This document shows, piece by piece, positions 1 to 64,000 of a stretch of DNA of 64,000 nucleotides. The position numbers and the translations under genes were made by a program. The stretch lies in NCBI RefSeq assembly GCF_000368785.1, contig NZ_KB849690.1, positions 598,252-662,251 of the forward strand. Direction: 5' to 3'. The DNA comes from Acinetobacter towneri DSM 14962 = CIP 107472. Its GTDB lineage: Bacteria > Pseudomonadota > Gammaproteobacteria > Pseudomonadales > Moraxellaceae. Within the stretch, counting starts at the first letter, position 1. Each line of letters starts with the position of its first letter. The notes beneath the pieces were generated by a model. The model made no database searches, was not told the DNA's origin, and saw nothing but the letters and a program-made list of their open reading frames with translations.

Positions 1-2295
<2,295 letters not shown>

Positions 2296-2488
2296 ATACA
2301 ACACCCAAACAGTTGGGGTTGTATGCTCAATCGATTCAAATCCAATCAGTCAATTCAGACTGATCTTGATTTAGTTAACGCTAAACAATAAAATTCAGAC
2401 CCAATACAGCCCAATCTGTTACAGATTCGGAAAACGCAGTGCATCACCATCGTGAATAAGACCAATGCAAGTCTCCGTAAACAGTTGT

Positions 2489-2603
2489 GCTGGCGACCAT
2501 AGCAAGAGTGAACCACCTGATCCCTTACCGAACTCAGAAGTGAAACCTCTTCGCGCTGATGGTAGTGTGGGGTTACCCATGTGAGAGTAAGTCATCGCCA
2601 GCT
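2489..2603 (+). rRNA. 5S ribosomal RNA
   Basis: About 115 nt starting GCTGGCGACCATAGC and ending GTCATCGCCAGC, with complementary ends forming helix I. The internal CCGAACTCAGAAGTGAAA segment is diagnostic of 5S rRNA. It follows 23S by about 190 nt, and that spacer contains no tRNA. Confidence 0.97.
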
Positions 2604-2614
2604 CATTATTCTAA

Positions 2615-2646
2615 ACACCCTCAACTAGCGTTGGGGGTGTTTTTTT
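2615..2646 (+). terminator. Intrinsic terminator of the rRNA operon
   Basis: The stem ACACCCTCAAC pairs with GTTGGGGGTGT and is followed by a run of T. It lies directly after 5S rRNA and ends the rrn operon. Confidence 0.92.
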
Positions 2647-2825
2647 ATGCAAGAGAGAAAATAAAGTTAGAAAAACAATAATAAATTGAATAGAACTTCT
2701 GATTAAAATCTTTATGTCTTTTGATAAATCTGTGCTATACCTAATAAAACGGCATAGAAATTGCTTATTATAACTTATTGGATTAAGTTATTGAAAAATC
2801 AATTATTTTAAAAGAGTGGTAAGAT

Positions 2826-4280
2826 ATGAAGTTATCGGTTGGACTTAAAGTTGCAAACTCCTTGTCACTGACACCGCAGTTACAACAAGCCATTCGTTTG
2901 CTTCAACTTTCAAGCTTGGAGTTAGAACAAGAAGTTCAAATTCAATTGGATAGTAATCCTTTATTAGAAAAAGTAGAAGAGCAAAGCAGTATTGAAAGCT
3001 TATCAACACTCGAAGACCAAGAGCGAGATCAGAAAGATTTAACAAAAGAATTAAATGCAGATCATTTGCCAAATGATTTACCTGTCGATACAGACTGGGA
3101 TGATGTGTATACCCACTTACCGACCAGTTTAGGGGCGGCAGAATATGAAGAGCGAGAGGATAATCGTCAAGGCCACTTGGGGCTAAAAGAACACATGCAT
3201 ACGCAAATCAATTTGTTGCATTTTTCGCAAGTTGAACAGCTAATTGCATATTGTATTGTTGATGCTTTGGATGACAATGGATTTTTAGATTGTGAAGTAT
3301 CGGAAATTACCACATCTGTGCAGCATCTATTGGCTTCCATGGATTACGAAGATGAAGTGGAAGATGACGAAGTTTTAGTGGTGCTGAAACATATCCAGCG
3401 TTTAGATCCAATTGGGATTGGTTCACGGAATTTGGCTGAGTGTTTATCTATTCAACTCGAAAGTTTGGCTATAGATGTGCCTTACCGTCAGGAAGCGCTA
3501 CAGTTAATGCAACATTATGAGCTTTTAATCTCTAATGATTTGCCAAAACTATTGAAGCAAACAGGTTTGAACGCTACGCAGTTACAACATGCCGTGGCAT
3601 TGTTGAAAACATTACAAGCGCATCCTGGTACTGCATTTGAAGATCAGGATTCAGACTACCAAATTCCAGATGTGGTGGTTAGTAAAAAACAGGATCATTG
3701 GCATGTGCAACTCAATCCTGATGTTGTGCCTAAGCTTAGAATTAATTCGTTTTATGCCAATATGATTAAACGCGCAGATCAAAGTGAAGATAATCAATAT
3801 TTGCGTAATCAAATGCTAGATGCGAAAAACTTTATTAAAAGTGTTGATGAACGTCATAAAACCTTATTAAAGGTAGCGACTTGTATTGTGCAGCATCAAC
3901 GTGAGTTTTTTGAAATCGGCGCAGAAGGCATGAAGCCTTTAATTTTACGTGACGTAGCTGATGAAGTTGAATTACATGAATCGACCGTTTCACGGGTAAC
4001 GACCAATAAATATATGTTAACTCCACGTGGTTTATTTGAATTGAAATATTTCTTTTCAAGTCATGTTGGAACAAGTTCAGGTGGAGAAGCATCCTCAACT
4101 GCGATTCGCGCGAAGATTAAAAAGTTAATTGCAGATGAAAATCCACGTAAACCTTTGTCAGACAACACAATTGCAAACCTTCTTAAGGAAGAAGGAATTG
4201 ATGTAGCACGCCGAACAGTTGCGAAATATCGTGAGTCATTAAATATTCCGTCATCTTCTGAACGAAAAGTCTTGATCTAA
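2826..4280 (+). CDS. rpoN: RNA polymerase sigma-54 factor RpoN
   Basis: Sigma-54 directs core RNA polymerase to -24/-12 promoters and needs an AAA+ activator ATPase to open them. The 484-residue protein has the Gln/Leu-rich region I at the N-terminus (LTPQLQQAIRLLQLS), an acidic region II (about residues 55-110), a core-binding region, and the C-terminal DNA-binding region. The RpoN box ARRTVAKYRE is at residues 461-470. Length is normal for the family. It is followed by hpf, as in many gammaproteobacteria, but ptsN is absent and ibaG-murA come next. The ATG at 2826 has GGTAAG upstream and begins with the expected MKLSVGLKV. Confidence 0.98.
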   Translation: MKLSVGLKVANSLSLTPQLQQAIRLLQLSSLELEQEVQIQLDSNPLLEKVEEQSSIESLSTLEDQERDQKDLTKELNADHLPNDLPVDTDWDDVYTHLPTSLGAAEYEEREDNRQGHLGLKEHMHTQINLLHFSQVEQLIAYCIVDALDDNGFLDCEVSEITTSVQHLLASMDYEDEVEDDEVLVVLKHIQRLDPIGIGSRNLAECLSIQLESLAIDVPYRQEALQLMQHYELLISNDLPKLLKQTGLNATQLQHAVALLKTLQAHPGTAFEDQDSDYQIPDVVVSKKQDHWHVQLNPDVVPKLRINSFYANMIKRADQSEDNQYLRNQMLDAKNFIKSVDERHKTLLKVATCIVQHQREFFEIGAEGMKPLILRDVADEVELHESTVSRVTTNKYMLTPRGLFELKYFFSSHVGTSSGGEASSTAIRAKIKKLIADENPRKPLSDNTIANLLKEEGIDVARRTVAKYRESLNIPSSSERKVLI

Positions 4281-4446
4281 TTTTTAAAATCGGTCTATTC
4301 TAAGGATTCATTATGACCAAATAATGAATCTTTTTTGAAGGAATAGTTAGACATGATTTAAAGTGACCGCTACAGTGATCTGTTATTTGGCAATCAATCA
4401 TGTGAACTATGCCTTCCTAATCCTAATGAAGGTGAGGGATAGAATT

Positions 4447-4779
4447 ATGCAAATAACAATTCGTGGACATCACTTAGCTATCACCCCTGCAATTGAAGAA
4501 AATATTCGACTTAAATTTGCACAAATGACCAAACATCTGGATCAGGTCAATAGTATGCAGGTGAAATTAAGTAAAGATCATCAAATCGATAAACATTCTA
4601 AAAAAGGTAGCGCCAATCATATTGCAGAAGCGATTATTCGTTTACCTGGAACGGAGCTTTTTGCGCAGGCTAGTGCAGATGATATGTATACTTCAATTAA
4701 GATGATGACAGAAAAATTAAAACGTCAGTTAGAGAAACATCGGAAGATGCAGTTGGATTATCAGCCTTTAGCCATCTAG
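4447..4779 (+). CDS. hpf: Ribosome hibernation promoting factor (HPF/YfiA family)
   Basis: HPF binds the 30S decoding centre in stationary phase and helps form inactive 100S ribosomes. The 110-residue product starts MQITIRGHHLAITPAIEE and shows the S30AE beta-alpha-beta-beta-beta-alpha pattern of a short-type HPF, with a basic C-terminal helix (KLKRQLEKHRKMQ). The frame is open further upstream to 4363, but the ATG at 4447 has the purine-rich GGTGAGGGA in front and gives the family N-terminus, so I chose it. It lies 166 bp after rpoN, and a hairpin terminator follows at 4794. The rpoN-hpf neighbourhood is conserved. Confidence 0.95.
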   Translation: MQITIRGHHLAITPAIEENIRLKFAQMTKHLDQVNSMQVKLSKDHQIDKHSKKGSANHIAEAIIRLPGTELFAQASADDMYTSIKMMTEKLKRQLEKHRKMQLDYQPLAI

Positions 4780-4793
4780 TTAAAATGTGATTT

Positions 4794-4825
4794 AAAAAGA
4801 GGTTTTGGATAAACCTCTTTTTTTA
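4794..4825 (+). terminator. Intrinsic terminator after hpf
   Basis: AAAGAGGTTT pairs with AAACCTCTTT around a short loop and is followed by a T-tract. It separates rpoN-hpf from the ibaG-murA-his run. Confidence 0.9.
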
Positions 4826-4917
4826 TTGCGATAATGTATAGGATTAATGAATTATTTTTTCTATTTATAGTAAAATGACAGGTTTTTACACCGTTGGTCC
4901 TATAAGAGGTCTTTGTG

Positions 4918-7137
<2,220 letters not shown>

Positions 7138-7163
7138 CTTTGTATCCATCATCCTGCCTTCTC

Positions 7164-7192
7164 AAAAAACCGTCATTCAATGGCGGTTTTTT
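7164..7192 (+). terminator. Intrinsic terminator after hisG
   Basis: AAAAAACCG pairs with CGGTTTTTT and the 3' arm supplies the T-tract. hisD may therefore be read from its own promoter in the 197-bp gap or by read-through. Confidence 0.85.
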
Positions 7193-7334
7193 ATGTTCGT
7201 GCATGATTCTGTTCTTGAATGATTTCGAACGTGAATTTCCATCAAAACATACTGCTTTCGCCATGTATAGATTCCCACAAAGCCCTAGAAACAAGGTAAA
7301 CTAAACTTTTCTATCAAACCTTGTGGGTAAATTG

Positions 7335-8627
7335 ATGCGACGTTTATCGACTCAAGATCAAAGCTTTAAACAAGCCTTTGCAGACTTGTTGGCTTTTGAA
7401 ACTGTCAGTGATCCTGAACTTTTAAAAACTGTAGATCAAATTATTGCTGATGTGCGTCAGCACGGTGATGCTCAGGTTCTTAAACTCACTCAACAGTTCG
7501 ATCGACATCCAGCGCATCAATTTTCAGAACTTGAGTTAAGTCAGGAACAACTGAAAGCCGCATTTGATGCTTTAGATAACGAAGTTCGTGAAGCTTTGGA
7601 ATTGGCTGCTGTACGTATTCGTGAATTTCACCAAGCGCAAAAGCAGGATGGCTGGACTTATGTTGATGCTTTGGGCAACACGCTTGGGCAAAAAGTTACG
7701 CCATTAGACCGTGTTGGTATTTATGTACCAGGTGGTTTGGCATCTTATCCATCTTCTGTGCTCATGAATGCTGTGCCTGCGCATGTTGCTGGTGTACCTG
7801 AAATTATTATGGTGGTACCTGCACCGAATGGTGAACTCAATCCATTGGTTTTGGCGGCTGCATATTTAGCAGGGGTGACTCGTGTATTTACCATTGGCGG
7901 AGCGCAAGCTGTTGCTGCATTGGCTTATGGTACAGAAACCATCCCATCGGTAGATAAAATTACGGGGCCAGGTAACCGCTTTGTGGCGGCTGCAAAACGT
8001 GCTGTATTTGGTCAGGTTGGCATTGATATGATTGCTGGGCCATCCGAAATTTTGGTTTATGCCGAAGGTGAAAATAATCCTGAATGGTTGGCGATGGATT
8101 TACTTTCCCAAGCCGAGCACGACACGGTTGCACAATCTATTTTTATTACACCAGATGCGCAATTGCTGAATCAGGTTGAACAAGCGATTGAACAGCACTT
8201 GGCGAATTTGCCTAAAGCTGAAATTGCCCGCACTTCTATTGCAAATCGTGGTGCATTGATCTTAGTCAAAGATCGTCAAGAGGCGATTGAATTGATCAAC
8301 CAAGTTGCGCCCGAACACTTGGAGTTGTGTATGGATGATCCACAAGTGATGGCAGAAGAAATTCGTCATGCGGGTGCGATCTTTATGGGGCGCTATACAC
8401 CAGAAGCTATTGGTGATTATTGTGCAGGGCCAAACCACGTATTACCAACGTCGGGTACAGCACGTTTTTCATCGCCATTGGGTGTTTACGATTTCCAAAA
8501 ACGCTCAAGTCTGATTATGTGTTCAGCTGAGGGCGTGAAAAGTTTGGCGAAAACCGCTGATATTTTAGCGCAGCAGGAAAATCTGGATGCGCATGCACGA
8601 TCAGCACGTTATCGTTATCAATCATAA
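7335..8627 (+). CDS. hisD: Histidinol dehydrogenase HisD
   Basis: HisD performs the last two steps of histidine synthesis, oxidising L-histidinol to L-histidine with 2 NAD+ and a zinc ion. The 430-residue protein shows the expected blocks: [34 protein letters not shown], the [15 protein letters not shown] segment, and the zinc/catalytic region [10 protein letters not shown] and [19 protein letters not shown]. The frame extends to a GTG at 7323, but the ATG at 7335 gives the usual [11 protein letters not shown] start. It follows hisG and precedes hisC. Confidence 0.97.
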
Positions 8628-8637
8628 ATAGCATTAC

Positions 8638-8747
8638 AACCTCTCCCTGACCCTCTCCTAAAAAGAGAGGGGAATTTAAACCACACAAATTTTGTGTCTT
8701 TAGTAATGAAAATTCCTCTCCCTTTGGGAGAGGTTAGGAGAGGGTTT
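8638..8747. repeat. Imperfect palindromic intergenic element (CCTCTCCC type)
   Basis: The gap between hisD and hisC consists almost entirely of two inverted arms. The left arm carries CCTCTCC twice followed by AGAGAGGGGAATT; the right arm carries AATTCCTCTCCC, then GGGAGAGG and GGAGAGGG. Each arm also folds on itself, so the transcript could make two hairpins or one long one. The composition is GC-richer than the surroundings and looks like a dispersed REP-like or MITE-like unit. Confidence 0.75.
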
Positions 8748-8761
8748 AAAGAGAATACAAA

Positions 8762-9850
8762 ATGAATATCACAGCAGAACAAATGCGTTTTTGGAGCCCT
8801 GAGGTACGTGAGCTAGAGCCTTATGTACCGGGTGAGCAGCCAAAAATTCAAAATTTATTAAAATTGAATACCAATGAAAACCCGTATCCACCTTCGCCTA
8901 AAGTGGTGGAAGCGGTGCAAAAGGTTTTAGAAAACTCGGCAGATGCACTGCGTTTATATCCAGATCCAGATGCGTCTGAGCTTAAGCAAGCCATTGCGAA
9001 ACAGCAAAATGTAGCTGTTGGAAATGTCTTTGTTGGCAATGGTTCAGATGAAGTCCTTGCACATATTTTTAAGGCTTTTTTTGTTCAGGAACAGCCATTA
9101 CTGTATCCGGATATCACCTATAGTTTTTACCCTGTATATAGTCAATTTTTTGGGGTAAAAACTAAAATTTTGCCTTTAAATGATGATTTTGAAATTGTGG
9201 TTGATGATTATAAGCAAGCCAATGGCGGCATCATCATCGCCAATCCGAATGCACCGACCAGTATTGCTTTGGGTTTAAGTGCGATTGAAGAAATTTTACA
9301 GGCCAATCCAAATTCAGTGGTGGTGATTGATGAGGCTTATGTCGATTTTGGTGCAGAGTCTGCAGTAAAATTGGTAGAAAAGTACGATAATCTTGTGGTG
9401 TGTCAAACCACATCTAAATCACGTTCTTTGGCAGGTTTACGTGTTGGTTTTGCGATTGCGCAACCGCATTTAATTGCCGCACTGGAAGCCGTGAAAAATA
9501 GTTTTAACTCCTATCCAATGGATCGTTTTGCGATTGCAGCAGCGGTGGCATCTTTTCAAGATCAGGCGTATTTTGAAGCACAATGCCAAAAAGTTATTGC
9601 AAGCCGTGAGAAATTGGTGACGGATTTAACGAGCTTGGGCTTTAAGATATTGCCATCACACGCCAACTTTATTTTTGCATCACATCCTCAACAGGATGCG
9701 GGTGAATTAGCTGCAGCATTACGTGAACGCGGTATTATTGTGCGTTATTTTAATAAACCACGCATCAATCAATATTTGCGCATTACTATTGGTACAGATG
9801 ATCAAAATCAACGCTTAGTAGATACTTTAAAATACGATATTTTGGCTTAA
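8762..9850 (+). CDS. hisC: Histidinol-phosphate aminotransferase HisC
   Basis: A PLP-dependent fold-type I aminotransferase that converts imidazole-acetol phosphate and glutamate to histidinol phosphate. The 362-residue protein has [14 protein letters not shown] at the substrate-binding N-terminus, [12 protein letters not shown], the NPNAPTS motif, the DEAYVDF aspartate/tyrosine pair, and the Schiff-base lysine in [11 protein letters not shown] (Lys219). Length is typical. The start ATG lies 14 bp after the palindromic element. A terminator shared with the convergent pabB side follows. Confidence 0.96.
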
Positions 9851-9869
9851 TTGTTAAAATATCGTAGAG

Positions 9870-9903
9870 GCGGGTGAAGCATTGAATTCACTCGCTTTTT
9901 TTG
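9870..9903 (+). terminator. Intrinsic terminator after hisC
   Basis: GCGGGTGAA pairs with TTCACTCGC (one G-T pair) and is followed by seven T. It lies between the convergent hisC and pabB. Confidence 0.88.
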
Positions 9904-9916
9904 TTTTTGCGACATG

Positions 9917-11257
9917 CTATTGCGCAGGTTTGTACCAGCGGTTCAATAAGTCCAACATCGCTGAAACCTTGTCAAAACATTCTTGATATTCTGCTTCACA
10001 AACAGATGCAATCGTGACGCCACCACCAGCCCATAATGAAACATCTTGCTGATATTTCTGAATAGAACGGATCAGGATATTCCAAGAACCCGTTCCATCG
10101 GCATCAAAATAACCCATAGAGCCGCAATAGGCGCCACGTGCTGCACCTTCGAGTTCATCTATAATTTGCATGGCACGAATTTTCGGTGCGCCTGTAATTG
10201 ACCCACCTGGCAAGGCAGACATCAACACATCAAAAGGATTCATCTCGGCTTTTAGTGTTGCGGTCACTTCACTGACCATGTGATGCACTTGGTTAAAAGA
10301 CTCAATATTGAATAACTTTGGCGTTTTGACGCTGCCAGTTTCGGCATAAACACTTAAATCATTACGTAATAAATCCACAATCATCACATTTTCAGCCTGA
10401 TCTTTTTTAGATTCACTTAATTGTTGTTTCGATTGTCGGTCTAATTCAGGATCGCCATAACGTGGCATCGTGCCCTTAATGGGTTTTGTGGTAATTTTTC
10501 GATTTTCCTCAAAATCGATAAAGAGTTCGGGCGAACAACTTAAAATTTCAAAATCACCAATACGTAAATAACCTGCATAAGGTGCATTGGTCAGTTGCCA
10601 AAACTGAGCTGCAGTCTCTAAAAGTTGACCTTGAGCCTCAGCGCTAAACTCTTGCGTAAGATTAATTTGATAACAATCTCCTGCCACTATATAGTCTTGA
10701 ACATGTTGAAAGGCGCGTTGGTAATCTGTGAAATTCCAGCGGGCTTGACACTTTTGGCTTAATTGGAACTGTTCAATTATGGTTGATTGAGTATATAAAT
10801 TTAAAATAAAATCAAAGATTTGAGTAGCAGCATCGTCTGAACTATAAAAATACCAGCCATCAGTTTCTTGCTGTAAATAGCTTTTAAATTGACCTAAAAA
10901 AATACTTGGCTGGGGACGAGACTGCATATTGATGTGTTGCTGTGCTGCTGCATCATACGAAACAAACCCCATTACACTGCAAAATGGGGCGGTGTCAGCA
11001 TCTTCTAAAGCACCGAGATGAGCTGTTAAATCTAATTGAGTTGGACTTAATTCATATTGATCCAATGCCGTTTTTTGAAAGTAAAAATGTTGATGGTTTT
11101 GCTGCACACAATAGCGTTCAGCCAAAAAAGCAATACGTGCCTTTCCATTATTTTGCAAATAAATACAATGTGAAAGTGCTGCCAAAGCTTGCAAAATTCT
11201 TGCAGCCTCATATTCAGGTTCACAGAATAATTTTTTAAAATGAGTAGGATAGGACAT
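9917..11257 (-). CDS. pabB: Aminodeoxychorismate synthase component I PabB
   Basis: PabB aminates chorismate to 4-amino-4-deoxychorismate for p-aminobenzoate and folate synthesis, using ammonia from a PabA-type glutaminase not present here. The 446-residue protein has a divergent N-terminal half and a strong chorismate-binding C-terminal half. Key blocks are KPIKGTMPRYGD, containing the PIKGT lysine typical of PabB rather than TrpE, DLLRNDLS, LPGGSITGAPK, and YCGSMGYFDADG. It is monocistronic and convergent with hisC. The 255 bp between pabB and filA must hold both divergent promoters. Confidence 0.93.
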   Translation of the reverse strand: MSYPTHFKKLFCEPEYEAARILQALAALSHCIYLQNNGKARIAFLAERYCVQQNHQHFYFQKTALDQYELSPTQLDLTAHLGALEDADTAPFCSVMGFVSYDAAAQQHINMQSRPQPSIFLGQFKSYLQQETDGWYFYSSDDAATQIFDFILNLYTQSTIIEQFQLSQKCQARWNFTDYQRAFQHVQDYIVAGDCYQINLTQEFSAEAQGQLLETAAQFWQLTNAPYAGYLRIGDFEILSCSPELFIDFEENRKITTKPIKGTMPRYGDPELDRQSKQQLSESKKDQAENVMIVDLLRNDLSVYAETGSVKTPKLFNIESFNQVHHMVSEVTATLKAEMNPFDVLMSALPGGSITGAPKIRAMQIIDELEGAARGAYCGSMGYFDADGTGSWNILIRSIQKYQQDVSLWAGGGVTIASVCEAEYQECFDKVSAMLDLLNRWYKPAQ

Positions 11258-11491
11258 AAAGCGTAAACAGCTGAGAGATTTTAAAAGGCTATTTTACATG
11301 ATTGCAGCAGATAAAAAGCAAATAACCGTTTGTCGGTAAGATGTGGATTGCGACCAACAGCAGTTGAACAAAAAATAACTCAGATATACCTTTGTATGTG
11401 CAAACCGGCTACTCAAGGAATGTGTGTTAGTGTTGTCCTCATCAAATAAAAAAACAATTACTAGCACTGAGTGGTAAAACCAAAAAAATAA

Positions 11492-11507
11492 TACTCTCGG
11501 GAGAGTA
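11492..11507 (+). promoter_or_regulatory. Perfect palindrome enclosing the filA ribosome-binding site
   Basis: TACTCTCGGGAGAGTA is a 16-bp perfect palindrome ending 5 nt before the filA ATG. Its 3' arm, GGGAGAG, is the only Shine-Dalgarno candidate. The hairpin would hide the ribosome-binding site in the mRNA, or it could be a DNA operator. Confidence 0.6.
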
Positions 11508-11512
11508 ACAAG

Positions 11513-12553
11513 ATGAAAAAATTTACTAAACTTGCTTTGGTATCATCAATTGCGTTAACGACAAATGCAATGGCAATGCAGGCAATGGACGATACTGCAT
11601 TAAGCGCAACTACTGGTCAAGATGGTTTAAGCATCGGGATTGGTATTTCTAAAATCGAAATCGAAAAACTTTTAATCCATGATAATGATGGTTTGGCTGC
11701 AAAAGGTGCTGCTGGTGATGCTGGTTTTGGTGGGACTGGTAATGCTGGTGCAATTGTTATCAAAGGCAATGGTGTTGATGGTAACGCTAACAAAACACAT
11801 GGTATCGTGATTGGTGCAAACTATGATGATAATGGTGCTTACTTATTAACTTCGCGTAACTTAGCAGACTTGGTCATTGATACAGATGCAGGTTCTACTG
11901 CTGCAGGTGGAGCATTTATTAACGTTGCAGCTCAAGTATCTGGCTTAGATATCAAGATTGGTGAAATTGGCGTATCTGCATCAAATACAATTGACCCTAA
12001 TGCAACCAATATTCGTCGTGGCCATAGTGATTCCAACTACAACGCAATTTTATCTGGTTTAGAAATCAAAACAGGTAAAATGGATGCCAATATCCAATTG
12101 GGTGCTGCCCCACAAGGCGCAATGGTTAAGTTGAATACGACGATGGTCGGCGGTTTAGAAATTAAGAACTTGGGCATTTTAGACAATTCAACCAAAGAGA
12201 AAGCTGTTGGTGCTGTAGGTACTACAGCGATTACAACAAAAGAGGCGGGTGAAATCTTTATTGAAAGCATTAAAATTGCAGATGCAGATAGTAAAGATTT
12301 GACCCTAAATCAAGATATCCAAGTATTTAATGATGCTTATGTTGGCGGTGGTACTACTCTTGGTAAGGCGGCGCATATTCGCATTGTAAGCAATGACACT
12401 GGTGCCAAAGACCAATATATTAAAGGTATTCATTTAGGTAGTCGTACTGCTGCTTCTATTGGTGATATGGAAGTTCAAGGACTTCAAACTTACTACAGTA
12501 CTTCTCAGGGTAGCTACACTAAGGGTGCTGTTATCACCATTTCAGGTCACTAA
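11513..12553 (+). CDS. filA: FilA-like secreted protein (putative pilus-system protein, DUF6160-like)
   Basis: This is the first gene of the fil cluster, which in Acinetobacter is named after a putative pilus assembly system. The 346-residue protein has a signal peptide (basic MKKFTK, then a hydrophobic stretch ending NAMA). Directly after comes the motif MDDTALSATTGQDGLSIGIG, followed by a long Gly/Asp/Asn-rich beta-repeat-like region with many short hydrophobic strands and no cysteine. The function is not established. The leader motif resembles the LS..xxG signals that C39 peptidases recognise, and the next gene encodes a C39-type peptidase. A strong terminator follows, so filA may be expressed above filB-F. 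Confidence 0.8.
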   Translation: MKKFTKLALVSSIALTTNAMAMQAMDDTALSATTGQDGLSIGIGISKIEIEKLLIHDNDGLAAKGAAGDAGFGGTGNAGAIVIKGNGVDGNANKTHGIVIGANYDDNGAYLLTSRNLADLVIDTDAGSTAAGGAFINVAAQVSGLDIKIGEIGVSASNTIDPNATNIRRGHSDSNYNAILSGLEIKTGKMDANIQLGAAPQGAMVKLNTTMVGGLEIKNLGILDNSTKEKAVGAVGTTAITTKEAGEIFIESIKIADADSKDLTLNQDIQVFNDAYVGGGTTLGKAAHIRIVSNDTGAKDQYIKGIHLGSRTAASIGDMEVQGLQTYYSTSQGSYTKGAVITISGH

Positions 12554-12564
12554 TTTAAAAACTG

Positions 12565-12595
12565 AAAAAGCGCGTGAATTCACGCGCTTTTTTTT
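12565..12595 (+). terminator. Intrinsic terminator between filA and filB
   Basis: AAAGCGCGTG pairs perfectly with CACGCGCTTT around an AATT loop and is followed by eight T. It probably uncouples filA level from the downstream fil genes. Confidence 0.93.
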
Positions 12596-12746
12596 ACAAA
12601 TAAACTCATGAGTTCGCAAAAAAATATAGAAAGACCTTTTTTTTTTCTTTAAAACGAGTATCTTTCTAAATACAAGGAAGTAGAGTGAAAGCTCTAAAAA
12701 TAAAAATATTAGGCAGGTATTGCCGAGAACTAAAAAGTAAAAATAT

Positions 12747-13580
12747 ATGTTAGAGATCGCTTTAGGCTCGGCATTGATCTATTACGCTGCCACACAAGCC
12801 TTTGATTTAAAAGAACAGCATCCTGAAACTGTGCGTTACACAGAAACTTTGGATTCTAGAAATAATTCCTTTACCCGTATGCACAGAGAGCCTGTGCAAA
12901 TTAAACCTGCTTTAGAAGATCAATTTCGCGGAATTGTGCGCCAAGCCTATGACTACAGTTGTGGTTCTGCAGCTTTAACAACCTTGCTGAATGGTTATGT
13001 AGGAACACAATTAAACGAGCAACAAACCATGAGTGGCTTGCTGCGTTATGGAGAATACGACCGAATTATTGAACGTCGTAGTTTTTCGCTATTGGATATG
13101 AAGCGCTTTGTCGCAGCTTTGGGCATGGAAAGTGGTGGATATCGCGGGGAGTTTTCGGATTTAGTTAAACAAGGACAGCCTGCAATTGTGCCGATTTCCT
13201 ATGCAGGTTTTAAACATTTTGTGGTGTATAAAGCCTATAAAAATGGGCGGGTTTATGTGGCTGACCCAGCTTTGGGCAATATTAGTTTTGATGAAGAACG
13301 ATTTAAGGACGTTTGGGAAAATAACACCCTGTTCTTAATTAATGTAGCACCTCAGCATCGACAAAATATGTTGGCATTACATGAAAAAGATTTACGTCAT
13401 GTGGAAGATGCAACAGTGAATCGTTATGCCTTTGTTGATATTCAATATCCACAATTTGCGATGGAAAAAATAGCTGATAAAGCATCGACGATACGACTAG
13501 AACGTAATGTAAATAAAGATTCTGATAATTATGGACAGTACGAGCATCGTTTTTTAAGACTCTACTATAAAAACAAGTAA
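12747..13580 (+). CDS. filB: FilB-like C39-type cysteine peptidase, exported
   Basis: The 277-residue protein has an N-terminal hydrophobic segment (IALGSALIYYAATQA) that is probably a signal or anchor, then a papain-like C39 domain. The full catalytic set is visible: oxyanion Gln66 and Cys72 in RQAYDYSCGSAALTTLL, His157 in FKHFVVYKAY, and Asp173 in VADPALGN. Unlike bacteriocin exporters there is no ABC transporter domain, so the peptidase would act in the periplasm. The start is forced by an in-frame stop at 12738, although no good Shine-Dalgarno is seen. Its place after filA suggests that FilA-type proteins are substrates; this is inference. Confidence 0.82.
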   Translation: MLEIALGSALIYYAATQAFDLKEQHPETVRYTETLDSRNNSFTRMHREPVQIKPALEDQFRGIVRQAYDYSCGSAALTTLLNGYVGTQLNEQQTMSGLLRYGEYDRIIERRSFSLLDMKRFVAALGMESGGYRGEFSDLVKQGQPAIVPISYAGFKHFVVYKAYKNGRVYVADPALGNISFDEERFKDVWENNTLFLINVAPQHRQNMLALHEKDLRHVEDATVNRYAFVDIQYPQFAMEKIADKASTIRLERNVNKDSDNYGQYEHRFLRLYYKNK

Positions 13581-13625
13581 TTAGTTGTTCACGAAATACA
13601 AAAATAAAAATGGAAGGGGTAAATC

Positions 13626-14756
13626 ATGGATCGTAAATGGATGAATAAAACCTTATTGGCACTCAGTATTCAAATGGTATTTGGGGTGGCTTATGCCGCA
13701 GAGGAGCCGCAATTAGGGGAATATGAAACCACAACTGAACAGGCAGAAGTATCAGATACAGCAGCATCCACTGCAGATACAAGTGCTGAAACAAATAGTG
13801 CGGTTGTCGCTGCAAATGGTGCACAAGCAGCATCATCTGCTTTGCAACAGCAAGAGGGCGACGCAACCAAAGAGGCGAATTTAGAGGAAGTGTTTACCTC
13901 GAATGAGCGTCAATATTCCCTTATGAGACAAGGTGAAATTTCATCTTATTATGATATTGATTATACCTATCATCGTGATACGCAGCTCGACCTTGAAATG
14001 GCTCAAGGTCAGTTGTATCAGCTTCGTGTGCAAGAAAATGCGTCCCACGCATTAACTAACACCTTCACCGCACAATATGGTTTGCGTGACAATTTAACTT
14101 TATCTGCTTCTGTACCATTGGTTGCAAAGTCAGACTTGTTAAAAGATGCCACGGCAGCAGGCTTGGGGGATATTTCTTTAGGTGCACGTTGGGAGCCATT
14201 CCCATTAAAAGCGGGGCGTTTACCTTTAATTTTATTCGCAAATTTATCGACCAAAACGGGGGATAGTCCTTACGAGATTAATCCTGTTAAAGATTTATCA
14301 ACAGGTAAGGGTTACTACTCTGCAGGCATCGGTGCAAGTACGCGTAAGTATATTGACCCAGTTGTATTGTTTGCTTCTGCTTCAGCCAACTATGGTTTTA
14401 AAGAAAGCGGTCTCAATCAAATTCGCGGTAGCCGTATTATTGAAGAGTTTGAGCCAGGTATTAGTGGTGGTTTTGCTTTTGGTTTTGCTTATTCGTTTAA
14501 CTACGATGTGTCGATGACCATGTCCTATCAGCAAAGCTTTAATACAGGTTCGGAGTTTACTTATCATACGGGTGAAAGCTATTCACCTGCAGACCAGACC
14601 AGTTCGACTTTGGCTATTTCATTAGGCGTTCGCGTTTCACCTGAAACCATTGTGAATGGTACGGTAGGAATCGGTCTGACCGAAGACGCGCCAGACGTAT
14701 CACTTGGTTTGTCATTCCCACTGGATATTCTCGGTTTCGGTAAAAAAATTCGCTAA
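13626..14756 (+). CDS. filC: FilC-like outer-membrane beta-barrel protein
   Basis: A 376-residue protein with a signal peptide ending GVAYA-AEEP, then a low-complexity Ala/Glu/Thr/Gln-rich linker (about residues 30-95). A C-terminal half of alternating strands follows (YSLMRQGEISSYYDIDYTY, LRDNLTLSASVPLV and so on), consistent with an outer-membrane barrel or transporter-like protein. The last residues, FPLDILGFGKKIR, do not end in the classic aromatic residue. It is transcribed with filD, 12 bp downstream. AAGGGG lies just upstream of the ATG. Biochemical function is unknown. Confidence 0.75.
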   Translation: MDRKWMNKTLLALSIQMVFGVAYAAEEPQLGEYETTTEQAEVSDTAASTADTSAETNSAVVAANGAQAASSALQQQEGDATKEANLEEVFTSNERQYSLMRQGEISSYYDIDYTYHRDTQLDLEMAQGQLYQLRVQENASHALTNTFTAQYGLRDNLTLSASVPLVAKSDLLKDATAAGLGDISLGARWEPFPLKAGRLPLILFANLSTKTGDSPYEINPVKDLSTGKGYYSAGIGASTRKYIDPVVLFASASANYGFKESGLNQIRGSRIIEEFEPGISGGFAFGFAYSFNYDVSMTMSYQQSFNTGSEFTYHTGESYSPADQTSSTLAISLGVRVSPETIVNGTVGIGLTEDAPDVSLGLSFPLDILGFGKKIR

Positions 14757-14768
14757 GAGGCTAGTCGC

Positions 14769-16433
14769 ATGAAAATGATACGACTTCGCCCGTTAGTGAC
14801 TGCAATTATACTGTCGGGCTGTTCAGGGGCTGCTTTTGCGCAGCTTGGACAAAACTTATCTGTCGATATTCGTTCTTTGACTATGGGGAATGCGGTCACT
14901 GCAGATCCTCCTGGTATTAGTGCGATTCACTTTAACCCTGCTGCACTGACCAAGATTGAAGGTTTGCAAACAGATGTGCAAGGGGTGTTGGCACATTTTG
15001 ATGTACAGCGTGAGCTTTCTGTTCCAGCAGGTTATGACGTATTTGGTTATTCTGATGACCCTGTGGTGTGTAACGATGGGCCAGAAATTTTGGCCGATTT
15101 TTGTACCGATTTTAAAGGTACAGTACAAGCCGATGTCGAATATCCAACGTTGTATGTCCCGATTCTGAAAAAATTTGTCGATTTAGGTAAGGGTATGCCA
15201 CTGGCAGCGCCAACCAACGGTATTGCCTATAATCCACCTGGTTCCAAAGTAACCTTTGCCACCGCATTATATGCACCGCTGATTGCAGGCTTTGGTGCCG
15301 AAAATGGTAACCCTGGTAACTTTATGGGACAACAGGTTGCCTTAGAACGTATCACCTATCTTTCTCCATCTATTGCCTATCAAGTCAATGATGAATTGTC
15401 AGTCGGTGCGTCAATTGGGATGTCTTACCAAGCTATCGCCATGAATACCGATTTGCGCTTCCCGAATGAACTAATCGGGATGTTGCGTATGGTGGATGAG
15501 GTCGTCTGTACCCCATTTAAAGAAAATTCAGACATCATTACCGATATTTTGTTGCTCGGGATTTGTAATGCCGAAGAAGGCATGAATCCATTTTCCCGTT
15601 TTGGGCAAATGCAACTGGCGGTTGAGCAAAGTTTAAGCCCGAGTTATAACTTGGGTATTTTGTGGGAACCGACAGAAGATTTTAGCTTTGGTATGGTGTA
15701 TCAGAGTGCAGCTAAAATGCGCTTAAAGGGCAAATATCATATTGATAACTCGAAAGCACCGCGTGAGTTAATTAATGGTTTGATGTCTTCACCAACAGGT
15801 CAGATTTTGGCGGCAATTTTAGGTTTCCCAAGTTATATTCCAGCCAGTGAGTCTGGTTTGGTTTCTATGGATTTTGAATATCCTGCGCACTTTCAAGCGG
15901 GGATAAAATATAAAGTCATGCCTGATTTACAAGTCAATTTTGATGTGGGCTGGACTGACTATAAAGCATGGGATAAATTCAAATTCGAGTTTGACCGTCA
16001 AATCTCGGCATTAAAAATTGCAAAATTGCTTTCGGAGCATGTGTCTGATGACAGTTTAGCTTTGCCATTAGAGTTTAAGTCACCGTGGAACTGGGGTGTT
16101 GGCATCGAATATTCAGCCACAGACCGTTTAAAACTGCGTGCGGGTTATGAACCACGTGGTAGTGCGATTCCTGACAATAAACGTAACACTATGGTACCAA
16201 TTAATAATGCACGTTTATTCGGTCTGGGTGTGGGATATCGTTTTGATGCAGATACAGACCTTGATTTATCCATCGGCTTTTTACAAAGTAAGGATAAAAT
16301 TCCAGCCAATACCAGTAGCTTAGCCAATAAGGAAGGTGTGAATAACCTGCTGTTAAACCCTTATGCGGGTTTGAATGTGAAAACGGATACAAAAATTACA
16401 ATTCTTGGATTGAGTTATAGAACACGATGGTAA
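14769..16433 (+). CDS. filD: FilD-like outer-membrane protein of the FadL/OmpP1 type
   Basis: A 554-residue secreted protein whose mature N-terminus resembles FadL family porins, with the block GNAVTADPPGISAIHFNPAAL. FadL proteins move hydrophobic compounds across the outer membrane. The rest is a series of amphipathic strands (FSFGMVYQSAAKMRLKGKYH, LQVNFDVGWTDY) ending in ILGLSYRTRW with a C-terminal aromatic residue, as expected for BAM-inserted barrels. The signal peptide ends GAAFA. The final codons overlap filE by 7 bp, so filD and filE are probably translationally coupled. Whether it transports lipids or serves as an export channel in this cluster is open. Confidence 0.8.
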   Translation: MKMIRLRPLVTAIILSGCSGAAFAQLGQNLSVDIRSLTMGNAVTADPPGISAIHFNPAALTKIEGLQTDVQGVLAHFDVQRELSVPAGYDVFGYSDDPVVCNDGPEILADFCTDFKGTVQADVEYPTLYVPILKKFVDLGKGMPLAAPTNGIAYNPPGSKVTFATALYAPLIAGFGAENGNPGNFMGQQVALERITYLSPSIAYQVNDELSVGASIGMSYQAIAMNTDLRFPNELIGMLRMVDEVVCTPFKENSDIITDILLLGICNAEEGMNPFSRFGQMQLAVEQSLSPSYNLGILWEPTEDFSFGMVYQSAAKMRLKGKYHIDNSKAPRELINGLMSSPTGQILAAILGFPSYIPASESGLVSMDFEYPAHFQAGIKYKVMPDLQVNFDVGWTDYKAWDKFKFEFDRQISALKIAKLLSEHVSDDSLALPLEFKSPWNWGVGIEYSATDRLKLRAGYEPRGSAIPDNKRNTMVPINNARLFGLGVGYRFDADTDLDLSIGFLQSKDKIPANTSSLANKEGVNNLLLNPYAGLNVKTDTKITILGLSYRTRW

Positions 16434-17779
16434 GTTCAGTACGGAAAATAAAACGGACTTTATTTTCAAAGTCGATACTCACACTGATTTTCAGTATGGG
16501 ATCGGTGTGTTACGCGAATCAGTTTTACACCATTATTGGACCAGATGGTCGTCCAATTGTGGTGCAGCGTAATGCTGCAGAAAAAAAGCAAACGATACAG
16601 GCGTTGGAAACCGCACAACAGCAAAAGCAAGTCCAACAAAAGCAACTACAAGAAAACCAACAACAAGACCAGTTTAAGCAAGACAAGGTGCATCAAGTAC
16701 AGCAGATAACTGCTCAAACATCCGTTCAGGTATCTAAAAATATTTCTGTCCAGGCGAGCAAGCAACTGAATTTGTCTAAGCCGAATATCTCAGAACAATC
16801 CGCTATGTCACAAAATCAGGCTAGTCAAAGCAAAGAGAACTCATCATTGCGTGCATCACACACTGAGCCAAATGCAGTGCAGCAAGATATTTCCAGTGCG
16901 GAATCTGTTCATCAAACAGGATTGGCAAAAGAAGCAGCGATCAACAAAGTCGCGGTCAAACAATCTGTGCTAGAGGGTTTACAACAGCTTCCTCAGCAAT
17001 TTGCGATTGATCCATCCACAGTGTCTGTTTCTAAAAAAACACCAGATCAAGCATCGCATGCATCTGCCCAACAAACGGGTTTTATGGAGATGGCGGGAGA
17101 ACAGTATGTTAAAAGTGAGTATTTGGAAGATCAGGAGTTTAATTTAGAAGGAAAAAAACGCTTTTATAGTATGCCAGAAGGCATAATTGACACAAAAAAT
17201 GGCGGTGGTGCTCGTATGCAAGTGGTCGAACGTGAACGTGGTGTAAGCCGTTCCATTCTCAATAAATTATTTAAAAAGCAATCGGTTGCTGAACCTCAAG
17301 CCATTGTTTTGGCTGCAGACTATTATCGTGTTAATCAAGCTGAAGCAATTGAAGGGTTGGGGCAGCAATGTTTTGCTGAAAGCAAAAAAAATAAAGTCAA
17401 AACTTTAAAAGCACAACAAGATTTAAATTTGTGGCCTAGAGCTCCCTTAACCGAAAAATTTGATTATGAATTGGTGAAGTTAGAAGGCAATATTCAAAAT
17501 ATTCAAATCAACTCTTATGCTACGAAGCAAAATCAACCTACCTTTTATTGGCCTTTTGTGGTTTTTCTGGATCAAAAAGGCTGTGTGATTGAAGGTGCTG
17601 GTGGTTTTAGAAATCAGGATACTGCAGGCAATGTCTTACAACATGAGGTGATAGAGGGCATGCTGCAACTTCCAAAAAATAGCCACTATGTATTATTAAC
17701 GCCATTGGCTTCTGCAGTGGATATGGAACATCGCGCGCTCAGTAACCAAGGGCAATTAAAACTCATTGCGATACGCTAA
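16427..17779 (+). CDS. filE: FilE-like secreted Gln-rich protein
   Basis: A 450-residue protein starting inside the filD stop region (ATGGTAA). A basic N-terminus and hydrophobic segment ending SVCYA form a signal peptide. Mature residues FYTIIGPDGRPIVVQ resemble the short DUF4124-type motif. A long Gln/Lys/Ser-rich, probably disordered or coiled-coil region follows (about residues 45-200). The C-terminal half is folded, with two cysteines (QQCFAES and KGCVIEG) that could form a disulfide. No enzymatic motif is recognised. Conserved position in the fil cluster is the main support for the name. Confidence 0.72.
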   Translation: MVSSVRKIKRTLFSKSILTLIFSMGSVCYANQFYTIIGPDGRPIVVQRNAAEKKQTIQALETAQQQKQVQQKQLQENQQQDQFKQDKVHQVQQITAQTSVQVSKNISVQASKQLNLSKPNISEQSAMSQNQASQSKENSSLRASHTEPNAVQQDISSAESVHQTGLAKEAAINKVAVKQSVLEGLQQLPQQFAIDPSTVSVSKKTPDQASHASAQQTGFMEMAGEQYVKSEYLEDQEFNLEGKKRFYSMPEGIIDTKNGGGARMQVVERERGVSRSILNKLFKKQSVAEPQAIVLAADYYRVNQAEAIEGLGQQCFAESKKNKVKTLKAQQDLNLWPRAPLTEKFDYELVKLEGNIQNIQINSYATKQNQPTFYWPFVVFLDQKGCVIEGAGGFRNQDTAGNVLQHEVIEGMLQLPKNSHYVLLTPLASAVDMEHRALSNQGQLKLIAIR

Positions 17780-17799
17780 CAACAATAAGAGAATTCAGT

Positions 17800-19710
17800 A
17801 TGAAAACAAGACATATTTTACCTTTTGCAACGACAGCATTGATGGCGGCCTTGAGTGGTTGTGGTGGAGAAAGTGCCAATATTAATCCAGAGCCTAATGC
17901 TGTGGCGTATATCAATGGAAGTTGTGCCAGTACAGCAAAAAACTGCGTGGAATTTGCATTGGATTATCCTGTGGATGGTTTGAATTTTACCTGTAGCAGT
18001 GATACCAGTAAAACCTACATCACCATGATTGAGCCGAAAAGTAATGCGGCAACAGGTAAATGTAGTGAAGGAGATAAAGTCCACTTCTTTATTCAGGAAA
18101 AGACCAATCAATATATTGATTTAGGGACAGTATCATTGTCTGATATTGGAATGGTCAGTACTGCAGGTGCGGGTTATCCACGTTTAAGTGTGTTAGATAT
18201 GGCACGTGGATTAACAGGACGCCAAGCAACGAGTTTAAGTAGTAGTGACGAAACGATACAGGTCGCGACTGCAATTGTACGCTTGCTACAAGCACTTTCT
18301 GTTGAAGGTGGAGGAACCATTGCAGGTGATATTCAGCCTTTAACGATTACGACACTCAAAAAAGAACAATTGGCAAATATTGCTGAGTCCGTTGAGGTTG
18401 GTGACTATCGTTCAGGGGCTTATGCCAGTATTTTACGCCCATGGGTAGATGTGTCACAGGTGTCTCAAGATGATGCTTATCAAGCATTAAACACCTTGGT
18501 TTATATGAATAACTCGGCATCTTATCAAGCCAACTATCCAATTTTAGCCAAAGAAGATTCACAATTGCCACAAGGTTTATATGGCTGTAATTTGGCAGAC
18601 TGTAAATCTACGGTCGCAGATTTGAAACACCTCATTGGGCAGTATCAACTGATCACAGACCGTTCAGGATATACCTTTGGATATGGTATGCAGTGGAAAG
18701 GTGCAGTGTCTGCAAACACCACTAACCCAATTTTAACTGTGAGCGGTGAATTGATTCGGAAAGTTCGTCCTGATCGTATGGTGGCAGCAGCACAAACTAC
18801 ATGGGTCAACCCATTGAATAAACGTATTCAGGGGCCATTTCATTTTAGTGTGAATGACAATACGGCTGATGATTTTAAAATTACCCAAGGTAAGGTGTTT
18901 AATGATTATTTAATTGCAGGCACGGAAGGTTTTTATAAATTATTGACCAAATCTACAACAGCGAATCCTGCAGATTATGGTCAATGGCAACAAACCATAG
19001 GTACCGATCAGTTCAAAGGTTCTTTTGATGCCTATAAATTCTTTTCTGTGAACTTTTTGGATAATCGCGTTTTTAAAACCCAGAAAAATGTACCTTTAGG
19101 CAGTCGCTATATTTTCCCAATTTATGCAACCTTGACCTTTAATTTTGATGGCGGAACGACTACAGATAGCATCAAATTAGGTGTTGTTTTAGATGAGGAT
19201 GGCAATATTCGTACAGATATAGCACCAAATGCCACAGAAACCGATATGTCTGGTCAGTGTGCAGCAATTCGTCAGTCTGGTGCTGAATATGTTGATACAA
19301 ATGGTGTGCAGCAATACCGTATAGGTGTGTTAGGTGCAACCGATATCGACAATAAAGCAGTCACTTTACGTATGATTTTAGCCAATCCAAAATTTCATAA
19401 ACTTGATGGCGCAGTCATTGGTTTGAATACCAAAATTGAAGCGGTTGAAGGTGGAAATGGTCAAGTGGTGGGCGGTGCACGTGCCAATATTGGCAATTTA
19501 GTTGCAGCCAACTCTACACGTATTACATTGTCTGATTTCAATGGCTCAACAGTGAAGTGGAGCAATATTTATCATGCGCAACTTGCAACTTACGTGGCTC
19601 AAAACCCTGCTTTAGCAACTGATGCAGATAAAGCTTTGGTGAAAGCCCAAGGTGGAGCTGTAAGTCTAGATGTTGCTGAGTGTTATAACCCAAATAAAGT
19701 GCGTATTTAG
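17800..19710 (+). CDS. filF: FilF-like lipoprotein
   Basis: A 636-residue lipoprotein with a clear lipobox LSGC at the end of MKTRHILPFATTALMAALSGC, so Cys21 would be lipidated. Paired cysteines early in the mature part (SCASTAKNC, FTCSSD and GKCSEG) suggest disulfides. The bulk is a beta-rich extracytoplasmic domain without a recognised catalytic motif. It is the last gene of the cluster, 20 bp after filE, and ends at a hairpin terminator. It may anchor the system to the outer membrane; this is inference from the lipobox and context. Confidence 0.75.
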   Translation: MKTRHILPFATTALMAALSGCGGESANINPEPNAVAYINGSCASTAKNCVEFALDYPVDGLNFTCSSDTSKTYITMIEPKSNAATGKCSEGDKVHFFIQEKTNQYIDLGTVSLSDIGMVSTAGAGYPRLSVLDMARGLTGRQATSLSSSDETIQVATAIVRLLQALSVEGGGTIAGDIQPLTITTLKKEQLANIAESVEVGDYRSGAYASILRPWVDVSQVSQDDAYQALNTLVYMNNSASYQANYPILAKEDSQLPQGLYGCNLADCKSTVADLKHLIGQYQLITDRSGYTFGYGMQWKGAVSANTTNPILTVSGELIRKVRPDRMVAAAQTTWVNPLNKRIQGPFHFSVNDNTADDFKITQGKVFNDYLIAGTEGFYKLLTKSTTANPADYGQWQQTIGTDQFKGSFDAYKFFSVNFLDNRVFKTQKNVPLGSRYIFPIYATLTFNFDGGTTTDSIKLGVVLDEDGNIRTDIAPNATETDMSGQCAAIRQSGAEYVDTNGVQQYRIGVLGATDIDNKAVTLRMILANPKFHKLDGAVIGLNTKIEAVEGGNGQVVGGARANIGNLVAANSTRITLSDFNGSTVKWSNIYHAQLATYVAQNPALATDADKALVKAQGGAVSLDVAECYNPNKVRI

Positions 19711-19737
19711 CATTAATTTTAGGTGACATAGTGATGA

Positions 19738-19768
19738 AAATAGCCCACTTTAGAGTGGGCTATTTATT
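19738..19768 (+). terminator. Intrinsic terminator after filF
   Basis: AATAGCCCACT pairs with AGTGGGCTATT around a short loop, followed by TATTATT. It ends the fil operon and lies before the convergent Nudix gene. Confidence 0.85.
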
Positions 19769-19811
19769 ATTCGAATTTTAGCTTGATTCAAATGAACATC
19801 ATGTGGGGTTT

Positions 19812-20372
19812 TTAACCCGTATGATCTGTACGTGAACCTAAGGTTTCTAAGTGGGTCGTAAAATGATTGTTTTTTCGATCTGCAAAGTAGTGTTGTAAAG
19901 TACGTTCTACACTTGGGAAAGCCAATTCAGACCACGGAATTTCATCTTCACTAAACAAGCGTGATTCGATGGTTTCTTCACCTGCACCAAATTGACCATT
20001 CAACAATTGAGCTTTGAACAGCACATAAATTTGCCCAATCCGTGGAATGTTATACATGCAATAAAGTTGTTCGATTTCAATTTCCGCTTCGGCTTCTTCG
20101 CGGGTTTCACGGGCAGAACCTTGCTCCATGGTTTCAAACATTTCCATATAGCCTGCGGGTAAAGTCCACAAACCATAGCGTGGTTCAATTGCACGACGAC
20201 ACAACAATACTTTATTTTCCCAAACGACCAATGCACCACAAATGACTTTTGGATTGACATAGTGAATATTGCCACATGCGCTACACACTTGACGTAATTG
20301 CTGATCGCCAAGCGGAATTTTCGTTGTTGTTTTTTGTCCACAATTTCCACAAAAGTTCATAGTGATCGTCAT
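19812..20372 (-). CDS. Zinc-ribbon Nudix hydrolase
   Basis: A 186-residue protein with an N-terminal zinc ribbon made of two CxxC pairs (FCGNCG and VCSACG), then a Nudix domain. The Nudix box runs from the G of PAGYMEMFE through RETREEAEAE and keeps the metal-binding RE..EE core, although the usual glycine near the end of the box is replaced. The layout resembles the NudC-like and ADP-ribose pyrophosphatase-like hydrolases, but substrate cannot be read from the sequence. Two ATGs, four codons apart, could start it. It is divergent from the next Nudix gene. Confidence 0.88.
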   Translation of the reverse strand: MTITMNFCGNCGQKTTTKIPLGDQQLRQVCSACGNIHYVNPKVICGALVVWENKVLLCRRAIEPRYGLWTLPAGYMEMFETMEQGSARETREEAEAEIEIEQLYCMYNIPRIGQIYVLFKAQLLNGQFGAGEETIESRLFSEDEIPWSELAFPSVERTLQHYFADRKNNHFTTHLETLGSRTDHTG

Positions 20373-20483
20373 TGTTGAAGGGAGTTCTCAGAATAACTGA
20401 AAATTTCAACTTTGGCATCCTCTCTATCTATTGCCCACCTATTTCAGCTATGATGAAAACTTAGACAAGGAGAATTATAAGGC

Positions 20484-21080
20484 ATGATTGATCATTCGCT
20501 CACGCATCTATTACAGCAACGTTTGCGCTTTTCTAAAACGTTCATGGAAGCGCATGCAGCGGTATTGATTGCCATTACCGACGAGTCTGATCCAAAGGTA
20601 TTGCTAACCCGCCGTTCTACCTTACTCAATAATCACGCGGGTGAGGTGTCTTTCCCTGGTGGCAAACGCGATCCGCAAGATACCAGTAATATTGTGGTGG
20701 CATTGCGTGAAGCGCAGGAAGAAACCGCATTAAATCCATTTGAAGTGCAGTTGATTGGTGACTTGCCAATGCAAAAAGCCCGTAATGGAATGTTGGTTAA
20801 GCCTGTGGTGGGGCTGATTCCTCCAAAAGTAGAATTAATTCCACAACCTTCAGAAATTGATCGGATCTTTTTTGCCTCTTTACAGCATTTAATGGAAGCG
20901 CCACCAACGCCGTATGAAGTGAGCTTTGCACAACAAAAATTATATTTTCCGAGTATGCAGGTTGAAGATGAAGTGGTTTGGGGTTTAACAGCGCGGATGT
21001 TGGTGTCTTTATTTGAATATGGTTTGGATTATCGTAAAGAATGGCCGTTTTTGTTAAATTCACCAACATTTAAGAAATAG
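20484..21080 (+). CDS. CoA-diphosphatase-type Nudix hydrolase
   Basis: A 198-residue Nudix protein. The extended motif LLTRRSTLLNNHAGEVSFPGG just before the Nudix box is the CoA-pyrophosphatase signature (as in NudL/YeaB and PCD1), which cleaves CoA to 4'-phosphopantetheine and 3',5'-ADP. The Nudix box itself runs from PGGKRDPQD to REAQEETAL. An AAGGAG sequence precedes the ATG. It is probably co-transcribed with the gamma-carbonic-anhydrase-like gene 31 bp downstream. Activity on CoA is inferred from the motif only. Confidence 0.88.
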   Translation: MIDHSLTHLLQQRLRFSKTFMEAHAAVLIAITDESDPKVLLTRRSTLLNNHAGEVSFPGGKRDPQDTSNIVVALREAQEETALNPFEVQLIGDLPMQKARNGMLVKPVVGLIPPKVELIPQPSEIDRIFFASLQHLMEAPPTPYEVSFAQQKLYFPSMQVEDEVVWGLTARMLVSLFEYGLDYRKEWPFLLNSPTFKK

Positions 21081-21111
21081 AAAAATTTTGATGTGAGGAT
21101 AGGAAGGAACC

Positions 21112-21642
21112 ATGTTGTATAAATTTAAAGGATATGCGCCTAAAGCCATGCAGCAACCGTGGGATGGTTGGGTGGCGGATAATGCCACGGTCATTGGTCA
21201 GGTTGAGTTGGGGCAGAAAGTCAGTATTTGGTTTGGGGCTGTGATACGTGCCGATAACAGTAAAATCAAATTGGGTAATTTTAGCAATGTTCAGGAAAAT
21301 GCTGTATTGCACACCGATGCAGGCATTGAAATGCAGATTGGTGATTATGTGACTATTGGACATCAGGCGATGTTACATGGTTGTACCGTGGGCGATAACA
21401 GTCTGATTGGCATTAATGCAGTGGTACTGAATCATGCGGTGATTGGTAAAAACTGTATTATTGGCGCGAATGCTTTAATTCCTGAAGGGAAAGTGATTCC
21501 CGATAATTCTGTGGTGATGGGTTCTCCCGGTAAAGTGGTTAAGATTTTGGATGAGTCTGCAGAAGCACGTTTAAAAATGAGTGCGCTGCACTATGCTGAA
21601 CATTTTCAGCATTTTGTAAACCTAGAGCCTGCAACACTCTAA
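21112..21642 (+). CDS. Gamma-carbonic-anhydrase-like hexapeptide protein
   Basis: A 176-residue left-handed beta-helix protein of the YrdA/PaaY group. Hexapeptide repeats run through most of the chain (for example IGQVELGQKVSIWFGAVIRAD and VTIGHQAMLHGCTVGDNSLIGI). The zinc-ligand histidines expected for the family are present in VLHTD, GHQAMLHG. An AGGAAGGA sequence precedes the ATG. Members range from active carbonic anhydrase to proteins of unknown function, so the reaction is not assigned. Confidence 0.88.
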   Translation: MLYKFKGYAPKAMQQPWDGWVADNATVIGQVELGQKVSIWFGAVIRADNSKIKLGNFSNVQENAVLHTDAGIEMQIGDYVTIGHQAMLHGCTVGDNSLIGINAVVLNHAVIGKNCIIGANALIPEGKVIPDNSVVMGSPGKVVKILDESAEARLKMSALHYAEHFQHFVNLEPATL

Positions 21643-21802
21643 AATAGAATTTGCATCGTTTAGTCAAACGCATTTTTTAGCTGTAATTACATAGAAATTT
21701 ATACTCAGGAATTGCAATCTAAGGGATGTAAATCCTCGCGTGAATTTCAGGAGTGGAGTATCATAACGCCAATTTTTGATATTTACTCCTTGAAGGTTGT
21801 GC

Positions 21803-22468
21803 ATGAAATTGCTGGCATTGGAAACTGCCAATGAGCAGTGTTCCGTTTCGATTGTAGATGAAACACAGGAACTCTTTTTTCAATTAGATGCGCGAGCAAA
21901 AGCACAAACGCAAACCATCTTACCGATGATTGAGCAAGGCTTTGCTGAAACTCAAATTAGTACGGCTGATCTGACTGCAATTGCCTTTAGCCGTGGCCCG
22001 GGTTCTTTTAGCGGTGTGCGAATTAATGCGGCAGTCACGCAAGCTTTGGCGTGGGCGCATGATGTGCCTGTAATTCCTGTATCGACTTTGCAGGCATTGG
22101 CGCAGGCGGCTTATCGTCTTGAAGGATTAACTGCGGTTACGGCTGTGTTGGATGCACGCATGAATGAGGTGTATATCGCCAGTTTTGAGCTAGATGCACA
22201 AGGGATTATGCAGGCGGTTGATCAGGAACAATTATTGAATTATAGCGATGCTATACAGACGGTACGCTTTCAATTGGTCGGTTCTGGTGCAGGTCTAATT
22301 GATCAAGAACAAATACAATACAAAGGCTTAAGTGCAACCGCACAAGATATTGCTACTATTGCACGCGTCTGTGCACAGCAACAGCAATGGGTCAGCGCAG
22401 AACAAGCATTGCCTGTCTATTTACGTGACAATGCTTGGAAAAAAATTCCAGAACAAGGCAAGGCATAA
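21803..22468 (+). CDS. tsaB: tRNA threonylcarbamoyladenosine biosynthesis protein TsaB
   Basis: TsaB is the ASKHA-fold partner of TsaD that enables t6A modification at position 37 of ANN-decoding tRNAs. The 221-residue protein starts MKLLALETANEQCSVSI, has the SRGPGSFSGVRI block, and VLDARMNEVYIASF. It lacks the metal-binding histidines of TsaD, as expected. The frame opens with TTG-TGC before the ATG; the ATG at 21803 has GAAGG seven nt away. It is followed by uppP after 12 bp and by rsmJ in a tight operon. Confidence 0.95.
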   Translation: MKLLALETANEQCSVSIVDETQELFFQLDARAKAQTQTILPMIEQGFAETQISTADLTAIAFSRGPGSFSGVRINAAVTQALAWAHDVPVIPVSTLQALAQAAYRLEGLTAVTAVLDARMNEVYIASFELDAQGIMQAVDQEQLLNYSDAIQTVRFQLVGSGAGLIDQEQIQYKGLSATAQDIATIARVCAQQQQWVSAEQALPVYLRDNAWKKIPEQGKA

Positions 22469-22480
22469 TTAGGGTTATTT

Positions 22481-23305
22481 ATGGATCTTTTACTGCTGCT
22501 CAAAGCGGCAATTATGGGTATTGTAGAAGGGATTACCGAATTTCTACCCATTTCTAGCACAGGACATTTGATTCTCGCTGCAGAGCTGATGGACTTTTGG
22601 ACCAAAGAAAAAAGTGATGTATTTGTGATTGCCATTCAAATGGGAGCAATTGCAGCGGTCATTTATGAATACTGGACACGTCTATGGGGCGCAGCCACAG
22701 GTATGTTTACTGGCGAAGAAAAAGGTCGACGCTTGGGCTTTGGTCTGATCATGGCATCTATTCCAATTATTTTGATTGGATTGGCCTTTGGGCAGACTGT
22801 AAAAGAATTACTCTTTAATGATGTTGCCGTGGCGATAGGTTTGATTATTGGTGGCTTTATCATTATGTGGATTGAAAAACATCCACCGCAAGTACGTGCC
22901 CATGAGGTTGAAGACCTAACTTATCGAGATGCTATTTGGATTGGTCTAATTCAGGTATTGTCGCTGATTCCGGGGACTTCGCGTTCAGGTGCAACCATCA
23001 TTGGTGCGATGTTCTTGGGTGTATCGCGAAAAGCAGCAACTGAGTTTTCCTTCTTTTTGGGAATTCCTGTCATTATTGGCGCAGGCTTGCTCGACTTATA
23101 TCAAAGCTATGATGTATTCCAAACTACTGAAGATTGGACCGTACTCAGCTTCGGGATCATCGTCTCTTTTGTTTCCGCACTTTTGCTGATCCGTGCATTG
23201 GTGGCTTATGTGGCGAAACGTGATTTTATGATTTTTGCTTGGTATCGTATTGCTTCAGGTTTAATCATTTTATTGTTCGCATTCACAGGCTGGAAACTAT
23301 GGTAA
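22481..23305 (+). CDS. uppP: Undecaprenyl-diphosphatase UppP (BacA)
   Basis: An integral inner-membrane enzyme that dephosphorylates undecaprenyl diphosphate to recycle the cell-wall lipid carrier; high levels give bacitracin resistance. The 274-residue protein has about eight membrane segments and both signature blocks: [16 protein letters not shown] near the N-terminus and [17 protein letters not shown] in the second half. The last 7 bp overlap the rsmJ start (ATGGTAA). Confidence 0.97.
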
Positions 23306-24120
23306 GCGAACTTCGCTTATACACCGAAGCCGAGTGGCTCACTCAAGCACAGCATTATTCTGCTGTGCTTTTGTCTAGAGGTGTGCAAACGCGCATTGAA
23401 ACAGTAGAAAAACTCAATGCGCGTTTTTTGCGTTTGAACCCTGAATTGGCATTGTGTGTAGATGCTGAAGGGTTGTGGTTGTGTGCCAATGGCATGAAAA
23501 TGCAACCCGATTGGAAAGCTGAAGTTGGGCGATTGAAACGTGCCTCTTTAAAATCGGAAATGATTGCTCGTGCCTGTAATTTGTCGGAAAAACCAAGCCT
23601 AATTGATGCTACGGCAGGATTAGGACACGACAGCTTACTCATGGCACACTTGGGTGCTCAGGTCACGTTGTTGGAGCGTCATCCTATTCTTTTTACTTTG
23701 TTGGAGGATGCTAAACGCCAAGCCGCAGATGATCCTTTTTTAGCAAGTGTTGTTGCCCGTATCCAGTTGGTTTTTACAGATTCAGCAGATTATTTACGCA
23801 ACTGTGCGACGCAGGGCAAAGTGGTTGATGTGGTGTATTTAGATCCAATGTTTCCGCAGCGAGATCAACATCAACAGGCGCAGAAAAAGCAGGCGCAAGT
23901 CAAAAAACAAATGCAGTTATTACATTTGTTGTTACCTGAAGATGGTGAAATGGATTTGGGTGATCATTTACTGGGTTTGGCACAGCAAATTGCCAAACGT
24001 GTTGTGGTGAAGCGTCCACGTTTAGCAGTGTTTTTGGCGGGGCAGGAAACCACACATCAATGGCAGGGTGATGCTTGCCGATTTGATGCTTATTTCCAAG
24101 CAAATTTGAACAACGGGTAG
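23299..24120 (+). CDS. rsmJ: 16S rRNA (guanine1516-N2)-methyltransferase RsmJ
   Basis: RsmJ methylates G1516 of 16S rRNA with SAM. The 273-residue protein starts [13 protein letters not shown] and shows the SAM-binding motif [19 protein letters not shown], the acidic motif II LLERHP, and the catalytic [13 protein letters not shown] motif near residue 190. The frame is open 60 bp further into uppP, but the overlapping ATG at 23299 gives the family length. It is coupled to uppP through the overlap. Confidence 0.95.
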
Positions 24121-24266
24121 ATTTCTACCACTAAAGCAGTGGCAAGGCGTTCAATGCTTCTATAATGCGCAAAGATTTGTTATATAGTTAAAATTGACAA
24201 TTGATAATTACGACGACAAGCATAAACTTGGAGTGTGGAAACGCGAGCTGCGATTAACAGAATCCT

Positions 24267-25676
24267 ATGATTGACTTCAAACCCTCCATTAATTTTTGGC
24301 ACGATTTTAAAAGCAACCAAGCCGCGGGCGTTTGGTTATTTTTGGGTTCGCGACGCTCTTTACAAATTATTCGACCTTCTATCTTACAACTGATTTTTTG
24401 GGGGATTTTAGGCGGTCTTGCCAATACCTTATTCAGTTGGTTGGTCGCAGGAGAAGTGGGGGAATTTAACCCACAGGGTTTGGTCAGTTATGCCTTATGG
24501 CCTTTTATTGCTTTAATTGTCGGAATCATTCTTTCTCAGCGTGTCAATAACCCGCGTTTATTGTTAGTACCTGCTTTGTTGTGGTTGGTATTAGATACTC
24601 ACGTTGCTTTATTGCAAAGCTTGATTCAATACATGGGCATGATGGATGTCTTGCCGTATGTGTTATATGACTATTTACCTACCATTTTTATGGTGCTGTT
24701 TGTTTGGCAAAGTTTGGCAGTAGTGTGGGTGTTTTCACGTGAGCTGCATTGGCCGTGGTGGGAACGTGCGCTGATTGTTTTAGCGACCTTATTCACTTTG
24801 GTGGTTTGGCAAATGTCAGTGAAAAGTCAGCCCATTTGGAAGGTAGAAGAAGTTCCACCAAGTCTAAGCGAAGCAGCTTTTTATGCACAAAGCCGTGTGC
24901 TAAATAAAGCTTTAGACAGTATTCAATATGGGGAATTTGCTCAATCGCATTGGTACTTTTTAGGGGTTGCAGGGGCGAGTTATCAAGACGTATTTATGTC
25001 TGAAATTGAACGGATTCGTGAACAGTTTGATACTCGTTTTGGTACTTTTGGGCGTTCGATGGTGTTAATTAATAACCCAATGACCCGCAATGTAATTCCA
25101 ATTGCTTCACAAACTAGTATTGAATTAGTGCTGCGCCGTATTGGACAACGCATGAACCGTGAAAGTGATGTGCTGTTTTTATATATGACCTCACACGGTT
25201 TAAAAGATCATTTTGAAATTGAAAATGCACCACTTGACTTAAATCAGGTCGATCCGAAATGGTTACGCGATACTTTGGATAAATCGGGTATTCGTTGGCG
25301 TGTGATCGTCATTTCGGCCTGTTATTCAGGTAGCTTTGTATCTGCTTTGCAAGATGATAATACCTTAGTGATTACTGCTTCGGCGGCAGACCGTGAGTCA
25401 TTTGGCTGTTCAAACGAAGCTGACTATACTTATTTTGGTCGTGCCTTTTTTGATCAGGCTATGCGTGAGCAAAACTCTTTTGCCAATGCTTTTAATGAAG
25501 CCAAAGTGACCGTGGCAAAATGGGAGCAAGCGCAAGGTTTTGAACCTTCAGAGCCACAATGGGCAATTGGTAAAAATATGGAATTGATGTTGCCACAATT
25601 AGAGCAGCGTTTGTTTCCTCAAAAAAGTGTTGCAACATCGGCTGAAATTCAATTGAGTGCGCAATCTGTTCAATAA
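24267..25676 (+). CDS. Membrane-anchored C13 (legumain-like) cysteine peptidase
   Basis: A 469-residue protein. The first about 190 residues contain about five predicted membrane segments (for example LQLIFWGILGGLANTLFSWLV, ALLWLVLDTHVALLQSLIQYM). The remaining part is a clan CD peptidase domain of the C13 family. The catalytic dyad is visible: His310 in LYMTSHGLKDHF and Cys352 in VIVISACYSGSFV, each preceded by the hydrophobic strand typical of the fold. C13 members include legumain and the GPI transamidase subunit; bacterial membrane forms are poorly characterised. It stands between rsmJ and fghA, 18 bp before fghA. Confidence 0.87.
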   Translation: MIDFKPSINFWHDFKSNQAAGVWLFLGSRRSLQIIRPSILQLIFWGILGGLANTLFSWLVAGEVGEFNPQGLVSYALWPFIALIVGIILSQRVNNPRLLLVPALLWLVLDTHVALLQSLIQYMGMMDVLPYVLYDYLPTIFMVLFVWQSLAVVWVFSRELHWPWWERALIVLATLFTLVVWQMSVKSQPIWKVEEVPPSLSEAAFYAQSRVLNKALDSIQYGEFAQSHWYFLGVAGASYQDVFMSEIERIREQFDTRFGTFGRSMVLINNPMTRNVIPIASQTSIELVLRRIGQRMNRESDVLFLYMTSHGLKDHFEIENAPLDLNQVDPKWLRDTLDKSGIRWRVIVISACYSGSFVSALQDDNTLVITASAADRESFGCSNEADYTYFGRAFFDQAMREQNSFANAFNEAKVTVAKWEQAQGFEPSEPQWAIGKNMELMLPQLEQRLFPQKSVATSAEIQLSAQSVQ

Positions 25677-25694
25677 GCCAAAGAGGAGAGGGTG

Positions 25695-26534
25695 ATGGAG
25701 TTAATTCAGAACAACCGCTGTTTTGAGGGTGAGCAACGGATTTATCGTTTTCATTCAAATGCTTTACAGACTGAAACTCAGTTTGGCATTTTTTTACCAG
25801 AACAAGCTTTGGCGGGGCAGGCGTGTCCTGCGGTATTTTATTTGGCGGGTTTAACGTGTAACGAAGAAACCTTTGCGATTAAAGCACATGCGCAGCACAT
25901 GGCAGCACAATTGGGATTAATCTTGATTAGTCCAGATACTTCACCACGTGGTGAAGCTGTTGCGAAAGGCGACCATTGGGATATTGGACAGGGTGCAGGT
26001 TTCTATATCAATGCGACACAATCACCGTGGGCGGCACATTATCAAATGGAAACTTTTGTCACCGATGAGCTTTATCAATTGGTGCTGCAACAGTTCCCAA
26101 TTCAGGCACAGCACGTTGGCATCATGGGGCACAGTATGGGCGGTCATGGTGCATTGACCCTCGCGTTTAAATATCCTGAAAAATTTAAGTCAGTGTCTGC
26201 TTTTGCTCCGATTTGTGCGCCAAGCCAATGCCCGTGGGGTGAAAAAGCGTTTTCGAATTATTTAGGTACAGATCAGCAAGTATGGTTACAGCACGATGCG
26301 ACTGCTTTGGTGCAGGCCAAAGGTGCATTGTTCAGTGAAATTTTGATTGATCAGGGATTGAAAGATCAATTCTACAGTCAGCTCAATCCTGCATTATTTC
26401 AGCAAGCTTGCGATGCGGTTGGGCAAAAATTGAGTTTGCGGGAACATGCAGGCTATGATCATGGCTATTATTTCATTCAAAGCTTTATAGATCAGCATTT
26501 GCAATTTCATGCGGTACAATTGCAAGCGGACTAA
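25695..26534 (+). CDS. fghA: S-formylglutathione hydrolase
   Basis: An alpha/beta-hydrolase of the esterase D family that releases formate from S-formylglutathione in glutathione-dependent formaldehyde detoxification. The 279-residue protein has the nucleophile elbow GHSMGGHGAL (Ser147), PAVFYLAGLTCNEE forming the oxyanion region, SPDTSPRG, and the terminal GYDHGYYFI histidine. The GTG immediately before is an alternative start; the ATG has the very strong AAGAGGAGAGG upstream. The partner dehydrogenase gene (frmA-type) is not in the window. Confidence 0.95.
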   Translation: MELIQNNRCFEGEQRIYRFHSNALQTETQFGIFLPEQALAGQACPAVFYLAGLTCNEETFAIKAHAQHMAAQLGLILISPDTSPRGEAVAKGDHWDIGQGAGFYINATQSPWAAHYQMETFVTDELYQLVLQQFPIQAQHVGIMGHSMGGHGALTLAFKYPEKFKSVSAFAPICAPSQCPWGEKAFSNYLGTDQQVWLQHDATALVQAKGALFSEILIDQGLKDQFYSQLNPALFQQACDAVGQKLSLREHAGYDHGYYFIQSFIDQHLQFHAVQLQAD

Positions 26535-26702
26535 GCCAAGTACTCAATTTTACGCATTGATTTTTAAACTTTTCTAGGCAAGTTGTTCACTTTTTATTAG
26601 AATGTTGAAGACTTGCTTTTTTACCATTTGGAAACATTGCTCATTTGGGTTTGAGTGTCTGGGTAAAATAACGACCGCACAATAAAATAAATAAGGCATC
26701 AC

Positions 26703-27806
26703 ATGCACAATTCAGAATGGGATTCACCACAACAAGCAACGCCATCTTCCCCGTTTTTTCCAGTGGAACCGACAACGCCACCCGCACGGAATCCATTACT
26801 TGGACGGATTCATCATTTTCAGTTTCATGGTAGCGCCTCAGAGTATTTTGGTATTTGGATTGTCAATATTTTGTTGATGATCGTGACCTTTGGGCTGTAT
26901 GCACCGTGGGCAAAAGTACGTCGTTTGCGCTACTTTTATGGCAATACCGAATTAATCAAACGTCGTTTTGATTTCACGGGCATCCCACATAAAATTTTAT
27001 TGGGACGTTTAATTGCTATTGGAATTTATGTTGCGATCTCGGTGATTTCCAATTATTCAGTCAAAGCAATGGTCATTGGCGTGGTGGCTTTATATTTGGC
27101 TGTGCCGTGGTTGATTCGAGCAACCATTCGTTTTAAGGCGCGAAATAGTAAATTTGGCAATGCCCGTTTTTATTTTTCAGGCAGTAACAAAGAAGCCTAT
27201 TGGGTATTTCTAAAATGTATCGTAATTAATTTGTTTACTTTGGGCTTATTTTTTCCTGTGTTGGTGTGGATGTATAAGCGTTATTGCCTAGACCATTTAT
27301 ATGCAGGACAGCTTAAATTTAAACTAAAAGCAGACTGGCCAGCATATATGCGCGCAATGTATATGCCTATTTTTTTGTTCTTTGGCATTTTGCTTGCTGT
27401 CGGGATAATGTTGGCTTTGGCAGGACAGTTGAGTCGTAATCCTGCGCAGTTGGTTTGGTTATTTTTAGCGGTTTATCTGTTGGGGATATTTTTAATTTGG
27501 CCACTAATGTCGGTGCGAATTTTTATCACCACATGGAACAATACCAGTATCAGTCGTAGTGAATTTCAGACCGATTGCGGACAGTGGCACTATACTTGGA
27601 TTGTGGTGACCAATTGGATTGTGAAAGTTCTGAGTTTGGGTTTAATGACCCCATGGGCAGCCATTCGTTTATATCGTTATCAGGTTGAGTCTTTGAGTCT
27701 ACATTTAAAAAATGATCCAGATTTGATGATCAATAAACTGCAGGCTGAATATAGCGCACTTGCAGAAGAAATCAGTGATATTTTTGATATTGATGTATCG
27801 CTGTAA
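26703..27806 (+). CDS. DUF898 (YjgN-like) membrane protein
   Basis: A 367-residue polytopic membrane protein with a short Pro-rich cytoplasmic N-terminus and about six to eight membrane helices. The repeated pattern FHGSASEYFGIWIVNILLMIVTFGLY-type and TLGLFFPVLVWMYKRY is typical of DUF898/YjgN proteins, which carry a duplicated W-x-x-x-R-x-x-R-like unit (APWAKVRRLRYFYGN and MTPWAAIRLYRYQ). Function is unknown. An M48 peptidase gene begins 15 bp after its stop, so the two probably form one transcription unit. Confidence 0.85.
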   Translation: MHNSEWDSPQQATPSSPFFPVEPTTPPARNPLLGRIHHFQFHGSASEYFGIWIVNILLMIVTFGLYAPWAKVRRLRYFYGNTELIKRRFDFTGIPHKILLGRLIAIGIYVAISVISNYSVKAMVIGVVALYLAVPWLIRATIRFKARNSKFGNARFYFSGSNKEAYWVFLKCIVINLFTLGLFFPVLVWMYKRYCLDHLYAGQLKFKLKADWPAYMRAMYMPIFLFFGILLAVGIMLALAGQLSRNPAQLVWLFLAVYLLGIFLIWPLMSVRIFITTWNNTSISRSEFQTDCGQWHYTWIVVTNWIVKVLSLGLMTPWAAIRLYRYQVESLSLHLKNDPDLMINKLQAEYSALAEEISDIFDIDVSL

Positions 27807-27820
27807 ACTAGGAGAGGAAT

Positions 27821-28852
27821 ATGGCGGCACAGGTCGTGGATGTAGTGTTTTATGATGGTGTAGTGTCTAAACCATGGGCTGCCAAAATCTCTCCTGTAGA
27901 TGCTCAGTCGGTACTCATCCGCTACGGTGAAAATTTACAGCAACAACGACACTATCATTATCAAGACATGATGTTGGTGGGCGCACTGGGTAAAATTCAA
28001 CCTGTCATTGAACTTAAAGACGATGCACGTATTGAATTTTCCCAAGCCTTGCCTGAATGGTTTCAACTGCGAAATAAACAGGTGCAGCATTCTATTTGGA
28101 AATTGGAACGTACGCCAAGTCTGATTGTATTTAGTCTGGTTTTTGTGTTGTTGCTGGTATTTGCCACAGTGCAATGGGGCATCCCAAGTGCATCCAAATA
28201 TGTTGCCTTTCAATTGCCTGCGAATACCTTAAAGCAAATTGGTGATGAAGCAGAGCGTTATATCTTAGACATGACAGCGCCAAGCCAATTGCCTGCAGCG
28301 CGTCAGCAGAAAATTTTGACAGATTATCGACAGCTCATTGCAGGAGAGACACCTGCCAAAGTGTTGTTTCGACAAGGTCATGGCTTAGGCGCCAATGCTT
28401 TGGCAATTCCGAATAACACCATTATTTTGACCGATGAATTGGTGGAATTGGCACAGAATGATCAGGAAATCATTGGCGTGTTGGCACATGAGCAAGGACA
28501 TTTGGTAGAACGACACAGCTTGCAACAGGCTTTATCGAGCTTAGGGTTTAGTATTATTTTGCTCGCGATTACAGGAGATGGTACAGATTTAGTTTCGACC
28601 TTGCCTGTGGCGCTCGTAGGGGCAAATTATTCACGTAATTTTGAATCTGAAGCAGATTATTATGCTTTAAATACGATGCATGCTCAGGGCATTCCAACCA
28701 TTCATTTTGCCCATTTTCTGGAGCGTTTGGCAGAAGATGCAGGTGAAGACACCGCCAAAAGCCCTTTGGATTTTTTACAAAGCCATCCTGCAACACAAAA
28801 ACGTATTCAAGCGGTTAAGGATTTTGAACAAACGCAGCGTTTAGCGCCTTAA
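27821..28852 (+). CDS. M48-family zinc metallopeptidase with membrane anchor
   Basis: A 343-residue protein with a cytoplasmic N-terminal beta-rich part (about residues 1-95), one membrane helix (LIVFSLVFVLLLVFATVQWG), and an extracytoplasmic M48 domain. The zinc motif HEQGH is at residues 223-227 and the third ligand lies in the FESEADYYAL block. The family includes HtpX, Oma1 and BepA quality-control proteases. A GGAGAGG Shine-Dalgarno precedes the ATG. Coupling to the upstream DUF898 gene suggests a joint envelope role, but substrates are unknown. Confidence 0.88.
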   Translation: MAAQVVDVVFYDGVVSKPWAAKISPVDAQSVLIRYGENLQQQRHYHYQDMMLVGALGKIQPVIELKDDARIEFSQALPEWFQLRNKQVQHSIWKLERTPSLIVFSLVFVLLLVFATVQWGIPSASKYVAFQLPANTLKQIGDEAERYILDMTAPSQLPAARQQKILTDYRQLIAGETPAKVLFRQGHGLGANALAIPNNTIILTDELVELAQNDQEIIGVLAHEQGHLVERHSLQQALSSLGFSIILLAITGDGTDLVSTLPVALVGANYSRNFESEADYYALNTMHAQGIPTIHFAHFLERLAEDAGEDTAKSPLDFLQSHPATQKRIQAVKDFEQTQRLAP

Positions 28853-28862
28853 CATGAAACAG

Positions 28863-29147
28863 TTAGTAGCGTTGCCAAACCGCGCTCAATTCTGTTTGTC
28901 CCATACGACTTAAATGATCAAGCACGACTTGTTCGAGGTAACTTAAATCTGTTTCAGTATTTTTTACCTGAATTTCAACTACAAGCTCATGTGTTTGGGG
29001 TATAAGTAGAATTGTGGCACTTGGCATCATAATTTGGTATTGGGTTGCGCTTTCTGCAACGTCAAATTTATGTTTCCAGTGGTTGAGTAGACGCTTGGCA
29101 ATACGGCTTGCTTGCGTTGTTTGAATATGGGCAGAACTGTTTATTAT
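28863..29147 (-). pseudogene. DUF2218-like gene lacking a standard start codon
   Basis: Reverse-strand translation from 29144 down to the stop at 28863 gives about 93 residues. They begin INSSAHIQTTQASRIAKRL, contain NHWKHKFDV and end LSAVWQRY, and resemble DUF2218 proteins, whose N-terminus is normally M-x-S-x-A-x-I-x-T. The codons where an ATG should be read ATA-ATA (29142-29147). There is no ATG, GTG or TTG between them and the upstream in-frame stop, and no Shine-Dalgarno. It is either a recently start-less gene or uses a rare start. The reading frame is otherwise intact. This fills most of the gap between the M48 gene and rpe. Confidence 0.6.
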
Positions 29148-29373
29148 CTGTTGAAACCAGCATGTTGTTCAAATGAGTAATGGTGTTCACCATAACAAAG
29201 CTAGACTGAAAGAACAGTGGAATGCTGCAACAGAGCGTTGCGGATATAGAATTATTAAATTGGATGATCCAACTGAATCATCGAACTGAATGATCCAATC
29301 GTAACAGAATCCACCACATCAAGCAGTCTTTGCTATAATGCGCCACAATCCCAATATTCAGCTAGGTTCTCCC

Positions 29374-30060
29374 ATGTCCAAGCCTTATTTAATTGCGCCG
29401 TCTATTTTATCTGCAGATTTTGCTCGTCTAGGCGAAGAAGTGGAAAATGTACTTCAGGCAGGTGCCGATGTGGTGCATTTTGATGTGATGGATAATCACT
29501 ATGTACCGAATTTAACTTTCGGTGCAGGTGTATGTAAGGCATTGAAAAACTATGGTATTACTGCACCAATTGATGTGCACTTAATGGTAAAACCTGTAGA
29601 CCGCATGATTGGTGATTTTCTAGAAGCGGGCGCAGACATTATCACGTTCCATCCTGAAGCTTCAGAGCATATTGACCGTTCATTGCAACTGATTAAATCG
29701 GGTGGGGCAAAAGCGGGTTTGGTCTTTAACCCTGCTACACCGCTGCATTATTTAGATTATGTACTTGATAAAGTTGATCAGATTTTACTCATGAGTGTGA
29801 ACCCTGGTTTTGGTGGGCAAAAATTCATTCCAATGACTTTAGAGAAATTACGTCAGGCACGTCAAATCATTGATGCTTCAGGTCGTGATATCCGTTTAGA
29901 AGTCGATGGTGGTGTGGGACCTGCCAATATTCGTGAAATTGCAGAAGCGGGCGCAGATATGTTTGTTGCAGGCTCAGCAATTTTTGGCAAGCCAGACTAT
30001 AAAACGGTGATTGATGAAATGCGTGCTGAATTGGCAAAAGTTGGCGCAGTCGAAGTATAA
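29374..30060 (+). CDS. rpe: Ribulose-phosphate 3-epimerase Rpe
   Basis: Rpe interconverts ribulose 5-phosphate and xylulose 5-phosphate in the pentose phosphate pathway. The 228-residue TIM-barrel protein starts [20 protein letters not shown]. It carries the metal and catalytic residues in [32 protein letters not shown] and LEVDGGVG. The frame is open 36 bp further upstream, but the ATG at 29374 gives the family start. No partner gene lies beside it; the DnaA-box-like array and a terminator follow. Confidence 0.96.
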
Positions 30061-30086
30061 ATTTCTACAATCACAAGTGCTTATGC

Positions 30087-30146
30087 TGTGGATAACTTTG
30101 TAGATAACCGTATGGATATCTATGTTGATAACACTATGGATAAGCC
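30087..30146. repeat. Five 12-bp-spaced DnaA-box-like motifs
   Basis: Nine-base motifs start exactly every 12 bp at 30087 (TGTGGATAA), 30099 (TGTAGATAA), 30111 (TATGGATAT), 30123 (TGTTGATAA) and 30135 (TATGGATAA). The first is a perfect DnaA box on the minus strand (TTATCCACA); the rest differ by one to three bases. It can equally be called a decayed 12-bp tandem repeat. Confidence 0.75.
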
Positions 30147-30202
30147 GATTAATTTATAAACATTTGTACATCAATTGTTTATGACTTATACAAAATAAGT
30201 AT

Positions 30203-30232
30203 AAAAAGGATTCAATCGAATCCTTTTTGTTT
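30203..30232. terminator. Intrinsic terminator after rpe
   Basis: AAAAAGGATTC pairs with GAATCCTTTTT around a short loop, with T on the plus-strand side. It separates rpe from the copper genes. Confidence 0.85.
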
Positions 30233-30429
30233 ATTTTAAATACACTGAATTTATTGAGTATTTACTCAGTTAATTATAAAAATAAGTTGCTTAATATATA
30301 ACTTGATTGTTTTAGTTGGCTTTTAAATCGCACGGATTCACTCTGTTTTTCAATGCAGAAGATATTGTGTATAAGTGGGGCTTGAATTATATTGAGTGCA
30401 TTGTAGATTGTGGATTGTACTTGGCAAAA

Positions 30430-31008
30430 ATGTTCAATTCTTGTGCAAGTTCAGGTCTGCATCTTTCATACTCAGGAATTTATTTAGTGCTGACTCAACC
30501 CTACAAACAAATGTGGTTTGTTGTCCTGATGGCATTTGTCATAGGGTGGAGTGGTATTGTTAGTGCTGCGGTAAAACCTGCACATGATTGGATGATGTCA
30601 AATCAGGCAGCAGGGTCTGAGATTCGACATTCTGCAACCGCAGCGAGTGAAATGACATCTTTACCAGATTGTCATACCACAGCTTTACAAACGCATCCTG
30701 AAACCAAGCAGCATATATCTGGGCATGATGCCAAGGCCAACCATCATCTCAGTCAGCACACATCCGCAACGGATACCGATTTAAATGCGGCAGATTGTTA
30801 TGGCTCGGCTGATTTTTCTACTGCAAAGATGAATTGTCAGGACTGTGCGCAGTTGCATTGTCAAAGCTTAAACAGTGTGTTGAATGTGCAAGTCCCTGAA
30901 CTGATTCAACCTGTAGCACTTTCATCTGTCAATATTCTGTTGCCTGCTTATCAAGCTCAACATTTACTTGGGCATTGGCAGCAAATTTTACGTCCACCCA
31001 AAGCTTAA
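30430..31008 (+). CDS. CopL-like Cys/His-rich membrane or exported protein
   Basis: Preceding copA is a protein of about 190 residues with one hydrophobic segment (MWFVVLMAFVIGWSGIVSA). A soluble part follows that is rich in His, Cys and Met, with NCQDCAQLHC near the C-terminus and many isolated His (DCHTT, HISGHDAKANHHLSQH). Such proteins upstream of copA are called CopL or DUF2946-like and take part in copper resistance or its regulation. The start is uncertain: the frame is open to a TTG at 30316, ATGs are at 30430 and 30511, and none has a convincing Shine-Dalgarno. I chose 30430. Confidence 0.6.
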   Translation: MFNSCASSGLHLSYSGIYLVLTQPYKQMWFVVLMAFVIGWSGIVSAAVKPAHDWMMSNQAAGSEIRHSATAASEMTSLPDCHTTALQTHPETKQHISGHDAKANHHLSQHTSATDTDLNAADCYGSADFSTAKMNCQDCAQLHCQSLNSVLNVQVPELIQPVALSSVNILLPAYQAQHLLGHWQQILRPPKA

Positions 31009-31053
31009 TCCTGAATTCAAAACACTTTTACGTTTTATTTTAAGGATTAAGTC

Positions 31054-33099
31054 ATGTCTAAATTTTATCAGCCTGCGCTGTTTTTAACAGTCTGTGCATT
31101 GTGTTCGAGTTCTGCATTTGCTGCGGTCAAGGAATATCACCTGACCATTGCAGAACAAACGGTCAATATCACGGGAAAACCTGTTCAACGTATTACAGTC
31201 AATGGACAATTTCCCGCGCCTGCACTCGAATTTGAAGAAGGCGATGAGGCGGTAATTCACGTTAATAATCAATTAAAAAATCAGGACTCATCTATTCACT
31301 GGCATGGTTTATTGTTGCCCGGTTTGATGGATGGTGTGCCTGGATTTAATGGTTTTCAAGGGATTAAGCCACAAGGACATTTTGTTTATCAATTTAAAGT
31401 ACGTCAAAGTGGTACCTATTGGTATCACGCACATTCCAAAGGTCAGGAACAAGATGGTCTATACGGCTCTTTGGTGATTCATCCTAAAGCCAAGCCAGCC
31501 GTAAACGCACATGAATACACAGATCGTGATTATGTGGTGATGCTGTCAGATTTTCATGAAAAATCTAGCAATCAAATTCAGAAAGATTTAAAAATTTCAG
31601 CCGAGTTTTATCAAAATCAGCGTGAAACCTTAGGTGATGTTTGGCGTCAAGTACAGCGTGATGGGCTAAAAGCCACATGGTCAGACCGCAAAATGTGGAA
31701 TCAGATGCGCATGCTGAAAACCGACCTTTCCGATGTCACAGGCTATACTTTTTTAATGAATGGCAAGACACCTGAACAGAACTGGACAGGTGTATTTAAG
31801 CCAAATGAAAAAGTGCGTTTACGTTTTATCAATGCCTCTGCCATGTCGTTTTATGATGTGCGGATTCCAAACTTAAAAATGACAGTGGTCAGTGCCGATG
31901 GTCAGCCAGTCAAACCTGTTACTGTGGATGAATTTCGTATCGGCACTGCAGAAACCTACGATGTGATTGTTGAACCTCAAGCAGCGCATTATCAAATTGA
32001 AGCGGAATCAATAGACCGCTCAGGTTTTGCTGTGGGTAGCTTGCAGAGTGAACTTCATTCTGCAACATCAAATCTACAGCTCCCTGCAGCGCGCCCGCGT
32101 GCTTTACTCACCATGCAAGATATGGGGCATGCTACAGAGCATTCAGGCGATGATCATTCCAAGATGAACCATGCAACGATGTCTGAAATGGATCACTCAA
32201 AAATGAATCATGCAGCGATGTCTGAAATGGATCATTCCAAAATGAACCATGCAGCGATGTCGGATATGGATCATTCCAAGATGAACCATGCAGCGATGTC
32301 GGAAATGGATCATTCCAAGATGAACCATGCAGCAATGTCGGAGATGGATCATTCCAAGATGAATCATGCAGCGATGTCGGAAATGGATCATTCCAAGATG
32401 AACCATGTAGCGATGTCAGAAATGGATCATTCCAAGATGAATCATGCGGTAATGTCGGAAATGGATCATTCCAAGATGAACCATGCAACAATGTCTGAAA
32501 ATACGCATACACAACATGGCATGCCTTCAACAGAACACAAAAATGCGGTGGTATATGGATGGGCAAATGCTTCTACACCCGCGGGGCATAAAGCCTTGCA
32601 CTATGAAGATTTGAAATCGCTGCAGCCACAAGCAGATACACGTGAACCAAGCAGTGAATTGGTCGTGCGTTTAGGCGGTACGATGGAGCGTTATATCTGG
32701 ACAATCAACGGTAAGAAATTTAGTGATGCCACACCACTCAAGGTGAAATATGGTGAGCGTATTCGGATTAAATTTATCAATGACAGCATGATGGCACATC
32801 CAATGCATTTACATGGCATGTTTATGCAGTTGGAAAATGGTCAAACGGCAGCAGAAATGCCGAATAAACACACCTTAATTGTGCCGCCAGGTCAAACTGT
32901 AACTGCACTGCTTACTGCAGATGAATTAGGTGAATGGGCAATACATTGTCATTTGCTCTATCACATGAGCGCGGGAATGATGAATAAATTGATTGTAGCG
33001 CAGGTGAGTGAAAATGAACCGCTTTCAACCACAGCAATTCAAGCCACTCAAACCCCTTCAGCGACAGCGCAAAAAGGAGCAGCACATGCACAACATTAA
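31054..33099 (+). CDS. copA: Copper-resistance multicopper oxidase CopA (PcoA family)
   Basis: A 681-residue periplasmic multicopper oxidase that probably oxidises Cu(I) and sequesters copper. It has a signal peptide ending SSSAFA and no obvious twin-arginine motif. The copper ligands are in SSIHWHGLLLPG, TYWYHAHSKGQ, HPMHLHGMF and HCHLLYHMSAGMM. Between the second and third cupredoxin domains lie nine tandem 13-residue units of the form MDHSKMNHAAMSE (residues 366-482), a methionine/histidine copper-binding insert. It overlaps copB by 14 bp. An antisense frame over the repeats is an artefact. Confidence 0.96.
   Translation: MSKFYQPALFLTVCALCSSSAFAAVKEYHLTIAEQTVNITGKPVQRITVNGQFPAPALEFEEGDEAVIHVNNQLKNQDSSIHWHGLLLPGLMDGVPGFNGFQGIKPQGHFVYQFKVRQSGTYWYHAHSKGQEQDGLYGSLVIHPKAKPAVNAHEYTDRDYVVMLSDFHEKSSNQIQKDLKISAEFYQNQRETLGDVWRQVQRDGLKATWSDRKMWNQMRMLKTDLSDVTGYTFLMNGKTPEQNWTGVFKPNEKVRLRFINASAMSFYDVRIPNLKMTVVSADGQPVKPVTVDEFRIGTAETYDVIVEPQAAHYQIEAESIDRSGFAVGSLQSELHSATSNLQLPAARPRALLTMQDMGHATEHSGDDHSKMNHATMSEMDHSKMNHAAMSEMDHSKMNHAAMSDMDHSKMNHAAMSEMDHSKMNHAAMSEMDHSKMNHAAMSEMDHSKMNHVAMSEMDHSKMNHAVMSEMDHSKMNHATMSENTHTQHGMPSTEHKNAVVYGWANASTPAGHKALHYEDLKSLQPQADTREPSSELVVRLGGTMERYIWTINGKKFSDATPLKVKYGERIRIKFINDSMMAHPMHLHGMFMQLENGQTAAEMPNKHTLIVPPGQTVTALLTADELGEWAIHCHLLYHMSAGMMNKLIVAQVSENEPLSTTAIQATQTPSATAQKGAAHAQH
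32149..32499 (+). repeat. Nine 39-bp tandem repeats inside copA
   Basis: Nine consecutive 39-bp units, each encoding a DHSKMNH-x-x-MSE/D peptide. Units 2, 4, 5 and 6 are identical in protein, and the others differ by one or two residues. Being a multiple of three, copy-number change would keep the frame. Confidence 0.95.
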
Positions 33100-33994
33100 T
33101 CTTTTTGCGAAAACAGTTTTAAGTATTTCTGTCTGCTGCATCAGTACAGTTGGGCTAGCAGCGACAGAGGTGCATAGTGCACATGCCAGTTCAGCAGAGA
33201 TTGCAACAATTGCAGCTCAGGCTGATACTCAATCGCATCAATCGCATCAATCGCATCAATCGCATCAATCGCATCAATCGCATCAATCCGATTCGTCCGT
33301 GCAAGAGTCGCAGTCACACGATCATCGTAAAGAACATGGTGCGCAGGTGTACGCGGTGAGCACTTTAGATACGCAATGGCAAGTGAATGATCATGCCGAG
33401 GGAGTGCTCAAATCTAAATTACAAACTCGTATCGGAACTGATGAAAACAAGTTGTTTGTGAAAATTCATAGCGATAAGCAAGAGTCACAAGCGACTGAAT
33501 ATGATGCCAAGTTGTTATACAGTCGTATGATTTCAAATTTTTGGGATGTGCAAGCAGGTGTGCGTTATCGACACGAAGTGAATCAGCAAGAGCATCAAAC
33601 AGACCGAGAAGATAAGTTTGACGCTGTGTTTGGCTTACATGGTTTAGCTCCATATTTTTTTGAAACCGATGCTTATTTTTATTTGGGTGAGGATCAATAT
33701 GCGGCTTTGAGTTTGGAAACCACACGGGATCTGTTATTGACTCAGAAATTGATCGCACAGCCTTATTTAGATGTAGATGTTATTCTGCAGGATGATGCCA
33801 AATATGCGAAAAAAACAGGACTCAACCGCGCAGCTGTGGGTGTGGAAATGCGTTATGAAATCAGCAAGAACATCATGCCGTATATCAGTGCAGGTTATGA
33901 GTATACGAAAGGTGATCAACACACTGATTGGCAGTCTGCAACCGATTCCGAGCAGAGCGGCTTATATGCGATAGGCTTGCGTTTCAGGTTTTAA
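33086..33994 (+). CDS. copB: Copper-resistance outer-membrane protein CopB
   Basis: A 302-residue protein with a signal peptide ending VGLAA, a His-rich linker that includes six SHQ units, and a CopB/PcoB-type barrel domain (LLYSRMISNFWDVQAGVRYRHE, YFFETDAYFYLGEDQYAALSLETTRDLLLTQKL) ending in GLRFRF with a terminal Phe. CopB works with CopA in periplasmic and outer-membrane copper handling. The frame is open to 33008 inside copA, but the ATG at 33086 has AAGGAG upstream and gives the signal peptide. The overlap with copA implies co-translation. Confidence 0.93.
   Translation: MHNINLFAKTVLSISVCCISTVGLAATEVHSAHASSAEIATIAAQADTQSHQSHQSHQSHQSHQSHQSDSSVQESQSHDHRKEHGAQVYAVSTLDTQWQVNDHAEGVLKSKLQTRIGTDENKLFVKIHSDKQESQATEYDAKLLYSRMISNFWDVQAGVRYRHEVNQQEHQTDREDKFDAVFGLHGLAPYFFETDAYFYLGEDQYAALSLETTRDLLLTQKLIAQPYLDVDVILQDDAKYAKKTGLNRAAVGVEMRYEISKNIMPYISAGYEYTKGDQHTDWQSATDSEQSGLYAIGLRFRF
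33233..33286 (+). repeat. Six 9-bp tandem repeats in copB
   Basis: TCGCATCAA is repeated six times without error, encoding Ser-His-Gln units. Perfect identity suggests recent slippage; the 9-bp unit keeps the frame. Confidence 0.93.
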
Positions 33995-34056
33995 TGATTA
34001 GGGGTATTTATCAATGATTAAGTCAATGGATCGTTGCTGCTTCTAAATAGAATAGA

Positions 34057-34101
34057 TTGTCCCTAAATACATAGGCTTGGTTTATACTGAGCCTATTGTA
34101 T
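34057..34101 (+). promoter_or_regulatory. Candidate metal-responsive promoter of the CDF gene
   Basis: TTGTCC (34057-34062) and TATACT (34083-34088) are separated by 20 bp, longer than the standard 17 and typical of MerR-type activated promoters. An inverted repeat, ATACATAGGCT (34067-34077) with AGCCTATTGTAT (90-101 in the same hundred), is centred on the -10 box and would suit a repressor. No regulator gene is adjacent. Confidence 0.5.
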
Positions 34102-34116
34102 TTTTGGGTGTGGCGT

Positions 34117-35178
34117 ATGTCTTCATCAACTCAAGATCCTCAATCGAATCAAGATAAAAACTTAGAAAACCAAAATCTAAACAATACTGGCTGTGGTTGT
34201 GATACGCAAAAAAATGTAAACCAGCCTTGTGCAACTGCGCCTACACACTCCAAGTCATGTGGCGATACAGGCTGTGGTTCGTCTTGCGATACAGAAAAAA
34301 GCTGTGCTGATCAAAATAGCTGTACATCTGCAACGACTGCCAAGGCAGATAAAGCAACAATTTTGGATTCGGAACTTTTGAGTCCGTGGGTGAGTGCATA
34401 CCATATTCCTAAAATGGATTGTGGCGCAGAAGAACAAATGGTGCGGATTGCTTTGGCAGATCATAATGATATTGCAGCCTTGTCTTTTGATTCACCTGCA
34501 CGACTTTTAAAGGTTTATCACAGCAACCAATCTGCCACAGAAATTACCCATAAATTAGAAGCATTGGGTTTGGGTGCTGTGTTGCAACAGACTGAAGCCA
34601 ATACACAAACTGAACTGCCTGTATCTAACAGCGCTGCACAACAAAAAGTGCTATATGCCTTGCTTGGTATTAATGCCGCTATGTTTTTGGTGGAATTAAT
34701 TGCAGGTTTAATTGCATCTTCGACTGGGTTAATTGCTGACTCCTTAGATATGTTTGCCGATGCCGCCGTGTATGGTTTGGCTTTATTTGTCGTGGGTCAA
34801 TCCGCCAAGAAACAGCTCAAAGCTGCACATTTGTCTGGTTGGGTACAACTGGGTTTGGCTGCACTGGTTATCTTTGATGTCCTGCGCCGTTTCTTCTTAG
34901 GCAGTGAGCCTGAATCCATGTTGATGATGGTCATTGGTGCTGTGGCATTGCTGGCAAACGTCACCTGTTTATGGCTAATTTCAGGGCATAAAGATGGTGG
35001 AACCCACATGCAAGCCAGTTATATTTTTTCCGCCAATGATGTGATTGTGAATTTAGGTGTGATTATCGCGGGCGGTTTGGTGATGCTGACAGGGTCGAAT
35101 TATCCAGACCTGATTATTGGCTTAGTTGTGGCCATGTTTGTATTGAATGGTGCGCGCAAAATTTTAAGTTTAAAATAG
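34117..35178 (+). CDS. Cys-rich cation diffusion facilitator (CDF) transporter
   Basis: A 353-residue protein in three parts. Residues about 20-75 are Cys-rich (GCGCD, CGDTGCGSSCDTEKSC) and likely bind metal. Residues about 90-165 form an HMA-like ferredoxin fold (YHIPKMDCGAEEQMV) with one of the two usual cysteines. The rest has about six membrane helices. TM2 keeps a D-x-x-x-D motif (SLDMFADA), but the TM5 motif reads FSAND, so the expected histidine is absent. There is no long cytoplasmic C-terminal domain. Zn, Cd or Co export is likely, but the altered site makes the substrate uncertain. The chosen ATG follows the candidate promoter by about 30 nt. Confidence 0.82.
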   Translation: MSSSTQDPQSNQDKNLENQNLNNTGCGCDTQKNVNQPCATAPTHSKSCGDTGCGSSCDTEKSCADQNSCTSATTAKADKATILDSELLSPWVSAYHIPKMDCGAEEQMVRIALADHNDIAALSFDSPARLLKVYHSNQSATEITHKLEALGLGAVLQQTEANTQTELPVSNSAAQQKVLYALLGINAAMFLVELIAGLIASSTGLIADSLDMFADAAVYGLALFVVGQSAKKQLKAAHLSGWVQLGLAALVIFDVLRRFFLGSEPESMLMMVIGAVALLANVTCLWLISGHKDGGTHMQASYIFSANDVIVNLGVIIAGGLVMLTGSNYPDLIIGLVVAMFVLNGARKILSLK

Positions 35179-35212
35179 ACGGATCATCGCTGCGCGGTGG
35201 CTTAAATTGCAA

Positions 35213-35320
35213 CAGGAGGAACGACCTCCCTTGTTTGGGTTTTTAGAAATAGTCAAAGTGACTGAACACTCGACAAGAAAAATCTTCAGGACGGCCTGAT
35301 TTCATGCTATTGAAGGAGGG
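35213..35320 (+). promoter_or_regulatory. Candidate guanidine-II (mini-ykkC) riboswitch
   Basis: Two GC-rich hairpins precede an SMR exporter. The first is GGAGG-AACGA-CCTCC (35215-35229); the second is CAGG-ACGG-CCTG (35287-35298). Tandem hairpins with ACGR loops are the hallmark of the guanidine-II class. The linker (about 57 nt) is long and contains its own hairpin AGTCA-AAG-TGACT. The 3' arm CCTCC of hairpin 1 can pair with the Shine-Dalgarno GGAGG at 35315-35319, giving a simple switch: ligand holds hairpin 1 and frees the ribosome-binding site. Confidence 0.78.
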
Positions 35321-35324
35321 CGTT

Positions 35325-35642
35325 ATGGCCTGGATGATGTTGATATTGGCGGGTATTTTTGAAGTGGTTTGGGCATACTCCATGAAGTTGTCTGACGGCT
35401 TTAGTAAATTAACGCCCAGTATCGTGACTATCTTTTTTATGATTTTAAGTTTTGCGCTTTTGGCCTATGCCATGCGTACTTTGCCATTAGGCACGGCTTA
35501 TACGATTTGGACAGGTATAGGCGCAGTCGGTTCATTTTTAGTCGGTATTTTTGTTTTAGGCGAACCTGCCAGTGCTATGCGTATGTTGGCTGCAGTTCTG
35601 ATTATTTCAGGTTTGGTGCTTATGAAAATTTCATCCAGCTAA
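35325..35642 (+). CDS. gdx: SMR-family guanidinium exporter (Gdx/SugE type)
   Basis: A 105-residue protein with four membrane helices. It has the essential Glu13 in GIFEVVWAYSMK and the block PLGTAYTIWTGIGAVG, which match the SugE/Gdx subgroup rather than QacE/EmrE multidrug members. Gdx proteins exchange guanidinium for protons. The frame is open to 35304, but the ATG at 35325 has a strong AAGGAGGG Shine-Dalgarno. The upstream candidate guanidine-II riboswitch supports this function independently. Confidence 0.9.
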   Translation: MAWMMLILAGIFEVVWAYSMKLSDGFSKLTPSIVTIFFMILSFALLAYAMRTLPLGTAYTIWTGIGAVGSFLVGIFVLGEPASAMRMLAAVLIISGLVLMKISSS

Positions 35643-35737
35643 CTTGGAATGCAGTCTTTTAGTGTGTGCTCAATAACAGATCGGTTTGAGTTAAAAACAG
35701 GATGACCTGATACCCAACCTGCTTGAGGAGAAAAATA

Positions 35738-36229
35738 ATGCAATTGGCATTTACTGAAATGGACACTCCTGTAGGCGTGCTTAAATTGGTGGCTCACGAT
35801 CACGCATTGGTTGCGGTAATGTGGGATAACGAAGATCATAAACGGGTACGTTTAGCCAGTTTAGTTCGACAAGATGATCATCCAATTTTGCTCAAAACTC
35901 AGCAGCAACTCCAAGAGTATTTTGCAGGTCAGCGTCAGCAATTTGATGTGCCTCTTGATTTTGAAGGCACTGAATTTCAGAAGAAAGTCTGGCAGGCGTT
36001 ATTAAGCATTCCTTTTGGGGAAACTCGTAGTTATAAGCAAATTGCCGAACAAGTTGGTAGTGAGAATGCGATGCGTGCCGTAGGGGCGGCAAATGGCAAA
36101 AATCCAATTTCGATTATTGCACCGTGTCATCGGGTGGTGGGTGCAAGTGGAAAATTGGTGGGCTTTGCAGGCGGGTTGGATAATAAAGCGATTTTGTTAA
36201 AGTTAGAATCTTCAACTTCAAAAGTTTAA
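35738..36229 (+). CDS. ogt: Methylated-DNA-[protein]-cysteine S-methyltransferase
   Basis: A suicide enzyme that removes methyl groups from O6-methylguanine. The 163-residue protein has the acceptor-cysteine motif IAPCHRVVG, the DNA-binding helix-turn-helix region YKQIAEQVGSENAMRAVGAANGKNP, and a short N-terminal domain, as in Ogt. The ATG at 35738 has GAGGAG upstream; an ATG-less extension to 35723 is less likely. No Ada regulatory domain is present. Confidence 0.95.
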   Translation: MQLAFTEMDTPVGVLKLVAHDHALVAVMWDNEDHKRVRLASLVRQDDHPILLKTQQQLQEYFAGQRQQFDVPLDFEGTEFQKKVWQALLSIPFGETRSYKQIAEQVGSENAMRAVGAANGKNPISIIAPCHRVVGASGKLVGFAGGLDNKAILLKLESSTSKV

Positions 36230-36280
36230 ATGACTGAGATTCAACAACAATTTTGATCAAAATAAAATAGAGCAGGGGAA

Positions 36281-36919
36281 ATGTTAAAAACATTATTGTT
36301 GCAGTTTTGGTGGCTTATTCTGCTTGTTGCAGGTGTAGGGCTGATCAAAATTTTCAAACCTTTTCTAAAGGGAAAGGTGGGGGAACTCGCAGTAAGTACG
36401 CATGTGAAGTTGTATTTAGATGAACGTTATATCTTGTTGAATGATGTAACTTTGCCTGATGAGTTCGCAGGAACAACTCAAATAGATCATATTTTATTGA
36501 GTCCTTTTGGGGTTTTTGTGATTGAAACAAAAAACTATAAAGGCTGGATTTTTGGTGGAGAACGCCAAAAAGTATGGACACAAAAAATTTATAAAAAGAC
36601 CTACAAGTTTCAAAATCCTGTCTATCAGAACTATAAGCATATAAAAGTTTTGGAATCAGTATTGAGCGATATTGTCGAGCCTGAATATCTGCATTCTGTG
36701 ATTGTATTTATGCCAGACTGTGAGTTTAAGACCTCTTTGCCCAACAATGTTTTTAAAGGCAGTGCATGGGTTGAGTATGTCAAAGGTTTTCGGCATGAAG
36801 TCATTTCACCGATGAAACTGAAACGTATTCAGCTGAGAATTGAAAAAGAACTACTTGATAAGTCTTGGAAAACCAATCGTCAACATGTCGAAAATTTGAA
36901 ACAACGGCACGAACGTTAA
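36281..36919 (+). CDS. NERD-domain protein with N-terminal membrane helix
   Basis: A 212-residue protein with a hydrophobic N-terminal helix (LLQFWWLILLVAGVGLIKIF) followed by a nuclease-related (NERD) domain. The domain shows the DEFAGTTQIDHILLSPFGVFVIETKNYKGWI core, with the D..E-x-K acidic/lysine residues of the PD-(D/E)xK-like fold. NERD proteins are suspected nucleic-acid enzymes, and some lie in defence or plasmid loci, but function here is unknown. It stands alone between ogt and the convergent thiD. Confidence 0.85.
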   Translation: MLKTLLLQFWWLILLVAGVGLIKIFKPFLKGKVGELAVSTHVKLYLDERYILLNDVTLPDEFAGTTQIDHILLSPFGVFVIETKNYKGWIFGGERQKVWTQKIYKKTYKFQNPVYQNYKHIKVLESVLSDIVEPEYLHSVIVFMPDCEFKTSLPNNVFKGSAWVEYVKGFRHEVISPMKLKRIQLRIEKELLDKSWKTNRQHVENLKQRHER

Positions 36920-36933
36920 AAAGTTGCAATGAA

Positions 36934-36962
36934 AAACCCTGATACAAGGTGATCAGGGTTTG
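36934..36962. terminator. Intrinsic terminator between NERD gene and thiD
   Basis: AAACCCTGAT pairs with ATCAGGGTTT. On the minus strand it is followed by TTTTTC, so it mainly serves thiD; the plus-strand T-run is shorter. Confidence 0.82.
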
Positions 36963-36982
36963 AAGGAGTTGAACGATAAGCA

Positions 36983-37774
<792 letters not shown>

Positions 37775-37838
37775 TTACGTTAGTATAGGCAACTTTGGAG
37801 TAACACTCGATAGTCATTTAGGCACATAGGCTGACATT

Positions 37839-38498
37839 GTGATAAAGAACCTTTTAATTGATTTAGATGGCACGCTGACCGACCCGAAAGAGGGCATTAC
37901 CGCTTCTGCGCGTTATGGTTTGGCTAAGGTTGGACATCCTATTGCAGATACGGAAAATATTGATTGGATTATCGGGCCGCCCTTAAAAGCCTCTTTGGCA
38001 AAATTACTTCATGTAGATGTGCATGACGTATTGGCAGAGCAAGCCTTAGCAGGCTATCGAGAGCGTTTTGCTGCAACAGGCTTATTTGAAAATCATGTCT
38101 TTGAAGATGTTGCTGCAACATTGGCAGATTTAAAACAGCAAGGCTATCGACTGTTTTTAGCAACAGCCAAACCTGAAATTTATGCACGCCAAATTTTAGA
38201 TTACTTCGATTTATTGCAATATTTTGAATATCCCTACGGTAGCGAACTAAATGGTGAGCGTACCAATAAAGCGGATTTAATTGCCTATATTTTGCAGCAA
38301 GAACAATTGCAACCTGAACAATGTTTAATGATTGGAGATCGTGAACACGATATTTTAGGTGCACGAGCCAATGGAGTCGATTGTGTTGCAGTCGAATACG
38401 GCTATGGTTCGGCTCAGGAGTTAGACTTGGCTGCACCAAAACATAGAATTCAGTGTTTTGTGCAAATTTTGTCGGTGCTTGAACAGTTATCTGGATGA
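37839..38498 (+). CDS. HAD-superfamily hydrolase, phosphoglycolate-phosphatase-like
   Basis: A 219-residue HAD subfamily IA protein. Motif I is DLDGTLTD, motif II lies in LFLATAKPE, motif III uses the lysine in NKADLI, and motif IV is MIGDREHDILGA. The cap is helical (residues about 20-85). It resembles Gph/PpaX phosphatases, but substrate specificity cannot be read. The start is GTG at 37839 with AGG nearby. It is divergent from thiD. Confidence 0.88.
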   Translation: MIKNLLIDLDGTLTDPKEGITASARYGLAKVGHPIADTENIDWIIGPPLKASLAKLLHVDVHDVLAEQALAGYRERFAATGLFENHVFEDVAATLADLKQQGYRLFLATAKPEIYARQILDYFDLLQYFEYPYGSELNGERTNKADLIAYILQQEQLQPEQCLMIGDREHDILGARANGVDCVAVEYGYGSAQELDLAAPKHRIQCFVQILSVLEQLSG

Positions 38499-38604
38499 GC
38501 GAGATGCTTACATCTGTTTGCATTTCTAGCGCAGTGTTATTGCAAAGATCGTGCTTCAATATTTAATTTGAATATTTAATTTTAATATTGAAAGAGGGTA
38601 TGTG

Positions 38605-38952
38605 ATGAAGATATTTAGTCAATCTATTGCAGTAGTAGCGGTTTCAATACTGATGACTGCATGTGCCAATCATGCTGCTACATCCACAACACCTACTGCG
38701 CAGGTCGAAATGTACACATCATTGCAACATCGACAGTGTGAGCCAGATTCAGGTTTAACCCTTACGGAAATTGTTCAGCGTTTACAGCAAGCACAGATTC
38801 AGGTGAAGCGGGCCAGTGTAGGTTCAGATGGGCGGATGTATGCACAGGTCTGTGGTGGTGCAGATGGAAAAATTGCTATTGTCACGATTCCTCAATCTCA
38901 GCAGAAACAAGCAGCGGCATTGGGCTTTCAGCCTTACTCACAAATACGTTGA
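38605..38952 (+). CDS. Small putative lipoprotein
   Basis: A 115-residue protein with a signal sequence and lipobox LMTAC-ANHA, followed by a Thr/Ala-rich spacer and a small domain with two more cysteines (RQCEPDS and AQVCGGA) that could form a disulfide. No known family is recognised. A GTG directly precedes the ATG; AAGAGGG gives a good ribosome-binding site for the ATG. An AT-rich inverted repeat, TTCAATATT and AATATTGAA, lies just upstream (38555-38592). A bidirectional terminator follows. Confidence 0.75.
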   Translation: MKIFSQSIAVVAVSILMTACANHAATSTTPTAQVEMYTSLQHRQCEPDSGLTLTEIVQRLQQAQIQVKRASVGSDGRMYAQVCGGADGKIAIVTIPQSQQKQAAALGFQPYSQIR

Positions 38953-38988
38953 ATTAAAGCATAAGTGCTGTTTTTAGTTGTCACCCAT

Positions 38989-39023
38989 AAAAAAACCTCA
39001 GTTCTTTGCACTGAGGTTTTTTT
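38989..39023. terminator. Bidirectional intrinsic terminator
   Basis: AAAACCTCAG pairs with CTGAGGTTTT, with A-run and T-run on the two sides. It serves the convergent lipoprotein gene and hemJ. Confidence 0.92.
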
Positions 39024-39069
39024 ACAACCGAATCAGGTTGAGATGTCAGGATACTTGGCGTTTCAAATT

Positions 39070-39522
39070 TTAGAACTGTGGTTTTACCACGACTAAAATT
39101 ACAATCGCTAATAGCAGCACAGTCGGCATTTCATTGAAGAATCGCCAGAACTTGTGTGATTTATAATGCGCATTGCCAATCAGTTTTTGGCGGTAATAGC
39201 CACAAACCAAATGGTAAATCACCAATAAACCGACCAATGCTACTTTCAGGTAAAACCATAACGCATCGTGGTAATTGCGGGTCGCATCGCCCCAATCTAC
39301 CAAAAAGTGTGCCGTGATGAGGGTGGCAATCATAGACGGCCACATAATCCCTCGGTACAACTTGCGCTCCATGATTTCAAAACGCTGATGGCTCAGTGTA
39401 TCTTCACTCATGGCATGGTAAACATATAAACGTGGTAAGTAGAACAATGCAGCGAACCAGCAAACCACGGCAATAATATGTAATGCTTTTACCCATAAAA
39501 AAGCATCAGAAGGTGCATCCAT
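39070..39522 (-). CDS. hemJ: Protoporphyrinogen IX oxidase HemJ
   Basis: HemJ is the membrane protoporphyrinogen oxidase of cyanobacteria and many proteobacteria, including Acinetobacter, that lack HemG or HemY. The 150-residue protein has four predicted membrane helices with conserved KALHIIAVVCWFAALFYLPRLYVYH, WPSMIATLITAH and LKVALVGLLVIYHL. The histidines in ALHII and LYVYH match the heme-ligand region. It lies 18 bp downstream of fabB on the same strand and is probably co-transcribed. Confidence 0.9.
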   Translation of the reverse strand: MDAPSDAFLWVKALHIIAVVCWFAALFYLPRLYVYHAMSEDTLSHQRFEIMERKLYRGIMWPSMIATLITAHFLVDWGDATRNYHDALWFYLKVALVGLLVIYHLVCGYYRQKLIGNAHYKSHKFWRFFNEMPTVLLLAIVILVVVKPQF

Positions 39523-39540
39523 CGACTATCCTATAGGAGA

Positions 39541-40770
39541 TTATTCATCCCACTTCTTGAAAATAAGGCAGGCATTTACACCGCCAAAACCAAAACTGTT
39601 ACTCATCACAGTATTCAATTTTGTGTCGCGTTTTTCAAGTACGATATCAAATGCTTTCGCGCCTTCATCAAGTTCAGTGACGTTGATGTTTGGTGCAATG
39701 AAGTCGTTTTGCATCATCAAGACAGAATAAATTGCTTCTTGAACGCCTGCAGCACCCAAGCTGTGACCAGTCATTGACTTCGTTGAGCTAAGAGCAGGCA
39801 CTTTACCTTCACCAAACGCACGTTCCATGGCTTTCAATTCAGTCACGTCGCCTGCTGGAGTAGAAGTACCATGTGTGTTCACATAGTCAATTGCGTCTAC
39901 ACCGTGTTGTTTCGCTTCGTCTAAAGCCATCAAGATACAACGTGTTGCACCTTCACCGCTTGGTGCAACCATGTCTGCACCGTCAGAGTTTGCAGCATAC
40001 GCAACCACTTCAGCTAAAATATTTGCACCACGTGCTTGTGCGTGTTCAAGTGATTCAAGAACCACGAAACCACCACCACCTGCAATGACGAAACCATCAC
40101 GGTCTGCAGAGTACGGACGAGATGCTGTTTCTGGTGTGTCGTTGTATTTAGAACACAAAGCACCCATCGCATCAAACAATAAGCTTTGTGACCAGTGATC
40201 TTCTTCACCGCCACCTGCAAGCATTAAATCTTGTTTACCCAATTGAATTAGGTTGTAGGCATAACCAATTGCATCGGCAGAAGTTGCGCATGCACTGGTA
40301 ATTGAGTGCGCGATACCTTGTAATTTGAACGCAACACCCAAGTTTGCCGTAATGGTGTTCGACATGTTACGTGGTACGAAGAACGGGCCAATTTTACGTG
40401 CGCCTTTTTCTTCAAGTAGCTCAATCATTTCTGCAACAGATGCAGTTGAGTTACCGCCTGAACCACCCGCGATACCGTAACGTGGGTTGCCTGCTAAATC
40501 TTCTTGCTTTAAGCCCGCATGTTCAATGGCATCTACTGCAGCGTTGTAAGCGTACATCGCACACACGCCCATAAAGCGTTTTAATTTACGGTCAATGTGG
40601 TTAAAGTTTTGTTCTGCTGCTGCACTTACGTGGCTTTTGAAATTAAGTTCAGCATAAGTTGGGTTGGAACGTGTCCCAGAAATACCGTTTTGTAAAGAAT
40701 GAGTCACAGCTTCTAAAGTATTACCAATGCACGAGTTAATGCCCATGCCGGTGATTACAACACGTTTCAT
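39541..40770 (-). CDS. fabB: Beta-ketoacyl-ACP synthase I FabB
   Basis: This condensing enzyme elongates fatty acids with malonyl-ACP and is needed for unsaturated fatty acid synthesis. The 409-residue thiolase-fold protein has the catalytic cysteine in ITSACATSADAIGYA and the two active-site histidines in THGTSTPAGD and GHSLGAAGVQE. NSFGFGGVNACLIF closes the sequence. Similarity is closer to FabB than to FabF. No fabA is adjacent. The fabB promoter must lie in the 284-bp gap shared with the divergent EcsC-family gene. Confidence 0.94.
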   Translation of the reverse strand: MKRVVITGMGINSCIGNTLEAVTHSLQNGISGTRSNPTYAELNFKSHVSAAAEQNFNHIDRKLKRFMGVCAMYAYNAAVDAIEHAGLKQEDLAGNPRYGIAGGSGGNSTASVAEMIELLEEKGARKIGPFFVPRNMSNTITANLGVAFKLQGIAHSITSACATSADAIGYAYNLIQLGKQDLMLAGGGEEDHWSQSLLFDAMGALCSKYNDTPETASRPYSADRDGFVIAGGGGFVVLESLEHAQARGANILAEVVAYAANSDGADMVAPSGEGATRCILMALDEAKQHGVDAIDYVNTHGTSTPAGDVTELKAMERAFGEGKVPALSSTKSMTGHSLGAAGVQEAIYSVLMMQNDFIAPNINVTELDEGAKAFDIVLEKRDTKLNTVMSNSFGFGGVNACLIFKKWDE

Positions 40771-41054
40771 CTACAGATCCCTTTTATGGTGATAATGTTG
40801 AGCCGAACACCGTGACTGCCAAGCAATCGCTGATACGGTATGACTCATGTCTTACAATTGCGTTCATAATAGCAGAAAGAATTTTGAATTCTTATGGCAA
40901 ATATGATGCCACTTTGCAGGGAAGATCAAACCGCAGCGAAGCGGTAAATGAGATGCAGGAAGCCAACCAAAAGATACACAATCATATTGAGATAAACTTA
41001 GACTACACCTAGTATCTACCCATAAATCATAGAAATTAAAATTGAGGAGTAAGA

Positions 41055-42563
41055 ATGTCAGATTCCAAGAATAAACAATCAAGCGGATTCTTCTCGAATG
41101 CGATTGGGGTGGCTAAAAAGCTCAGCAGTACAGGCATCCATGTATTGCAGCAAGTTGCACCGGGTACTGTAGCGAAGGATGAGCACAGTGCAAAATCAGG
41201 GCAAATTATTGAAGGTCAGGCACGTAGTTTTAGTGCTTTTCAAGCGCGTCAGTATGACAATCCTCAACACATGCTCAGACAGCATGTGCCACAAGTTTCA
41301 CGTCAGCTTTTAGGACGTCACTATAATCGCGTCAATCAGGTAGCGAGTTTTGTGTCGCCCGATTTTTCCGACAAAATTTCAGATTATTTATTTGATCAGC
41401 TGAATAGTTTTACCTCCAATATTAGCTCTGTTGATGATGTGCTTGATCAAGCAGGTGTGCGCGATTTAGAAGAATTGACTCAAGATGTAGATCGTTCTAA
41501 ACGAATTAGTCAGGCACTTGCAGAACAAAATAAATGGATTGCATCACTGCAAGGCGCATTGACAGGTGCAACAGGAGTAATCGGTTCAACCATTGATGTG
41601 CCTGCATCTATTGTGATGTCTTTACGTACCATTTATCAGGTTGGGCGTGCCTACGGTTTTGAACTGAATAAAGACACCGAGCAAGAAATTGTTCAGTTTA
41701 TTTTTAAACAAATTGATTTAGGCGTCATTGCAGAAAAGCAAGCAGTGTTGATGGGGCTAAAAACCTTATCTAATATGCTGCAAACTCATGATGTGCATCA
41801 ATTACAAAATATGCTCGGTTCAAGCAATGATTATGAGGTATTAAAGAAATACTTCTTAAATGAGCAAGGTCAAGTCAAATGGCCGTGGTTGAATCATGTA
41901 CCTAAGTTTTCCATGTTGAATAAACTCACGCCTGTAGCAACCGCATCGGTGAGTGCGGTATATAGCTGGAAATTAGTGGAAGATGTGCATCACAAGGCAC
42001 AGCAAGTATTTTCCAATGCCCGTAGCTATTTAATTCAGCATAAAGACAGCAATTTATCTGCCATTCATGCGTATGAAAAATCGTTGGAATTGCTGGCACA
42101 GGCTGCGCCTAAACTCTTAGAGCAGTTGAAGGGCAATGAAGCTAAACATGCGGAGCAAGATGAATTAGTAGAGGGGCAAGAGAGAGCAGAATCTGCGCCG
42201 TCAGATGCTTTGCTGCAAACCGTATCAGACCATGAAAGTATCAGAACGGTAAAAGTGCAGAAAAAATCGGACAAAGTGGAAACAACTGCAGCACAGCTCG
42301 ATGAAAATATTCAGCAAGGTCTAGAAGAATTGGCAGATCAAATGCTAGAGCCACATGCTGAAGTTGCACCGCAAAAACCTGCTGTACCTGCAGAAGAAAT
42401 TGATGAATATATGCTGGAAGATGCTTTAGAGCCTGTGGAAGATTCAACCCAAGTGGCTGAAACTGTTTCGGAAAATCCAGTAACATCAAGTACAGAAACT
42501 GCAAAGCAGGTTACAAAAAAGCCGAGAACTCGTACAAGTACTCGCAAGCCAAAAGCTGAATAA
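41055..42563 (+). CDS. EcsC-family protein
   Basis: A 502-residue protein with an EcsC-like domain (about residues 140-330). It contains a hydrophobic segment, LQGALTGATGVIGSTIDVPASIVMSLRTIYQVGRAYGF, and a second at LTPVATASVSAVYSWKLVEDV, so it may be membrane-associated. The last about 130 residues are Glu/Ala-rich and probably disordered, ending in a basic RTRTSTRKPKAE tail. EcsC was named in the Bacillus Ecs transporter operon; its function is unknown. A GAGGAG ribosome-binding site precedes the ATG. Confidence 0.85.
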   Translation: MSDSKNKQSSGFFSNAIGVAKKLSSTGIHVLQQVAPGTVAKDEHSAKSGQIIEGQARSFSAFQARQYDNPQHMLRQHVPQVSRQLLGRHYNRVNQVASFVSPDFSDKISDYLFDQLNSFTSNISSVDDVLDQAGVRDLEELTQDVDRSKRISQALAEQNKWIASLQGALTGATGVIGSTIDVPASIVMSLRTIYQVGRAYGFELNKDTEQEIVQFIFKQIDLGVIAEKQAVLMGLKTLSNMLQTHDVHQLQNMLGSSNDYEVLKKYFLNEQGQVKWPWLNHVPKFSMLNKLTPVATASVSAVYSWKLVEDVHHKAQQVFSNARSYLIQHKDSNLSAIHAYEKSLELLAQAAPKLLEQLKGNEAKHAEQDELVEGQERAESAPSDALLQTVSDHESIRTVKVQKKSDKVETTAAQLDENIQQGLEELADQMLEPHAEVAPQKPAVPAEEIDEYMLEDALEPVEDSTQVAETVSENPVTSSTETAKQVTKKPRTRTSTRKPKAE

Positions 42564-42614
42564 AAACAAGTGATAAGTAGAAATTTGGTTGGTATTTTAA
42601 CTGCCTATGAAATA

Positions 42615-42643
42615 TTGACCATTTTTCTATCTTCGCTTACAAT
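42615..42643 (+). promoter_or_regulatory. Strong sigma-70 promoter of the str operon
   Basis: TTGACC (42615-42620) and TACAAT (42638-42643) are separated by 17 bp. The transcript would start near 42650, at the beginning of a hairpin. Confidence 0.82.
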
Positions 42644-42648
42644 TGCAT

Positions 42649-42682
42649 GCCCTCAAAAAGTAGTATGTTTTTGGGGCTTTTT
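42649..42682 (+). terminator. Terminator-like hairpin at the rpsL leader
   Basis: GCCCTCAAAAA can pair with TTTTTGGGGC (one bulge) and is followed by T. It may end transcription from the EcsC-family gene, or form a structured 5' end of the rpsL mRNA, because it lies just downstream of the promoter. Confidence 0.6.
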
Positions 42683-42702
42683 ATTAACGGGAGAATTGCC
42701 AC

Positions 42703-43077
42703 ATGGCAACAACAAATCAGTTGATCCGTAAGGGTCGTACGACTTTGGTTGAAAAATCAAAAGTTCCTGCGTTGAAGGCTTGTCCACAACGTCGTGGTGT
42801 TTGTACACGTGTTTACACAACTACACCTAAAAAACCTAACTCAGCAATGCGTAAAGTTTGCCGTGTTCGCTTAACTTCAGGTTTTGAAGTTTCTAGCTAC
42901 ATCGGTGGTGAAGGTCACAACCTACAAGAGCACAGTGTTGTTCTTATCCGTGGTGGTCGTGTTAAAGACTTACCAGGTGTACGTTACCATACCGTTCGTG
43001 GTTCTTTAGACTGTGCTGGTGTGAAAGATCGTAACCAGTCACGTTCTAAATACGGTGCTAAACGTCCTAAGAAATAA
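42703..43077 (+). CDS. rpsL: 30S ribosomal protein S12
   Basis: S12 sits at the decoding centre and controls translational accuracy. The 124-residue protein is full length. The streptomycin-related residues are wild type: [12 protein letters not shown] contains Lys43 and [13 protein letters not shown] contains Lys88. GGGAG precedes the ATG. It is the first gene of the str operon rpsL-rpsG-fusA-tuf. Confidence 0.99.
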
Positions 43078-43183
43078 TCTTTTAAAGATTAAGCCCTTAG
43101 TTCGTAGAACTGCAATCCTTTATCGTCTCGCTTGTCTGATTTCTGCATTTAATTTTGTGAAATTCAAGCGACGTGTAGTAAGG

Positions 43184-43226
43184 CCAGCGAAATGCACACG
43201 ACACTTTGTGCTACGGCTGGATCACC
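43184..43226 (+). promoter_or_regulatory. Structured rpsL-rpsG spacer with 16S 3'-end match
   Basis: A nested hairpin forms from CCAGC with GCTGG (43184-43188 and 43216-43220) and, inside, GCACA with TGTGC. The segment CGGCTGGATCACC (43214-43226) equals the 13 nt just before the anti-Shine-Dalgarno of bacterial 16S rRNA. It ends 30 nt before rpsG. In E. coli the rpsL-rpsG spacer is where S7 represses its own synthesis. Confidence 0.5.
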
Positions 43227-43256
43227 CTGAAGTGTCATATTTATAGGTAGTTTAAA

Positions 43257-43727
43257 ATGCCAAGACGTCGCGTAGTCGCTGCTCGTGAAATCCTTCCGGA
43301 TCCTAAATTCAGCAGCCAAACAATCGCTAAATTCATGAACCACGTAATGCAAGATGGTAAAAAATCTATTGCTGAAAGTATCGTTTACGGTGCTTTAGAC
43401 CGCGTTCAAGAAAAATCTAAAGTAGACCCAGTTGAATTTTTTGAAGCTACGCTTGAAAAAGTTCGTCCAATGGTCGAAGTAAAAGCACGCCGTGTTGGTG
43501 GTGCTACTTATCAAGTTCCTATGGAAGTACGCCCATCCCGTCGTACTGCTTTAGCGATGCGTTGGTTGGTAGATGCTGCTGCTAAGCGTTCTGAAAAAAC
43601 TATGGCGTTACGTCTTGCTGGCGAGTTGCTTGATGCATCTGAAGGTAAAGGCGCGGCGATCAAAAAACGTGAAGATGTGCACCGTATGGCTGAAGCCAAC
43701 AAAGCCTTCTCTCACTACCGTTTCTAA
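43257..43727 (+). CDS. rpsG: 30S ribosomal protein S7
   Basis: S7 nucleates assembly of the 30S head and is the autoregulator of the str operon in E. coli. The 156-residue protein is full length ([18 protein letters not shown] at the start, [15 protein letters not shown] at the end). It is separated from rpsL by 179 bp containing a structured element, longer than the E. coli spacer. fusA follows 131 bp downstream. Confidence 0.98.
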
Positions 43728-43858
43728 GCGGATAAAACAGGCCCTAATCAGGAGGGTGATGAATCGGTTGTCACTGAATTGTCATCAAATCGCTTTAAGT
43801 TGCTAGGCAGCTTAAAGCGTCCTGTTTTAAACAACAAAATTTAGGAATGCTAGAAATC

Positions 43859-45994
43859 ATGGCACGTCAAACCCCAATTTCTCGTTACCGTAACATTGGT
43901 ATCTCTGCGCACATCGATGCGGGTAAAACAACAACTTCAGAACGTATTTTGTTCTATACAGGTGAAAGTCACAAACTTGGTGAAACTCACGAAGGTTCAG
44001 CAACAACTGACTGGATGGAACAAGAGCAAGAACGTGGTATTACTATTACCTCAGCAGCTGTAACATGCTTCTGGAAAGGTATGGGTAACCAATTTGACCA
44101 ACACCGTATTAACGTAATTGACACCCCAGGACACGTTGACTTCACAATTGAAGTTGAGCGTTCTATGCGTGTTCTTGACGGTGCATGTATGGTTTACTGT
44201 GCTGTAGGTGGTGTACAACCTCAGTCTGAAACTGTATGGCGTCAAGCAAACAAATATAAAGTACCTCGTTTAGCGTTCGTGAACAAAATGGACCGTACAG
44301 GTGCAAACTTCTTCCGCGTTGTTGAACAAATGAAAACTCGCTTGGGTGCAAACCCAGTGCCTATCGTTGTTCCAGTGGGCGCAGAAGACACATTCACAGG
44401 TGTTGTTGACTTAATCGAAATGAAGTCAATCATCTGGGATGAAGCTTCACAAGGTATGAAGTTTGAATACGGTGAGATTCCAGCTGACCTTCAAGCAACT
44501 GCTGAAGAATGGCGTACTAACATGGTTGAAGCTGCTGCAGAAGCATCAGAAGAACTCATGGACAAGTACCTAGAAAATGGCGAACTTTCTAAAGAAGAAA
44601 TCGTTGCTGGTTTACGTCAACGTACATTAGCGGGTGAAATTCAACCTGCAATGTGTGGTTCGGCGTTCAAAAACAAAGGTGTTCAACGTATGTTGGACGC
44701 AGTAATTGAATTCTTACCTGCACCAACTGACGTTGAAGCAATCAAAGGTATCTTAGACGACAAAGACGAAACTGAAGGTTCTCGTGAAGCGTCTGACGAA
44801 GCTCCTTTCGCAGCGTTAGCGTTCAAAATCATGAACGACAAATTCGTTGGTAACTTAACGTTCGTACGTGTTTACTCTGGTGTTCTTAAAGCGGGTAGCC
44901 CGGTTTATAACCCAGTGAAAATGAAGCGTGAGCGTATTGGTCGTATCGTACAGATGCACGCAAATGACCGTCACGACATCGAAGAAATTCGTGCAGGTGA
45001 CATCGCAGCGTGTGTAGGTCTTAAAGATACAACCACTGGTGATACATTATGTGACGAAAACCACGTAATTACACTAGAGCGTATGGAATTCCCAGAGCCA
45101 GTAATTGCATTGGCTGTTGAACCTAAAACTAAAGCTGACCAAGAAAAAATGTCAGTTGCTTTAGGTCGCTTGGCGAAAGAAGATCCATCATTCCGCGTTC
45201 GTACAGACGAAGAATCTGGTCAAACGATCATTGCGGGTATGGGCGAGCTTCACCTTGACATCATCGTTGACCGTATGAAGCGTGAATTCAACGTAGAAGC
45301 GAACATTGGTAAACCAATGGTTGCATACCGCGAAACGATCAAAAAGACGATTGAGCAAGAAGGTAAATTCGTACGTCAAACTGGTGGTAAAGGTAAATTC
45401 GGTCACGTATTCGTACGTTTAGAGCCGCTTGATCCTGAAGCTGGTAAAGACTACGAATTCGCTGAAGAAGTTGTAGGTGGTGTAGTACCTAAAGAATTCT
45501 TCGGTGCAGTAGACAAAGGTATCCAAGAACGTATGAAGAATGGTGTCTTGGCTGGTTACCCAGTTGTAGGCATTAAAGCGACATTATTCGACGGTTCTTA
45601 CCACGATGTCGACTCTGACGAATTATCGTTCAAAATGGCGGGTTCTTACGCATTCCGTGACGGTTTCATGAAAGCAGATCCTGTTCTTCTTGAGCCAATC
45701 ATGAAAGTTGAAGTAGAAACTCCAGAAGACTACATGGGCGATATCATGGGTGACTTAAACCGTCGTCGTGGTATGGTTCAAGGTATGGACGACTTACCTG
45801 GTGGTACTAAAGCAATTCGTGCAGAAGTTCCACTTGCAGAGATGTTTGGTTACGCAACACACATGCGTTCTATGTCTCAAGGTCGTGCGACTTACTCTAT
45901 GGAATTTGCTAAATATGCTGAAACTCCACGTAACGTGGCAGATGGCATCATTGCTAAATTCCAGTCTGGTGGTAAAAAAGGTGACGACGAGTAA
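43859..45994 (+). CDS. fusA: Elongation factor G
   Basis: EF-G is the GTPase that drives translocation and, with RRF, ribosome recycling. The 711-residue protein has G1 [14 protein letters not shown], the switch motif [11 protein letters not shown]3 DTPGHVDF and G4 NKMDR, followed by domains II-V. The ATG at 43859 starting [12 protein letters not shown] is chosen over the open frame from 43847. Codon use is that of highly expressed genes (for example GGT, CGT, AAC, GAC), distinct from neighbouring genes. Confidence 0.98.
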
Positions 45995-46089
45995 TCTTTC
46001 GATTACTATAAGCGCAAACTAATTCATAGTTAAAAAACCTAATGCTCATGGAGTGATCCTCCATGAGTTGTTTTAAAAAGGAAGATCTC

Positions 46090-47280
46090 ATGGCTAAGGC
46101 TAAGTTCGAACGTAATAAGCCACACGTTAACGTGGGCACAATCGGTCACGTTGACCATGGTAAAACAACTTTAACAGCTGCGATTGCTACAGTATGTGCA
46201 CGTAAGTTTGGTGGTGAAGCGAAAGATTACGCTGCTATCGACTCTGCACCAGAAGAAAAAGCACGTGGTATTACAATTAATACTTCTCACGTAGAATACG
46301 ATTCTCCAACTCGTCACTACGCGCACGTAGACTGCCCAGGCCACGCCGACTATGTTAAAAACATGATCACTGGTGCTGCTCAGATGGACGGTGCGATCCT
46401 TGTTTGTTCAGCGACTGATGGTCCAATGCCACAAACTCGTGAACACATCCTTCTTTCTCGTCAGGTAGGTGTACCTTATATCATCGTATTCTTAAACAAA
46501 TGCGATATCGTAGACGACGAAGAGTTAATTGAATTAGTTGAAATGGAAGTTCGTGAACTTCTTTCTACTTACGACTTCCCAGGCGACGACACTCCAGTAA
46601 TCCGTGGTTCAGCACTTGCTGCACTTAACGGTGAATCAGGTCAATATGGTGAAGATGCTGTAGTTGCTCTTGTTGAAGCGCTTGATACTTACATCCCAGA
46701 GCCAGTACGTGCAATCGACCAAGCATTCTTAATGCCAATCGAAGACGTATTCTCTATTTCTGGTCGTGGTACAGTAGTAACTGGCCGTGTAGAAACTGGT
46801 ATCGTGAAAGTAGGCGAAGAAGTTGAAATCGTTGGTATCAAAGACACAGTTAAAACAACTGTAACTGGCGTAGAAATGTTCCGTAAACTTCTTGACGAAG
46901 GTCGTGCGGGCGAGAACTGTGGTGTTCTTTTACGTGGTACTAAGCGTGAAGACGTACAACGTGGTCAAGTACTTGCTAAGCCAGGTACAATCAAGCCACA
47001 CACTAAATTCGATGCGGAAGTATACGTACTTTCTAAAGAAGAGGGTGGTCGTCACACTCCATTCCTTAACGGTTACCGTCCACAATTCTATTTCCGTACA
47101 ACTGACGTAACTGGTGCAATCCAGTTGAAAGAAGGCGTTGAAATGGTAATGCCAGGTGACAACGTTGAAATGTCAGTAGAATTAATCCACCCAATCGCAA
47201 TGGACCCAGGTCTACGTTTTGCGATCCGTGAAGGTGGTCGTACTGTAGGTGCTGGTGTTGTTGCTAAAGTAACAGCATAA
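46090..47280 (+). CDS. tuf: Elongation factor Tu
   Basis: EF-Tu delivers aminoacyl-tRNA to the ribosome. The 396-residue protein starts [19 protein letters not shown] and has [18 protein letters not shown] and NKCD G-motifs. The upstream frame adds nine residues, but AAGGAAGATCTC before the ATG at 46090 marks the true start. It is the last gene of the str operon and is followed by a strong terminator. A second tuf copy may exist elsewhere; the sequence here cannot show it. Confidence 0.99.
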
Positions 47281-47295
47281 TCACTTTATAGTGTG

Positions 47296-47325
47296 AAAAA
47301 GCGCTCCATTTGGGGCGCTTTTTTT
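47296..47325 (+). terminator. Intrinsic terminator after tuf
   Basis: AAAAAGCGC pairs with GCGCTTTTT and is followed by further T. It ends the str operon. Confidence 0.92.
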
Positions 47326-47470
47326 ATGGCTGTATTTTGTGTGCTAGTTTCCAGGTGGATGAAAGCTTGTCCTACTGTATTGATGGATGAAATAGCTGTT
47401 CTTTAAACCTTGAATCAATCTAAAACCATTTTATGAACATTCTTTTGCTGCGGTTTAGTTGCCTTTTTTT

Positions 47471-47630
47471 CTCTTACATCATAAAAATAATTTTGCTGTC
47501 TAATTATTCTTGCTCTTACGTCATAAAAAATCATCGTCTATTTTTTTACTCTTGCGTCGTAAAAATAATTTTATTGTCTATTTTTTACTCTTGCGTCACA
47601 AAAAATAATTTCACTTATCATTATTTTTTA
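47471..47630. repeat. Four imperfect AT-rich direct repeats
   Basis: Units begin at 47471, 47513, 47549 and 47588 with CTCTTACATC, CTCTTACGTC, CTCTTGCGTC and CTCTTGCGTC. Each is followed by an A-run and a T-rich stretch, with spacing 42, 36 and 39 bp. Confidence 0.8.
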
Positions 47631-47782
47631 TTCCTCATGTCCTGAACTGACAACTCACTGTCCTTAACTGCACTTAAATACCGCACAGAAAACCGTAATA
47701 TGAACTCATACCGAAAAATAAAAAATATAGCGGGTTACAGGAAATGAATGACTTCATTGTTGTAACCTCAGGAGTGAGCAAC

Positions 47783-48664
47783 ATGAATGCTAAAGTGAGT
47801 ATTAGTGAACGTGCAGGGGCGAGTTTTCCTGTCCGTCGAATGAATTTCAACTTTGATGCTGTACCTGAATATTGGATGAATGGTAATGCAGGTCTAACGC
47901 ATTTTATGACTGCATTATCTGCGTTATTTCCCGCAGGTGAGAAGTTCTTTATAGACAGTGTGCGTGCTGTGCGTTATCACCCAATGCTGAAAGACAATGC
48001 AGATTTACAGAAAGAAATCAGTGCATTTATTGGACAAGAAGCCATGCACACGCATGAGCATGTCGGTTTTAATGCCTCTGCACAGAAATTTGGGCATGAT
48101 GTTGATACTTTGGATTGTTATACAGATACTGTGATTCAAACTACACGCAAATTTATGGCAAAGTTGGCTAAACCGATTGGCATTACACAGAAAATGGTAG
48201 ATTTAACTGCGACCACTGCGCTAGAACATTTCACAGCTACGATTGCCTCACAATTATTGACCAATTCACATATTCAAGAATTGATGACCGATGACACCAT
48301 GAAAACTATGTGGTTGTGGCATGCGATTGAAGAAAACGAACATAAAGCTGTTGCGTATGATGTATTTGAAGGTGTGTTTGGCAAAGGTCTGAAAGCCTAT
48401 GCACTACGTACAAGTTCTTTGGTTATTTCGATGCTGACTTTATTTTTTGTACAAAACTATTTTTTGTGGCGTTTACTAAAACAAGACAAGCAGTTGAATT
48501 TGGAAAATTTACGCATGATTTATCGTTATGCCTATAGTCCATCTAAAGGGATTATTACAGGCATGGGCAAAGAAATGTTGTTCTATTTCAAACCGAATTT
48601 TCATCCTAACGATTTTGATACCACAACATTATTAAATACTTGGAAAGCTAAATTAGGCTTTTAA
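47783..48664 (+). CDS. PF10118-type metal-dependent hydrolase-like protein
   Basis: A 293-residue protein resembling the family annotated as predicted metal-dependent hydrolases (PF10118). His/Glu clusters typical of a helical di-metal site are visible: FIGQEAMHTHEHVGFN, TALEHFTATIA, and HAIEENEHKAVAYDVF. This pattern is ferritin- or desaturase-like. One membrane-like segment occurs near residue 220 (SLVISMLTLFFVQNYFLW). The ATG at 47783 has AGGAG upstream; the frame is open 39 bp further. Substrate unknown. Confidence 0.82.
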   Translation: MNAKVSISERAGASFPVRRMNFNFDAVPEYWMNGNAGLTHFMTALSALFPAGEKFFIDSVRAVRYHPMLKDNADLQKEISAFIGQEAMHTHEHVGFNASAQKFGHDVDTLDCYTDTVIQTTRKFMAKLAKPIGITQKMVDLTATTALEHFTATIASQLLTNSHIQELMTDDTMKTMWLWHAIEENEHKAVAYDVFEGVFGKGLKAYALRTSSLVISMLTLFFVQNYFLWRLLKQDKQLNLENLRMIYRYAYSPSKGIITGMGKEMLFYFKPNFHPNDFDTTTLLNTWKAKLGF

Positions 48665-48680
48665 ACTTTTCCTTTTGGTC

Positions 48681-48706
48681 AGGCAACGTAAGTTGCCTTT
48701 TTTTTT
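48681..48706 (+). terminator. Intrinsic terminator after the PF10118-type gene
   Basis: AGGCAAC pairs with GTTGCCT around a GTAA loop, followed by eight T. Confidence 0.9.
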
Positions 48707-48770
48707 GCTCGATTTTTTTGTCGTGAAATCTATAATGCCTACATCTTAGAACAGCACAAGATCATTTCTT

Positions 48771-49229
48771 ATGATTCGTTTAATGCAAGCCCATGATGTC
48801 GCCGATGTGGTTGCGATTGAAAATTTGGTACAAAGTCATCCGTGGAGTGCCAAACAATTTGCCGAAGCGGTAGAGAGTTATCACAGTACCGTGATTGAAC
48901 ATGCAGGGAGAGTGGTGGGTTTTTGTATTTTGCAACCTGTGTTGGATGAAGCAAATTTGTTGTTGATGGCGGTGCATCCAAGTCAGCAAGGCAAAGGTTT
49001 AGGTTATCAACTGCTAGAACATTCTATTGCAGGTTTGAAAAACCAACCTGTGCAGATTTTTTTAGAAGTACGTGAAAGTAATTTAGCTGCGATAGCCCTG
49101 TATGAAAAGTCAGGTTTTCATCAAATTGATTTACGTAAAAATTATTATCCTAAAACGGATGGCACACGGGAGCATGCTATTATTATGGTGAAATCTTGTA
49201 GCGATGATTTTGCCAGTTTGTTTAAGTGA
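48771..49229 (+). CDS. rimI: Ribosomal protein S18-alanine N-acetyltransferase RimI
   Basis: A GNAT-family acetyltransferase of 152 residues. The acetyl-CoA loop is in MAVHPSQQGKGLGYQLLEHSI, and the block EVRESNLAAIALYEKSGFHQIDLRKNYYP is characteristic of RimI, which acetylates the N-terminal alanine of S18. In many genomes rimI sits near tsaB; here they are about 27 kb apart. The Shine-Dalgarno is weak. Confidence 0.93.
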   Translation: MIRLMQAHDVADVVAIENLVQSHPWSAKQFAEAVESYHSTVIEHAGRVVGFCILQPVLDEANLLLMAVHPSQQGKGLGYQLLEHSIAGLKNQPVQIFLEVRESNLAAIALYEKSGFHQIDLRKNYYPKTDGTREHAIIMVKSCSDDFASLFK

Positions 49230-49269
49230 ATCTGATCGATGCAAAAATCAGTATTGCATCATTACATTT

Positions 49270-50085
49270 TTATTTGATGATGGAGTTATTCCAGCCTAAG
49301 GGCAGCGTGGTCATTAAGGAGTTTCCCAATTGCTGCACCTCATCGGTATTTAGGCTGCGGTTAATGCGTCGCCATTGACCATCAAGCAGTAGCTCAAGGG
49401 GCACATATTGCGATTTATAGTTCATTTTATTGGAATGTGGTACCCAATAACCTAAGTAAACATATTGCAGTCCCAAATGCTGTACCTGTTCAATTTGTTT
49501 TAATACCGCAAATGTTCCGAGTGAGCGACGACTTTCGTCTGGGTCAAAAAAGGTATAGACCGCAGAAATACCATCATCTAAATAATCACAGGTCGATACT
49601 GCAATTAAGCGATCATCTTGCCAAACCTCTAAAAAGAAGCTGCTGGTACAACTGTGGATTAGGAATTTTTCAAATTGGTCACGGCTGGCAGGGAACATAT
49701 CGCCATCGGCATGTCGTTCATTGATATAGCGTTCATACAGCGCATAATGCAAATCACCTGCATCTTGTGGCTTGGTGATTTTGATCTGTAAATCGTGATT
49801 GCGTTTCCAAGCTTTCTTTTGCGTGCTGTTCATTTTAAATTCAGCGACAGGAATACGTGAAGAAAGGCATTGGCGGCACAAATGGCATTCAGGACGATAG
49901 ACAAAATCGCCACTGCGACGAAAACCGACCCGAGAGAGTTCAGACAAAGTCAGCACATCAATTTTATGTGCAGGATCTAAAAAAACCATCCGCGCAGATT
50001 TTTCAGGTAAATAGCTGCAATCATGCGGCGGAGTAATGTAATACTGCAAATCATTTAGCAGGGATTTTGGGTGATATGAATTCAT
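49270..50085 (-). CDS. bpt: Aspartate/glutamate leucyltransferase Bpt
   Basis: Bpt transfers leucine from Leu-tRNA to proteins with N-terminal Asp or Glu, feeding them to ClpS/ClpAP. The 271-residue protein resembles eukaryotic Ate1, with RPECHLCRQCLSSRIPV carrying the conserved cysteines, FLEVWQDDRLIAVSTCDYL, and the C-terminal block YVYLGYWVPHSNKMNYKSQY. The ATG at 50085 has AGAGGG upstream; the TTG at 50091 is less likely. It is immediately downstream of aat on the same strand. Confidence 0.95.
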   Translation of the reverse strand: MNSYHPKSLLNDLQYYITPPHDCSYLPEKSARMVFLDPAHKIDVLTLSELSRVGFRRSGDFVYRPECHLCRQCLSSRIPVAEFKMNSTQKKAWKRNHDLQIKITKPQDAGDLHYALYERYINERHADGDMFPASRDQFEKFLIHSCTSSFFLEVWQDDRLIAVSTCDYLDDGISAVYTFFDPDESRRSLGTFAVLKQIEQVQHLGLQYVYLGYWVPHSNKMNYKSQYVPLELLLDGQWRRINRSLNTDEVQQLGNSLMTTLPLGWNNSIIK

Positions 50086-50109
50086 TGTCAAGATCCCTCT
50101 CTGTTATTG

Positions 50110-50841
50110 TCATTCAAGTAGGCGCGCATACTGCGCTATTGTTTTACTTGAAAATACACTGTCCTGATATTTTTTCCAATTGATTGCAGGTTGTTTTACA
50201 ACATCTTGTAACGATTTAAGATAGTCTTGGCGAGAAAGTGTACATGCTCCGAGACTGATTAAATGGTCATTGACCAATTGGCAGTCAATCCAAGGCAATT
50301 GTTGTTCTTGTCCGAGCAGCATCAAACTATAAAATGCCATTTTGGAGACATCGGTACGATGGCTAAACATGGACTCGCCAAAACAGCCTTTGCCAATACT
50401 GACTCCATATAAACCACCGACCAAACTATCTTGCTCCCAAACTTCTAAACTATAGCCATAACCTGCTGCAAAAAGCTGACTGTAACCTTGAATGATCTCT
50501 TCAGAAATCCAAGTTTCATTGGCATAGCTACGGGGCAAGGCACAATTGCGAATTACCTGTTCAAAGGCATGATTGACAGTAATGCGATAATCCATTTTTT
50601 TCATGTTGCGGATTAAAGACTTACTCGGCTGATAATGTTGCGGAATAATCACGCAACGTGGCTCAGGACTCCACCAACAAATAGGATCACCTTCTGAAAA
50701 CCATGGAAATAAGCCATGTGTATAGGCTTCATATAAGGTTGAAGGGGAAAGGTCTGCACCTACACAAATCAAGCCTTCACCCTCAGGATCAACTTCAATG
50801 GGATCGGGGAAAATGAATTGTGAAGCCGGGAGCGTGTGCAT
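50110..50841 (-). CDS. aat: Leucyl/phenylalanyl-tRNA-protein transferase Aat
   Basis: Aat adds Leu or Phe to proteins with N-terminal Arg or Lys, creating primary N-degrons. The 243-residue protein begins with the typical [23 protein letters not shown] and has [30 protein letters not shown] and [35 protein letters not shown] is the substrate-binding block. It is paired with bpt, as in many gammaproteobacteria, and follows trxB on the same strand with a terminator between. Confidence 0.97.
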
Positions 50842-50902
50842 ATCAATTGCCGTATGAAGTTTTACGATGAACTTGATTTCATCATACCTAAAAATGCCGT
50901 GA

Positions 50903-50930
50903 TAAAAAAACCGCTCAAGGAGAGCGGTCT
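50903..50930 (-). terminator. Intrinsic terminator after trxB
   Basis: On the minus strand ACCGCTCT pairs with AGCGGT and is followed by seven T. It partly uncouples aat-bpt from trxB. Confidence 0.88.
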
Positions 50931-50948
50931 TTAAACTTGGTCACTAAA

Positions 50949-51938
<990 letters not shown>

Positions 51939-52141
51939 TTATACGTGAAACAGGATGAGTTTGCTGTGTGATTAAAGTTGATATTACTGATCATGTAAAT
52001 CGATTTGAGCTATATAGAAAAAGTTAACAACACACTTCAATAATCTTGCATCTTTTTCTAGGCAACACATGCATAATAGAAGGTCTGTTATAATTTATAG
52101 CTTGCTGTGTGGTGAAGCTTGCATCGTGAAATGCAACTTAA

Positions 52142-55100
52142 ATGACACAGCTAAATGAAATACAGACGCTCCGAATCAGGTGGCTTTTTAAGACCATCGA
52201 ACAAACAAAAAACATTGATGAAGAATTGGCGACAGGACAATATATGACTGCGGTGTCGGGTGCTTATGCACATCGCTTAATAGCGACATTATTTTTGGTC
52301 TCTTTTGGAATATATCTGTTCCTTGCAACGGTGACCTATACTCCATTTGACCCAGGTTGGATGCACATTTCCAGTGACACCCAACAGGTTTCAAATGCGA
52401 GTGGAATCGCAGGTGCGTGGATTGCCGATTTACTGTTTGGCTTTTTAGGTTGGGCGAGTCTGCTTCTTCCTGCTTATTTTTTTATTGAAGCCTTACAAGT
52501 CTGGTGGCCACGTAGTTTTTTAAACCGTCCATTTCGTTATGCTGCACAATTCTTCATTTTATTGGCAACAGCAAGTTTGCTGTATTTATTTTGGCAAGTA
52601 CCTGCCGATACGTTAGACAATGCCTCAGGCGGCATCATTGGTTTTGAACTTGGGAAAAGTTTATCGCAAATTTTAACCATTTATGGAGCAACACTTTTTT
52701 TAGTCGTCTTTTGGATTTTCTTATTTACCCTCGCATTTGGGGTGAAGTGGAACAGAACGTGGGCAACTTTAAAAGCTACACCTGCTTATCTGCAAGATTT
52801 GTTCTATCGCAATGTACCTGAAGCAGAATCTGACTTTGACCGTTCTACACCACAGGTGAAAAAGACCGTTGTCGCTGCTGCACCTGTGGTTGCTGTTGAA
52901 GTGGCATCAACTGATTTAGAAGCAGCAAGTGAACCCGTGGTTGCACAGGCGAAAGAAGCTGAAACAACTGCACCACATCCTGCGGCAGAGCGTATGTTTA
53001 ATCACATGCAGCAACGTGAAGAAGAAGAGCAACAGGCGCAGCAACAGCTATTGGTGCAAGATGAAATTGATGATGTTGAGTTAGAAAAAACCATCGAAAA
53101 GGCGCATCGCTTAGAACAAGACAGCCAGCGTATTGTTGCGACAGGCGAAGTGTGGCGTGCTTTACAAGAAAATACCGACAGTCAGCATAACCAAGACATT
53201 CATGCATTATTACGTGCTTCTGAAGAACCAGAGCCACATCTACAATCGAATCCTTTTGATGAAGTGCGTCCTGCATCTACGGCATCTCAAGCCACTGCAA
53301 AATCTTCGTTAGATTGGGATGATGATCAAATTTTTGATGAATTGCTCGCAGCAGTTCCGCAAGGCAAAGCTGCAAGTGATTTACACAGCCCATTCCAAAA
53401 CAGCGGGGCAATGGATACTTTAGATGAGTCTGTGACCCAGCAAGAAACAGTGCATCCGCACTCGAATCCTACGGCTCACAATTTTAACAATGATCTCAGC
53501 AGATTTGAGTCAGATTTTAACCCGCCATCGTCAAGTGCTTCGAATACGCAAAATCATGCTGTACGCCAAGAGCGCCATTTGCAGCATGATTTAGACAGTT
53601 TAGATGACTTGTTGGTGGATGATCTTTTGGGTGATGAGTTACAGCAAGATGCATTTCAAGATCAAGCGCCTGTAGCGCGTAGTACCAGTAGCTATGCACA
53701 AAGTTCTGCTTTTGTTCAGGCACCTATTCAGACGGCAGCCACTGCCGCAGTGATGGCAAACGCAGCGACTGCTACACAGGCTGAACAAGCAGAAAAAGTG
53801 GCGTTATCCAAAGAAGCATTTATCGAAGCTTGGCAGGAAACCGCAGGCAAACCACTAGACGAAGATGACTTTGATTTTGATGCGCCGCTGACCGATGCAC
53901 ATGGTCGTCCGATGTCACGCGCCATGCAGGTTGCAGAAAAACGTCGTGATTTATCGCCATTACCGGGTTTGGACTTGCTCGATAAAGTCGATCCAAACAA
54001 AAAAGTGAACTTCACCGCAGAACAATTATCGCGCTTGTCGGAATTGCTGGAAATTAAATTACAGGAATTTAATGTCAAAGCCAAAGTGGTTGAAGCACAG
54101 CCTGGTCCTGTCGTGACCCGTTTTGAGCTGGATTTGGCACCTGGGGTCAAAGCTTCAAAAGTAACCAATATTTCTCGTGACTTGGCGCGTTCAATGTCGA
54201 TGGCATCGGTACGTGTGGTCGAAGTGATTCCGGGCAAACCGTATATTGGCATTGAAGTACCGAATAGTTCACGTGAAATGGTACGTTTGATTGAGTTATT
54301 ACAAACGCCTGCTTTTGAAGATCCAAACGGCATTTTATCTATGGCGATGGGGAAAGACATTTCAGGCAATCCTGTGATTACTGAATTGGGCAAAGCACCA
54401 CACATGCTCGTAGCAGGGACAACGGGTTCAGGTAAATCAGTGGCAGTGAACTCGATGATTTTGTCGATGTTGCTGAAATACAAGCCTGATCAATTACGCT
54501 TAATTTTGATTGACCCGAAACAATTGGAACTCGCCAACTATAACGATATTCCACACTTATTGACGCCTGTAGTGACTGATATGAAAGATGCCGTCAGCGC
54601 TTTAAATTGGTGTGTCAATGAAATGGAACGTCGTTATAAGCTAATGTCTTTCCTGAAAATTCGTAAATTAAGCGACTATAACCGTAAGGTTGAAGAATCT
54701 ATTGCCAATGGTGAAGATTTAATTGATCCAACTTGGAAGCCGGGAGATTCAGCAACGCAAGAACGTGCACCGCGTTTAACACCATTGCCATCTATTGTGA
54801 TTGTGGCAGATGAGTTTGCCGACATGATCATGCAAGTGGGCAAGAAAGCGGAAGAAATGATTACCCGTTTGGCACAAAAATCACGTGCAGCAGGGATTCA
54901 CTTACTCTTAGCAACTCAGCGTCCATCGGTGGATGTGATCACAGGTCTAATTAAAGCCAACATTCCAACCCGTGTAGCTTTGCGTGTGAACTCGAAAATT
55001 GACTCACGTACTATCTTGGATGCGGGCGGTGCAGAAGACCTGCTTGGTCATGGTGATATGCTATTTTTAGGGCCGGGTAAAATTGAGCCAGAACGTGTGC

Positions 55101-55432
55101 ATGGCGCATTTATTTCGGATGATGAAGTCAACCGTATTTGTGATGCGTGGCGTGAGCGTGGCGATCCTGACTATGTCGATGAAATCTTGACGCCATTTGA
55201 TGAAGAACCATCTTCACGTGGTTTTGAAGATGGTGAAGGCAGTCCAGACCGTGATGTGTTGTATGATCAGTGTGTAGCATTTGTTTTGGAAACACGTAAA
55301 GTGTCGACCTCATCTTTACAGCGCAAATTTAGCTTGGGCTATAACCGTGCGGCACGTATTGTCGATCAGATGCAAGAGCAAGGCATTGTGAGCGAGCAAG
55401 GAGCAAATGGGAAACGTGAAATTTTAGTGTAA
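52142..55432 (+). CDS. ftsK: DNA translocase FtsK
   Basis: FtsK is a division-site DNA pump that resolves chromosome dimers with XerCD. The 1096-residue protein has four N-terminal membrane helices, a long acidic Gln/Ala-rich linker (about residues 240-600), and the RecA-like motor with Walker A GTTGSGKS (residues 759-766) and Walker B IVIVADEFADM. A C-terminal winged-helix gamma domain (STSSLQRKFSLGYNRAARIVDQM) is present. The start is uncertain: the ATG at 52142 has no good Shine-Dalgarno, while the in-frame ATG at 52244 (MTAVSGAYAHRL) has AGGA and may be the true start. A -10-like TATAAT is at 52089. Confidence 0.95.
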   Translation: MTQLNEIQTLRIRWLFKTIEQTKNIDEELATGQYMTAVSGAYAHRLIATLFLVSFGIYLFLATVTYTPFDPGWMHISSDTQQVSNASGIAGAWIADLLFGFLGWASLLLPAYFFIEALQVWWPRSFLNRPFRYAAQFFILLATASLLYLFWQVPADTLDNASGGIIGFELGKSLSQILTIYGATLFLVVFWIFLFTLAFGVKWNRTWATLKATPAYLQDLFYRNVPEAESDFDRSTPQVKKTVVAAAPVVAVEVASTDLEAASEPVVAQAKEAETTAPHPAAERMFNHMQQREEEEQQAQQQLLVQDEIDDVELEKTIEKAHRLEQDSQRIVATGEVWRALQENTDSQHNQDIHALLRASEEPEPHLQSNPFDEVRPASTASQATAKSSLDWDDDQIFDELLAAVPQGKAASDLHSPFQNSGAMDTLDESVTQQETVHPHSNPTAHNFNNDLSRFESDFNPPSSSASNTQNHAVRQERHLQHDLDSLDDLLVDDLLGDELQQDAFQDQAPVARSTSSYAQSSAFVQAPIQTAATAAVMANAATATQAEQAEKVALSKEAFIEAWQETAGKPLDEDDFDFDAPLTDAHGRPMSRAMQVAEKRRDLSPLPGLDLLDKVDPNKKVNFTAEQLSRLSELLEIKLQEFNVKAKVVEAQPGPVVTRFELDLAPGVKASKVTNISRDLARSMSMASVRVVEVIPGKPYIGIEVPNSSREMVRLIELLQTPAFEDPNGILSMAMGKDISGNPVITELGKAPHMLVAGTTGSGKSVAVNSMILSMLLKYKPDQLRLILIDPKQLELANYNDIPHLLTPVVTDMKDAVSALNWCVNEMERRYKLMSFLKIRKLSDYNRKVEESIANGEDLIDPTWKPGDSATQERAPRLTPLPSIVIVADEFADMIMQVGKKAEEMITRLAQKSRAAGIHLLLATQRPSVDVITGLIKANIPTRVALRVNSKIDSRTILDAGGAEDLLGHGDMLFLGPGKIEPERVHGAFISDDEVNRICDAWRERGDPDYVDEILTPFDEEPSSRGFEDGEGSPDRDVLYDQCVAFVLETRKVSTSSLQRKFSLGYNRAARIVDQMQEQGIVSEQGANGKREILV

Positions 55433-55472
55433 AGCTTTCACTTTCTGTTTGATTTTGAATCAAGTAGTGCTA

Positions 55473-55508
55473 TAAAAAAATCCCGCAATTCAATTGCGGG
55501 ATTTTTTC
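55473..55508. terminator. Bidirectional intrinsic terminator after ftsK
   Basis: AAATCCCGCAATT pairs with AATTGCGGGATTT, with A and T runs on both sides. It lies between convergent ftsK and the PA4642-like gene. Confidence 0.93.
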
Positions 55509-55562
55509 TTTTTACACTCAATCTTTTTGGCTGAATTTAGCCAGAGATTGTGTTTAAACAGT

Positions 55563-55850
55563 TTAAGCAAACTTGGCTAAAACTGCTAAAAAACCATCTT
55601 TTTGACGTGGAAATTCAGCAATCACATCGTGAATACGCTGACCTTCAGGATTAGTGGCATTGACATCGCGACCATCGGCAACAAATTGTGTCAATAGACG
55701 TTCATAGTCGCTTGGACGCATGTGTTTAAATGCGTGATAGAGTACGTGAAAATCTGCATTCACACCTGCAGGTGGAAGTTGATTCAAATAGGCAAATACA
55801 CGTTCATCCGACCATGCTTCGTTAAAGGTCGCAGGTTGAGATAATGCCAT
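55563..55850 (-). CDS. PA4642-like small protein
   Basis: A 95-residue protein starting MALSQPATFNEAWSDERVFAYLNQLP and ending GFLAVLAKFA. It resembles the small family named after Pseudomonas PA4642, of unknown function. No membrane segment or catalytic motif is visible. The frame extends 69 bp upstream, but GGAG lies in place before the ATG at 55850. It is separated from minE by a strong terminator and so is probably transcribed alone. Confidence 0.8.
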   Translation of the reverse strand: MALSQPATFNEAWSDERVFAYLNQLPPAGVNADFHVLYHAFKHMRPSDYERLLTQFVADGRDVNATNPEGQRIHDVIAEFPRQKDGFLAVLAKFA

Positions 55851-55874
55851 GGCAATCTCCTTTATATTCTTTTG

Positions 55875-55912
55875 AAAAAAATAGGGCAAAATAACTAGTG
55901 TTATTTTGCCCT
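55875..55912 (-). terminator. Intrinsic terminator of the minCDE operon
   Basis: On the minus strand AGGGCAAAATAA pairs perfectly with TTATTTTGCCCT around a 6-nt loop and is followed by seven T. Confidence 0.92.
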
Positions 55913-55944
55913 GATTCAATTTGCTTGACTAATCAGTATTCAGA

Positions 55945-56217
55945 TTATCGCTCTTCAGGCAAATTGATATTCATTTCCAACATTTCAATATTGGCTTCTG
56001 AACGCACAGACATTTGAATATGTTGTTCATCGACACCACGCACGTAGCGATTTACCACTTGCATGATTTCTTTTTTCATCTGATCAATTTTTTCTTGGCT
56101 TAAGCGTTTACCAAGACCTTGTTCAGAAGCAACAATCACTTTTAAGCGATCTTTTGCTGTTTGTGCGCTAGATGGCTTATCTTCACCGCTAAATAATTTG
56201 CTCCAAAATCCTGCCAT
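55945..56217 (-). CDS. minE: Cell division topological specificity factor MinE
   Basis: MinE stimulates the MinD ATPase and creates the pole-to-pole oscillation that places the division septum. The 90-residue protein has the anti-MinCD part (AKDRLKVIVASEQ) and a C-terminal topological-specificity domain. It begins 2 bp after the minD stop, so the two are translationally coupled. Confidence 0.97.
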   Translation of the reverse strand: MAGFWSKLFSGEDKPSSAQTAKDRLKVIVASEQGLGKRLSQEKIDQMKKEIMQVVNRYVRGVDEQHIQMSVRSEANIEMLEMNINLPEER

Positions 56218-56219
56218 GT

Positions 56220-57041
56220 CTACGCTCCAAATAATCGTGCTAACCAGCCCTTAGGTTTCGCTTCAATATGGCGAAACGGACGTTCTTCACCTAAGAATCG
56301 TGCAACCAAGTCATCATAAGCCTGACCTGCAGCAGCATCGCTATACAGAATGACAGGTTTACCTTCGTTTGATGCTTGAAGTACGCTCTTACATTCAGGA
56401 ATTACGCCTAAAGTAGGTACACGTAAAATATCTTTAGAAATGTCATCAATCGTCAGCATTTCTTGTTTATCGGCACGTTCTGGGTTGTAACGTGTAATAC
56501 ACAGGTGCTTACGGATACGACCTTCGTTTTGTTCTACTTTTTTAGTTTTGCTGTCTAGCATACCAATAATACGGTCAGAGTCACGTACTGAAGAAATTTC
56601 AGGGTTAGTCACAATAATCGCTTCATCGGCATGATACATCGCTAAAATAGCGCCGCGCTCAATCCCAGCAGGTGAGTCACAAATAATGTAATCAAACTCT
56701 TGTGCAAGCTCATCCATAATACGTGCCACGCCTTCATCGGTCAGGGCATCTTTATCACGGGTTTGAGAGGCTGGAAGAATATAAAGGTTTTCAATATCTT
56801 TATCGCGAATTAATGCTTGTTGTAAACGCGCTTCATTATTTAAAACATTCACAAAATCATAAACAACGCGACGTTCACAACCCATAATTAAGTCAAGGTT
56901 ACGTAAACCCACGTCAAAATCGATAACAACAGTTTTGTGACCACGTAGGGCTAAACCTGTTGCAAAAGATGCACTTGTAGTGGTTTTACCTACGCCACCT
57001 TTGCCTGATGTTACGACAACAATTTTCGCCACCGAATCCAC
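56220..57041 (-). CDS. minD: Septum site-determining ATPase MinD
   Basis: MinD is a membrane-cycling ATPase that recruits MinC. The 273-residue protein has the deviant Walker A SGKGGVGKTT near the N-terminus, FDVGLRNLDLIMGCERR, CDSPAGIERGA, and the C-terminal amphipathic membrane-targeting helix (PKGWLARLFGA). It lies 59 bp downstream of minC, with a weak hairpin CCCC/GGGG in the spacer. Confidence 0.98.
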   Translation of the reverse strand: MDSVAKIVVVTSGKGGVGKTTTSASFATGLALRGHKTVVIDFDVGLRNLDLIMGCERRVVYDFVNVLNNEARLQQALIRDKDIENLYILPASQTRDKDALTDEGVARIMDELAQEFDYIICDSPAGIERGAILAMYHADEAIIVTNPEISSVRDSDRIIGMLDSKTKKVEQNEGRIRKHLCITRYNPERADKQEMLTIDDISKDILRVPTLGVIPECKSVLQASNEGKPVILYSDAAAGQAYDDLVARFLGEERPFRHIEAKPKGWLARLFGA

Positions 57042-57100
57042 TCCTGTTATGGTTTAAATTCCCCTATATTTTTTGGGGATTTTTGGTGATTATTTATACA

Positions 57101-57826
57101 TTAAAATTGTAGAGCTTCAAATACAAGCTCTTGGTTATCATTTAAGTAAATATGCACAGGTTTTTTAGTCACATGCTGAGGAATATCGTCCGCCACGCAA
57201 TACGTGCCTGCAATAGATACCAATTCTGCTTCTAGGGAATGACAGAAAATTCGTGCCGCAATATTCCCGCCCGCGCCGGCAATGACTCTACCACGTACAC
57301 TACCATAAATATGTATATTTCCTGAAGCAATCACTTCAGAACCGCTGTTGATGCCTGCGGTTAAAATAATGTCGCCCTGATGTTGTACCAAGCATTGACC
57401 TGTACGCAAAATTTCATCGTGATAAGACGTAATATGCGCTACAGCAGGTGTAGTTTCAGCAACTTGATTTTCCGTCTGTTGCTGTTCTGCCGCAGGTTCA
57501 GGTTTTACTTCAACCACTTGTTCTTTGGTGGCTTTCACTTCCTGCAATGGACGGTCTTGCGGGATGACAGGGAACTGAATAGCACGTGCCTGATCTGCCA
57601 TAATGCCTTCAGTCACAGCAATTGGCTGTGCTTCTAGGCTAATTAGCAATTGAATTAGCGCAATCAATTCTTGTTCGACTGAACTTTCAATGACCACCAA
57701 AACCCCTGGTGGAAATGATTTTTGCAACATTGGGCTTAGTTGCTGGCGGATCGCATCATGATCATTGGTGTCTAAGCTAATGCGAATCGCATTGACCAAT
57801 CTGCCTTTTATCCGTATGTCAGCCAT
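57101..57826 (-). CDS. minC: Septum formation inhibitor MinC
   Basis: MinC blocks FtsZ assembly away from midcell. The 241-residue protein has an N-terminal FtsZ-interacting domain (residues about 1-100), a Gln/Glu/Pro-rich linker, and a C-terminal beta-helix domain with the [25 protein letters not shown] and [11 protein letters not shown] blocks that bind MinD. It is the first gene of minCDE; the promoter should lie in the 143 bp between it and the next minus-strand gene. Confidence 0.96.
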
Positions 57827-57969
57827 AATAATTCCTTAACACTTCTAACTTTGCTGGTTGTTGAAGTCATCTTATAAATAGAGCAAATCCTAGAACAAAT
57901 TGGGTGAATTCTCTAGTTCAGTTACTAAAAATATTTCACATTGTTTTAGCTAAAATTATCGAAAGACCT

Positions 57970-59028
57970 TTATGAAATATCGTGTTGTTGTCCTTCATTT
58001 AAAATTTGTTGCCATTGTTTAACTTTTACTTGTTTGCGAATTGCTTCTAAACTTTCAAATATCGCTGATTCCACTAATTTATCAATATGCTGATTATGTT
58101 CAATCTCAATCTGACTAATTTTTTCAGCAATCATTTGATAAGTTGGATTTTGTACTTGTTGATGCTGCTGTGCAAAAGGTTCAATTAAACCTTGGGTGAT
58201 ATTTTCGCCCAATCGTTGTCCGATACTTTGAATTTGCTGTTCAATACGTCCACCGACCAATGGAATCAGGCGCAGCAATTGCGTCAGTTCAGGCGTATCT
58301 TCAATGGCTTGATTCACCACCAACCCGACATTTTTCGCAATCATGTGACGCTGCATTTGTAATTCTTTGCCTAAGGATTCCTGCAAAATATCGGCTAGGG
58401 CAATCGCGAGTAATTGACGATGATGCTCGACCAAATCATCAATAAATTGTTTGTGAGTGGTACTGGTGGTCAATTCACGTTGCACACCATTAAGTACTGT
58501 GAGCACCACACGGCTACTCAGTTCTTCCATTAGCAAGTTGTAGTAAAAGTTGCCGCGTTTATACCAACTGTCTGGAATGACTTTATAGCCATGGCTATGC
58601 AGGTTGTAACCAATCGCGATGGCACGTAATAAACGTAAAAAACGCAATTGCGGAATAATTGCAAGAATTTCATACCAGTGAATAAACGGGAAAAACCACC
58701 AACGCTGATGATGTTTGAAAATAATTGCAATACCCCAACGCACGCCCAACTCTACAATTAAAAACGTGGTAAACCAGCCTTCGGTAATCACCACCCAAGG
58801 GCGCAATTCTGTTCGATAAAACTGTAAAATTTCAGGTAGACGAATAAAATCGAACAACCATTCGCCAAAATCACTCATTAAAATGGCATTGGCACTTAAA
58901 CAGAACAAGTTAAAGATGATTAAACCCATCAAAAACAAGTCATAAGCCAAGGCAATTTTCCATCCCCATGAATCTTTACGCAGGGGATGAAAAGAGGATT
59001 TGATGACAGGTTCTTCAGACTTTTTCAT
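57970..59028 (-). CDS. Voltage-sensor-like membrane protein without pore domain
   Basis: A 352-residue protein with four predicted membrane helices in the first about 160 residues. They look like S1-S4 of ion channels: S2 is GWFTTFLIVELGVRWG with the conserved acidic residue, S3 contains HWYEILAIIPQL, and S4 LRFLRLLRAIAIGY has arginines at three-residue steps. No pore helix or selectivity filter follows; instead there is about 190 residues of soluble, helical, Gln-rich sequence with DDLVEHHRQLL and repeated heptads. No family name is certain. The downstream stop is 143 bp from minC; it follows an acyltransferase-like gene on the same strand, 15 bp apart. Confidence 0.7.
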   Translation of the reverse strand: MKKSEEPVIKSSFHPLRKDSWGWKIALAYDLFLMGLIIFNLFCLSANAILMSDFGEWLFDFIRLPEILQFYRTELRPWVVITEGWFTTFLIVELGVRWGIAIIFKHHQRWWFFPFIHWYEILAIIPQLRFLRLLRAIAIGYNLHSHGYKVIPDSWYKRGNFYYNLLMEELSSRVVLTVLNGVQRELTTSTTHKQFIDDLVEHHRQLLAIALADILQESLGKELQMQRHMIAKNVGLVVNQAIEDTPELTQLLRLIPLVGGRIEQQIQSIGQRLGENITQGLIEPFAQQHQQVQNPTYQMIAEKISQIEIEHNQHIDKLVESAIFESLEAIRKQVKVKQWQQILNEGQQHDIS

Positions 59029-59043
59029 GGCGTACCTGAATGG

Positions 59044-59970
59044 TTATGCAGTCGGAGCTGCAAGTTTTTGTTGCATGCTTTCAATCAATTGATCTTTTTC
59101 CAGCCACAGTTCATGCACCCATTGCTGAAAACGCTCACGATATTCAGTATCATCTTCGTAATTGCCGCCCAACACCCAAGCTGGAATATTAATTTTGCGT
59201 AAATTCACCGCAATGCGCGGCACCTCACCTAACCAAAACTCGCTATAGCCCGGCACGCCATCTGGGTACACAATGGTCATATCTACCAAGGCATCAATTT
59301 GATCACCCAAAATATTCAATGCCAAAGCTAAACCACCAGCTTTTGGCTTTAATAAATGTTGATAAGGCGATTGTTGTTGATCATGTTTTTCTTGGGTAAA
59401 GCGTGTGCCTTCTAAATAATTCAGCAGGGTAAAGGGCTGACTTAATAACTGTTGGCAGGCTTTACGCGCTTCTTCCATATCGCGGTCTTTCAGCTCAGGT
59501 TTTTTGGCAATTTGTGCTTTGCTGTGACGCTTCATCATTGGGAAGCCTAAAATTTTAAAGGCTTGTCCTACAAAGGGAATAAAGATCAGTTCCCACTTGG
59601 TAAAAAAGCGGGTCAATGGCATACGGGTTAAGCCAAAATACTGATTTACTGTGGTATCGACCCAACTTTGATGGTTACAGGTCATGAGATAACGACCTTG
59701 CATGCTCAGTTGCAAATCTTCATCAATGCTGATATCCCATTGGGTATTGGGTAATACATGATCAATCAGCCAGTTGTTTACACTGAGCCAACTGTTGGTA
59801 ATTTGAATATTGGTTTCATCGACCTTACGTGACTGCTTTAACAGTTTGGTTAAGCCCAAAGCCAACACAGGAGGGCCGTGAAAAAATGTACTGCCAGTGA
59901 TGACTGTACCCACGGTGAGACCTTTTGTGATTTTTTTTAATAAAGGGTGTTTCTTTGCTTGCGATGACAT
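59044..59970 (-). CDS. Lysophospholipid acyltransferase-like protein (YihG type)
   Basis: A 308-residue PlsC-like acyltransferase. Motif I is NHQSWVD (N-H-x4-D), motif II lies around TRFFTKWELIFIPFVGQAF, motif III is YLEGTRFT, and motif IV is VDMTIVYPDG. Such enzymes acylate lysophosphatidate or related lipids; YihG affects acyl composition in E. coli. A hydrophobic N-terminal segment suggests membrane attachment. A TTG at 60000 is possible; the ATG at 59970 is preferred. It lies upstream of the voltage-sensor-like gene, 15 bp apart, so the two are probably one unit. Confidence 0.88.
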   Translation of the reverse strand: MSSQAKKHPLLKKITKGLTVGTVITGSTFFHGPPVLALGLTKLLKQSRKVDETNIQITNSWLSVNNWLIDHVLPNTQWDISIDEDLQLSMQGRYLMTCNHQSWVDTTVNQYFGLTRMPLTRFFTKWELIFIPFVGQAFKILGFPMMKRHSKAQIAKKPELKDRDMEEARKACQQLLSQPFTLLNYLEGTRFTQEKHDQQQSPYQHLLKPKAGGLALALNILGDQIDALVDMTIVYPDGVPGYSEFWLGEVPRIAVNLRKINIPAWVLGGNYEDDTEYRERFQQWVHELWLEKDQLIESMQQKLAAPTA

Positions 59971-60106
59971 ATAAATCAATCCTGAAGATAAATCGTCCAA
60001 TGCGTCACGTGTTTGTAGATGACTCCAATATAAATGTTGTTTTTAAAATAAAAAAGTGTTGAAGTGAAAGTGTGTAGAAATTGTGATGAAGTTATACCAA
60101 GATTTG

Positions 60107-60120
60107 TACATGATCATGTA
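60107..60120. promoter_or_regulatory. Perfect 14-bp palindrome upstream of the OmpA-family gene
   Basis: TACATGATCATGTA is a perfect dyad about 107 bp before the ATG at 60227, in an AT-rich divergent promoter region. It could be an operator for either flanking gene. Confidence 0.45.
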
Positions 60121-60226
60121 TATTTGTAAGTAAAAGTTTTTTTATTAACAAAAAATCAATGGTCTAAGTATATTTTTTCATTCAATATTCAGCATATACA
60201 ACAAAACACAAGTAAGGAGGCATGCC

Positions 60227-60880
60227 ATGCGTGCATTAGCAATTTCGGCAGCAGTCGTAGGGGCAATGGTTTTAACTGGTTGTCAAACGACTGGTAACAA
60301 CCTTGGTGGTATGGAATATGACAAAACTGCGTTAGGCACAGTAATTGGTGCTGCTGCAGGTTATGGGGTCTCTAAAAGTAACGCAAATACAAGTGCACAA
60401 AACAACCGTGCTGCAGCAATTGGTGCTGTAGTGGGTGCTGCTGCGGGTGTTTATCTTGACAATAAAGAAAAACAACTTCGTCAACAAATGGCTGGTACAG
60501 GCGTAGAAGTAAACCGTAATGCCGATGGTTCTGTTGGCTTGATCATGCCGGGTAACATCACGTTTGATACTAACAAATCAAACATCAAACCAAACTTCTA
60601 TTCTACCTTGGACAAAGTAGCGCAAACGCTAACCCAAGATAACAAGAGCGGTATTTTGGTAACAGGTTTTACTGACAGCACTGGTAACGACGCAATCAAC
60701 ATTCCATTGTCACAAGCACGTGCACAATCGGTTGCAAACTACTTGGCTAGCCGTGGTGTATCAACTTCACGTATTAATGCACAAGGTCACGGTGCTGCAA
60801 ACCCAATCGCATCGAATGCTACTGCAGAAGGTCGTGAGCAAAACCGTCGTGTAGAAATCAGCATTTATGCAATCCAATAA
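60227..60880 (+). CDS. OmpA-family lipoprotein with glycine zipper
   Basis: A 217-residue lipoprotein with lipobox LTGC (Cys19). A glycine-zipper segment follows (VIGAAAGYGVSKS and IGAVVGAAAGVYLDN), then an OmpA-like peptidoglycan-binding domain (FDTNKSNIKPNFYSTLDKVAQTL, GFTDSTGN, SQARAQSVANYL, GREQNRRVEI). The layout resembles YiaD. It anchors the outer membrane to the cell wall. The strong AAGGAGG upstream is consistent with high expression, and a terminator follows. Confidence 0.92.
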   Translation: MRALAISAAVVGAMVLTGCQTTGNNLGGMEYDKTALGTVIGAAAGYGVSKSNANTSAQNNRAAAIGAVVGAAAGVYLDNKEKQLRQQMAGTGVEVNRNADGSVGLIMPGNITFDTNKSNIKPNFYSTLDKVAQTLTQDNKSGILVTGFTDSTGNDAINIPLSQARAQSVANYLASRGVSTSRINAQGHGAANPIASNATAEGREQNRRVEISIYAIQ

Positions 60881-60902
60881 TCTGGCATTGTATAGATTGT
60901 AA

Positions 60903-60927
60903 AGAACCGCCTTCGGGCGGTTTTTTT
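60903..60927 (+). terminator. Intrinsic terminator after the OmpA-family gene
   Basis: ACCGCC-TTCG-GGCGGT is followed by seven T; the TTCG tetraloop makes it very stable. Confidence 0.95.
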
Positions 60928-61049
60928 ATGCAAGCAATTTCTAGGGTCTACTCAGCAAATAGACAATGACGTCTAAAGTAGCATTTTAGATTAGTCATCT
61001 TTGGCGGAGATGACTATAATCGAGCTCGAACCGAAATAGAGGAAATACT

Positions 61050-63089
61050 ATGACACTGGCAAGTCAGTTAAACGACAAGCAACTTGAAGCGATGAAATAC
61101 ACTCAAGGACCCTTGTTAGTGCTTGCAGGTGCAGGTTCAGGCAAAACTTCGGTGATTACCCGAAAAATTGCCTATTTGGTTAAGCATTGCGGGATTCCTG
61201 CGCATCGTATTACAGCGATGACTTTTACCAACAAAGCAGCACGAGAAATGAAAGAGCGTGTGACCAAATTGTTGTCACGTGAAGAAGCTAAAGGATTATC
61301 GGTTTCGACTTTCCACACCTTTGGTCTGAATTTATTACGTTTTGAATTAAAACACACGCCGTTAAAAGCCAACTTCTCTATTTTGGATGCCGATGACTGT
61401 AAACGTATTCTGATGGATTTAATGCACCGCGATAATTTGTCGGGTGCAGAAAGCAAAGAATTGATTGCCAAAGCCATGAAGATGATTTCGGACTGGAAAA
61501 ATGATCTGATTGCACCAGAGCAGGCGCATACCACCTGCGAAACGCCAGAAGACATCCAGTTTGCACATTTATATCAACTTTATGAACGTAATTTACGTGC
61601 CTATAACGCGGTAGATTTTGATGATTTAATTGTAATGCCGACACGACTTTTGCAAGAAAATGCCGAAGTGCGTGACAAGTGGCAAAACCGTGTTCGTTAT
61701 TTATTGGTCGATGAGTATCAGGACACCAACACCGCACAATATATCTTGGTGAAATTACTTGTGGGCGTAATGGGGCAGTTCACTGCGGTAGGTGACGACG
61801 ACCAATCGATTTACGCTTGGCGCGGTGCGAAGCCTGAAAATATGGCCTTGCTGAAAGATGATTTCCCGAATTTAAAAGTGATTAAACTTGAGCAAAACTA
61901 TCGCTCGACCAGTCGCATTTTAAAAGCGGCCAACACCGTCATTGGCAATAATCCACATATTTTTGACAAAAAACTGTGGTCAGATAAAGGTCATGGTGAA
62001 GTGATTCGGGTAATTACATGCCGCAATGATGATGATGAATCAGAACGCGTGGTTAAAGACTTACTCACGCATAAACTGATGAATGGTAAAAGCTGGAAAG
62101 ATTATGCAATTTTGTACCGAGGGAACTTTCAGGCACGTATTCTGGAAACCCAATTACGTCAAATGCAAATTCCTTACAAGCTTTCGGGGGGGCAGTCATT
62201 CTTCGCACGTGCTGAAATCAAAGACATCATGAGTTATTTGCGTCTGATTATTAACCCTGAAGATGACAGCGCATTCTTACGCATTATTAACACGCCTAAA
62301 CGCGCGATTGGTCCTGTGACTTTGGAAAAACTAGGGCTGTTTGCACAGGAAAACCATTTGTCATTATTGGCTGCTGCAGGTGATCAGCGCCTAACCATGG
62401 CAATTCCGAAAAAAGCCACGACGCAGTTGGCAGAGTTTTCAGATTTTATTAGCAATTTTACGCGTAACTTATTGGAAGATGATGAACCTGTGCCAATCAT
62501 CCGTCAAATGATGCTCGAAGCAGGTTATATCGACTACATTAAAGAGCAAGCAGCTACCCCTGCGCAGGAAAAAACCAAGCTAGATAATATCGAAGTTCTA
62601 TATAGCAGCATCCAAAGTTTGATTAACCGTGCTGAAGATGTCGATGAAAAGAATATTGAAAGCGTGATTCGTAAAATGGTGCTGCTCGATATGCTCGAAC
62701 AGCAACAGGAAGAAGAAGACACTGATAAAGTCAATTTACTCACCCTGCATGCGTCCAAAGGCTTGGAATTTCCGTACGTGTATTTGATTGGTTTGGAAGA
62801 AGAGCTTTTACCGCATAAAAACTCAATTGTGGCAGATACTGTCGAGGAAGAACGCCGTTTGATGTACGTGGGGATTACTCGTGCACGTCAGGGCTTAACC
62901 ATTACTTTGGCAGAGCAGCGCAAAGCGGGCGGGCAAATGAAACAAATGACCCCAAGTCGTTTTTTGGATGAATTACCACAAGATGAATTGGAATGGCTCG
63001 GACGTAAGAAAAAGTTAGCCGGTGATGTCGATCCGAAATTACAGGCACAGCATTATTTGGAAAATTTACGTGCCTTAATCAAGCGCTAA
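61050..63089 (+). CDS. rep: ATP-dependent DNA helicase Rep
   Basis: Rep is a superfamily 1A 3'-5' helicase that clears proteins ahead of replication forks. The 679-residue protein has Walker A AGAGSGKT (residues 26-33), TFTNKAAREMKER (motif Ia), LLVDEYQDTN (motif II), VGDDDQSIYAWRGA (motif III), QNYRSTSRI (motif IV), LHASKGLEFPYV (motif V), and VGITRARQGL (motif VI). Rep rather than UvrD is suggested by length and the compact C-terminus. AGAGGAAATACT precedes the ATG. Confidence 0.95.
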   Translation: MTLASQLNDKQLEAMKYTQGPLLVLAGAGSGKTSVITRKIAYLVKHCGIPAHRITAMTFTNKAAREMKERVTKLLSREEAKGLSVSTFHTFGLNLLRFELKHTPLKANFSILDADDCKRILMDLMHRDNLSGAESKELIAKAMKMISDWKNDLIAPEQAHTTCETPEDIQFAHLYQLYERNLRAYNAVDFDDLIVMPTRLLQENAEVRDKWQNRVRYLLVDEYQDTNTAQYILVKLLVGVMGQFTAVGDDDQSIYAWRGAKPENMALLKDDFPNLKVIKLEQNYRSTSRILKAANTVIGNNPHIFDKKLWSDKGHGEVIRVITCRNDDDESERVVKDLLTHKLMNGKSWKDYAILYRGNFQARILETQLRQMQIPYKLSGGQSFFARAEIKDIMSYLRLIINPEDDSAFLRIINTPKRAIGPVTLEKLGLFAQENHLSLLAAAGDQRLTMAIPKKATTQLAEFSDFISNFTRNLLEDDEPVPIIRQMMLEAGYIDYIKEQAATPAQEKTKLDNIEVLYSSIQSLINRAEDVDEKNIESVIRKMVLLDMLEQQQEEEDTDKVNLLTLHASKGLEFPYVYLIGLEEELLPHKNSIVADTVEEERRLMYVGITRARQGLTITLAEQRKAGGQMKQMTPSRFLDELPQDELEWLGRKKKLAGDVDPKLQAQHYLENLRALIKR

Positions 63090-63186
63090 TTTTTTGAAAA
63101 TACTTAGGGCATTGATGCAAGTACAGCATCAAATGGCACATCGAAAATCGAAAGAAAATTGAAAATTTAAAAACAGGATAAACTTC

Positions 63187-63639
63187 ATGAAAGTTCAAGT
63201 TAAAGTCTTAGATTCACGTTTAGGCACAGAATGGCCAATGCCAACTTATGCAACCGCAGGTTCGGCAGGTTTGGACTTACGTGCTTGTGTAGACAGCAGC
63301 ACCGTGATTGAGCCGGGTCAAACAGTCTTGGTCAAAACAGGTTTAGCGATTTATATTCAAGATACAGGTTTTGCAGGCATGATTTTGCCGCGTTCAGGCT
63401 TGGGTCACAAACATGGCATCGTGTTGGGGAACTTGGTGGGTTTGATTGATTCAGATTATCAGGGTGAATTGATGGTTTCGGTGTGGAACCGTAGCCAAAC
63501 AGCATTTAGCTTAGAACCTGGTGAGCGTTTAGCGCAATACGTTTTGGTTCCTGTGGTACAGGCCAAGTTTGAACAAGTAGATGAATTTGTTGCCACCGAA
63601 CGTGGTGCAGGTGGTTTTGGGCATACGGGCAAAAACTAA
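63187..63639 (+). CDS. dut: Deoxyuridine 5'-triphosphate nucleotidohydrolase
   Basis: dUTPase hydrolyses dUTP to dUMP, preventing uracil incorporation and supplying thymidylate synthesis. The 150-residue protein has all five trimeric dUTPase motifs: [40 protein letters not shown] and [10 protein letters not shown]. It is followed after a hairpin by the start of a phosphomannomutase gene, a common order in Acinetobacter. Confidence 0.98.
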
Positions 63640-63665
63640 GTTACTTAGGTTTCAGCCTATATCGT

Positions 63666-63695
63666 TTGGTAAAGTTTTATCTGAAACTTTACCAA
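63666..63695. other. Perfect 12-bp inverted repeat between dut and algC
   Basis: TTGGTAAAGTTT and AAACTTTACCAA flank a 6-nt loop. There is no T-run on either strand, so it is not a standard terminator. Confidence 0.6.
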
Positions 63696-63858
63696 CAATT
63701 CTTGAAAAGTAACGAAAGATGTACTAATAATGACAAGTAAATCACTAGCTCTGATGAGACCATTGCACATCTATTAAAAAATCTAATTAGAATTTTCAAA
63801 ATATCTCGAGCCAAGATTTATTCACTTTATGTTGGCTCATCTTTGTAGTTGTAAGCCT

Positions 63859-64000
63859 ATGAACAATCCACAAACACTTTTTCCTCAGCATATTTTTCGC
63901 GCTTACGACATTCGTGGCAAAGAAACTGTGCTGACCGCGAAATTGGTACACGCCATTGCACAAGGATTGGTGCAACAATATCAACAAGAAAAGCAAACTC
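63859..64000 (+). CDS. algC: Phosphomannomutase/phosphoglucomutase, N-terminal fragment
   Basis: The first 47 codons are in the window: MNNPQTLFPQHIFRAYDIRG, followed by a helix. FRAYDIRG is the N-terminal signature of AlgC-type alpha-D-phosphohexomutases, which interconvert 6-phospho and 1-phospho sugars for exopolysaccharide and LOS. The catalytic serine lies beyond the window end. Position after dut supports the call. Confidence 0.85.
   Translation, partial: MNNPQTLFPQHIFRAYDIRGKETVLTAKLVHAIAQGLVQQYQQEKQT

Follow-up and report, generated by a model that had tools for sequence, protein, structure and literature searches.

The question raised by this locus is whether two hairpins in the leader of an SMR exporter gene of Acinetobacter towneri form a guanidine-II riboswitch, and whether they do so as a strict member of that class or as a variant of it. 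A preliminary description, made from the letters only, had placed hairpins with AACGA and ACGG loops before a SugE/Gdx-type SMR gene in the window, by which we mean the whole stretch of 64,000 nucleotides that was analysed. The coordinates could be read directly and the gene models agree with this (Table 1). It was also correct that the CCTCC arm of P1 is the exact complement of the Shine-Dalgarno sequence GGAGG, and that the five-base loop is outside the published compact form, as is the long structured linker, which measures 56 nt between arms of 5 bp. The claim of a guanidine-II riboswitch for a Gdx exporter stands as regards descent, and the leader very likely works alike, but it is better described as a derived guanidine-II variant than as a strict member, failing on the P1 tetraloop, the linker length and the Rfam score. 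We regard it as highly probable that the leader is such a derived riboswitch and switches on the translation of gdx, the gene of the guanidinium exporter; translational ON control of guanidinium export is likely.

Table 1. Features of the gdx leader and gene, with positions counted from the first nucleotide of the window.
Feature	Position	Strand	Description
P1 hairpin	35215..35229	+	GGAGG-AACGA-CCTCC; arms 35215-35219 / 35225-35229, pentaloop 35220-35224
Linker hairpin	35230..35277	+	closing helix CTTGTT 35230-35235 with GACAAG 35272-35277, directly 3' of P1
A-rich unpaired spacer, 7 nt	35278..35284	+	AAAAATC, between linker helix and P2
P2 hairpin	35286..35299	+	TCAGG-ACGG-CCTGA; arms 35286-35290 / 35295-35299, loop 35291-35294
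P2 3' arm	35295-35299	+	candidate Shine-Dalgarno-pairing element (alternative pairing in the predicted unbound fold)
Shine-Dalgarno sequence	35315..35319	+	GGAGG, 5 nt 5' of ATG; complementary to P1 CCTCC
gdx/sugE-type SMR exporter gene	35325..35642	+	105 aa, MAWMM...

The start of the gene was set at 35325, where it has the MAW... start common to its relatives and a Shine-Dalgarno sequence before it; the ORF list gives an upstream ATG at 35304. The ORF 35325-35642 passes the NCBIfam model NF008512 (SugE) narrowly, with 127.1 bits at a cut-off of 126, and its protein matches Pfam PF00893. The closest solved relatives, aligned over their full length at E-values of 4.8e-32 and 2.4e-31, are chains of 8vxu and 6wk5, which we take to be the guanidinium exporter Gdx-Clo. 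The gene is of the SugE/Gdx type, and its product is a putative guanidinium exporter. The leader and gdx are located between an ORF for a cation-diffusion-facilitator (CDF) transporter (34096-35178) and an ORF with 6-O-methylguanine-DNA methyltransferase domains (35738-36229). The CDF ORF has a Cys-rich N-terminal stretch, and 36 nt separate its end from P1; a promoter was looked for there on the + strand of the window and not recognised. Elsewhere in the window there is an ORF that by eye is copper-oxidase-like (31054-33099), with nine DHSKMNH-type Met/His-rich repeats, and at the window start a partial 23S rRNA gene and a 5S rRNA gene (1-2603).

Compared with the family RF01068, the leader has the same two short, G+C-rich hairpins in tandem, the same ACGR element in the loop and an SMR exporter gene shortly after. 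Both CG cores are kept, and the P2 loop ACGG is an ACGR tetraloop. The P1 loop, in contrast, is ACGA with an extra A. The linker length can be compared to the published guanidine-II form, which has ACGR tetraloops and linkers of 7-40 nt (PMC7544219); the linker in the window is longer, and it consists of a covarying helix and a near-constant, conserved A-rich spacer, while the known linker is described as poorly conserved (PMC9561414). When both strands of the window were searched with a two-loop pattern, written after the sequence had been seen (three pairing-compatible bases on each side of the loop, 9-60 nt apart), the hairpin pair occurred once, and it was absent from 200 simulated sequences of 64 kb with a similar dinucleotide composition, each searched on one strand.

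A match to the mini-ykkC covariance model, which the preliminary description looked to for support, was not obtained with the Rfam model. RF01068 (Guanidine-II) does not match the window at its gathering threshold (32 bits), and neither the interval 34900-35700 nor the contigs of the whole genome gave a match at E-values up to 10. In a search of 141 bases P2 alone was aligned, with 9.4 bits and an E-value of 8.8, which is at the noise level and below the threshold of 32. A model built from the genus succeeds. R2, which was made without the window's clade (the window, L041 and L042), finds 35212-35300 with 64.3 bits (E 3.7e-15, by a rough calibration), 9.1 bits being the score of the best match elsewhere in the window. 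The Rfam threshold was passed by two of 20 gdx-leader loci, chosen from at least 80; these two, L092 and L112, belong to the five loci with ACGR, and none of the 15 with AACGR passed. Compact ACGR leaders before gdx scored 33.1 bits in G010 and 36.0 bits in G078, both over the threshold, and 29.1 bits in G017, and a pittii-type leader, which has AACGA and a short linker, reached 23.9 bits with a column deleted to place the loop.

At its own threshold the Rfam model misses most leaders of this kind. Guanidine-II was over the cut-off in 5 of 60 Acinetobacter genomes searched, with weaker matches in more of them, as compared to 140 of 175 matched by the genus model R1 under a laxer criterion (E up to 0.1). 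A regulon of a genus with clinically relevant species is thus largely unannotated by the Rfam model. R1 was built from 34 long-linker pentaloop leaders and has the window in its training set by construction, and its weaker matches include tetraloop and compact forms. It matches eight of 369 gammaproteobacterial genomes, the genome of the window among them; only G482 of the other seven has a strong match (38.6 bits), the rest being at about 20 bits. We read 50 of the R1-matched loci, the 30 best and 20 chosen for odd lengths or scores, and 46 of these parse as P1, linker, P2 and gdx. The remaining four (L191, L196, L197 and L205) have both hairpins by eye, the P1 stem of L205 being weak. Two R1 matches each in G022 and G098 were considered as tandem riboswitches, a reading that was rejected when each pair of matches turned out to be a single element whose linker is very long. 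The linker is 117 nt in L003 (G022), 127 nt in L067 (taken as G098) and 90 nt in L063, with the closing helix kept. Second weak R1 matches are also present in G158, G160 and G167.

The leaders of relatives were compared in a set of 80 gdx loci listed from named genomes and the window's own copy (L001), 81 in all. Some genomes are present twice, under a G handle and under a name; the counts use the named set and L001, and 70 of the leaders are distinct. P1 and P2 were found by a loop pattern in 76 of the 81, and the CG core of both loops is present in all 76, as the pattern itself demanded. Among the misses, L090 has both hairpins in a hairpin scan, and its P2 3' arm begins with CT, which the pattern excludes; L079 and L084 lie, by eye, behind another gdx-like coding stretch; and in L118 a P2 was found without the usual kind of P1. 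In A. harbinensis (L076) gdx is retained, and neither P1 nor P2 was seen there with the pattern or the hairpin scan.

The P1 loop of the 76 leaders is AACGA in 51, ACGA in 19 and ACGG in 6. The P2 loop is ACGA in 47, ACGG in 27, GCGG in 1 and CCGA in 1, and all 51 pentaloop leaders have a tetraloop at P2. The pentaloop and the long structured linker are common in Acinetobacter and not peculiar to the window. Among 67 rows from Acinetobacter/Moraxellaceae, 36 have AACGR and a linker of more than 25 nt, 15 AACGR and a short linker, 13 ACGR and a short linker, and 3 ACGR and a long one. Leaders with linkers of 13-15 nt are ACGR without exception in the listed set, and within the genus the gdx leaders grade between compact ACGA and long AACGA forms. 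Loss of the ACGR loops in close relatives, named in the preliminary description as evidence against the riboswitch, has occurred to a limited extent: P2 is GCGG in one close relative, L041 (MAG UBA801), and CCGA in A. soli (L097), the first base being altered and the CG core kept in both, and G029, as close to the window as L041, retains ACGG.

When the loop is traced on a tree of the 76 gdx genes, no fewer than 8 changes of state are required, and starred branches force at least 4 of these; L066 and L073, which are close gene relatives, differ in the P1 loop. These changes imply that a single homologous element has gained and lost the extra A. A common descent of the window leader with undisputed guanidine-II members can be inferred from the gene, the position and the sequence that they share.

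Outside the genus, AACGR was found in the 369 gammaproteobacterial genomes only in G482, before a gdx-like gene, with a search pattern that covers linkers of 9-39 nt and misses the window itself. The pattern alone was rejected as evidence, since its reversed control matched about 15 genomes. The leader of G482 (L152, AACGA) and that of G374 (L184, ACGA) are from the same other gammaproteobacterial genus (g201), both before a gdx-like gene and both with what seems to be a short hairpin in the linker; the loop may have changed a second time in the same way there, or the change may have been transferred. Plasmid records contain gdx-like genes at 60-80% identity, none spanning 80% of the query. 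In some species there is a second gdx paralogue (L033, L035, L038 and L039), preceded by a compact ACGA/ACGA Guanidine-II leader of its own that exceeds the Rfam cut-off. Tandem gdx-like genes, with the second copy close behind the first, were observed in L079, L084, G019:C114 and G022:C1, and could possibly encode paired subunits.

The hairpins are kept by paired changes. In the 70 distinct leaders 343 of 350 cells are paired in P1, with 12 double changes, and 409 of 420 in P2, with 35 double changes, and in neither case were any of 500 shuffles as high. The pairs were counted over all leaders by a script; the whole-set MAFFT alignment shifted the ACGR rows one column at P1. In an alignment of 34 rows, double changes are seen in five of the six pairs of the linker helix, and 87.3% of its cells are paired. 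The three-helix structure in these rows is 94.5% paired, as compared to 89.3% when shuffled and at most 54.2% when slid, and its covariation score is 0.192, as compared to 0.116 and at most 0.057; the shuffles leave relatedness in, and sliding keeps relatedness as a control while favouring the unslid version, the structure having been read from the same sequences. Three of five pairs in P1 and five of six in P2 are invariant in the 34 rows, so the covariation evidence there is evidence for the linker helix.

The position of the linker helix is also nearly constant. A register scan covered the 55 distinct leaders whose linkers measure 17-127 nt. With the helix placed directly after P1 and 7 nt left to P2 (0/7), 90% of cells were paired, and all four pairs were present in 38 of 55 leaders; registers off this diagonal gave at most 58%. 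A helix was found by rule in 62 rows, 45 of them at 0 and 7 nt, and the other 17 have a spacer of 5, 6 or 8 nt or a helix that starts one base later; in L054 the helix is not seen in the 0/7 register. The spacer AAAAWUC carries 1.25-2.0 bits at six of its seven positions in the 34 rows (uncorrected for relatedness), as compared to about 0.1-0.5 bits in the sampled interior of the linker. Such conservation points to a contact, which may lie in the groove of a stem. A minimal linker helix, CCCA...TGGG, is found in pittii-type, brisouii-type and Janthinobacterium leaders. The Janthinobacterium leaders have 16-nt linkers, with a 5-nt spacer by the P2 boundary chosen, and are outside the register scan. 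A link between pentaloop and linker helix was considered, the helix being present in 50 of 51 pentaloop and 12 of 25 tetraloop leaders, and was dropped on account of too few independent changes on the tree.

It is possible, if somewhat doubtful, that such leaders form a separate structural subclass, in which the helix at the foot of P1 and the 7-nt A-rich strand set the P1-P2 geometry in cis, and the pentaloop gives an asymmetric pair of sites with different affinity, stoichiometry or ligand preference. If so, the near-constant geometry would argue, on evolutionary grounds, for P1 and P2 working together within a single molecule. Another reading, in which the aptamer has drifted and the leader, as its pentaloop and long linker would show, is weakened or constitutive, is retained chiefly for translation and responds little to guanidine, could account for the lack of an Rfam score over the threshold, for the changed P2 loops in L041 and L097, and for an extra A that flips at least 8 times on the gdx tree (at least 4 of them forced), as a nearly neutral change would. 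We consider drift very unlikely, because decay would not preserve P1, P2 and the linker helix by paired changes, the CG cores in 76 of 76 leaders (which the pattern required) and the 7-nt spacer in the 34-row set. It is very unlikely that a variant pocket senses methylguanidine or another guanidinium derivative rather than guanidine, through a P1 site made larger or otherwise altered by the extra A; every pentaloop leader does have the change in the P1 loop that binds ligand, with a tetraloop at P2, but the controlled gene is gdx in both loop forms, and even such close gene relatives as L066 and L073 differ in the loop. That the two hairpins and the linker hairpin serve mRNA stability or intrinsic termination only, or are due to chance, is most improbable. 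P1 followed by CTTGTTTGGG was scored as terminator-like by a simple scan, but no more than three T stand in a row in the tail; the window contains the pair only once, and much of the genus keeps it before gdx. A chance origin is already refuted by the R1 matches in the genus, the simulations, the R2 match and the covariation.

If the leader is a derived guanidine-II riboswitch with translational control, some part of it should hide the Shine-Dalgarno sequence. The preliminary description proposed the 3' arm of P1, and the complementarity is there: the pairing of P1 CCTCC with the Shine-Dalgarno sequence in the window amounts to -9.3 kcal/mol, and the P1 loop and 3' arm pair with their own Shine-Dalgarno region more strongly than with the regions before 51 other ORFs of the window (ATG-started, at least 150 aa). 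Folding, by thermodynamic prediction without ligand or kissing, does not bear out this role, as it keeps P1 formed at 0.95 in the window leader and P2 at 0.01, with part of the Shine-Dalgarno sequence paired with the P2 3' arm at 0.31. In 36 long-linker AACGA leaders this pairing averages 0.21 with the P2 arm and 0.05 with the P1 arm. Co-evolution of the P1 arm with the Shine-Dalgarno sequence was considered and rejected, its own pairs being no better than permuted ones (0.245); those of the P2 arm are better (0.0055, with relatedness left in). The predicted folds thus favour the P2 3' arm rather than the P1 arm as the element that would hide the Shine-Dalgarno sequence. A. tandoii (L078) is unlike the window in having the P1 arm as the predicted partner.

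An extended pairing, of the P1 loop and 3' arm with the Shine-Dalgarno sequence and the spacer after it, is strong in some species, L054, L073 and L077 among them (-17.2 kcal/mol), and was rejected as a general rule since shuffled spacers do equally well. With the Shine-Dalgarno core fixed, a median of 0.47 of the shuffled spacers was as good as the native one, and values below 0.05 were obtained in 2 of 36 long-linker AACGA leaders and in none of 13 others.

Enforcing P1 and P2 together raised the predicted accessibility of the Shine-Dalgarno sequence in 31 of 36 long-linker AACGA leaders, from 0.26 to 0.44 in the window. It rose in 8 of 13 short-linker AACGA leaders and in 12 of 24 ACGR leaders, where the average went from 0.45 to 0.42. 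This absent or weak effect in the ACGR and short-linker AACGA leaders speaks against the explanation we prefer, as do the P1 loop, which is AACGA and not an ACGR tetraloop, and the non-ACGR loops at P2 in L041 and L097. The Rfam score below the threshold, the gdx gene of A. harbinensis with neither hairpin seen before it, the P1-arm pairings that do no better than permuted or shuffled ones and the lack of a recognised promoter before the window copy count against it too.

In the known RNA the two loops kiss via CG pairs, each binding one guanidinium, and the helices become collinear, with a 14-nt linker spanning about 49 Å (PMC5486947). For the gdx leader the analysis shows homology, covariation of the three helices, a near-constant geometry and the association with gdx, and we infer the ligand, the kissing contact, the direction of control, the arm that hides the Shine-Dalgarno sequence and the role of the A-rich strand. 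Guanidinium binding would lock the two loops into a kissing contact via their CG cores, which would keep the arms in their own hairpins and the Shine-Dalgarno sequence free. In the absence of ligand the leader would refold, and the Shine-Dalgarno sequence would be masked by the P2 3' arm or by the CCTCC arm of P1. The linker helix at the foot of P1 probably takes up the excess length, whatever the length of the loop beyond it, and the short A-rich strand, usually 7 nt, would alone span the distance from P1 to P2.

The SugE leader of E. coli has the same kind of target gene and a translational ON model, and its anti-Shine-Dalgarno element is placed in the linker, which is 13 nt long (PMC9300104, PMC9094411). 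The linker in the window, in contrast, is predicted to pair with itself, which implies that the P1 or the P2 arm would have to serve instead. For the guanidine-II leader of P. aeruginosa, where guanidine raises ribosome loading in vitro and control is at translation, a P0 helix of the 5' and 3' flanks has been proposed to hide the Shine-Dalgarno sequence (PMC9561414). In part of the Acinetobacter leaders there is a TATAAT close to P1. Of the 76 leaders (all genera), 21 have an exact TATAAT within the 30 nt upstream of P1, as compared to 4.9% of shuffles. One-mismatch boxes are not in excess (25 of 76 leaders, as compared to 37% of shuffles); exact and one-mismatch boxes taken together cluster at 11-16 nt upstream of P1 (33 of 46). 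The exact boxes suggest that P1 is probably near the mRNA start in those leaders, which would leave little 5' flank for P0. The window itself has no TATAAT box before P1. Neither the linker proposal nor the P0 proposal suits the window leader well.

The mini-ykkC and guanidine-II literature, as far as its accessible parts go, contains no description that we found of this remodelled form, and a prior mention is possible. No paper on a guanidine-II riboswitch in Acinetobacter was found in the literature searched, and the accessible parts of the mini-ykkC literature name the genus in a reference only. The remodelled leaders bear on how much variation the ligand loop of guanidine-II tolerates, and on the intramolecular pairing of P1 and P2. 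Whether these pair within one molecule is asked in PMC7544219 and addressed with the E. coli RNA in PMC9094411, and a helix-clamped linker with near-constant spacing amounts to a natural experiment on this point.

A compact Guanidine-II match was observed in G009:C1 (L189, 632-678), with 27.3 bits and thus below the threshold. The ORFs downstream of it are, by eye, an ABC ATPase, an iron/2-oxoglutarate dioxygenase-like protein, an unknown protein of 293 aa and an EmrE-like SMR protein. This run of predicted ORFs, likened by eye, recalls the methylguanidine dioxygenase-lyase loci of PMC12508155.
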